DNA of 38,232 bases, taken from assembly GCA_025454755.1 (NCBI GenBank), contig JALONV010000013.1, positions 1 through 38,232 of the forward strand, given 5' to 3'. Position 1 is the stretch's first letter. Every line of letters starts with the position of its first letter. Positions 1 through 38,232 of the stretch are shown here, one piece after another. The notes under the pieces are model-generated. The model searched no databases. It was not told where the DNA came from and saw only the letters and a list, made by a program, of their open reading frames with translations. The position numbers and the translations under genes were made by a program. Source of the DNA: Bacteroidales bacterium. GTDB taxonomy: Bacteria > Bacteroidota > Bacteroidia > Bacteroidales > VadinHA17.

Positions 1-117
1 TTCCCGTGTTACAGGATGGAGCGGAGGCATTGGTTTGTTAGGCATGTCGGCCACGATATTATACCATTGACGCGGCATCTCTCTTTCGCTTAATAAAATT
101 CTTGTTGTCTTTTTCAT
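1..117 (-). CDS. trpB: TrpB2-type tryptophan synthase beta chain, N-terminal part
   Basis: This is the first 39 codons of a gene that continues past the left edge of the window. The translation has ILLSEREMPRQWYNIVAD followed by PMPPLHPVT, the N-terminal signature of the TrpB2 branch of PLP-dependent tryptophan synthase beta chains, which make Trp from indole and serine. Classical TrpB proteins begin differently. An in-frame ATG three codons upstream, at 126, is an alternative start. The gene lies directly behind a leader ORF with two Trp codons and an intrinsic terminator, which supports a role in Trp supply. The active-site lysine lies outside the window, so integrity cannot be judged. The family call is firm from the N-terminus; whether it is the only trpB in the genome is unknown. 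Confidence 0.85.
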   Translation of the reverse strand, partial: MKKTTRILLSEREMPRQWYNIVADMPNKPMPPLHPVTRE

Positions 118-150
118 TGTCTTCATTATTAGTGGTTTATAAATTTTCCA

Positions 151-185
151 AAACAAAAAGGGCACGCTGTGAACAGCATGCCCTT
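151..185 (-). terminator. Trp attenuator terminator
   Basis: Read on the minus strand, a 12-bp stem (AAGGGCATGCTG with CAGCGTGCCCTT, one G-U pair) closes a 4-base loop at 158-185 and is followed by a U-rich tract (TTTTGTTT). It lies between the Trp leader ORF and trpB. The leader RNA segment at 220-228 (TGCTGTGAA) is complementary to the loop and 3' arm at 165-173 (TTCACAGCG), eight Watson-Crick pairs and one G-U, so the two structures exclude each other. Confidence 0.88.
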
Positions 186-206
186 AAAATATCTTATACG
201 GATAAA

Positions 207-269
207 CTATATGGCGTGTTTCACAGCATCAATCTTTGAGCTGCGCCACGACCAGATATTTATCCTCAT
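207..269 (-). CDS. Trp operon leader peptide (20 aa)
   Basis: This short ORF is too small for ordinary gene callers. It reads MRINIWSWRSS then KIDAVKHAI and stop, with Trp codons at positions 6 and 8. It lies between a TAnnTTTG promoter box and an intrinsic terminator, upstream of trpB. The likely role is cis-acting: when charged tRNA-Trp is scarce the ribosome stalls at the TGG codons, leaving downstream codons 16-19 free to pair with the terminator and let transcription continue. An earlier in-frame ATG at 278 lies only about 6 bases from the -7 box, at or before the expected transcript start, so the ATG at 269 was chosen. No stable protein product is expected. Confidence 0.85.
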   Translation of the reverse strand: MRINIWSWRSSKIDAVKHAI

Positions 270-283
270 TGTTTTCATGACTG

Positions 284-291
284 CAAATCTA
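284..291 (-). promoter_or_regulatory. Promoter -7 box of the trp leader
   Basis: TAGATTTG on the minus strand matches the Bacteroidetes sigma-ABfr -7 consensus TAnnTTTG. The upstream region is AT-rich without a clear TTTG -33 box. The distance to the chosen leader start is 15 bases, compared with 19-21 bases for the other three leaders in the window. Confidence 0.65.
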
Positions 292-388
292 AATAATATT
301 TTTTAAAAATAAAGAAATAGTGTAAAAAATTAAGTATTTCTATCAAAATAATGTGATTTTTAAGCTATTTTCCTGTTTTTATTATTAA

Positions 389-420
389 CCCCCTTCCCTG
401 CCTTCCCCCAAGGGGGACGG
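389..420. repeat. GC-rich palindromic element at the aroA 3' end
   Basis: A C-run, a C-rich spacer and the palindrome CCCCCAAGGGGG form a short member of the dispersed family also seen at 6840-6911, 11109-11164, 20961-21050, 23667-23753 and 24341-24433. It is flanked on the left by TTAA, like other family members. It lies downstream of the aroA stop, between the aromatic operon and the trp promoter. Confidence 0.6.
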
Positions 421-439
421 TGATTGCCTGCTATGCGGG

Positions 440-461
440 ATAAGAAAAGGGGTTTTCTTAT
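440..461 (-). terminator. Possible weak terminator at the aroA end
   Basis: A perfect 22-base palindrome (9-bp A/T-rich arms around GGGG on the plus strand) overlaps the aroA stop codon. The RNA hairpin would be AT-rich and is followed by CCCGCAT rather than a U tract, so termination here is doubtful. Confidence 0.3.
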
Positions 462-1721
462 TCGTATACTTCAACTCCCATCATCTTCAGGTCATCAAAG
501 AATTCAGGATAAGACTTACCTATGCAATGTGAATCCTTTATGGCTACCCGGCCGGAGGCCCCCAATGCTGCCGTTGCCAGGGCCATGGCAATACGATGAT
601 CTTCGTGTGAATTCACTTTCGCGCCGCTGACCTCTCCTCCGTTTACAATCATGTAGTCGTTGCTTACCTCAACTTTAATATTCAGTTTACCGAACTCTTC
701 AACAAGTGCATCTGCCCTGTTGCTCTCCTTGTGGATCAGTCTTTTTGCACCTTTTATGCCTGATATTCCCTTGCAATATGATGCAAGTGCCACGAGAGGG
801 GGAAAGAGATCGGGCGATTCAGTGGAATCAAATTCAAATGCTTTGTTCAAATGCTTTGAGGTCTGACTTTGAAACGGTGACGGAATTATCACTGATGCTC
901 AACATGGCTCCGGCTTTGTCGAGTGCAGTGAGTATTGCCTTATCGCTCTGCCTGCTGTCCGTTCTGAGTCCTTCAACTGTTATTTCACCCGCAATGGCGC
1001 CGGCAACAAGAAGAAAGGCGCCTCCGCTCCAGTCGCTTTCGACGTCAAATACCGAGGCCTTGTATTTTTGATTTCCTGCGATTATGAATCGTGAGTAATT
1101 ATCGTTTATCACCCTGATGCCGAATTTATCAAGCACCTGGAGTGTCATGTCTATGTACGGCTTGCTCTTCAGATCATTCACTTTAACAATTGAGTTTTTC
1201 GCTGTCACAGGGAGTGCCATTAAAAGACCTGTCAGAAGCTGAGAGCTTATCGATCCGTCAATTTCACATTCCCCGCCTGTAAGAGGGCCTTTGATTGTCA
1301 GAGGCAGAAAACCGTTATTACTGGTGCAGGCTACTCCAAACTGCCGGAGGGCGTCTTCAATCATGTTCATCGGTCGGTTCTTGAGTGATCCTGCTCCTGT
1401 GATATGGATCTCTCCGGGGTAGAGCGCAGCGATAGGAGAGAACATCCTGATTGCCAGACCCGACTCGCCGCAGTTCAATCGGTGCTCCTTCAGCTCTTCG
1501 CCTCCGGTGATTGATATTTCTGCAGTACCCGGTTTCACCCTGGCACCGAGACCTGTGGCAATGCTCATTGCAGCAAGGGAATCGTCGCAATAGGAGGGAT
1601 TGAGGATAGTGCTTTCTCCTCCGGCAAGCAACGCTGCTGCTATTGCCCTTTGCGTCATGCTCTTGGATGCAGGAGCCTTTACAATGCCTTTTATCTTAGA
1701 TGGAGCAACTATCCTTTCCAT
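458..1721 (-). pseudogene. aroA: Frameshifted 3-phosphoshikimate 1-carboxyvinyltransferase (EPSP synthase)
   Basis: EPSP synthase joins shikimate-3-phosphate and PEP, the sixth shikimate step. The frame from 1721 reads MERIVAPSKIKG, the substrate-binding ASKSMTQRA near residue 20, LNCGESGLAIRMF, and a normal second half until LKAFE, then stops at residue 295. The match resumes in another frame with FDSTESPDLFPPLVALA through HKESNRA and EDHRIAMA to the stop at 458. Joining the frames at that point gives 416 aa, normal for the family. The break coincides with a perfect 13-bp tandem duplication at 833-858; removing one copy restores the frame. All other motifs look intact, so the lesion is recent, reversible, or an assembly error. 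It is the last gene of the operon, 7 bases after the DAHP synthase stop. Confidence 0.9.
833..858. repeat. 13-bp tandem duplication inside aroA
   Basis: Two perfect copies of TTCAAATGCTTTG lie head to tail (833-845 and 846-858, plus strand). Thirteen bases shift the aroA frame by +1. The protein read across it repeats K-A-F-E before going out of frame. Confidence 0.95.
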
Positions 1722-1728
1722 AACACAC

Positions 1729-2853
1729 TCATTTATCTCCGGTCAAACCGTTATGATTCTCAATCCCATCGTTCATCACCCTCATCTGGCGGTTTATTGA
1801 TTCCTGGTGAACTGCCTTGAAGATGCTGTCGATGAGCTCCTCGCTTAGACCTTTGGCCTTTCCCTTTATTAATGCTTTTTTGACAATTTCATCCCAGCGG
1901 GCGCTCTGTAAGATAGTAATATTATTTTCTTTTTTATAACGTCCTATGGTTTCTGCAACTTTCATTCTTTTTTCCAGAAGATCGATAAGATGATCGTCGT
2001 AAACATCAATCTGTTGTCTCAGCTCGCCAAGCACGTCAAGCAGTCTTGGATCGGAAGTCGACGGGCTTCGCAGTATAAGTCTTATCAGCAATTCGTTCAG
2101 TTCGTCAGGTGTTACCTGCTGGCTTGCATCACTGAGAGCTTTTTCCGGATTGATATGGGATTCAATCATAAGTCCGTCGAAATTCAGATCCATGGCTTTC
2201 TGGGATATTTCATGGATATATTCACGCGCGCCGGCAATATGGCTGGGATCGCAGATAAGCGGAAGATCAGGTATGCGGCGCCTGAGCTCAATAGGCAGCT
2301 GCCAGTTGGGCTGATTGCGGTATGTTGTTTTTTCGTACGATGAAAAGCCTCGGTGAACGGCAGCCATTCTTTTTATTCCTGCCTTTGCTACCCGTTCTAT
2401 GGCGCCTATCCAGAGGTCGATCTCAGGATTTATGGGATTCTTTACGAAGACCATCACATCAACGCCTTTGAGTGCATCGGCTATCTCCTGAACTGTGAAA
2501 GGATTAACAGATGTTCTGGCTCCGATCCATACCATATCCATGCCGTATTTCAGGGCTTCATAAACATGTTTCTCATTGGCCACCTCAGTGCCCACCATAA
2601 GCCCTGTTTCCTGCTTAACCTTTCGCAGCCATTTCAATCCGCTGATGCCCACTCCCTCAAATGAGTTTGGCCTGGTCCTTGGTTTCCAGATGCCGGCCCT
2701 GTAAATGCTGACCTGTTTTATTTTCGCAAGTTCTCTTGCGGTTTCCATCACCTGTTCTTCGCTCTCGGCGCTGCATGGACCGGCGATAAGGAAAGGCCTG
2801 CCTTTGAATCCTCCCCATTCTTTTATTACCGATGTTTCAAGTTTAAGTACCAT
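1729..2853 (-). CDS. Bifunctional DAHP synthase / chorismate mutase type II
   Basis: This 374-aa protein should catalyse two aromatic-pathway steps: PEP plus erythrose-4-phosphate to DAHP, and chorismate to prephenate. Residues 1-260 form a type I-beta DAHP synthase (FLIAGPCSAES near residue 22, IYRAGIWKPRTRP near 50, LPLICDPSHIAG near 200). Residues 275-365 form an AroQ-type chorismate mutase helix bundle (LGELRQQIDVYDDHLIDLL, RMKVAETIG). The fusion puts the committed step and the Phe/Tyr branch step in one polypeptide, and in families of this kind the mutase domain can mediate feedback inhibition by prephenate. It lies 5 bases from tyrA and 7 from aroA, within the unit governed by the Phe/Tyr leader. 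The start at 2853 is the only ATG that fits. Confidence 0.93.
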   Translation of the reverse strand: MVLKLETSVIKEWGGFKGRPFLIAGPCSAESEEQVMETARELAKIKQVSIYRAGIWKPRTRPNSFEGVGISGLKWLRKVKQETGLMVGTEVANEKHVYEALKYGMDMVWIGARTSVNPFTVQEIADALKGVDVMVFVKNPINPEIDLWIGAIERVAKAGIKRMAAVHRGFSSYEKTTYRNQPNWQLPIELRRRIPDLPLICDPSHIAGAREYIHEISQKAMDLNFDGLMIESHINPEKALSDASQQVTPDELNELLIRLILRSPSTSDPRLLDVLGELRQQIDVYDDHLIDLLEKRMKVAETIGRYKKENNITILQSARWDEIVKKALIKGKAKGLSEELIDSIFKAVHQESINRQMRVMNDGIENHNGLTGDK

Positions 2854-2858
2854 ATACT

Positions 2859-3704
2859 TTAGTTTAGTATCTTCCTTATTTTATTCGCTTCTTCCATCAA
2901 TGACTTCAATCCATTCGTATCTTTTTCAGCAATCAGTTTTTTAAAAGTATTCATCTTTTCGATATAAGTATCGATAGCTTCAATAATGTAACCGGCATTT
3001 TCAGTGAATATAGGAGCCCACGTATCACCGTTGCTTTTTGCCAGACGGACTGTGCTTTCAAAACCACCGCCGGCAAGTGTCAGAATGTTCTCCTCCTCCT
3101 GTTCTTTCTCCAGAACGCTGAGTGCCAGGGAGAAAGACGTGATGTGGGAAATATGTGAAACATAAGCCACATGGACGTCGTGGATAGCAGAGTTCATATA
3201 GTTGATGTGCATATTAAGCACTCCCAGCATTTTCTCGACCAGCGACAATGCATCGGTATCGCTCAGTTCCGGATCGCAGATGATGGCCTGTTTATAGTCA
3301 AAAAGCTTTCCTATTGCTGCAAGCGGACCTGAGTATTCAGTTCCGGCCATCGGATGCGCCGCTACAAATCGTCCCCTTGCCGGATGATCTTTTGAAATTT
3401 CAGCGATACTGCCTTTGGTTGATCCCATATCTGCAACCACCTTCGAAGTCTTGTCGATTTTATCGAGGACAACAGGCAGCAGTGAGCAGTTCGTATTGAC
3501 AGGAGTGCAAAGGATAATGAGATCGCTGCGGTTTATTGCATTCTCAAGCGTTTCAGCTTCATCGATAATACCGCATAATTTGGCAATATTCTGATGCTGA
3601 AGGCTGGAATCGACTCCGATTATGCAGTCGGCAAATTTTCGTTTCCTGAGGTCGAGTGCCAGTGATCCTCCGATAAGTCCGACTCCTACTATTGTTATTG
3701 TCAT
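2859..3704 (-). CDS. tyrA: Prephenate dehydrogenase
   Basis: TyrA oxidatively decarboxylates prephenate to 4-hydroxyphenylpyruvate, the Tyr precursor. The protein is 281 aa and begins MTITIVGVGLIGGSLALDL, a Rossmann NAD-binding motif GxGxxGG in the first 15 residues. AHPMAGTE near residue 115 and the HxxHVAYVSHISH region near residues 165-178 match prephenate-binding segments of the family. No ACT or mutase domain is attached; the mutase sits on the neighbouring DAHP synthase. The start at 3704 is directly preceded by two copies of a 14-bp repeat with no visible Shine-Dalgarno sequence, which is normal in Bacteroidetes. The gap to the upstream aminotransferase (about 127 bases) is filled with repeats. 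Confidence 0.92.
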   Translation of the reverse strand: MTITIVGVGLIGGSLALDLRKRKFADCIIGVDSSLQHQNIAKLCGIIDEAETLENAINRSDLIILCTPVNTNCSLLPVVLDKIDKTSKVVADMGSTKGSIAEISKDHPARGRFVAAHPMAGTEYSGPLAAIGKLFDYKQAIICDPELSDTDALSLVEKMLGVLNMHINYMNSAIHDVHVAYVSHISHITSFSLALSVLEKEQEEENILTLAGGGFESTVRLAKSNGDTWAPIFTENAGYIIEAIDTYIEKMNTFKKLIAEKDTNGLKSLMEEANKIRKILN

Positions 3705-3732
3705 GGTTACTTGTTACTGGTTACTTGTTACT
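3705..3732. repeat. Two 14-bp direct repeats abutting the tyrA start
   Basis: GGTTACTTGTTACT occurs twice in tandem (3705-3718, 3719-3732), directly upstream of the tyrA ATG in the 5' untranslated position. A copy-number change would alter the leader of tyrA but not its frame. Confidence 0.85.
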
Positions 3733-3738
3733 GGCTTT

Positions 3739-3769
3739 GCCCACCGTAGCCTTGGCGAAGGCGGGTGGC
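3739..3769. repeat. Palindromic element between aminotransferase and tyrA genes
   Basis: An imperfect inverted repeat (GCCCACCGTAGCC with GGCGGGTGGC around TTGGCGAA). A closely similar hairpin (ACCCACCGTAGCG...CAGGTGGGC) is nested in the repeat at 28324-28467, which marks it as a dispersed module. Confidence 0.6.
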
Positions 3770-3790
3770 TGGTTTTTAATAATGTGTTCT

Positions 3791-3857
3791 GTCATTGCGA
3801 GCGAAGTGTTGAAAATTAAATAATGTTTCAGTCATTGCGAGCGAAGCGAAGCAATCT
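3791..3857. repeat. Two copies of the CATTGCGAGCGAAG dispersed repeat
   Basis: GTCATTGCGAGCGAAG is at 3791-3806; a longer copy, which continues GCGAAGCAATCTT, is at 3831-3858. The second copy overlaps the 3' end of the aminotransferase gene and encodes its last seven residues and stop codon. Repeats of this sequence type are common between genes in many bacterial genomes. Confidence 0.8.
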
Positions 3858-5010
3858 TCTCCCTGATCCGCTCCTTAGCTTTATTAAGTGCTTCTTCATC
3901 GGCACAAAGTGATATTCGTATATATCTTCCTCCATTGCTGCCGAATATAAATCCTGGAGTTATGAAGACATTTGCGTTCTGAAGCATCTCTTCAACGAAC
4001 GCTTCACAATCTGGAATTTCTTCCGGGATGCGGCCCCAGACGAAGAGTCCGGTCTGGCTTCTGTCAATACTGCACTTAAGCAATTCCATTATTTCCTCGA
4101 CGATCACCCTGCGTTTCCTGTATACACTGTTTACTTTTTCGTACCATGAAGGCGGATTGCTAAGTGCCTCAACTGCAGCTTCCTGAATAGCCCTGAGCAT
4201 GCCCGAATCCATATTGCTCTTAACCTTCAGTATCGAAGCAATATAATCACGATTGCCTGCAACCATGCCGATCCTCCAACCGGCCATGTTATGGGATTTG
4301 CTGAGTGAGTTAAGTTCGAGGACGATCTCTTTTGCTGCCCCTGCAGACAGTATACTGAGATATTCATTATTCAGGATGAAGCTGTAAGGGTTATCATTAC
4401 ATATAAGTATGTTATGTTTCAGGCCGAAGCCCACCAGCTCTTCATATAATTTTAAAGAACCTCTGGCACCTGTCGGCATATTCGGATAGTTAACCCACAT
4501 GAGCTTCACTTTGCTCAGGTCACTCTTTTCGATTTCATCGATATCAGGTGTCCATCCTTTTTTTTCTTCAAGGTTATAATACCTGATGATGCCTCCCACC
4601 AGACTGGTAACTGACGAGTAAGTGGGGTAGCCGGGATTTGGGACCAGGACTTCATCACCCGGATTGACGAAAGCCATGCTTATATGCATGATGCCTTCCT
4701 TGCTTCCCATAAGTGGCAGGACCTCGTTTTCAGGATCGAGTTCAATATGAAAATATTTTTTATACCAGTCAGAGAAAGCGTTTCGCAGTGCCGGTATTCC
4801 ATTATAACTCTGGTATCCGTGTCCTGTCGGCTTTGCAGCTTCTTCAGCAAGGCGCGCGACGGTATTTTCAGAAGGTGGCTGATCGGGGCTGCCGATACCA
4901 AGATTTATGACATCGACACCGGCTTTGCGCATCTGATCTATCTGCCTTAGCTTCTGCGAGAAATAGTATTCCTGGACAGAAGTGGTCCTTTCAGCGGGTT
5001 TAACTTTCAT
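3832..5010 (-). CDS. Class I/II PLP aminotransferase, probably aromatic or prephenate
   Basis: This is a fold-type I aminotransferase of 392 aa. Visible family features are INLGIGSPDQPP near the N-terminus, VPNPGYPTYSS, WVNYPNMPTGA, the NDNPY segment and SLSKSHNMAGWRIGM with the PLP lysine at about residue 238. Its place between pheA and tyrA suggests it transaminates phenylpyruvate and hydroxyphenylpyruvate, or prephenate; the sequence alone does not settle the substrate. The start at 5010 (MKVKPAERTTSVQEYYF) was preferred over an upstream ATG at 5076 because it overlaps the pheA stop by 11 bases, as expected for coupled genes, and because the extra 22 residues lie inside pheA. The C-terminal IASLRSQ and stop codon come from a dispersed repeat. 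Confidence 0.88.
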   Translation of the reverse strand: MKVKPAERTTSVQEYYFSQKLRQIDQMRKAGVDVINLGIGSPDQPPSENTVARLAEEAAKPTGHGYQSYNGIPALRNAFSDWYKKYFHIELDPENEVLPLMGSKEGIMHISMAFVNPGDEVLVPNPGYPTYSSVTSLVGGIIRYYNLEEKKGWTPDIDEIEKSDLSKVKLMWVNYPNMPTGARGSLKLYEELVGFGLKHNILICNDNPYSFILNNEYLSILSAGAAKEIVLELNSLSKSHNMAGWRIGMVAGNRDYIASILKVKSNMDSGMLRAIQEAAVEALSNPPSWYEKVNSVYRKRRVIVEEIMELLKCSIDRSQTGLFVWGRIPEEIPDCEAFVEEMLQNANVFITPGFIFGSNGGRYIRISLCADEEALNKAKERIREKIASLRSQ

Positions 5011-5830
5011 GCAGTTTTTCTCCTTTATTAAAAATTCCAAGCACCTCAAGATTTGTCGTGTAATTCTCAAGGACATTCTTTATTAAACCTATATCATGAT
5101 CTGGTTTCAGTTCAAGGTCGGCGTAGAACATATATTCCCATTCACCGTTTAATCTTGGCACCGACTGGATCTTTGAGAGGTTTATTTCGAGCTCGGCGAG
5201 TCTGACCAGCACGGCTGCCAGTGAGCCGGGCTGATGGCCTGTTGAAAAACAGATTGAGACTTTATTGCCGTCGGTACGGGCATCTTTCTCATCTCCCAGC
5301 ATCAGAAATCTGGTATAGTTTTTCTTGTAGGTTTCAATACCTGGTGCAATAACCTCAAGTCCATATAGTTCCGCGACAGCAGATGAAGCAATTGTTGCAA
5401 CACCTTTTAGATTGTTTTCGCGTATATACCTGGCACTTCCTGCTGTATCATCGGTCTCCACAAGTGTCACACCACGAAGATGACTTAGGTAAGCCATGCA
5501 TTGTGAAAGGGCTATGGGGTGCGATCTTATCTCCCTTATCGAGATCAGCGGCTGTCCTGGCAGAGCCATAAGGTTCTGTTTTATTCTGAGGTTTATTTCG
5601 CCAATTATCTTCATTCCGGATTCTCTGACAAGGGTGTAATTGGAGAGTATGCTTCCCGATCTGGCATTCTCGATAGCCATTGCAGCAAAATCGGCTTTCC
5701 CATCTTTTACTGCCATAAGTGTTAGATCAAAGGTTGTGCAGGGGACTATTTCCACATCTTCGTCCTTGAAAAACAGTCTGGCTGCAACTTCGTGAAAGCT
5801 TCCCTTTTCTCCCTGTATTGAAATCTTCAT
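5000..5830 (-). CDS. pheA: Prephenate dehydratase
   Basis: PheA converts prephenate to phenylpyruvate, the Phe precursor. The 276-aa protein has the PDT domain at residues 1-180 (ISIQGEKGSFHEVAA, AIENARSGSI near 52-61, IRSHPIALSQC near 101-111) with the catalytic TRF triplet at 173-175. An ACT domain follows at about 190-270, where Phe would bind for feedback control; the usual ESRP motif appears here as QSVPR. No chorismate mutase domain is attached. It is the first structural gene of the aromatic operon, starting 13 bases after the U tract of the attenuator, and it overlaps the aminotransferase start downstream. Confidence 0.93.
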   Translation of the reverse strand: MKISIQGEKGSFHEVAARLFFKDEDVEIVPCTTFDLTLMAVKDGKADFAAMAIENARSGSILSNYTLVRESGMKIIGEINLRIKQNLMALPGQPLISIREIRSHPIALSQCMAYLSHLRGVTLVETDDTAGSARYIRENNLKGVATIASSAVAELYGLEVIAPGIETYKKNYTRFLMLGDEKDARTDGNKVSICFSTGHQPGSLAAVLVRLAELEINLSKIQSVPRLNGEWEYMFYADLELKPDHDIGLIKNVLENYTTNLEVLGIFNKGEKLHES

Positions 5831-5842
5831 CTTGTATTGTTT

Positions 5843-5872
5843 AAAAAAAAAGTCCCCTTCTCCGGGGACCTT
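5843..5872 (-). terminator. Phe/Tyr attenuator terminator
   Basis: On the minus strand AAGGTCCCC pairs with GGGGACTTT (one G-U) around a GGAGAA loop, followed by a run of T. It ends 13 bases before the pheA ATG. The leader RNA GGGGATT at 5902-5908, immediately after the leader stop codon, can pair with the terminator 5' arm GGTCCCC at 5864-5870 (five Watson-Crick and two G-U pairs), giving the competing antiterminator. Confidence 0.9.
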
Positions 5873-5908
5873 GCAATATCTTTCTTCTATAAATATACAA
5901 CAATCCCC

Positions 5909-5971
5909 TTATCTCCTCTTAAAAAAGTAGAAGTAGAAATAAGCGGCAAACCAGTTGTATATAATATTCAT
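5909..5971 (-). CDS. Phe/Tyr operon leader peptide (20 aa)
   Basis: The ORF reads MNIIYNWFAAYFYFYFFKRR and stop: five Phe, four Tyr and one Trp in 20 codons. It lies between a promoter and an intrinsic terminator directly upstream of pheA, so it is the control peptide of the pheA-aminotransferase-tyrA-DAHPS-aroA operon. Stalling in the F/Y run would keep the ribosome off the GGGGATT segment right after the stop codon, which then sequesters the terminator 5' arm. The mixture of Phe and Tyr codons suggests the operon senses both amino acids. No trans-acting function is implied. Confidence 0.9.
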   Translation of the reverse strand: MNIIYNWFAAYFYFYFFKRR

Positions 5972-5991
5972 TTTATTATCAGTTTGGTTTA

Positions 5992-6021
5992 CAAAAGTAG
6001 CAGATTTTTTAAAAAAAACAA
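5992..6021 (-). promoter_or_regulatory. Promoter of the aromatic operon leader
   Basis: The -7 box TACTTTTG (5992-5999) and a TTG -33 box (6019-6021) are separated by 19 bases, matching the Bacteroidetes vegetative promoter. The -7 box ends 21 bases before the leader ATG. Confidence 0.75.
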
Positions 6022-6066
6022 CTAAACACATGAAAAAACTATAAAATATTAATTATGATAATTTTA

Positions 6067-6208
6067 AACCGCAAAGAGCGCAAAGCGCTGCGTCGCCAAT
6101 GCTCCTCAGCGAGAAGACGCAAAGTGCGCAAAGAACCTTACCATAATGATCTTTGCGTCCTTTGCGTGGATCTACCAGCCGCAGGCTGGCTTTGCGTCCT
6201 TTGCGGTT
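6067..6208. repeat. GCAAAG-type dispersed inverted repeat, copy 1
   Basis: About 142 bp with inverted ends: it begins AACCGCAAAGAGCGCAAAG and ends CTTTGCGTCCTTTGCGGTT. Inside are further GCAAAG units and two variable small palindromes, one of them CAGCCGCAGGCTGG. It fills the gap between the hisIE stop and the aromatic promoter. A second copy with the same framework lies at 28324-28467, there overlapping the hepT stop codon. Short ORFs in it are artefacts of the repeat. Confidence 0.85.
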
Positions 6209-6215
6209 ATAATTT

Positions 6216-6815
6216 TTATTTATGCCTGTTTTTAAGTACCTCTTCAATTTCCGGAAGGGTAACTTCCTTTGATCTGAGCAGAATCAGCAGGTGATAAAGC
6301 AGGTCTGCAGCTTCGTTTTTGAAGAGATCGATGTTATTGTCTTTTGCTTCGATGATTAGTTCTACAGCTTCTTCTCCGACTTTCTGTGCTGCCTTGTTTA
6401 TTCCTTTTTTGAAGATCTTATTGGTGTACGATTCAGGAACATCCTCATTTATCCTTTGATCAATAATCTGTTCCAGTTTGTACAAAAAACCTCTGGCCGG
6501 TTCTTCGCCGAAGCATGACATTTTTCCAGTATGGCAAACCGGTCCGGCAGGATCGACCTTAATAAGAAGCGCATCGTTGTCACAATCTATTGTTATTTCC
6601 TTAACAGACAGATAGTTGCCTGAAGTCTCACCCTTGGTCCAGAGACGGTTTCTGGTTCTGCTGAAGAAGGTTACTTTGCCTTCTTTCCGGGTTTTATCCA
6701 GAGCTTCTTCATTCATAAAACCCACCATCAGAACCTGGAGTGAAGTGTTATCCTGTATTACGACTGGTACCAGCCCGTTGGATTTGGAGAAATTAATTTT
6801 GTTCATAATCTTCAA
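6216..6815 (-). CDS. hisI: Bifunctional phosphoribosyl-AMP cyclohydrolase / phosphoribosyl-ATP pyrophosphatase
   Basis: HisIE catalyses steps two and three of His synthesis. The 199-aa protein has an N-terminal HisI domain (TFFSRTRNRLWTKGETSGNYL near residue 50, then metal-binding DCDNDALLIKV and VCHTGKMSCF) and a C-terminal HisE domain from about residue 115 (KKGINKAAQKVGEEAVELIIEA, then NEAADLLYHLLILL). It is the last gene of the his operon. A second in-frame ATG at 6806 gives MNKINFSKS and is an equally plausible start. About 66 bases holding a palindromic element separate it from hisF, the largest gap in the operon. Confidence 0.95.
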   Translation of the reverse strand: MKIMNKINFSKSNGLVPVVIQDNTSLQVLMVGFMNEEALDKTRKEGKVTFFSRTRNRLWTKGETSGNYLSVKEITIDCDNDALLIKVDPAGPVCHTGKMSCFGEEPARGFLYKLEQIIDQRINEDVPESYTNKIFKKGINKAAQKVGEEAVELIIEAKDNNIDLFKNEAADLLYHLLILLRSKEVTLPEIEEVLKNRHK

Positions 6816-6839
6816 ATGATAGTTCTCATTTATATAATG

Positions 6840-6911
6840 CCCCCCAACCCCCCTAAAGGGGGGCTAAAATTGAAATGTTCTTTATACCCCCTTTAGGGGG
6901 AAGGGGGCGGG
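6840..6911. repeat. GC-rich palindromic element between hisF and hisIE
   Basis: Two facing hairpins, CCCCCCTAAAGGGGGG and CCCCCTTTAGGGGG, are separated by 20-odd AT-rich bases and flanked by outer C- and G-runs, so the element is an inverted repeat of about 72 bp. Its right half overlaps the 3' end of hisF and encodes the last nine residues and the stop codon of that protein. Confidence 0.8.
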
Positions 6912-7661
6912 TCTTACAGCAATTTTTTCTTTTTTCAAATATTGTTTTAATTCTCTGATATCTATTTCCCCGTAGTGAAAGATACTTGCTGCCAGGGCGG
7001 CACTGCAGCCGGTGTTAAAAAAGACATCCCTGAAGTGTTCCATTTTTCCTGCCCCTCCTGATGCGATTACAGGGATGTTCACATGTCTGCTCACATCTCC
7101 CGTGATGTCGAGCGCAAAACCTTCTTTTGTACCGTCATTGTTCATCGATGTGAGCAGTATCTCTCCTGCACCAAGTGATGCAACTTTCTTTGCCCAGTCC
7201 AGTGCTCTGTGCCTAGTCGGAGTACGTCCTCCGTCAATAAAAACTATCCAGTCGTTTTCATGATCTTTTGTGTCAATTGCAACAACGACACACTGACTCC
7301 CGAACTCGCCTGCGATTTCAGATATTAGCTCCGGACGTCTGACAGCTGAAGAATTGATAGTTATTTTATCTGCCCCAGCTTGCAGCATAAGAGAGACATC
7401 CTCAATACCATGGATCCCTCCGCCCACCGTGAAAGGGATATTGATCTCAGCCGCAATACGTTCCACCAGTCCTGCCAACACTTTGCGGTTTTCTATTGTA
7501 GCTGTGATATCGAGGAAGACAAGTTCATCGGCACCATGACCGGCATATATTTTTGCCAGTTCAACCGGATCGCCGGCATCCTTAAGATTGACAAAATTTA
7601 CTCCTTTTACAGTTCTCCCGTCCCTGATATCGAGGCATGGAATAATTCTTCTCTTCAGCAT
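6882..7661 (-). CDS. hisF: Imidazole glycerol phosphate synthase subunit HisF
   Basis: HisF is the cyclase half of IGP synthase; it uses ammonia passed from HisH to make imidazole glycerol phosphate and AICAR. The (beta/alpha)8 barrel starts [20 protein letters not shown] with catalytic Asp11, has [10 protein letters not shown] near residue 82, and the second catalytic Asp in [10 protein letters not shown] near residue 130. The family usually ends near residue 250. Here the frame runs into a palindromic element and gains nine residues (PAPFPLKGV), for 259 in total. The start overlaps hisA by 7 bases, indicating translational coupling. Confidence 0.96.
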
Positions 7662-8368
7662 AGATCCCTCAGTTCCTTAAGTTTAATTTTACCTTCATAA
7701 ATAGCCTTCCCGATTATCACTCCCTCGCATCCGGCTTCTTTTACCTCTCCGATGTCTTTAAGCGAAGATATACCGCCGCTTGCGATAAGCTTAATTTTTA
7801 CTTCACTAAGGATTTCCCTGTACAGATCAGTGGCAGGTCCATTCAGCGCACCGTCTTTGTCGACATCCGTGCAAATGGTGTATTTCATTCCTCCTGAAGA
7901 GTACCTTTTAATAAATGAGATCAGGTCTTCATCGGATTTTTCCTTCCAGCCGTTAACAGCAATTTTCCTGTTCACGGAATCTGCGCCCAGGATTATTTTA
8001 TCATTGCCATATCTGGAAAGCCAGTTAAGCACCTTTTCAGGGGAGGTTACAGCGACACTGCCTGCTGTAACCTTCTGTGCACCCGAAGCGAATGCAATCT
8101 TCAGATCGTGATCAGACCTGATTCCTCCTCCGAAGTCAATTTTAAGCCTGGTACGGGTAGCGATCTTCTCGAGGATCTTATAGTTCGTGATCATTCCTTT
8201 CATGGCACCATCAAGATCTACCACATGCAGGTACTTTATTCCATTATCCTCAAATTCTTTTACAGCCTCCAGTGGATCTTCATTATAGACCTTCTGAGTC
8301 GAAAAATCACCACGGGTAAGCCTTACGCACTTGCCGCCGAGTATGTCGAGTGCCGGGATTATTCTCAT
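7655..8368 (-). CDS. hisA: ProFAR isomerase HisA
   Basis: HisA opens the ribose ring of ProFAR by an Amadori rearrangement. The 237-aa half-barrel-duplicated TIM protein begins [17 protein letters not shown] with catalytic Asp8 and has LHVVDLDGA near 48-56, DFGGGIRSD near 78-86 and the second catalytic Asp in CTDVDKDG. It is distinct from HisF in the YNEDPLE segment. It overlaps hisH by 4 bases (ATGA type) and hisF by 7 bases, so HisH, HisA and HisF are tightly coupled. Confidence 0.96.
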
Positions 8369-8943
8369 AATTCCAGAAAATTTTTGAGAATTCTTTCGCC
8401 TGTTGCGGCCGACTTCTCAGGGTGAAATTGTGTTGCATAGAAATTTTCCTTTTGCATCGCTGCACTGAAGGGAAGTATATAATCACAGACTGCTGTGGTG
8501 CATGAAGATATCTCCGGATAATAGCTGTGGACATAATAAACATCATCTGTGGCTGAGATGCTTTCGAAGAGCACTCCTTTCAATGAAAAGAAATTGTTCC
8601 AACCCATATGAGGCACGGTATCGACCTGAGGGAAAAGCCTGACATCTGAATCAAAGATCCCCATGCACTTTGTATCACCCTCTTCTGAATATCTGCACAT
8701 TAATTGCTGTCCGAGGCAGATGCCAAGCACAGGCTGTTTAAGGGAAATGATCAGCTCATCAAGATCTTTTTCCCTCAGATATCTCATTGCAGAACCGGCT
8801 TCGCCAACACCCGGAAAAATTACCTTGTCAGCGCTGATTATCTCTTTCTTATCGTCAGTGATGATAGATTCGCAGCCCAGTCTCTTCAAAGCATTCTGCA
8901 CAGATCTTATATTCCCTGCATTATATTTTATTATGGCGATCAT
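8365..8943 (-). CDS. hisH: Imidazole glycerol phosphate synthase glutaminase HisH
   Basis: HisH hydrolyses glutamine and channels ammonia to HisF. The class I amidotransferase fold is clear over 192 aa: [12 protein letters not shown] at the N-terminus, [11 protein letters not shown] near residue 43, nucleophile Cys76 in [10 protein letters not shown], and the His174 / Glu176 pair in QFHPEKS. The start overlaps the hisB stop by 4 bases. Confidence 0.96.
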
Positions 8944-10028
8944 AATTTTCCTTTCGTTGAAGGCATGACATGGTTGTCGGTTCGTTTAACAGCTGATTTC
9001 ATTGCTCTGGCAAAGGCTTTGAAAACAGCTTCGATCTTGTGGTGTTCATTAAGACCCTCAGCTTTGATATTAAGGTTGCATTTCGCATTGTCGGTGAATG
9101 ATTTGAAGAAATGGAAAAACATCTCGGTTGGCATTTCACCAATCATTGTTGAGGTAAAGTCCGCTTCCCACACAAGCCATGGTCTTCCTCCAAGATCTAC
9201 AGCGACCTGTGCAAGGCAATCGTCCATCGGAAGTACGAAGCTGTAGCGTTCTATGCCTTTTTTGCTGCCAAGCGCTTTTCTGAAAGCTTCTCCAAGGCAT
9301 ATAGCCAGATCTTCAATCAAATGGTGTCCATCGACGCCGCAGTCGCCTTTTGCTTCAATCGTAAGATCGAAGCTTCCGTGGCGTGCTATCTGATCGAGCA
9401 TGTGATCAAAGAAGCTGATTCCGGTGCTGATGCGGCTTTTACCTGTACCATCAAGGTTAAGAGCAATATTGATATCGGTCTCCCCGGTCTTTCTTTTTAC
9501 TGCAGCCATCCTCGGTTTCGATTTCAGGAAATCACAGATCGTATTCCAGCTGGTTGTTGAGAGAACTGAATCTTCATTTATTGAATCATTAAAATAGATC
9601 GAACCGCATCCGAGGTTCCTGGCAAGCCCGACATCAGTCAGGCGATCGCCGATGACGTATGAATTTTCAAGATCGATGCCTGAAGCAAGATATTTCACAA
9701 GCATTGCAGTCCCCGGCTTACGGGTAGCAGTTTTTTCTTCGGGGAAAGTGCGGTCGATGAAGATCTCTGCAAATTCAACACCTTCATTCTTAAGGATCTG
9801 CAGCATCTTATTATGTGACGGCCAGAATGTTTCTTCAGGAAATGAGGGAGTTCCAAGTCCATCCTGGTTTGTAACCATTACAAATTCGTAGTCAGTCTCC
9901 CTAGCTATCCTGGACAGTCCGGTTATTGCCCCCGGTATGAAGCTGAATTTTTCGAGGCTATCTACCTGCTCATCCTCAGGTTCGGTAAGGATAGTCCCGT
10001 CACGATCGATGAAGAGCGTCTTTTTCAT
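8940..10028 (-). CDS. hisB: Bifunctional histidinol-phosphatase / imidazoleglycerol-phosphate dehydratase
   Basis: HisB carries out two His steps. Residues 1-165 form a HAD phosphatase with Asp8 and Asp10 in [16 protein letters not shown] near 50-58, TRKPGT near 100 and [12 protein letters not shown] near 120. Residues 175-362 form the dehydratase, with the metal-binding [13 protein letters not shown] and [16 protein letters not shown] and later [16 protein letters not shown]. The Cys-x-His and Cys-x-Cys zinc ligands of the E. coli phosphatase domain are absent; that loop reads [15 protein letters not shown]. The order is the usual one for the fused enzyme. The start at 10028 overlaps the hisC stop by 4 bases. 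Confidence 0.95.
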
Positions 10029-11056
10029 TTTTTTATTCTCTTTAATGCATTAATGAGGATGTCGTTTTCTTTTTTTGTGCCAATAGTGATCCTGAGACAA
10101 TTCTTCGCCACGCTATTCCTGTTTCGAACTATTATCTTATTATCGACAAGATAATTATACACTGCATCAGCATCTTTCACTTCGACCAGCAGGAAGTTGG
10201 CGTCAGATGGCCAGATCTTTTTCACAACTGAAAGCCTGTTCAGTTCTGCTGTCACCCTCATACGCTCAGATCTTATTTTTCTTACCTGTCCGGTGAAGTA
10301 GCTTTTGTTGGCAATTCTCCTCAGCACTGCATGCTGGTTGACAGTACTTATATTATATGGAGGTTTCATCTTATTGAAATAACGGATGATCTCAGGAGCG
10401 GCGAACGCCATCCCTACTCTTACCGATGCCATGCCATAGGCCTTGCTGAATGTCTGCATTACTATGAGATTTGGGTATTTGTCGAGTGATTCCTTCAGCG
10501 AGGATTCATCGGCAAAATCGATATAGGCTTCATCGGCCAGGACTATTCCATTGAACCGTGAAATTATTTTTTCCAGAGCACTCCTGTCCATACAGTTGCC
10601 TGTCGGGTTATTTGGAGTACAGATAAATATCAGCTTAAGATTTTTATCGGAGAGGCGAGGGAGAACACTCTTAATGTCTATCTGGTATTTTTCATTCAGA
10701 GGGAGTGTTAACATTTTAACATCGTTCACTGCTGCCGACACCTGGTACATACCGTAAGATGGAGAGAAGGTGAGTGCTTTATCTTTATCCGGTGTGCAGA
10801 ATACCCTGAAGCAGAGATCAATTATTTCATCACTGCCGTTTCCCAGGAAAATTTTTTCTGCCGGAACTCCTTTTATCCTGCTGATTGCCAGTTTCAGCTC
10901 GTTCTGATATGGATCGGGATAGCGGTTCAGTGCTCCGAAAGGATTCTCGTTGGCATCGAGAAAGATGCCCTCCCTGCCTTTATAATCGTCACGTGCGCAG
11001 GAATAGGGGTCAAGCTTCTTAACACTTTTTCGGACAAGTTTTTCTAGATCAAACAT
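10025..11056 (-). CDS. hisC: Histidinol-phosphate aminotransferase
   Basis: HisC transaminates imidazole acetol phosphate with glutamate. The 343-aa PLP enzyme shows [10 protein letters not shown] near 32-41, [20 protein letters not shown] near 70-80, [10 protein letters not shown] near 145-154, LADEAYIDF near 173-181 and the PLP lysine Lys205 in [14 protein letters not shown]. Start [15 protein letters not shown] is typical of the Bacteroidetes family. It is 43 bases downstream of the extended hisD stop and overlaps hisB. Confidence 0.95.
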
Positions 11057-11099
11057 TTTTTATAAAAGTAATAGATACTATATAATATTGGAGAAAAAG

Positions 11100-12440
11100 C
11101 TAGTAGACTCCTTCCCCCCTGGGGGAAAGCCTGCCCCGCGATAGCGGGGGTCGGGATGGGGGTATTTTCTTTAATCTTATGCTCACTGCATTTCTGTGTC
11201 CGATAAGGTGCTCTGCTTCAGCCATAGCTTCAACAGCAGGACCTATTTTGCCAAGACCTTCTGCTGATATTTCCTGGAAGGTTATTTTTTTTACAAAGCT
11301 GTCGACCGATATTCCGCTGTATGTTATTGCGAATCCGTTGGTGGGCAAAGTATGATTTGGACCTGAAGCATAGTCTCCGGCGCTTTCACAGCTGTACCTG
11401 CCAATGAAGACAGAACCTGCATTCACAACTTTTGCGGCAAGTTCTGAAGCATCTTTTGTGTTGATTATCAGGTGTTCGGGTGCATATTTATTGCTGAATC
11501 CGATACATTCATTTATATCCCTGAAGAGTATTGTAAGACTGTTCAGCAGCGAATGCCCGGCAATGCTTTTCCTGGGCAGCTCCCGGAGCTGATTTTCAAC
11601 TTCATTCCTGACTTTTAACAGAAGTTCACTACTGTCGGTGAGAAAAACTACCTGGCTATCCGGACCATGCTCTGCCTGGGATAGAAGGTCTGATGCCACG
11701 AATGAAGGATCGGCTGAATCATCAGCTATTACCAGCACCTCGCTTGGACCGGCAGGCATGTCGATAGCAACACCTTCAGCCTGCACCATTTCTTTTGCTT
11801 TCGTAACATACTGGTTCCCTGGTCCGAAAATCTTGTCTACCCGGGGTATAGTCTCAGTTCCGAATGCCATTGCGGCAATTGCCTGTGCACCTCCCGCCTT
11901 GAAAATTTCAGTTATTCCGGTAATATGAGAAGCATAAAGAACAAGGGGATTGATCTTCCCGTTCTGGTCAGGTGGAGTGCAGATTATCACTCTTCTGCAT
12001 CCTGCAATTTTTGCAGGAATGGAGAGCATCAGGACAGTGGAAAACAGCGGAGCGCTGCCACCCGGGATATACAATCCCACTTTGTCGACCGGCACATTTT
12101 TTCTCCAGCAGCGGACTCCGGGCATTGTCTCAATGATATCTGTTCCGCAAACCTGAGGCCTGTGGAATTTCTCAATATTCTTCCGGGCTGTTTCAATAGC
12201 TTTTTTCAGTTTTGCAGGGATCAGCCCGGCTGCCTCTTCAATCTCCTGAGGAGAAACCCGGATATCCTCAAGGTCGACCTTGTCAAATTGCTTTGAATAA
12301 TCTCGGATAGCTTTATCACCATCAACTTTAACCCTTGTAAGGATCTCCCTGACTGGCTTGTCGAGGTTAGGGACATCGAGAAGAGGACGCTTGCAGAGTC
12401 CTGACCATGTATCTTCAGGAGGATATAATATGTTTTCCAT
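11100..12440 (-). CDS. hisD: Histidinol dehydrogenase
   Basis: HisD oxidises histidinol to histidine in two NAD-dependent steps. Recognisable segments are PVDKVGLYIPGGSAPLFSTVLM near 116-137, GGAQAIAAMAFGTE near 178, VDKIFGPGNQYVTKAK, DMPAGPSEVLVIAD, SQAEHGPDSQVV with zinc-ligand residues, and ASGPNHTLPT near 356. The normal end would be near residue 426 (AVSIRLKK). Instead the frame reads through a palindromic element and adds about 20 Pro/Arg/Gly-rich residues, ending SPRGEGVY, for 446 in total. The start ATG shares one base with the hisG stop. Confidence 0.95.
   Translation of the reverse strand: MENILYPPEDTWSGLCKRPLLDVPNLDKPVREILTRVKVDGDKAIRDYSKQFDKVDLEDIRVSPQEIEEAAGLIPAKLKKAIETARKNIEKFHRPQVCGTDIIETMPGVRCWRKNVPVDKVGLYIPGGSAPLFSTVLMLSIPAKIAGCRRVIICTPPDQNGKINPLVLYASHITGITEIFKAGGAQAIAAMAFGTETIPRVDKIFGPGNQYVTKAKEMVQAEGVAIDMPAGPSEVLVIADDSADPSFVASDLLSQAEHGPDSQVVFLTDSSELLLKVRNEVENQLRELPRKSIAGHSLLNSLTILFRDINECIGFSNKYAPEHLIINTKDASELAAKVVNAGSVFIGRYSCESAGDYASGPNHTLPTNGFAITYSGISVDSFVKKITFQEISAEGLGKIGPAVEAMAEAEHLIGHRNAVSIRLKKIPPSRPPLSRGRLSPRGEGVY
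11109..11164. repeat. GC-rich palindromic element inside the hisD 3' end
   Basis: CCCCCCTGGGGG and CCCCGCGATAGCGGGG hairpins followed by a G-run (GGGATGGGGG) match the dispersed palindromic family. The whole element is translated as the C-terminal tail of HisD. Confidence 0.75.
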
Positions 12441-13297
12441 TATAATATCATTTTTTCGATTGGTATTACAAGTATTCCTTCGGCTCCGGCACTTTTAAGC
12501 TGGTTTATCCTTTCCCAGAACTCATCTTCTCTTACCACTGAGTGGAGGCTGAACCAGCCTTTTTCAGCAAGCGGCAGGATTGTAGGACTTTTCATCCCGG
12601 GAAGAATTCTGCATATTTCAGGTATCGCAGATTCAGGAGCGTTGAGTAGTATATATTTGTTTTCTCCGGCGCTTTTTACTGCCCTGATCCTGAAGAGGAG
12701 CTTCTCAAGAATCTTCTTCTTATCACCCGAGAGTTTTTTATTGCCGATTATCACAGCCTGACTTTTCAAAATGGAAGTCACTTCGCGCAATCCATTGGTC
12801 ATCAGCGTGCTGCCGGAGCTTACAATATCGCACACAGCATCGGCGAGGCCGATCCCGGGAGCGATCTCCACGCTTCCGCTGATCTCTTCTATCTCAGCTT
12901 TGATGCCATTTTTCTCAAAGTATTCCGACAGGAGTTTCGGGTAGCTGGTAGCCACTTTTTTTCCATTGAAATATTCAGGTCCGGGATAGTTTTCCTCCTT
13001 AGGGATTGCCAGGCTAAGCCTGCACTGGGCAAAGCCTAGCTTCTCGATTACGGAGACATCCTTACTCTTTTCGAAGACCATATTTTCTCCGAGGATGCCT
13101 ATATCGGCAACCTGCTGTTCCACATACTGGGGTATGTCATCATCGCGCAGAAAGAGTATCTCAACAGGGAAGTTGACTGCTTTTGTTTTAAGAACTCCTG
13201 ATCCGTTGGAGAATTTAATTCCGCACTCTTCAAGCAGCCTGCGTGAGTTTTCATTCAGTCGTCCGCTTTTCTGGATTGCAATTTTCAGTTCGCTCAT
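12440..13297 (-). CDS. hisG: ATP phosphoribosyltransferase, long form
   Basis: HisG starts His synthesis from ATP and PRPP and is the feedback-inhibited enzyme. The 285-aa length marks the HisG-long form with a C-terminal ACT-like regulatory domain (from about residue 205: PESAIPEICRILPGMKSPTILPL, HSVVREDEFWERINQLKSAGAEGILVIPIEKM), which works without HisZ. The catalytic part has IAIQKSGRLNENS at the start, DIGILGENM near 66, and the PRPP loop region DAVCDIVSSGSTLMTNGL near 153-170. It is the first structural gene; its ATG is 13 bases after the attenuator terminator. Confidence 0.96.
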   Translation of the reverse strand: MSELKIAIQKSGRLNENSRRLLEECGIKFSNGSGVLKTKAVNFPVEILFLRDDDIPQYVEQQVADIGILGENMVFEKSKDVSVIEKLGFAQCRLSLAIPKEENYPGPEYFNGKKVATSYPKLLSEYFEKNGIKAEIEEISGSVEIAPGIGLADAVCDIVSSGSTLMTNGLREVTSILKSQAVIIGNKKLSGDKKKILEKLLFRIRAVKSAGENKYILLNAPESAIPEICRILPGMKSPTILPLAEKGWFSLHSVVREDEFWERINQLKSAGAEGILVIPIEKMIL

Positions 13298-13310
13298 TTC
13301 ATTAAAAATT

Positions 13311-13342
13311 AAAAAACCCGTCTGATCTGCTCAGACGGGTTT
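13311..13342 (-). terminator. His attenuator terminator
   Basis: On the minus strand AAACCCGTCTGA pairs with TCAGACGGGTTT around a 5-base loop (13314-13342), followed by TTT and an AT-rich tract, just before hisG. The leader RNA CTCAGGCG at 13380-13387 is complementary to CGTCTGAG of the terminator 5' arm (13330-13337), seven Watson-Crick pairs and one G-U, so it can act as the antiterminator. Confidence 0.92.
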
Positions 13343-13373
13343 ATGATATTCTTGATTGCCATAAAAATCATTA

Positions 13374-13430
13374 TCACCTCGCCTGAGGGCAAGTATGAGA
13401 ATGATGATACTGTGATAGACTTCTGTACAT
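13374..13430 (-). CDS. His operon leader peptide (18 aa)
   Basis: The ORF reads MYRSLSQYHHSHTCPQAR and stop, with His at positions 9, 10 and 12. It is placed between a Bacteroidetes promoter and an intrinsic terminator directly ahead of hisG. The antiterminator segment overlaps its codons for Pro-Gln-Ala, four to six codons past the His cluster. A ribosome stalled on the His codons leaves it free; a ribosome that reaches the stop codon masks it. Fewer His codons are present than in the enterobacterial leader (seven consecutive), so the response may be shallower. Confidence 0.9.
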   Translation of the reverse strand: MYRSLSQYHHSHTCPQAR

Positions 13431-13448
13431 TTCTTTAAAAAATTCAGG

Positions 13449-13477
13449 CAAATATAGTAATTATTTAATAAATGCAA
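13449..13477 (-). promoter_or_regulatory. Promoter of the his operon
   Basis: The -7 box TATATTTG (13449-13456) and a TTG -33 box (13475-13477) lie 18 bases apart. The -7 box ends 19 bases before the leader ATG. Confidence 0.75.
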
Positions 13478-13540
13478 GAGAAATTGAGTTTTATTTGTTG
13501 ATGTGAAAGGTTATTCTTAAAAATTTACATGGTTCATTTT

Positions 13541-13655
13541 GGAGATTCCTCATTTCGTCCCGGTTTCCCGGGACTCAATTCGGAATGACAAAATTCTTAT
13601 AATGTAAGGGGGGAGAGGAGGCGAAACGCCACCAGCGTTTCGCCTCCTCTCTCCC
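13541..13655. repeat. Dispersed GAGATTCCTCA repeat and long hairpin
   Basis: GGAGATTCCTCATTTCG to CGGAATGACA (13541-13590) is one orientation of a dispersed repeat; the opposite orientation begins with GTCATCCCGAACGG at 13674. Between them an almost perfect inverted repeat at 13611-13655 (GGGAGAGGAGGCGAAACGC against its complement, two extra bases in one arm, 5-base loop) would form a 19-bp hairpin. No gene is seen between 13478 and 14193. Confidence 0.75.
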
Positions 13656-13692
13656 CTCTCCCAAAGGGAAAATGTCATCCCGAACGGAGCCT

Positions 13693-14036
13693 AGCGCAGT
13701 AAGGGATCTCCTAACTCTGTCTCAAAACCTGAGAAAATGGAATATTATTCAAATTGTAGCGCAGTGAGGGATCTCCTAACTCTGTCTCAAAACCTGAGAA
13801 AATGGAATATTATTCAAATCGTAGCGCAGTGAGGGATCTCCTTACTCTGTCTCAAAACCTGAGAAAATGGAATATTATTCAAATCGTAGCGCAGTGAGGG
13901 ATCTCCTTACTCCGCCTCAAAACCTCAAAAAATGGAATTAATTTTCGAATCGCAGCGCAGCGCAGTGAGGGATCTCCTTGCTCCGCCTCAAAGCATCAAA
14001 AAATGAAATTAATGCTCGAATCGCAGCGCAGTGAGG
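13693..14036. repeat. 65-bp tandem repeat array
   Basis: Units beginning AGCGCAGTRAGGGATCTCCT start at 13693, 13758, 13823, 13888, 13959 and 14025. The first three spacings are exactly 65 bp and nearly identical; later spacings are 71 and 66 bp and more diverged, the last copy being partial. Each unit contains the AGCGCAGTGAGG(G/A)ATCTC motif of a dispersed Bacteroidetes-type repeat plus about 45 bp of AT-rich filler, amplified together. The array ends about 160 bp before the T9SS protein gene and has no coding frame. Confidence 0.93.
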
Positions 14037-14193
14037 AATCTCTAGCCTTTGCGAAATTCCATCCCGATTTTTTCCGGAGGGATGGTTATATAAAATCCTT
14101 ATTTACTCTTAACTTTATGAAATGCTCCATACGCAACCTTTAAATGCATTACTTTGTCTAATAAATAAGGACTAACCACCAGATCTGCGATCC

Positions 14194-15333
14194 ATGAAAA
14201 AGATTTCTGCTGTTTTCATTGCATTTTTCATAACCTTCCTGGCATCCTCTCAGGCGATAATCATAAATCATAACTGCGTCCAGATTAAGCAGATACCTGA
14301 ATCTGCCATACTTACGGCGAAACAGAAACTGCATATAGCCTATGGGCATACTTCACATGGCAGTCAGCTTACCACAGGAATGACCGGGCTTGTGGCCTTC
14401 ATGAACGGACTGGGATATCCTAATAACCTTTATGCATGGAATAACGGCGGGACAGGTGGTGCCCTTGACCTGCATGACTATGCAATGGGCGGTGATGTTG
14501 GTTATTATCCCGACTGGGTAAACAATACACGCACCTATCTTGGCACTCCTGATGCTGGTACCGGAAGAGGAACCGGCACCAATGCCGATGTGAATGTAAT
14601 AATCTGGTCGTGGTGCGGACAGGTCACCTCAACATATACTTCAGGTTTACTAAACACCAATTATCTGAATCCCATGGCTCAGCTTGAAGCTGATTATCCG
14701 GGCATCAAATTCATTTACATGACCGGACATCTCGATCATTCGGCTGATGCGAACAACAAAGCAGCTAACCAGGCTATCAGGGACTATTGCACATCAAACA
14801 ATAAGATACTTTATGATTTTGCAGATATTGAAAGTTATAATCCTGACAAGACATATTTCCAGTATTCGGGCGATGACTGCAGTTATTATTCTGCCTCCGG
14901 GACTCTGCTTGGCAACTGGGCTACCGAATGGCAGAACAGCCATTCGGTAAATGTCGACTGGTACAGCTGTAGTTCTGCTCATTCACAACCTCTGAACGCA
15001 AATCAGAAAGCTTATGGCGCCTGGTGGCTCTGGGCAAGACTCGGCGGGTGGAATGGTATTCCTACGGGCATTGAAGATCCGCAGACAAACATTAAACCGG
15101 TAACGGTTTTCCCGAATCCTTCATACGGCGTGCTGAATATTAGATCAGAGGATAATAGGGTTTATTCTATTGAAGTATACAATATTATCGGTACTAAGGT
15201 CTTTTCGATAAATGATATCTCGCTCTTAACCTCCGGAAATATAGACCTTACCGGTCAGCCCAAAGGATTGTACCTGATGAAAATAAGCGGAGGTGCCAGA
15301 CCTTATGTGGAAAAGATCATAATCCGTAAGTGA
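14194..15333 (+). CDS. Secreted protein of unknown function with T9SS type A sorting domain
   Basis: The 379-aa protein starts with a signal peptide (MKKISAVFIAFFITFLASSQA). Residues about 25-295 form a globular domain with conserved-looking blocks AYGHTSHGSQLTTGM, IWSWCGQV, YMTGHLDHS and SSAHSQPLNANQKAYGAWW. The Ser/His-rich blocks recall SGNH/GDSL-type hydrolases, but this is only an impression. Residues from about 305 (VTVFPNPSYG, IEVYNIIGTKVF, KGLYLMKISGG, ending IIIRK) are a type A C-terminal domain that directs export through the type IX system and release or anchoring at the cell surface. The gene is 3 bases from the downstream exchanger gene, an odd pairing of a surface protein with an inner-membrane antiporter. 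No clear promoter box was found upstream. Confidence 0.85.
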   Translation: MKKISAVFIAFFITFLASSQAIIINHNCVQIKQIPESAILTAKQKLHIAYGHTSHGSQLTTGMTGLVAFMNGLGYPNNLYAWNNGGTGGALDLHDYAMGGDVGYYPDWVNNTRTYLGTPDAGTGRGTGTNADVNVIIWSWCGQVTSTYTSGLLNTNYLNPMAQLEADYPGIKFIYMTGHLDHSADANNKAANQAIRDYCTSNNKILYDFADIESYNPDKTYFQYSGDDCSYYSASGTLLGNWATEWQNSHSVNVDWYSCSSAHSQPLNANQKAYGAWWLWARLGGWNGIPTGIEDPQTNIKPVTVFPNPSYGVLNIRSEDNRVYSIEVYNIIGTKVFSINDISLLTSGNIDLTGQPKGLYLMKISGGARPYVEKIIIRK

Positions 15334-15336
15334 AAT

Positions 15337-16290
15337 ATGGTTTTAGATATCACTCTTCTTCTCCTCGGATTCGTACTCCTAATTATCGGGGCCAACTGGC
15401 TGGTGGATGGTTCTTCTTCCCTTGCAAGGAAATTTAAAGTGTCTGACCTGGCAATCGGTTTGACTGTCGTTGCATTCGGAACATCAACACCGGAACTAGT
15501 AGTAAACCTGTTTGCGGCAGTCGAAGGTCATAATGATATTGTGTTTGGAAATATCCTTGGCAGCAATAACTTCAACCTTTTTATTATCCTTGGCATTGCA
15601 GGGCTAATTACACCTCTGGTAGTGAAATCGAGCACAGTCTGGACAGAAATACCTCTTTCCATGGCAGCCCTCATTCTTCTCTTTTTACTGGCCAATGATT
15701 TTTTCATAGCGGAAAGGAACCTTCTTTCAAGGCTTGACGGAATTATTCTTCTGGCTTTGTTCGTCTTCTTCCTTTACTATGTCTTCAGGCACGTTAAAGC
15801 CGATATAGAAGTGCATCGGGATTTTAAAGAGATATCCACGCCGAAAATTATTGCTCTGATAATTCTAGGACTTGGCGGCCTTATTGCAGGAGGAAGAGTG
15901 GTTGTCATCAATGCTGTTGACCTGGCAAAAGATATGGGTGTAAGTGAAAAGATCATCGGGCTTACAATCGTAGCTGCAGGCACTTCTCTTCCGGAACTTG
16001 TGACATCAGTTATCGCAGGGATAAAGAAGAACAACGATATTGCCATTGGTAACATAGTCGGTTCAAATATCTTCAATATATTCTTCATCCTGGGACTAAG
16101 CTCACTTCTGAGGCCTCAGGAATACAATACAGCATTCAACACGGATATATACATGGTTGCTTTTGGAACGGTATTCCTTTTCACTGCGATGTTCCTGGGT
16201 AAAAAACACAGGCTCGACAGGTGGGAAGCAGGAGTATTGCTCCTGATCTACATAGGATATACCCTGTTCCTCATAAAAAAAGAGATATAG
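15337..16290 (+). CDS. CaCA-family Na+/Ca2+ exchanger (YrbG-like)
   Basis: The 317-aa inner-membrane protein has about ten hydrophobic segments and the two inverted alpha repeats that bind ions in the CaCA superfamily. Repeat one has GTSTPELVVN (48-57) and GNILGSNNFN (71-80); repeat two has GTSLPELVTS (215-224) and GNIVGSNIFN (238-247). The acidic residues Glu53 and Glu220 are the expected ion ligands. It would exchange Ca2+ for Na+ or another cation. Its stop codon abuts the leuB stop on the other strand with no base between, so both transcripts must run into each other or end inside the genes; no terminator hairpin is visible. Confidence 0.93.
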   Translation: MVLDITLLLLGFVLLIIGANWLVDGSSSLARKFKVSDLAIGLTVVAFGTSTPELVVNLFAAVEGHNDIVFGNILGSNNFNLFIILGIAGLITPLVVKSSTVWTEIPLSMAALILLFLLANDFFIAERNLLSRLDGIILLALFVFFLYYVFRHVKADIEVHRDFKEISTPKIIALIILGLGGLIAGGRVVVINAVDLAKDMGVSEKIIGLTIVAAGTSLPELVTSVIAGIKKNNDIAIGNIVGSNIFNIFFILGLSSLLRPQEYNTAFNTDIYMVAFGTVFLFTAMFLGKKHRLDRWEAGVLLLIYIGYTLFLIKKEI

Positions 16291-17361
16291 TTATCCGCGT
16301 CCGATCTTTTCAGCAACCAGATCGCCCACCTCTGTTGTCGAATACCCCATTTTTCCAGCACCCATATCTTTCAGCTTGTTAGCGGTGACATACATTACCG
16401 CATCTTCGATTGCCCTGGCAGCTTTCTCCTCTCCCAGGTGCTCAAGCATCATACCGCCGCATGAAATTGCTGCTAACGGATTAATTATATTCTTCCCGGT
16501 ATATTTTGGAGCGGAACCGCCGATAGGCTCAAACATGGAGACTCCCTCAGGATTGATATTGCCTCCTGCTGCAATGCCCATTCCTCCCTGTGTTATTGCA
16601 CCAAGGTCGGTAATAATATCACCGAACATGTTGGTGGTGACTATCACATCGAACCATTCCGGATTCTTGATCATCCACATGCAGGTAGCATCCACATGGT
16701 AATATTCACGAATGATATCCGGATATTCAGCTTTGCCTATTTCGTGAAAGGCCCTTTCCCAGAGGTCAAAGACAAAGGTCAGCACGTTTGTTTTTCCGCA
16801 GAGAGCCAGTGTTTTTCTCTTGTTTCTTTTTCTTGTGTATTCAAATGCATAGCGCAGGCAGCGGTCAACCTGCATCCGGGAATATACCATGTTCTGTATT
16901 GCAACCTCATGCGGGGTACCTTTCATTGTAACACCGCCGCTGCCGGTATATACATCGCCGGTATTTTCCCTTACTACCACATAATCAATATGTTCCGGAC
17001 CTTTATCTTTAAGAGGCGTTGCAACGCCCGGATATAGTTTTACCGGACGGAGATTTATATACTGGTCAAGTTCAAACCGCAATCTCAGCAGAATCCCTTT
17101 CTCGAGAATACCAGGCCTGACATCAGGATGACCTATTGCTCCAAGAAAAATGGAATCGAACTTCTTCATCTCTTCCGATGCAGAATCCGGAAGAACCTCT
17201 CCGGTCCTCAAATATCGATCTCCTCCAAAATCAAACTCTTCATAATTGATTTTAAAGCCAAATTTTGAAGCAGCTGCACTCAGGACTTTTCTACCCTCCC
17301 TGACAACTTCAGGACCGGTGCCGTCACCCGGGATTACTGCAATGTTATAAGTTTTACCCAT
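16291..17361 (-). CDS. leuB: 3-isopropylmalate dehydrogenase
   Basis: The 356-aa beta-decarboxylating dehydrogenase converts 3-isopropylmalate to 2-oxoisocaproate, and probably 3-methylmalate to 2-oxobutyrate given the adjacent cimA. It begins with VIPGDGTGPEVVREG, has LRLRFELDQYINLRPVKLYPG near 90-110, RENTGDVYTGSGG near 130, the catalytic region VDATCMWMI, and the Mg-binding TTNMFGDIITDLGA near 235. The VRENTGDVYTG segment is shared with several related dehydrogenases, so motif reading alone allows some breadth of substrate. It is the last gene of the operon, 9 bases after cimA. Confidence 0.92.
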   Translation of the reverse strand: MGKTYNIAVIPGDGTGPEVVREGRKVLSAAASKFGFKINYEEFDFGGDRYLRTGEVLPDSASEEMKKFDSIFLGAIGHPDVRPGILEKGILLRLRFELDQYINLRPVKLYPGVATPLKDKGPEHIDYVVVRENTGDVYTGSGGVTMKGTPHEVAIQNMVYSRMQVDRCLRYAFEYTRKRNKRKTLALCGKTNVLTFVFDLWERAFHEIGKAEYPDIIREYYHVDATCMWMIKNPEWFDVIVTTNMFGDIITDLGAITQGGMGIAAGGNINPEGVSMFEPIGGSAPKYTGKNIINPLAAISCGGMMLEHLGEEKAARAIEDAVMYVTANKLKDMGAGKMGYSTTEVGDLVAEKIGRG

Positions 17362-17370
17362 ATAAATAGT

Positions 17371-18936
17371 TTAGTTATTGTCATCATTTATGTCGACCAG
17401 GTTTTTCTTTCCTGCCATCATCTCCTTGTTTTCAACAATATTCAGCATCTTCTCGGTTGCCTTTATTGCCGATTCTGTCTGGTCGGCATCGAGCCCTTTG
17501 GATTTGAACTCCTTTCCATTGAAGCTCCATGTTATAACAGTCTCAACCAGGGCATCAGTCTTGCCGCCCGGAGGGATTGAAACCTCATAATCTGTAAGAA
17601 GTGGAAGCTCTTTTCCAAGCCTGTCGTATATCACTCTGACGGCTTTCATGAACGCATCATACTGTCCGTCGCCCGAAGAGGTCTCCTGGTATAACCGGCC
17701 ATCAATCTCTATCTGCACGCTGGCAAATGGTTTGAGCCCGTATGAGAGAGAAAGTGAATAATTCTTTATAAAGATCTTATAATCAGAAGTATCTGACCCA
17801 AGAACATCTGAAATTATGAAAGGAAGATCCTCTGTCGTCACACTCTCCTTCTTGTCCCCCAGCTCTATTACCCTTTGAGTAATTTTCTCTATCGATTCAG
17901 GATTTAGTGACAATCCAAACTCCTCAAGGTTTTTCCTGATAGTGGCCTTGCCGGATTGCTTTCCAAGCGCATATTTTCTTTTTCTCCCAAATCTCTCGGG
18001 AAGCAGGTTGTTGTAATAAAGATTGTCCTTGCTGTCACCGTCGGCATGGACACCTGACGTCTGGGTAAATACATTTTCACCTATGACCGGCTTATTTACA
18101 GGGATGCGGATGCCGCTGAAAGTCTCTACGATCCTGCTCGCCCTTGTGATCTCAAATTCATTTACACCTGTCTCAGCGTTAAGCTGATCGCGAAGTACTC
18201 CGATGACGCTCGAGAGAGGAGCATTGCCTGCTCTTTCTCCAAGTCCGTTTATTGTAGTGTGGATCCCCCTGACACCGGCTTTAACTGCCGAGAAAACATT
18301 TGCCACCGCAAGGTCGTAATCGTTATGCGGATGAAAGTCAAAGTGAAGAGATGGATATCTGTCAACAATTTTCTTACAGAAATTGAATGTCTGATCAGGA
18401 TTCAATATACCCAGGGTATCTGGCAGCATGAATCTTGTAATACTTTCATCCCTGAGGGAATCAAGCATATACAAGATATAATCCTCTGAGTTGATCATGC
18501 CGTTCGACCAGTCTTCGAGATAGATATTGACCTCCATATCAGCCGATTCTGCCTTTCTGAGGATCTCTTTAATATCTGATGCATGTCTTTCAGGTGTTTT
18601 TCTGAGCTGTTTCTCCAGATGACGCAGCGATCCTTTGCACAGCAGGTTTATAACCCTGCCTCCGGCATCCTTTATCCAGTTCAGCGAAATATCACCATCC
18701 ACAAAACCCAGGACCTCAACTTTTCCATGCATATTGTTGTGACGCGCCCATGAGGTTATCTGCCTGATGGCTTCAAACTCGCCTGACGACACTCTTGCGG
18801 AAGCCACCTCTATGCGGTCGACCTTCAGATCCTTCAGAAGGAGCTTTGCAATGTGAAGCTTCTCCAGCGGAGAGTATGAGACCCCCTGTGTCTGTTCGCC
18901 ATCGCGAAGAGTTGTATCCATTATTTCTATTCTCAT
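17371..18936 (-). CDS. cimA: (R)-citramalate synthase, Leptospira type
   Basis: This 521-aa member of the LeuA family probably condenses pyruvate and acetyl-CoA to citramalate, opening the threonine-independent route to isoleucine. It begins [30 protein letters not shown], then RIEVASARVSSGEFEAI, VNIYLEDWSNGM, the metal site FDFHPHNDYDLAVANV, INGLGERAGNAPL and ERFGRKRKYALGKQSGKA, followed by a C-terminal LeuA dimer/regulatory domain (VSIPPGGKTDALVETVITW). From memory these blocks resemble Leptospira citramalate synthase much more than 2-isopropylmalate synthase, and the operon has a separate normal leuA. The start overlaps the leuD stop by 4 bases. A second isopropylmalate synthase is the alternative. 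Confidence 0.82.
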   Translation of the reverse strand: MRIEIMDTTLRDGEQTQGVSYSPLEKLHIAKLLLKDLKVDRIEVASARVSSGEFEAIRQITSWARHNNMHGKVEVLGFVDGDISLNWIKDAGGRVINLLCKGSLRHLEKQLRKTPERHASDIKEILRKAESADMEVNIYLEDWSNGMINSEDYILYMLDSLRDESITRFMLPDTLGILNPDQTFNFCKKIVDRYPSLHFDFHPHNDYDLAVANVFSAVKAGVRGIHTTINGLGERAGNAPLSSVIGVLRDQLNAETGVNEFEITRASRIVETFSGIRIPVNKPVIGENVFTQTSGVHADGDSKDNLYYNNLLPERFGRKRKYALGKQSGKATIRKNLEEFGLSLNPESIEKITQRVIELGDKKESVTTEDLPFIISDVLGSDTSDYKIFIKNYSLSLSYGLKPFASVQIEIDGRLYQETSSGDGQYDAFMKAVRVIYDRLGKELPLLTDYEVSIPPGGKTDALVETVITWSFNGKEFKSKGLDADQTESAIKATEKMLNIVENKEMMAGKKNLVDINDDNN

Positions 18937-19535
18937 CTCTTCAGCGTGTTTCTGAATTCATAAGCTGTTATCATCTCTTTGATATTTAAGAGATAATCTA
19001 CATCGTCGAGTCCCTTTAAAAGGCACTCTTTCTTGTATGGATTTATCTCGAACCTCACAGGCTCACCATCCGGAAGAACTGAGAATGATTGTTTTTCAAG
19101 GTCTATTTTCACCCTTGTCTCCGGTTCTCTTCCTATCTTATCAAGAAGATAGTTAAGGTAGTTTTCAGGAACGACAACAGGAAGAAGTCCATTGTTAAGC
19201 GCATTGTTTCTGAATATGTCGGCAAAGAAGCTTGAAACAACAGCTCTGAATCCATAGTCGGAAATAGCCCAAACGGCATGCTCACGGCTCGATCCGCATC
19301 CAAAGTTTTTACCGGCCACCAGAACCTCTCCTTTAAAAGACGGATTATTTAAGACGAAATCATTATTCCTGTTTCCGCTTTTGTCGAACCTCCAGTCGCG
19401 GAACAAATTCTCACCGAATCCGGCGCGTGAAGTGGAGCTCAGGAACCGTGCCGGGATTATCTGATCTGTATCGACGTTTTCGAGGGGAAGCGGAACACAG
19501 GTCGACTCAAGTATATCGAATTTATCTCTTTTCAT
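18933..19535 (-). CDS. leuD: Isopropylmalate isomerase small subunit
   Basis: LeuD is the swivel-domain subunit that with LeuC isomerises 2- to 3-isopropylmalate, and citramalate to 3-methylmalate in the citramalate route. The 200-aa protein has VPLPLENVDTDQIIPARFL at residues 15-33, GKNFGCGSSREHAVWAI near 76-92, and SFFADIFRNNALNNGLLPV near 102-120, all diagnostic. The start is 18 bases after the leuC stop and the end overlaps cimA. Confidence 0.95.
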   Translation of the reverse strand: MKRDKFDILESTCVPLPLENVDTDQIIPARFLSSTSRAGFGENLFRDWRFDKSGNRNNDFVLNNPSFKGEVLVAGKNFGCGSSREHAVWAISDYGFRAVVSSFFADIFRNNALNNGLLPVVVPENYLNYLLDKIGREPETRVKIDLEKQSFSVLPDGEPVRFEINPYKKECLLKGLDDVDYLLNIKEMITAYEFRNTLKR

Positions 19536-19553
19536 CTCTGAATCTTTTGATTG

Positions 19554-20945
19554 TTAATCATTTAACAGTTCCCTTGGATCAGTTATCCTGCCGGTAACGG
19601 CAGCAGCAGCAGCGGTAAGCGGGCTGGCCAGGATTGTTCTTGCTCCCGGTCCCTGCCTGCCTTCAAAATTCCTGTTCGATGTTGATATCGCATACTTTCC
19701 TGCAGGGATCTTGTCGTCATTCATAGCCAGGCATGATGAACATCCCGGTTGCCGCAGCTCAAAACCTGCCAGCTTCAATGCCTCTGCAATGCCCTCATTA
19801 ATAGCCTGCTGTTCTACACGTTTCGATCCGGGGACAATAAGCGCCGTGATGCCGGGAGCTTTTTTTCTTCCCTTAACCATTTTTACAAATGACCTCAGGT
19901 CATCAATTCTTCCGTTTGTGCAACTACCAACAAATACATAATCTACCGGGTGGCCCAGCAATTTCATCCCGGGTCTGATGCCCATGTACTCAAGTGATTT
20001 GCTGAATGAAGAAGTATTATCACCTTCAGGAATTGTTTCATCTATCCCCATGCCCATTCCGGGATTTGTGCCAAATGTTATCATGGGCTTTATTTTTGAA
20101 GCATCGAATTCCAGTTCACGGTCAAACACTGCACCTTCATCGCTTTTCAATATCCTCCATCTCAGCAGCATTGATTTGAAATCCGGCCGGCTTTCAACAG
20201 CCGGTATTTTATTAAGATATTCATAGGTAGTATGATCGGGTGCGATCAATCCTCCCCTGGCGCCCATTTCGATGCTCATGTTGCAGACAGTCATTCTCTC
20301 ATCCATGCTCAGTGCCGTGACAGCTGGTCCTGCGAATTCAACAAAATATCCGGTGGCTCCGCCTGAGGATATCTGTGAGATAATGTAGAGGATCATATCT
20401 TTTGCAGTGACTCCTTTGCCGCGGCGTCCGTTCACTTTGATCCTCATGGTCTTAGGACGGGTCTGTATGATGCACTGTGTGGCAAGCACCATTTCGACCT
20501 CGCTGGTCCCTATTCCGAATGCAATTGTTCCGAATGCCCCATGTGTTGACGTATGGCTGTCGCCGCAGACTATCGTCATCCCGGGTAACGTATAGCCAAG
20601 CTCCGGACCGATAACATGAACGATACCGTTTTTCGGGTGGTTGAGTCCGAAATATTCAATGTTGTATTCCCTGCAGTTCTCAGCCAGCCTGTTCACCTGG
20701 TTGCGTGAAAGCTCATCCCTGATCGGAAGATGCTGATCAATCGTAGGTATATTATGATCGGCTGTCGCCAGAGTTTTATTAGGACGGAAAACAGGAATGC
20801 CTCTTGCCCGCAATCCGTCAAATGCCTGAGGGCTGGTCACCTCATGAATATAGTGCTGATCAATATATAAGACCTCAGGTCCGCCTTCAATTGATCGGAT
20901 AACATGGCTGTCCCAGATCTTGTCGAATAGTGTTTTTGGTGTCAT
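19554..20945 (-). CDS. leuC: Isopropylmalate isomerase large subunit
   Basis: LeuC carries the [4Fe-4S] cluster of the isomerase. The 463-aa sequence starts [16 protein letters not shown] and shows [37 protein letters not shown] near 132-144, [13 protein letters not shown] near 347 and [12 protein letters not shown] near 405, giving the three cluster cysteines (in CTNG and CSSC). Length and motifs are normal for the bacterial LeuC group. It follows leuA after a 105-base gap filled by a palindromic element. Confidence 0.96.
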
Positions 20946-20960
20946 AATTTATTTTTTTAA

Positions 20961-21050
20961 CCCCCCTGCTCCCGCTTAGGCGGGATATAAACCACACATC
21001 AATAAATCTTATGAAGTGGGTTTCAGCCCCCCTTTAGGGGGGTTGGGGGG
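20961..21050. repeat. GC-rich palindromic element between leuA and leuC
   Basis: A 90-bp element: left C-run, hairpin TCCCGCTTAGGCGGGA, ATATAAACC, an AT-rich core, GGGTTTCA, hairpin CCCCCCTTTAGGGGGG, right G-run. Both outer edges read TAACCCCCC inward, on opposite strands. On the minus strand it begins at the base after the leuA stop codon. It is closely similar in layout to the element at 24341-24433. Confidence 0.85.
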
Positions 21051-22544
21051 TTATTTTATTTTAGATAAGGCGTCAATAAAAGCTTCCACTGAAGCGGTTA
21101 TGATATCTGTGTTGGTTCCAAAACCGTAATATATTTTTCCCTGGTGTTCCACCTGTACATGAACTTTCCCAAGGTCGTCGCTGCCTTTTGTGATAGCCTG
21201 TATCAGGAACTCTTCAAGGTGAACTGTCTTGCTTATCAGGTGTTTGACTGCAGTGAAAGCAGCGTCGATGGGGCCATTGCCAGATGATGTTGAAGTGTGA
21301 ACCTCTCCGTTGATCCTGACACCGACAGTTGCAACAGGTATTGCAGATTTACCGCACGTCACCTGGAGAAGTTCGAGCTTAAGGGCTTTCTCCCCCTGCG
21401 CAACTTCTCCCATCAGTATCCTGATATCCTCGTCATTTATCTCTTTCTTTTTATCTGCAAGAAAAAGGAACCTGTGATATATTTCATCCAGCTCTTCCTT
21501 GTTAGGAGTAAAACCAAGTTGTTCAAGCCTGTGGCTGAGAGCCGCCCTGCCGCTGCGGGCAGTTAGAATGATAGATGATTCCCTGATACCCACTTCGACA
21601 GGATCTATGATCTCATAGTTCTCCCTTTTCTTGAGCACTCCATCCTGGTGTATGCCTGAGGAATGTGCGAAGGCATTCCTGCCTACTATTGCTTTATTTG
21701 CCTGCACGGGCATGCTCATAAGCGTTGACACGAGCCTGCTGGTGCTGAAGATTAGCTTCGAATTTATATCGGTTTTTAGTTTCAGGTCGTGATGGCTTTT
21801 TATGATCATCACCACCTCTTCGAGTGAGGTGTTGCCTGCTCTTTCTCCAATACCGTTTATGGTCACTTCGACCTGTCTTGCCCCGTTGACTACGCCCATC
21901 ATTGTGTTGGCTGTGGCCATCCCCAGATCATTGTGGCAGTGAGTGGAAATGACTGCCTTATCAATATTAGGGACATTTTCCTTCAGGTAACGGATCTTTT
22001 CCCCATATTCTTCAGGCATACAGTAACCTGTTGTATCAGGAATGTTTACAACAGTGGCGCCGGCTTTTATCACTGCTTCAATGACTTTAGCCAGGTATTT
22101 ATTGTCGCTTCTGCCTGCATCCTCTGCATAAAACTCGACATCATCGACAAACTTCCTGGCATATTTGACTGCATCAGCGGCTCTTTTAAGTATCTCCTCG
22201 GGAGTTGTCCTGATCTTGTACTTTATATGAAAAGGAGAAGTCCCTATGCCGGTGTGTATCCTTTTCCGCTTTGCATATTCGAGAGCCTCAGCTGCTACTT
22301 CGATATCCTTTTTAACAGCACGTGTAAGTGCGCATATCACAGGATTTGAGACGACCTTTGATATCTCTACCACCGACTTGAAATCGCCGGGGCTGGATAT
22401 CGGGAAACCTGCCTCTATCACGTCGACTCCCAGAGCTTCAAGCGCCCTGGCCACCTGGATCTTTTCAATTGTATTCAGCTGGCATCCCGGTACCTGTTCT
22501 CCGTCCCTCAGGGTAGTGTCGAAAATTATTACTTTATCATTCAT
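21051..22544 (-). CDS. leuA: 2-isopropylmalate synthase
   Basis: LeuA condenses 2-oxoisovalerate with acetyl-CoA, the first committed Leu step. The 497-aa protein has [19 protein letters not shown] at the N-terminus, [14 protein letters not shown] near 39-52, the metal site [14 protein letters not shown] near 199-212, [16 protein letters not shown] near 229, and the C-terminal allosteric LeuA dimer domain ([13 protein letters not shown] near 424), where Leu would bind. It differs from the neighbouring cimA in the substrate-facing N-terminal blocks. It follows ilvC by 21 bases, and its stop codon abuts a palindromic element. Confidence 0.95.
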
Positions 22545-22565
22545 TTTGTAAATGTTTATTATGAA

Positions 22566-23615
22566 TTATTTCTTTTGTGGTCTCAATTTTCTGACTGCAG
22601 CACCGGCACTCCAGAGCTCTGAAGTTCCAAGCTCCCTGAGTTCAGCATCGAGCAGCTCTTTATAGTCTGGTGAACCGGTCGATTTTAATACTCTCTTGCA
22701 CTCTTCCCCGGACTTGACTCTCTTATAAAGTTTTTTAAACACCGGGAGTGTAGCCTTCATAAACTTTGGCCGCCAGTCGAGCGCGCCTCTCTGGGCTGTA
22801 GCGCTGCAGTTGGCATACATCCAGTCCATGCCATTTTCATCAACAAGGCGGATAAGGCTCTGGGTGAGTTCCTCAACAGTCTCGTTGAATGCTTCGGATG
22901 GAGAATGGCCATTATCGCGAAGAACTTTATACTGCGCATCCATGATTCCCGCCAGGGCGCCCATTAGAACACCGCGTTCACCGGTCAGATCGCTGAAGAC
23001 TTCCTTTTCGAAAGTGGTGGGAAAGAGGTAACCCGATCCTATTGCAATGCCAAGGGCGATGGTTCGCTCTTCGGCCTTGCCGGTGAAATCCCGGAATACT
23101 GAATAACTCGAGTTTATTCCGGCTCCGGCAAGAAAATTACGGCGTACACTTGTGCCTGAACCCTTTGGCGCGCAAAGAATTACATCAATATCGGAAGGAG
23201 GTACAACGCCGGTATGTTCCTTATATGTTATTGAAAAACCATGTGAAAAATACAGTGCCTTGCCTTTTGTAAGATGTGGTTTCAGTTTTGGCCAAAGGAG
23301 CCTTTGTGCTGCATCGGATACCAGGTACTGAATTATTGTACCCTTTTCAGCAGCTTCTTCAACAGAGAACAAGGTTTGTCCGGGAACGAAGCCATCCCTG
23401 ACGGCTTTATCCCAGTCGGCCTTGAATTCAGGCGCCTGTCCTACAATAACATTAATACCGTTATCCTTCATGTTCATTGCCTGTGCAGGTCCCTGAACGC
23501 CGTAACCTATAACAGCTACCACTTCATTTTTAAGTACTTCGCGGGCTTTTGAAAGCGGGAATTCTTCCCTTGTCACTACATTTTCAACAACTCCGCCAAA
23601 ATCAATCTTTGCCAT
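22566..23615 (-). CDS. ilvC: Ketol-acid reductoisomerase
   Basis: IlvC isomerises and reduces acetolactate and acetohydroxybutyrate for Val/Leu and Ile. The 349-aa protein has the NADPH-binding VAVIGYGVQGPAQAMNMKDNG near 29-49, SHGFSITYKE near 124, APKGSGTSVRR near 149-159 and the metal-binding EVFSDLTGERGVLMGALAGIMDAQYK near 209-234. GxGxQG is present as GYGVQG. Length fits a class I-like enzyme with a lineage-specific C-terminus rich in Lys/Arg. It begins 138 bases after ilvN, with a palindromic element in the gap. Confidence 0.95.
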   Translation of the reverse strand: MAKIDFGGVVENVVTREEFPLSKAREVLKNEVVAVIGYGVQGPAQAMNMKDNGINVIVGQAPEFKADWDKAVRDGFVPGQTLFSVEEAAEKGTIIQYLVSDAAQRLLWPKLKPHLTKGKALYFSHGFSITYKEHTGVVPPSDIDVILCAPKGSGTSVRRNFLAGAGINSSYSVFRDFTGKAEERTIALGIAIGSGYLFPTTFEKEVFSDLTGERGVLMGALAGIMDAQYKVLRDNGHSPSEAFNETVEELTQSLIRLVDENGMDWMYANCSATAQRGALDWRPKFMKATLPVFKKLYKRVKSGEECKRVLKSTGSPDYKELLDAELRELGTSELWSAGAAVRKLRPQKK

Positions 23616-23666
23616 AATATTAAGTTTTAATTCGTATTCGTTTTCAATCCTTTCATTTAAATCAGA

Positions 23667-23753
23667 CCCCCCATCCCCCCTAAAGGGGGGCTAATAAGGG
23701 GCCTCAATTTAGCTCCCCTTCAGGGGAGATGCTCCGCTTACGGAGCAGAGGGG
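23667..23753. repeat. GC-rich palindromic element between ilvN and ilvC
   Basis: Hairpins CCCCCCTAAAGGGGGG, CTCCCCTTCAGGGGAG and TGCTCCGCTTACGGAGCA in succession between outer C- and G-runs. The right edge GGGG is directly adjacent to the ilvN stop codon (TGA then CCCC on the minus strand). Confidence 0.82.
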
Positions 23754-24323
23754 TCAGTTTCTATTATATACCTCCGTTTCCTCCGTTTTCATCCTGTTCG
23801 CTTCATCCATCTCCCTCAGGTATGAGTTCAGTTCGCGAACCTGTTTTGTAACGGCCACTCTTCCAGAGCGCGCAAACTGAAGGACACCATAAGGTTTCAG
23901 ATGATCAAGCAATTCGCTGATCTCCGATTTATGTCCTGTTTTTTCAAGGATGATAAACTCCGGCGAGACTTCAAGTATTCGCGCATGATATGCCCGAACA
24001 ACATGATCGATGACATTTCCTGACAGGATCCCTTTTGTGCTTACCTTGAAGAGAGCTATCTCCTGGTAAATTATCTCTTCTGAGGTATGCACGAACACCT
24101 TCAGCACATCTACCAGCTTCTCCAGCTGTTTTGCCACTTTCCTGACCATTTCGGGTGTTGTCTTTACCACAAGTGTAAGAAGGTGAACACCGTCAACAGC
24201 TGATTCGGATGCCGTTATACTTTCTATATTTATCTGCCTTCGCGTAAGGATTATGGTGATCTGATTCAGTATCCCTATGTGATCCTCGCTGAATAATGAT
24301 AATGTGTATTCCTGTTTTCCCAT
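23754..24323 (-). CDS. ilvN: Acetolactate synthase small (regulatory) subunit
   Basis: This 189-aa protein activates IlvB and confers Val feedback. An N-terminal ACT domain (EYTLSLFSEDHIGILNQITIILTRRQINIESI, then HLLTLVVKTT) is followed by the ALS small-subunit C-terminal domain (EIALFKVS, IIDHVVRAYHARILEVSPEFIILEKTG near 80-125). The start chosen is the ATG at 24323, giving MGKQEYTLS, rather than an upstream TTG at 24347 that lies in the palindromic element and would add only GGKKRKK-type residues. It sits in the normal place between ilvB and ilvC. Confidence 0.94.
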   Translation of the reverse strand: MGKQEYTLSLFSEDHIGILNQITIILTRRQINIESITASESAVDGVHLLTLVVKTTPEMVRKVAKQLEKLVDVLKVFVHTSEEIIYQEIALFKVSTKGILSGNVIDHVVRAYHARILEVSPEFIILEKTGHKSEISELLDHLKPYGVLQFARSGRVAVTKQVRELNSYLREMDEANRMKTEETEVYNRN

Positions 24324-24340
24324 TTTCTTTCTTTTTTTGC

Positions 24341-24433
24341 CCCCCAACTCCCGCCTAAGCGGGACTATAAACCCTTAATTTACATTATAAGGTTTTCTGG
24401 GTTTTATCCCCCCTTCAGGGGGGCAGGGGGGGG
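24341..24433. repeat. GC-rich palindromic element between ilvB and ilvN
   Basis: About 93 bp: C-run, hairpin TCCCGCCTAAGCGGGA, CTATAAACCC, AT-rich core, GGGTTTTAT, hairpin CCCCCCTTCAGGGGGG, G-run. The element starts, on the minus strand, at the base after the ilvB stop (TAA then CCCCCC). Layout and edge sequences match the element at 20961-21050 while the hairpin arms differ in compensating ways. Confidence 0.85.
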
Positions 24434-26179
24434 TTATCCTTTATAGTTTAGTGTTACTTCTGAAACTGATGCTCCCGGTTCAACCATCGGCAGTACATTT
24501 CCTTCCTTTTCTATTTGTATGTCAAGAAGATACGGGCCTTTGGCTGCCAGCATTTCTGTAAGCGATTTCTTAAGCTCCTCTCTCTTTGAGACCTTTTTTG
24601 CCTTTATGCTGAATCCCCCGGCAATGGCAACGAAATCAGGATTCACCAGTTCTGTTGATGCATACCGTTTCCCGAAGAACATATCCTGCCACTGTCTTAC
24701 CATCCCCAGGTATCCATTGTTCAAAATAATGATCTTCACAGGTATTTTATAATGGAGTATGGTTCCAAGCTCCTGTATGGTCATCTGGAATCCTCCGTCG
24801 CCCAGGAAGGTAACAACCTGCTTCTCCGGTCTTCCGATCTTTGCTCCTACGGCCGCAGGAAGGCCGAATCCCATTGTTCCCATACCTCCTGATGTCACAA
24901 GCGAGTTGGGCTGTGTGAACCTGTAATATCTTGCTGCTGACATCTGGTTTTGTCCTACATCGGTAACAATTATTGCATCACCTTCAGTAAGTTCTGAAAC
25001 TATGCTCACGACTTCTCCCATCCTTATATCGCCTTTATCAGGACGGGTTTCCGATTTAATGACTTTTTCATACTCTGTTTTATCGCAGATCCTGAATTCC
25101 CTTATCCATCGCTCGTGCGAAGCCTTACTGACGAGTGGTATCAAAGCCTGAAGAACCTCTTTCGCATCATTATGGATCTCAAGATCGACCTGTACATTCT
25201 TGTTAATCTCGGCTTCATCTATCTCTATATGAATTATCCTTGCCTGCTTTGCATATTTTTTGAGGTTGCCCGTGACCCGGTCGTCGAATCGCATTCCTAT
25301 CGCAATGATGAGGTCAGCTTGGTTTGTAAGAAGGTTTGGACCATAATTCCCGTGCATGCCCAGGAAGCCTGTGTAAAGCCTGTGGCCGGAAGGGAAGGAG
25401 GAGAGCCCGAGAAGGGTTACTGCCACGGGGATGCCTGTTTTCTCAGCAAATTCCCTGAGCTCCTTTTCAGCTTTGGAAATAAGCACCCCATGCCCTGCAA
25501 GTATCAGCGGTTTATCAGCATGGTTGATCATTATTGCCGCTGACTCAACAGCCATGGTATGCAGCGGGATGTGAGGATTATATGCTCTCAGGTATGTACA
25601 CTTCTTATATCTGTATGATAGTTTTTCTATCTGAGCATCTTTTGTTATGTCGATAAGGACAGGCCCCGGCCTTCCGGTTGTGGCAAGGTAAAAGCCCTTG
25701 GCTATTGCATCCGGAATATCCTGCGGCCGCTTTACCTGGCAGTTCCATTTGGTTACCGGCATTGATACGCCAAGAATATCTGTTTCCTGGAAAGCGTCTG
25801 AACCGATGAGGCCTGAAACAACCTGGGCAGTGATGAATATCACTGGTACAGAGTCGAGATAGGCATTGGCAATGCCTGTAATTAGATTTGTGGAACCTGG
25901 TCCGGAAGTTGCAAAACATACTCCCGGTTTTCCTGTTACCATGGCATAAGCCTGCGCTGCATGAGCTGCGCCCTGTTCATGACGGGTCAGAATATGATTC
26001 AGTTTTTCCTCATAATCGAGAAGCTTATCGTAAACAGGCATTATGGCTCCCCCGGGATACCCGAATATCGTATCTACGCCCTCTTCTATAAGCGATCTCA
26101 GAAGTGCTTCCGCTCCCGTCAACTGCTCAACGCCGTTAACCTTTACTTCCTGATCTTTTGTTTTCTTACTTCCTTTCAT
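24434..26179 (-). CDS. ilvB: Acetolactate synthase large (catalytic) subunit
   Basis: The 581-aa ThDP enzyme makes acetolactate or acetohydroxybutyrate. Residues 20-60 hold LLRSLIEEGVDTIFGYPGGAIMPVYD and the catalytic Glu in LTRHEQGAAHAAQAYA. FATSGPGSTNLITGIA, PVIFITAQVVSGLIGSDAFQE, and the ThDP/Mg motif GDGGFQMTIQELGT(x)n IIILNNGYLGMVRQWQ near 464-495 follow. The order and length are normal. The N-terminal MKGSKKTKDQEVKVNGV tail is variable in the family. Fifty-five bases separate it from ilvD, largely a 7-bp tandem repeat. Confidence 0.96.
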   Translation of the reverse strand: MKGSKKTKDQEVKVNGVEQLTGAEALLRSLIEEGVDTIFGYPGGAIMPVYDKLLDYEEKLNHILTRHEQGAAHAAQAYAMVTGKPGVCFATSGPGSTNLITGIANAYLDSVPVIFITAQVVSGLIGSDAFQETDILGVSMPVTKWNCQVKRPQDIPDAIAKGFYLATTGRPGPVLIDITKDAQIEKLSYRYKKCTYLRAYNPHIPLHTMAVESAAIMINHADKPLILAGHGVLISKAEKELREFAEKTGIPVAVTLLGLSSFPSGHRLYTGFLGMHGNYGPNLLTNQADLIIAIGMRFDDRVTGNLKKYAKQARIIHIEIDEAEINKNVQVDLEIHNDAKEVLQALIPLVSKASHERWIREFRICDKTEYEKVIKSETRPDKGDIRMGEVVSIVSELTEGDAIIVTDVGQNQMSAARYYRFTQPNSLVTSGGMGTMGFGLPAAVGAKIGRPEKQVVTFLGDGGFQMTIQELGTILHYKIPVKIIILNNGYLGMVRQWQDMFFGKRYASTELVNPDFVAIAGGFSIKAKKVSKREELKKSLTEMLAAKGPYLLDIQIEKEGNVLPMVEPGASVSEVTLNYKG

Positions 26180-26196
26180 CCTTCTTTTATCTTTTA

Positions 26197-26238
26197 TCTT
26201 TGGTCTTTGGTCTTTGGTCTTTGGTCTTTGGTCTTTAT
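26197..26238. repeat. 7-bp tandem repeat between ilvD and ilvB
   Basis: Five perfect copies of TCTTTGG (26197-26231) and a degenerate sixth copy run from just upstream of the ilvB start to the ilvD stop codon. In the mRNA it reads (CCAAAGA)n. The repeat occupies the intercistronic translation-initiation region of ilvB. Confidence 0.93.
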
Positions 26239-28061
26239 ATCAACCTCACCGCCCCCTTATCTGCTGAACTTACCGTAGCTGCATAAGCTCTCAGTGATGC
26301 TGGTATTTCACGTTTACGATTAGCTGGTTTAAATGATTTATCTCCCTTAGCCTCTTCTTCCTCTTGTCTTTTATTAAGTTCATTTTCAGTAAGTTTCAGA
26401 CATATACTCCTTGCTGAGATATTTATTTCTATGATATCTCCGTCTCTGACAAGCGCAATAGAGCCACCGGCAGCAGCTTCGGGAGATACATGCCCTATTG
26501 AGAGCCCTGATGTTCCTCCTGAGAACCTGCCATCGGTTACAAGGGCACACTTTTTATCGAGCCCCTTTGATTTAAGATATGACGTGGGATAAAGCATCTC
26601 CTGCATACCCGGTCCTCCTTTGGGACCTTCATATCTTATAACCACAATATTGCCGGCTTTTACTTTTCCGCTCAGGATACCATCTGCAGCCTCTTCCTGT
26701 GATTCAAAAACCACTGCAGCACCTGAAAATGAGAAGAGCTCCGGATCGACACCTGCAGTTTTTACGATACATCCGTCCGGAGCAAGATTGCCAAAAAGCA
26801 CAGCAAGTCCGCCATCTTTATTATAAGGATGAAGAGTATCTCTGATACAGCCATTTTCCCTGTCTGTATCAAGCTGGTCATGCAGTTTTTCGTTAAAACC
26901 CATCACCTGGCTTTTTTGCATGGAGGGGGCGCTTTTATAATATTCAGATGCAACCGGTATAGCACTGCCGCTCTTTATATCCCAGTTATTCAGAGCTTCC
27001 CTGAGAGAAGGGTAATCAACACGGCCAGCAGATGTATCGATCAGTCTGCTTCGATCCAGTTCTCCCATTATAGACATTATACCTCCTGCCCGATTTACAT
27101 CCTGCACATGGAAATGGGAGCTGGGGGCAACCTTGCAGATATTGGGGATCTTCCCTGAGAGGTCATCTATATCTTTCATTGTGAAGCCGACTTTTGCCTC
27201 CCAGGCAATTGCCAGCAGGTGAAGGACTGTGTTGGTAGATCCGCCCATGGCAATGTCGAGCGACATTGCATTCATAAAAGCTGCTTTTGTTGCAATCGAT
27301 CGCGGGAGGACGCTTGTATCGCCTTCATCATAGTATCTGTTAGTGATCTTAACAATGAGGTTAGCTGCTTCTTTAATGATCTTCAAACGATTAGCATGTG
27401 TTGCCAGCACAGTTCCATTGCCAGGAAGTGCAATTCCAATCGCTTCGCTGAGGCAGTTCATTGAATTGGCAGTGAACATACCTGAACATGAACCACATGT
27501 TGGACAGGCGTTTAATTCCATTTCATAGAGATCCTGGTCGCTTACCTTTTCGTCAGCGCCGTCAACCATGACATTCACAAGGTCAAGCTGTCTGTTACCG
27601 GCGACGCCGGCTTCCATCGGGCCACCTGATACAAAGACGGCAGGTATGTTGAGTCTCATCGCCGCCATCATCATGCCGGGAGTGATCTTGTCGCAGTTGC
27701 TGATGCATATCATTGCATCGGCGCAATGAGCATTTATCATATATTCCACGCTGTCGGCGATCAGTTCGCGCGATGGAAGCGAATAGAGCATACCTTCATG
27801 ACCCATTGCAATGCCATCGTCTATAGCGATTGTATTGAACTCAGCAGCGAAACAACCATGTTTTTCAATCTCCTTTTTTACAAACTGACCGGTATTATGA
27901 AGGTGTACATGTCCGGGAACAAATTGTGAAAATGAGTTTACGACGGCTATGACAGGTTTTCTGAAATTTTCTTCCTTCATTCCGTTGGCACGCCATAAGC
28001 TTCGGGCACCTGCCATCTTTCTTCCTGTCATTGTTCTTAGACTTCTGAGAGGTATTTTCAT
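26235..28061 (-). CDS. ilvD: Dihydroxy-acid dehydratase
   Basis: IlvD dehydrates dihydroxy-acids to the 2-oxo acids of Val, Leu and Ile. The 608-aa protein has the [Fe-S] cysteines in [13 protein letters not shown] near 122-134 and [19 protein letters not shown] near 195, [13 protein letters not shown] near 43, and the C-terminal [24 protein letters not shown] near 517. Length is that of the longer IlvD group. It is the first structural gene after the Ile/Leu/Val attenuator, whose U tract ends 17 bases before this ATG. Its stop codon overlaps the 7-bp repeat. Confidence 0.96.
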
Positions 28062-28077
28062 TTCGTCTTCTCTTATT

Positions 28078-28112
28078 AAAAAAAAAGCTTCCCGGTCTTC
28101 CGGAAAGCTTTT
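28078..28112 (-). terminator. Ile/Leu/Val attenuator terminator
   Basis: On the minus strand AAAAGCTTTCCGG pairs with CCGGGAAGCTTTT (one U-G) around AAGA, followed by a run of nine T. It lies between the branched-chain leader ORF and ilvD. The RNA TCCGGGAG at 28137-28144, immediately after the leader stop codon, can pair with CTTTCCGGA of the terminator 5' arm (six Watson-Crick and two G-U pairs), giving the antiterminator. Confidence 0.92.
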
Positions 28113-28144
28113 ATATGGTTATCTTAATATATATCACTCCCGGA

Positions 28145-28201
28145 TCATGTGCTGGGCACAATAAGGATGAGGGCAATGATAAGTATTAAGGAATTATTCA
28201 T
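28145..28201 (-). CDS. Branched-chain operon leader peptide (18 aa)
   Basis: The ORF reads MNNSLILIIALILIVPST and stop: four Leu, five Ile and one Val in 18 codons, ten of them in an eleven-codon run. It sits between a Bacteroidetes promoter and an intrinsic terminator, upstream of the ilvD-B-N-C-leuA-C-D-cimA-leuB operon. The antiterminator segment begins at the base after the stop codon, so a ribosome that finishes the leader covers it and one stalled in the L/I run does not. The single Val codon suggests Leu and Ile are the main signals. Confidence 0.92.
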   Translation of the reverse strand: MNNSLILIIALILIVPST

Positions 28202-28220
28202 TTTTTTATTAATTGATCGA

Positions 28221-28250
28221 CAAAAATAAGTATTATTTTAATATTTCAAA
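28221..28250 (-). promoter_or_regulatory. Promoter of the ilv-leu operon
   Basis: The -7 box TATTTTTG (28221-28228) and a TTTG -33 box (28247-28250) are separated by 18 bases. The -7 box ends 20 bases before the leader ATG. Confidence 0.78.
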
Positions 28251-28323
28251 GAAAAACATCAATAAATATTAAAAACATTAAAAAATAATGGAATATTTAT
28301 ATGAAATAGTCGAAAAATAAATT

Positions 28324-28467
28324 TAAACGCAAAGAACCTCCTCCTTCACATGCGTTACGGAGGATAGGAACGCAAAGAGTTTTATTCCGGAATTTTAACT
28401 TTGCGGCCTTTGCGTGGATCTACCCACCGTAGCGTAAGCGCAGGTGGGCTTTGCGCCCTTTGCGGTT
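28324..28467. repeat. GCAAAG-type dispersed inverted repeat, copy 2
   Basis: About 144 bp, AAACGCAAAGAACC at the left and GCGCCCTTTGCGGTT at the right, with the internal CTTTGCGTGGATCTACC shared with the copy at 6067-6208. Two variable palindromes are nested in it: CCTCC...GGAGG (28343-28373) and ACCCACCGTAGCG...CAGGTGGG (28422-28449). The right end supplies part of the hepT stop codon. Confidence 0.85.
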
Positions 28468-28813
28468 AAAGGATTTTATATTCTTTTAATAATATCAGTT
28501 CAACAACTTCCAGTAATCCATTAAGATCATCTGCTGCATTATATACACTTTCAATTCTAATCTTATGGTATTCATGGGCAATATAATTCCGGAACGATCT
28601 TGGAATATGCCATGGATAAGGATACTTATCCAGAATAGCTTTATCCACATGACTAATAGCTTCCCCAATAATAATAAACTGGTATAAAACTGCATCCTGC
28701 AATACTTTATCAGCTAAAAAATCATTAACTGATTTTCCTGTAACAAATGATCTTATACGCAGGATTGCTCCTCTTATGTGCTCAAGTCTCTCTTTTGGTG
28801 TAGGTTTATCCAT
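28466..28813 (-). CDS. hepT: HepT-like HEPN toxin (DUF86)
   Basis: The 115-aa all-helical protein carries the HEPN RNase motif R-x4-H-x-Y intact as Arg75, His80, Tyr82 in RNYIAHEY, preceded by IIIGEAISHVDK, typical of the HepT/DUF86 family. In characterised HepT/MntA systems the toxin acts as an RNase and its Tyr is modified by the antitoxin. The gene overlaps the upstream antitoxin by 8 bases, the usual coupling. The stop codon lies in a dispersed repeat. Function as a toxin is inferred from family and partner. Confidence 0.88.
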   Translation of the reverse strand: MDKPTPKERLEHIRGAILRIRSFVTGKSVNDFLADKVLQDAVLYQFIIIGEAISHVDKAILDKYPYPWHIPRSFRNYIAHEYHKIRIESVYNAADDLNGLLEVVELILLKEYKIL

Positions 28814-29396
28814 AGATTAAAGTCAAATCGTTCTTTGCAGTATTTAAAGCAAACGGAAGAAGGTACCCTTCCTCTACAAGATCAATTTTCATATTCAATT
28901 TTTCCTCCAGCAGGTAAGCTATATCTGCATAATCAAACAAGCTTGTTTTTGAAGGATCAATAAACTTTACCATCAGGTCTATATCACTGTTTATATTATA
29001 ATCTCCCCTTGCAAATGATCCGAAAATCCAGGCTTTTGATACTCTTCCATCCTTTCTTAGAAAATCCCTTATTATCCTGATGGTCTTTTCCCTGCTGATT
29101 GATGGTCTGGTTCTGTAAGTGATCTTTTCCTCTGCGACTTTCATTGCCTTCAGTCCAAATCTTTCATCACCAACCTCATATAATAATTTATCCGACAGCC
29201 AGGAGATCAGCAATTCTTCTTTATTTACCTTATAATATTTTGCAAGTCTTATTACATTATCCCTGGTTGCTGAACGTTTACCGTTCTCTATCTTACTCAG
29301 TATCGCCTGGTCAATATCAAGTCTCGCGGCAACAACTCTGAGAGGGACTCCCTTTTCTTTCCGCAGCTTTTTTACCTTATCGGCAAAACTCTCCAT
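28806..29396 (-). CDS. mntA: XRE-type HTH fused to MNT nucleotidyltransferase antitoxin
   Basis: The 196-aa protein combines two domains. Residues 3-65 are an XRE helix-turn-helix (VKKLRKEKGVPLRVVAARLDIDQAILSKIENGKRS). Residues 100-196 are a minimal nucleotidyltransferase with G126-S127, Asp138 and Asp140 in GSFARGDYNINSDIDLMV (GSx10DxD) and a third acidic residue at Asp172. In known MntA/HepT pairs the nucleotidyltransferase adenylylates HepT and neutralises it; all catalytic residues are present. The HTH domain suggests autoregulation, supported by three half-sites over the promoter. Most MntA antitoxins lack a fused DNA-binding domain, and the HTH here probably replaces a separate repressor. 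Confidence 0.87.
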   Translation of the reverse strand: MESFADKVKKLRKEKGVPLRVVAARLDIDQAILSKIENGKRSATRDNVIRLAKYYKVNKEELLISWLSDKLLYEVGDERFGLKAMKVAEEKITYRTRPSISREKTIRIIRDFLRKDGRVSKAWIFGSFARGDYNINSDIDLMVKFIDPSKTSLFDYADIAYLLEEKLNMKIDLVEEGYLLPFALNTAKNDLTLIYG

Positions 29397-29410
29397 TTTG
29401 ATAAGATCAT

Positions 29411-29447
29411 TTTGACAAAATTAGTCAAAATAATCTTTTGACGCAAA
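29411..29447 (-). promoter_or_regulatory. Promoter and phased operator of the HEPN/MNT operon
   Basis: Half-sites TTTGAC (29411-29416), GTCAAA (29424-29429) and TTTGAC (29437-29442) alternate in orientation with exactly 7 bases between each. The minus-strand -7 box TAATTTTG (29416-29423) lies within the first palindrome and a TTTG -33 box (29444-29447) just beyond the third half-site, 20 bases apart. The -7 box ends 20 bases before the ATG. This is the expected place for autorepression by the XRE domain. Confidence 0.72.
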
Positions 29448-29479
29448 TTTCCCTTCACTTAAATGGAATTCCATATCAA

Positions 29480-29512
29480 TTCCGAACGAAACGCAGTGAA
29501 GTGAGGAATCTC
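29480..29512. repeat. Dispersed TCCGAACGAAACGCAGTGA repeat
   Basis: TTCCGAACGAAACGCAGTGA followed by GTGAGGAATCTCC is a single copy of the same dispersed repeat type that is amplified at 13693-14036. It lies in the gap between the HEPN/MNT promoter and the GH2 gene. Confidence 0.7.
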
Positions 29513-29661
29513 CCTCCTTAAACCACAACCTTTAGAATCATACCGCATGAAGTGAAATGAAGTGATATATCTTCATGCAATTAACAGTCCTTTCGTTTAA
29601 TGCTGATAGCTTAAATCTTCAAAAAATATGCTTAAATTTATATCCCGAAATCATCCCTGCC

Positions 29662-32600
29662 ATGAAGAAACTGATTATCCTTATTTTACTGGCTTCATTT
29701 ATAATCCCTGCAGAGGCAAAGGGTAAGACAACTCAGCCGCAGAAGAGCCCGAGGATTGAAAAGACCTTCAATTCGCAATGGACTTTCAACTATTTCCCGG
29801 AAGAGAGCAAGGAGATAAGCTATGAGATCCCCAATTTTGATGATTCAAAATGGCCGATAGTAAGTATTCCACATACCTGGAGCACCTATGAAACCACCGG
29901 TGAAATGCACCCTTTCATAAAGAGTCCCTCGGAAAACGACAATCCTTACTGGTGGACAGGATGGGGCTGGTACAGGAAACATTTCCAGGTAAATACCGAT
30001 GTCACAAATAAAAAGGTCTTCATTGAATTTGAAGGAGTGCAGAAATATTGCAAGGTCTGGATTAACGGTAAATATCTTGGCGATCACAAGGGCGGCTACG
30101 GATCATTCGACTTCGATATTACCGATCATCTGGTGAAAGGAAAGGATAACATACTCGTAGTGGCAGTAAGTAACAGGCAGAATGATGTGTTCAAAATACC
30201 TCCGATGGCAGCAGGTAATTTTAATGTATACGGAGGAATATACCGCGATGTTACACTGGTTATCAAGGACAAGCTCTACATACCCATGCAGGGATCTGCC
30301 AGCCATGAGGGAGGTACGTTTGTGACTACTCCCATTGTGTCGGAAAAACAGGGTGTGGTGAGGGTGCAGACCTGGGTGAAGAACGATTATTCCCAGCCAA
30401 AGAACTGTGTCCTTAATACCTATATCATTGATGCTGCAAACAAGGTTGTCCAGGTAATTAAAACAAAGTACACCATTAATCCGAAACAGCTCTATAAGTT
30501 CGATCAGACCTTCAAACCGGTAAAGAATCCTTATCTCTGGTCTCCGGAGACACCATATATATATAAGGTATGGTCGGAAGTGACCGACGGAAGCAGAGTC
30601 ACCGACAGTTATTCCAGTCCTCTTGGGTTCAGATGGTTCAGGTGGAACTATGTTGATAATTTTCTTTATATCAATGGCAAAAAAACAATCATTCATGGCG
30701 GTAACCGCCACCAGGAGTATCCGTGGCTGGGTGATGCAATCCCGAAATGGATAACTGAAATGGATTTTAAGGACATGGCAGAGAAACTCAATTACAATTT
30801 CATGAGGAGTGCTCATTATCCTAACGATATGTTTGTTTACGACCTTGCCGATAAATATGGGATAGTGATCGATGAAGAGTCTCCCAGCATAAAGAACCAG
30901 GCCTTCTCACCGGAGGTACAGCAGCAGCAGATGAAGGAGATGATCCGCCGCGACCGCAATCACCCGAGTATTATGTTCTGGGGCATGGGCAATGAAACAA
31001 ACCATGCTGTCGATTCAAAATATGCCATTGCTGAAGATACTACAAGGATCCTTACAGCCAGGCGTGTTACCGAAGGATCGGCAGGCGCCTATGTAAAGCA
31101 CACCGATGATAATCTTGCCCTTGAAAACCTTCTTCGCTGCACAATCCGCGGATGGTACAACAAGGATGTAAAAGAGTATGAGCCATCGGACCAGCAGCAC
31201 TGCGGCACTGAGGAACACCAGCAGAACATGCTCAAAGCCAGCGGTCTGTTCGGAACAGCCAACCTGTGCACATGGCTCTATGCCGACCATGGTGCCGACC
31301 GCGAATACTTAAACTCACCCCTGCTGCATGTCAATCCGAAAGGATATGTGGATGTTTACAGGGTGCCCAAATATGCCTGGTACTTCTGGCAGGCAAGCTA
31401 CCACGACAAACCGATGGTGTTCATCCAGCCCCATTTCTGGAGGTCACAGTATATTGGACAGAAGAAGGATATCACGGTGAATTCAAACTGCGACAAAGTT
31501 GAACTGAAGGTTAACGGTGTAAGCAAGGGTGTACAGAATCCTGACCAGGCTAATTTCCACAGCGTTACCTTTAAAGATGTGCTGATCACTAAAGGCACTT
31601 TGAGCGTTACAGGCACAAAAGATGGAAAAACTGTTACAACACAAATTGTCATGGCTGAAGAACCTGCCAGGATAATTGCTACAGCGTCTCATCAAAAAAT
31701 GACTGCAGATCTGGCATCAGTAGCTATAATAACCGCCGATATTGTTGACTCAAAGGGAAGTCATGTCTTTGGGGCCAACAATACGATAAAATGGTCGGTG
31801 ACTGGTCCTGCAACACTGGTCGGTCCCCCGGTATATGAATCAGATATCGACAAGCACCACGACATGCAGGGAGTCTGGTATATGGATGTGCCTGTTTCTA
31901 ATGTGATAAGATCTACAGGTAAACCCGGGAAGATACGTATTACAGTCTCTGCCAGCGGACTTGCATCCGGATCAATCGAGATCGACGCAGCTGAAGTGAA
32001 ACCCGGTAATTCTGTTATTGTTGAACCGGTGCCTGATGAAAAGGGAAGGATCCCTGTGGCAAGACCATTCTTCTCTGTATCAAGACTCGATGATGTTCCT
32101 CAGGAGATAATCCGGTCGTATGACGATATCACGCTAAAAGCCGCCGATAAAAAAGGATATGAGGAGGCAATAAAGGTTCATATCCTTAAGAATAATCCTG
32201 CTATTGATACATCCACTGTCGAATTCAGGTCGCTTATATCGCTTTTTGCCTTGCAGCTCATCAACAACAACGGACGGATGGTTGCAGATGATTACAACTT
32301 CAGCGTCGACCATTATAACAATTGCAGGCTAATTTCAGGTTATATCATTGCCACAAAGCTTCCTCCTCTGTACAAAGAAACATTGAAGGAATATTATGCT
32401 GATGCAATTATTATGCAGGGAAACGAAAAGGATGCGGGCGATGAGATGAACTGGCTTAACTGGATACCCTCCGGAGGAACAGTGATCGTATCCCAGGAGG
32501 GCAGTATACCTGTTTGGCCAAAGGGCACGTTGGTCACAAATAAAACAGCTCTGTATGATCTGATAACCACGGTATACCCGGTTTTTGACAGATACAGCGA

Positions 32601-32751
32601 TGATGCCAAGCAGAGAGCATTGACTTTTATAAGCAAGGCGAATCCATATGTAACAGTTAAAGAAGATGTTTCCGAAGGTGGAAAAACCACTTATACAGCA
32701 CAGAAAGGGAAACCGATACTAATACCGTTAATAAAATTTATATCTGAATAA
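29662..32751 (+). CDS. Secreted glycoside hydrolase family 2 protein (beta-galactosidase-like)
   Basis: The start ATG at 29662 was chosen because it gives a signal peptide (MKKLIILILLASFIIPAEA); the upstream frame adds 29 residues with no sense. The mature protein (1029 aa with signal) has the GH2 order: N-terminal jelly-roll sugar-binding domain (KVWINGKYLGDHKGGYGSFDFDITD near 130-155), immunoglobulin-like domain, and catalytic TIM barrel from about residue 330 (FLYINGKKTIIHGGNRHQEYPWLG, RSAHYPNDMFVYDLADKYGIVIDEE). The acid/base pair Asn444-Glu445 is in WGMGNETN. The nucleophile may be a Glu in CGTEEHQ (516-518), less sure. After about residue 640 come Ig-like domains and a C-terminal region (about 800-1029) that I do not recognise. 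Substrate cannot be read from the sequence. Confidence 0.87.
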   Translation: MKKLIILILLASFIIPAEAKGKTTQPQKSPRIEKTFNSQWTFNYFPEESKEISYEIPNFDDSKWPIVSIPHTWSTYETTGEMHPFIKSPSENDNPYWWTGWGWYRKHFQVNTDVTNKKVFIEFEGVQKYCKVWINGKYLGDHKGGYGSFDFDITDHLVKGKDNILVVAVSNRQNDVFKIPPMAAGNFNVYGGIYRDVTLVIKDKLYIPMQGSASHEGGTFVTTPIVSEKQGVVRVQTWVKNDYSQPKNCVLNTYIIDAANKVVQVIKTKYTINPKQLYKFDQTFKPVKNPYLWSPETPYIYKVWSEVTDGSRVTDSYSSPLGFRWFRWNYVDNFLYINGKKTIIHGGNRHQEYPWLGDAIPKWITEMDFKDMAEKLNYNFMRSAHYPNDMFVYDLADKYGIVIDEESPSIKNQAFSPEVQQQQMKEMIRRDRNHPSIMFWGMGNETNHAVDSKYAIAEDTTRILTARRVTEGSAGAYVKHTDDNLALENLLRCTIRGWYNKDVKEYEPSDQQHCGTEEHQQNMLKASGLFGTANLCTWLYADHGADREYLNSPLLHVNPKGYVDVYRVPKYAWYFWQASYHDKPMVFIQPHFWRSQYIGQKKDITVNSNCDKVELKVNGVSKGVQNPDQANFHSVTFKDVLITKGTLSVTGTKDGKTVTTQIVMAEEPARIIATASHQKMTADLASVAIITADIVDSKGSHVFGANNTIKWSVTGPATLVGPPVYESDIDKHHDMQGVWYMDVPVSNVIRSTGKPGKIRITVSASGLASGSIEIDAAEVKPGNSVIVEPVPDEKGRIPVARPFFSVSRLDDVPQEIIRSYDDITLKAADKKGYEEAIKVHILKNNPAIDTSTVEFRSLISLFALQLINNNGRMVADDYNFSVDHYNNCRLISGYIIATKLPPLYKETLKEYYADAIIMQGNEKDAGDEMNWLNWIPSGGTVIVSQEGSIPVWPKGTLVTNKTALYDLITTVYPVFDRYSDDAKQRALTFISKANPYVTVKEDVSEGGKTTYTAQKGKPILIPLIKFISE

Positions 32752-32780
32752 TACTCTCTCCGTGCTTCCCTGTGGCTCTC

Positions 32781-32796
32781 TCCCGACAAGTCGGGA
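32781..32796. terminator. Possible bidirectional terminator between convergent genes
   Basis: TCCCGACAAGTCGGGA is a perfect short palindrome between the GH2 stop (plus) and the outer-membrane protein stop (minus). There is no strong U tract on either side, so it may instead be one of the small dispersed palindromes. Confidence 0.35.
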
Positions 32797-32830
32797 CAAG
32801 TTGTGTAAGTTCTTCTTTATATTTCATAAT

Positions 32831-34078
32831 TTAAAATCTTTCATTTACAATGTTATTATACATCGATCCGAAAGTGAATCTAAATCCCAGCTGGCTTCTT
32901 ATTTCATAGGTGGTTGCCAGTTTTCGGCGCTCCAGGAGCAGATCTTCCCGGGATGCATCACCACCTGGCAGATATAACTGGTCGTGGATTATCTCAGACT
33001 GCAATTCACAAAACACCGAAAGATTTTTTGTCAGACGGATCGAAAAATCTGACTCCAGTGTAAGTCTGTTTTTGGAAAAGTCGTGAAAGTAATGCCTGCC
33101 CTCAAGTCCGACAGAGATCTCTCCCCATGGCTGTATCAGTTCAAGATTTATTTCCAGGCCTTCTGAGAAAAGTGTCTCATAAAGCTTGTCATATATTGTT
33201 GTTTCGAAATAGTCAAAATAGTTTAATCCGGCCCAGTATTGAATTGCAAATACCCTTCTGTTACATTCTTTCCATGGGAAAATGTTGTATTCAATGCCGG
33301 CAGCCAGACCTGTCTTATGTTCAAGGTTCATGTAATTGCGCGAGGTATATGTTGTGAATATGCCAGCTGACCATTTCTCCGTAAGGCTCTTTACAAAATA
33401 CCCTGAATATTCTATTTCGTCCTGCCTGTTTGAAATTGTGGTATCATCATCAATATATTTTTCCTGTTCTATTGAATAGTATCCTTCAAAACTGGTTTTC
33501 CATGCTTCTGTTATCTTGCTGGCGCTGGCCGAGGTACCGAGTCTAAATGCACTCTGGCTCTCTTCTTTTTGAAGTTCACCACCTGCTGAAATTGTGAATA
33601 CCCACTTATTCCAGCGGTCTATTGTCAGTTCATCGGCTTTCCTGTTTCCCTTATCTTCGATATCAACATTCATCTGATCGATAACTCCGGCTTTCGAATA
33701 ATACTGGAGCATCCCTATCTTAAGCATCTTAAGAAGGGCTCTCCTGACATCATCGTCGGTATCCGTCTGACTCGTTGTAATATTATATTCATAGTCCACA
33801 CCCTTGAGATCGTTCCTCCCCAGGAAGTTCAGAAAGAACTTCTCTCCTCCGCCACCGGTATTTGACTCACTAACAAGTATATGTACATCTGCAAGCAGAG
33901 GGTCCCTGACAAAGGAGATGAATGGCAGCTCCTGACGTACAAAATCGAAATCACAATGAAAGCAATCGAGATAAAAGCTTAAAACATCGGATTTTGTTTC
34001 ACCCTCCTGGCTATATGCGGCGCTAAGAAAAACCCCCAATAAAACAGTCAGAAAAACGGATTTGCCGGACAATTTCAT
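32831..34078 (-). CDS. Outer-membrane beta-barrel protein of unknown function
   Basis: The 415-aa protein has a signal peptide (MKLSGKSVFLTVLLGVFLSAAYSQ). Residues 30-135 form a periplasmic domain (FYLDCFHCDFDFVRQELPFISFVRDPLLADVHILVSE, then DTDDDVRRALLKMLKIGMLQYY). From about residue 165 alternating-residue amphipathic strands with many aromatics (SFEGYYSIEQEKY, WSAGIFTTYTSRNYM, ISVGLEGRHYFHDF, LGFRFTFGS) indicate a beta-barrel, ending in a C-terminal Phe as outer-membrane proteins do. From memory, similar N-terminal CDFDxxRxExxFVxxVRD blocks occur in uncharacterised proteins of Bacteroidetes and other phyla. It is divergent from the isomerase-like gene and convergent with GH2, so it is probably transcribed alone. 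Confidence 0.72.
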   Translation of the reverse strand: MKLSGKSVFLTVLLGVFLSAAYSQEGETKSDVLSFYLDCFHCDFDFVRQELPFISFVRDPLLADVHILVSESNTGGGGEKFFLNFLGRNDLKGVDYEYNITTSQTDTDDDVRRALLKMLKIGMLQYYSKAGVIDQMNVDIEDKGNRKADELTIDRWNKWVFTISAGGELQKEESQSAFRLGTSASASKITEAWKTSFEGYYSIEQEKYIDDDTTISNRQDEIEYSGYFVKSLTEKWSAGIFTTYTSRNYMNLEHKTGLAAGIEYNIFPWKECNRRVFAIQYWAGLNYFDYFETTIYDKLYETLFSEGLEINLELIQPWGEISVGLEGRHYFHDFSKNRLTLESDFSIRLTKNLSVFCELQSEIIHDQLYLPGGDASREDLLLERRKLATTYEIRSQLGFRFTFGSMYNNIVNERF

Positions 34079-34105
34079 ATTCTATTCTTTTATTAGACAT
34101 TAATT

Positions 34106-34113
34106 CAAAGTTA
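34106..34113 (-). promoter_or_regulatory. Candidate -7 box for the outer-membrane protein gene
   Basis: TAACTTTG on the minus strand matches TAnnTTTG, 28 bases before the ATG at 34078. No good -33 box is seen at the expected distance. Confidence 0.5.
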
Positions 34114-34225
34114 TACAACTAAATGATTAACCATATATTAATCATGATGCCTCAGTAATATTTATATCTTTTTAACTATTTACTTCTGTGTGTCTGGGGC
34201 CTGAAGCCCGACACCTTACTCCAAA

Positions 34226-34327
34226 CACCGTTGTACCAGTGTACCGTTACACCGTTGCACCGTTACACCGTTGTACCGTTGCACCGTTGCACCGTTGCAC
34301 CGTTGCACCGTTATACCATTGTATCAT
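34226..34327. repeat. 9-bp microsatellite upstream of the isomerase-like gene
   Basis: About eleven variants of ACCGTTGCA (T/C and A/G changes such as ACCGTTACA and ACCGTTGTA), the last ones decaying to ACCATTGTATC. The array lies in the divergent gap between the outer-membrane protein gene and the TIM-barrel gene, about 40 bases before the ATG of the latter. The 63-aa ORF across it is a product of the repeat. The remaining gap (34079-34225) shows only the candidate -7 box. Confidence 0.92.
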
Positions 34328-34368
34328 TTTTTTATTATATTTCGTCAAACTTTTAAACTCTCGCTTCT

Positions 34369-35247
34369 ATGAAAAATAAAAGCTTCTTGACAATTCTGCT
34401 GGTCTTCATATTAATGGGATCAATAGCAGCACTTAATTATTCATTCAAGCCTGTAAAACAAAAGAACATCGGATTACAGCTCTATTCAATACGCGACTCT
34501 ATCAGGAAGAATGTGCCTGCTGCGATAGAGAAGGTAGGGAATATGGGATATAAGTTTGTTGAGCCTGCCGGATATGCCAATGGGAAAATTTATGATATGG
34601 ATCCTGTTGAGTTCAAAAAGCTGTGTGCTAAAAATGGCATGAAAGTCCTGAGCTCACATGTCAGTCAGAATCTGCCGGCAGAGGCTGACTGGGATAAGAC
34701 AATGGCATGGTGGGATGAATGCATCGATGCACATGTTAAAGCCGGAGCAAAATACCTGGTCCAGCCATCGATGGGTGGAGAAGCCTATAAAAGCCTGGAG
34801 ACTCTGAAAAAATATTGTGATTATTTCAACGCTGTTGGAGCAAAATGCAAAGTAAAAGGCCTAAAGTTCGGATATCATAACCACGACAAGGAATTCTCGA
34901 CTCAACTTGAAGGGCAGATAATGTACGATTTTATGCTTGCCAATACAGATCCTTCCAAGGTATTGTTCCAGCTAGACCTTTACTGGTGTGTTGCGGGAGG
35001 GAAGAATCCTGTCGACTATTTCAATAAATATCCGGGAAGGTTTGAGCTCTGGCACATTAAGGATAAGGAAGAAATAGGAGCAAGCGGAATGATGGATTTT
35101 GCTTCGATCTGGGCAGCTGCAAAAGTTTCAGGAATGAAATACGGTATTGTGGAAGTGGAGATATATAATTTCGACCAGTTCACCAGCTGCAAGAAGAGCA
35201 TTGATTTCCTGAATGCTGCTGAATTTGTAGTTATGCCAAAGAATTAA
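34369..35247 (+). CDS. Secreted xylose-isomerase-like TIM-barrel protein (sugar phosphate isomerase/epimerase family)
   Basis: The 292-aa protein has a signal peptide (MKNKSFLTILLVFILMGSIAAL) and an AP-endonuclease-2-type TIM barrel: IGLQLYSIRDSIRKNVPAAIEKVGNMGYKFVE near 35-66, KVLSSHV near 99, GYHNHDKEF near 168, LDLYWCVAGG near 202 and a late VEVEIYNFDQF with acidic metal ligands. Family members isomerise or epimerise sugars or cleave modified glycosides; in Bacteroidetes, secreted members often accompany glycoside-degrading genes. It is 12 bases from the GH92 gene and probably co-transcribed, so a glycan-related substrate is likely. The exact reaction is unknown. Confidence 0.82.
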   Translation: MKNKSFLTILLVFILMGSIAALNYSFKPVKQKNIGLQLYSIRDSIRKNVPAAIEKVGNMGYKFVEPAGYANGKIYDMDPVEFKKLCAKNGMKVLSSHVSQNLPAEADWDKTMAWWDECIDAHVKAGAKYLVQPSMGGEAYKSLETLKKYCDYFNAVGAKCKVKGLKFGYHNHDKEFSTQLEGQIMYDFMLANTDPSKVLFQLDLYWCVAGGKNPVDYFNKYPGRFELWHIKDKEEIGASGMMDFASIWAAAKVSGMKYGIVEVEIYNFDQFTSCKKSIDFLNAAEFVVMPKN

Positions 35248-35259
35248 TTCAATTTCCAG

Positions 35260-37473
35260 ATGCAAATATTAAAACATGTTTCGGCACTGGCAGTAGTGAT
35301 GCTGATACTCTCAGCATGTTCAGGTCCGTCTGCCAGTTATTCAGATTCAGAACGTCTGACACAATATGTTAATCCTTTTATTGGGACAGGATATCACGGT
35401 CATACTTTCCCTGGCGTTGCATGGCCTTTTGGGCAGGTTCAGCTGAGCCCCGATAACGGAACACAGGGTTGGGACTGGTGTTCAGGCTATCATTATTCCG
35501 ATTCGGTGCTTGCAGGTTTCAGTCATCTTCATCTCAGCGGGACAGGCATCGGCGATCTTGCAGATATTTCGTTCCTTCCCGTGACATCTGACATAACCTT
35601 TTCCGTTGGCGAAAGCAACAGTCAGTTTGTGTCAAGATATGCAGGAAAATACAGTCATGATGCTGAGAAAGCAGAACCGGGTTATTATACGGTCACTATG
35701 AAAAACAATGGTGTAAAAGCCGAATTCACAGTGACCGAAAGAGCCGGACTTCACAGGTATACTTTCCCGGGAAACGGACCTAAGAATCTGATCATCAATC
35801 TGGGTTTTGCAATTAACTGGGACAAGCCCTATAGCACGGAACTGACAGTTGTCGACAGCTGCCTGGTCACAGGATCCAGATTATCACATGGATGGGCAGC
35901 GGATCAGCATGTCTATTTTGCCGTACGTTTTTCACAGCCTCTGATGACTTATGCAATCACCGATATTGGTGGTGAAGGAATAACTGTAGGCTGCTTCAGT
36001 TTCTCCGGAAAGGAACTGCTTGCCAAAGTGGGAATATCATCCGTGAGCAGGGAGAACGCACTTGCTAACCTTGATTCATCGCTTCCTGGCTGGGATTTTG
36101 AAGCAACCCGGCAAGCCGCATCTGATGCATGGGAAAAAGAACTCTCAAAGATCAGGATCACAGCGCCTGACCAGGATAGAAAGATCGTGTTCTATACAGC
36201 TCTGTATCACACCATGATAGCACCGTCACTGTTTTCGGATATCAATAGCGAATTCAAGGGCATAGAAGGAGATGTTCAGAAAGCAGATGGATACAACAGG
36301 TATACTGTATTTTCACTGTGGGACACTTACCGTGCCCTTCATCCTCTCCTTACAATCACCCAGCCTGAAAGAGTAAATGACATGATCAAGTCGATGCTTG
36401 ATCATTACAAACAGACAGGCCTGCTTCCTGTGTGGGAGCTTGAAGGAAACGAGACATTTTGCATGGTTGGCAATCATTCGATCCCGGTAATTGCGGAGGC
36501 AATACTCAAAAATATTGGAGATTTTGACCGTGATCTGGCATTCCAGGCCATGATTGCATCATCAGTGTACAATCGTGACGGGATGGGATTTTACGATTCT
36601 CTTGGTTATATGCCTGCTGATTTGATTCCGCAGTCAGTTGCAAAATCTGAAGAAATTGCAATTGACGACTGGTGCGTTGGAGCTGCTGCCAGAAAACTGG
36701 AGCATGATGCTGAAGCTTCCTATTTCACCAATCGTTCCAGGAATTACAGATCTTACTTCGACAGTGAAACCGGATTTATGAGGGGGAAGCTCAGCAACGG
36801 CGAATGGACAACGCCTTTTGATCCGGCGTATTCAAAACATGCGGGAAGTGATTATACAGAAGGCAACGCATGGCAGTATCTGTGGCTTGTGCCTCATGAT
36901 GTATATGGACTGATAAAACTGTTGGGGGGTGAGGAACCATTTGCTGATAAGCTTGAACAGCTTTTTACTGTCAGTGAGGGAGTTAAGGGAGAAGAGGCTT
37001 CAGCAGATATTTCAGGTCTGATTGGAGCTTATGCACACGGCAATGAACCGGGCCATCATACTACATTCCTGTTCAATTACGCGGGGAGGCCCTGGCGTAC
37101 CCAGGAGCTGAACAGGCAGATCCAGACAACAATGTATACAAATTCACCTGAAGGATTGTGCGGCAATGAAGATTGCGGACAGATGTCAGCATGGTATGTC
37201 TTCAGCGCACTTGGATTCTACCCTGTTAATCCGTGTGATCTGAAATATCAGTTTGGTTCACCTTTCGTCACCAGTGCAAGGATCGATGTCGGCAAAGGGA
37301 AATACTTATATATCATTGCCCCCAAAGCCTCCGATATGCGGAAATACATCCAGGAAGTAAGACTGAACGGACAGATCCTTCACAGGTCCTTTATTACCTG
37401 GGAAGAAATCATGGAGGGAGGAACCCTGGAATTCATGATGAGTGACAAACCTGAAAAATATCTTTTCAAATAA
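35260..37473 (+). CDS. GH92 alpha-mannosidase lipoprotein
   Basis: The 737-aa protein begins with a lipoprotein signal (VVMLILSACSG; Cys at residue 21), so it is probably anchored at the membrane or surface. GH92 features are YVNPFIGTGYHGHTFPGVAWPFGQVQLSPDNG near 34-65, FSHLHLSGTGIGD near 87, FSLWDTYRALHPLLT near 355, the acidic ITGNAWQY-type segment (TEGNAWQYLWLVPHD near 541-555), GNEPGHHTTFLFNYAG with Glu596, and CGNEDCGQMSAWYVFSALGFYPV near 637. The family comprises Ca-dependent exo-alpha-mannosidases acting on N-glycans or yeast mannan. Pairing with a TIM-barrel isomerase-like gene suggests a mannose-containing glycan. Confidence 0.93.
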   Translation: MQILKHVSALAVVMLILSACSGPSASYSDSERLTQYVNPFIGTGYHGHTFPGVAWPFGQVQLSPDNGTQGWDWCSGYHYSDSVLAGFSHLHLSGTGIGDLADISFLPVTSDITFSVGESNSQFVSRYAGKYSHDAEKAEPGYYTVTMKNNGVKAEFTVTERAGLHRYTFPGNGPKNLIINLGFAINWDKPYSTELTVVDSCLVTGSRLSHGWAADQHVYFAVRFSQPLMTYAITDIGGEGITVGCFSFSGKELLAKVGISSVSRENALANLDSSLPGWDFEATRQAASDAWEKELSKIRITAPDQDRKIVFYTALYHTMIAPSLFSDINSEFKGIEGDVQKADGYNRYTVFSLWDTYRALHPLLTITQPERVNDMIKSMLDHYKQTGLLPVWELEGNETFCMVGNHSIPVIAEAILKNIGDFDRDLAFQAMIASSVYNRDGMGFYDSLGYMPADLIPQSVAKSEEIAIDDWCVGAAARKLEHDAEASYFTNRSRNYRSYFDSETGFMRGKLSNGEWTTPFDPAYSKHAGSDYTEGNAWQYLWLVPHDVYGLIKLLGGEEPFADKLEQLFTVSEGVKGEEASADISGLIGAYAHGNEPGHHTTFLFNYAGRPWRTQELNRQIQTTMYTNSPEGLCGNEDCGQMSAWYVFSALGFYPVNPCDLKYQFGSPFVTSARIDVGKGKYLYIIAPKASDMRKYIQEVRLNGQILHRSFITWEEIMEGGTLEFMMSDKPEKYLFK

Positions 37474-37522
37474 TATAACTGCTGTCATTTATGAATGCAA
37501 GACGCCTGATCCCCTCTCAAAA

Positions 37523-38232
37523 GGACATGCTGTAAGAGGCGTTGACATAAAACCGCTGAACGAATGGTACCAGAAATGGGATAAAGCCGAGAACCTGAGC
37601 CTCGACCTCAGACTCAGAGAGAATTGCTACACTGCTGTTAAAGGAACGAATGAAGTATTTAACCTTGCTGCCGATATGGGCGGTATGGGATTTATTGAAA
37701 ACAACAAGGCTGCATGTATGATAAGCGTTCTGATAAATACCCATCTGCTTATCGCCTCTCGTGATTCCGGTGTTGAAAGATTCTTCTATTCATCGTCAGC
37801 ATGCGTCTATAACGGAGAGAAACAAACCGATCCGGATAATCCCGGACTGAAGGAATCAGACGCCTATCCCGCTCTTGCCGAAGACGGATACGGTTGGGAA
37901 AAGCTTTTCAGCGAAAGGATGTGCAGGCATTTCTCTGAAGATTTTGGATTACTGCAGCCATTTGCCGTAAAGTGATTGAAGCCGGTATTAAGGGAAATAA
38001 GGAAATTGTCATCTGGGGCGACGGACATCAGACCAGGAGCTTTATGTATATCGATGATTGCATGAAAGGTGTTCAGGATATTATGTACAGTAATATCAGC
38101 GAACCTGTCAACCTGGGAAGCAGCGAAATGGTTTCAATAAATCAGCTTGTTGACATTGTGGAAGATATCGCCGGCTATAAGCTTCAGCGCAAATATGATC
38201 TCAATGCGCCCAAAGGCGTAAGGGGAAGAAAC
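37523..38232 (+). pseudogene. Decayed GDP-mannose 3,5-epimerase-like gene (continues past right edge)
   Basis: The translation matches, from memory, GDP-mannose 3,5-epimerases of the extended SDR family: GHAVRGVDIKP, VFNLAADMGGMGFIENN, FFYSSSACVYNGEKQ with the catalytic Cys, LKESDAYPA and YGWEKL (YxxxK). Three defects mark it as broken. The GxxGxxG NAD-binding N-terminus is missing, with only 49 bases between the GH92 stop and the first conserved block. About 26 residues are missing after EDFGL (37950), including the part expected to carry the catalytic Lys. The match resumes in another frame at 37954 as AAICRKVIEAGIKGN, then VIWGDGHQTRSFMYIDDC and PVNLGSSEMVS to the edge at GVRGRN. It is probably non-functional. 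Confidence 0.82.

Follow-up and report, generated by a model that had tools for sequence, protein, structure and literature searches.

In the draft genome of an uncultured member of the Bacteroidales, the EPSP synthase gene aroA is broken by a short tandem repeat. This raises the question of whether the bacterium itself carries the break, as a fresh mutation or as a reversible switch, or whether the repeat was made during assembly. All three options had been put forward in a sequence-only reading of the locus. The window, i.e. the whole stretch of DNA analysed, is 38,232 nucleotides long and is the entire contig C147 of a draft that comprises 2,925,167 bases in 160 contigs and is 97.8% complete.

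The aroA gene as assembled and its surroundings

Tandem Repeats Finder, applied to the window, reports TTCAAATGCTTTG twice, head to tail, with a period of 13, 2.0 copies and 100% match (Table 1), which confirms the perfect 13-bp duplication of the sequence-only reading. Two megabases of sequence simulated with an order-2 Markov model of the window contained four exact tandems with a unit of at least 10 bp; the unit was 10 in three of them and 11 in the fourth. Because no simulated unit exceeded 11, a chance match is ruled out as the origin of the 13-bp tandem.

The minus-strand frame that runs from 1721 to 834 ends at a TGA (834–836) situated within the second repeat copy, and the aroA match resumes in a different frame, as far as 461. 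The frames, together with a TIGR01356 match that is split across them, establish that the frameshift lies exactly at the duplication. The cut-off for the AroA family is 287 bits in a single frame, and the gene as assembled, in pieces of 252 and 116 bits, does not reach it.

Table 1. Features of the window around the tandem repeat (positions in the window)
Feature	Position	Strand	Basis or reading
Short leading piece of contig C147, inferred to be joined at the repeat	1–845		Repeat-position pattern and flank mapping
Open frame with aroA C-terminal piece; residues 18–139 covered by the family match	458–892	minus	TIGR01356 291–413, 116 bits
Two-copy tandem repeat of TTCAAATGCTTTG	833–858		Most likely a duplicated overlap between two assembled pieces
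aroA (EPSP synthase) N-terminal piece, 295 aa as assembled	834–1721	minus	TIGR01356 1–290, 252 bits
DAHP synthase/chorismate mutase type II	1729–2853	minus	PF00793, PF01817
Prephenate dehydrogenase (tyrA)	2859–3704	minus	Pfam family match; NF006307 above cut-off
Class I/II aminotransferase	3832–5076	minus	PF00155
Prephenate dehydratase (pheA)	5000–5830	minus	PF00800

The four aromatic-pathway genes upstream of aroA, which are also on the minus strand, are open frames with Pfam matches above cut-off, in line with the earlier remark that the remainder of the operon looks intact. A whole-genome search for other pathway families found chorismate synthase, shikimate kinase and two chorismate-binding proteins, all as open frames. 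A second intact aroA elsewhere would, according to the sequence-only reading, have made the locus irrelevant. No further EPSP synthase turned up in the genome. The sole other PF00275 match, on contig C59, was considered as a candidate and is MurA instead, with 413 bits for TIGR01072 vs 44 bits for the aroA model. As the genome is 97.8% complete, there is a slight chance that a further copy is missing from it.

Other features of the window were also observed. Beyond aroA, on the minus strand of 1–298, there is a 23-aa frame, MKTMRINIWSWRSSKIDAVKHAI, then a terminator-like hairpin, and after the hairpin what by eye appears to be the start of a putative trpB-like gene. The Rfam Bacteroid-trp leader RF01692, a known kind of leader that is listed in PMC2864571, matches 175–298 with 35.8 bits, which is under its gathering score of 49; at gathering score there is no match. 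Of 77 loci scanned, 34 have a short frame beyond aroA that includes a W-x-W motif. An intergenic 65-bp array (5.3 copies, 89%) is found at 13692–14042, and a 62-bp unit at the start of contig C47 (L200:41–181) has a beginning similar to that of the 65-bp unit. At 34226–34321 there is an array of 8-, 16- or 24-bp units based on ACCGTTGC/ACCGTTAC. At least three contigs of the genome carry tandem copies of the 10-mer AAATCCGTGT or of a shifted version (L233:3136–3155, L289:1384–1404 and L305:171–190).

aroA in related genomes

In 35 of 35 genomes of the same genus, aroA is a single open frame of 417–452 aa. The repeat site is read through in one frame of more than 390 codons in 107 of 109 loci; these loci come from two sets (29 + 80) that partly include the same genomes twice, and thus do not represent 109 genomes. 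The two exceptions, L097 and L112, are from distant relatives, and in both of them the two pieces share a frame, with a shorter run. A wider search of the genus showed a one-frame match across nearly the full TIGR01356 model in 58 of 62 genomes, and the model's cut-off is reached by 59 of the 62. The four genomes that have no near-full one-frame match are the source genome itself (G000), G085, where the aroA match extends to base 2 of its contig, G064, where aroA is in one 389-aa frame that contains an unread stretch (X), and G066. The G066 match (C118:9263–9953, locus L118) is in two pieces in different frames, with a TAA inside the second piece, and lies within 700 bases of the end of its contig.

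The nearest relative, locus L034 of genome G010, has 86% identity to the N-terminal piece and 85% to the C-terminal piece, and in it the 13 bases stand once at the site. In L034 the sequence follows the same order to either side of the site; this also holds for the part past aroA (window 1–360). Among the relatives listed, in a comparison across species, there is no second copy or repeat tract at the site.

The two halves of the gene display similar patterns of divergence from L034. In the N-terminal piece, 143 of 292 codons differ, 40 of them nonsynonymously, and the differences are distributed 34/17/123 over the first, second and third codon positions. In the compared part of the C-terminal piece, 65 of 122 codons differ, 19 nonsynonymously, with a distribution of 10/12/60. 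Because the halves diverge alike, and chiefly at third positions, the reading as an old pseudogene is rejected. Like constraint has acted on both halves. The like divergence is no argument against a very young mutation.

Position of tandem repeats within contigs

An initial 306 kb of the genome revealed two more perfect two-copy repeats within frames, one on C25 (37 bp) and one on C70 (73 bp), each near a contig start. The sampled sequence consists of 79 stretches that include the window (985 kb), followed by 20 and then by 40 contig starts; pooled, these amount to 1,328,264 bases from 132 of the 160 contigs. Exact tandems with a unit of at least 11 bp and at most 2.1 copies were counted, and both the 11-bp limit and the 2-kb limit used below were chosen after the first sample. 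Repeats of unit 10 and arrays of more than 2.1 copies were left out of the final count; two-copy repeats of unit 10 are found at contig starts (C73, the C111 or C112 region, C130) and elsewhere too.

Fifteen of 21 repeats are in the first 2 kb of contigs, a zone that makes up 19.4% of the bases (binomial 3e-7). Without the two repeats of the window, the figure is 14 of 19 (4e-7). The two later samples alone have four of six repeats at contig starts with 35% of their bases (p 0.12), which is in the same direction and not significant. The first of them, with 20 starts, had one repeat in 40 kb, below the rate predicted, and one of the two repeats classed as elsewhere in the later samples starts at 2150, barely beyond the 2-kb limit. 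In the pooled sample, then, occurrence is tied to assembly coordinates. The contig-start repeats begin at positions 199 to 1911 and have units of 13 to 73 bp.

A mechanical test labels nine of the 15 contig-start repeats and two of the six others as breaking an open frame; its thresholds were loosened twice, and the label also falls on some short frames and repeat-rich stretches. Division of the counts gives 58 repeats per Mb at contig starts vs 5.6 elsewhere, and 35 vs 1.9 per Mb for the frame-breaking ones. The six repeats away from contig starts indicate that a real background exists, and from these rates about one-tenth of the start repeats, and about one-twentieth of the frame-breaking ones, would belong to it. 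The last 2 kb of contigs have no such repeat in 139 kb, where eight would be expected at the start rate. This asymmetry between starts and ends is not accounted for by a simple joining error.

Besides the repeat in aroA, exact two-copy repeats near contig starts of this genome are at L132:1222–1296, L134:331–476 (C70), L143:1042–1099, L163:1726–1796, L170:624–673 (C35) and L177:1586–1612, and most of this set are labelled frame-breaking. A Pfam search with both halves of the split C70 gene found no family.

A first control consisted of 80 aroA-centred loci (745 kb), with 15 exact tandems, none of them frame-breaking. Since such loci mostly lie away from contig starts, contig-start controls were added. 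In genomes of the same genus, 40 contig starts with 72,193 bases in total have no repeat of the counted kind, vs 4.2 expected at the rate of the source genome (P 0.015). The controls in full, 293,571 bases, have no such repeat anywhere, and their level is therefore lower at contig starts and elsewhere alike. One frame-breaking repeat of unit 10, below the 11-bp limit, does occur in each control set. A genome-wide excess of tandems was also considered and was not seen in the first sample: there are about 20 exact tandems (unit of at least 10) per Mb both here and in the loci of relatives. What sets this genome apart is where in the contigs its tandems lie.

A probable assembly overlap and its alternatives

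Contig starts have no meaning to the cell, and the excess of repeats there must therefore have been made by assembly. Most contig-start repeats look like overlaps left unmerged at assembly joins. The window repeat begins 832 bases from the start of its contig. On the simplest account, a leading piece of less than 2 kb was joined to the remainder of C147, although the joining step itself is inferred; both pieces would have shared 13 bases of one genomic place, and the overlap would have been written twice.

Flank mapping agrees with this proposal. The flanks of each repeat were separated with one copy apiece and mapped on a relative. Those of the window repeat overlap on L034 by exactly 13 bases, the length of the repeat unit. 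On L258, the flanks of the C70 repeat share 71 of the 73 bases. Two results count against the proposal: for the C35 repeat the overlap on L262 is just 14 of 25 bases, with trimmed alignment ends, and the flank alignments of the window repeat, also trimmed, do not overlap on L036, a more distant relative. The C70 repeat (73 bp) and the C35 repeat (25 bp) each split a gene that is one uninterrupted frame in four of four same-genus genomes.

Comparable artefacts are described in the literature. Artefactual expansions that split genes arose in the genome of Vibrio fischeri ES114, where the ends of contigs had been assembled in tandem (Mandel et al., 2008, PMC2330054). The expansions described there are 318–1264 bp with imperfect ends, whereas the repeats of the present 160-contig draft are exact and measure 13–73 bp. 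In the IDBA-UD and CLC metagenome assemblies described by Chen et al. (2020, PMC7111523), overlapping flanks were joined unmerged and duplicate sequence was left. Those joins have Ns between the copies, whereas the N count of the window and the sampled stretches is 0.

Accordingly, among the three options of the sequence-only reading, it is the assembly artefact that is best supported, by the crowding at contig starts and by the C70 and C35 genes that are whole in relatives; the reading as mutation or switch is probably wrong. That the 13-bp repeat is an assembly artefact, and neither a mutation nor a switch in the living bacterium, is given a probability of roughly 0.88. In the organism, aroA is most likely continuous, like that of its relatives.

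A real and recent loss of function is unlikely. The 13-bp duplication would then be a null aroA allele in the population sampled, in cells fed aromatics by their neighbours. A perfect repeat that is absent in relatives is what a young duplication should look like, the genome has yielded no other EPSP synthase, and with six of 21 repeats off contig starts, some repeats are of another kind. The site is nevertheless in the crowded zone near a contig start, and no damage is seen in the other pathway families covered by the search.

It is very improbable that the two-copy allele is real and acts as a reversible on/off switch, with the 13-bp unit being gained and lost. Slippage is possible in principle for tandem units within a coding frame, and the locus resembles phase variation by coding tandem repeats in having a frame-changing tandem repeat within a gene. 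Unlike such systems, it has two copies only, no repeat tract at the site among the relatives listed, a housekeeping function and a tie to contig starts, and aroA is one open frame in 35 of 35 same-genus genomes. Nothing was found in support of a switch. If true, it would represent population-level on/off control of aromatic amino acid prototrophy in an uncultured Bacteroidales.

That the split gene still works, by recoding near the TGA or as two chains forming one enzyme, is hardly to be believed: the halves are conserved alike and split EPSP synthases are known from engineering, but relatives have no such site, the first start codon of the C-terminal frame is a GTG at 892, and the catalytic residues presumably lie in the C-terminal piece, so that the N-terminal piece alone should be inactive.

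The assembly-artefact reading has consequences beyond this locus. Several other genes of the genome are probably miscalled as broken from the same cause. Counting exact two-copy tandems by distance from contig starts offers a cheap check for draft genomes before a frameshift is read as biology. For the organism itself, a false claim of aromatic amino acid auxotrophy would be removed.
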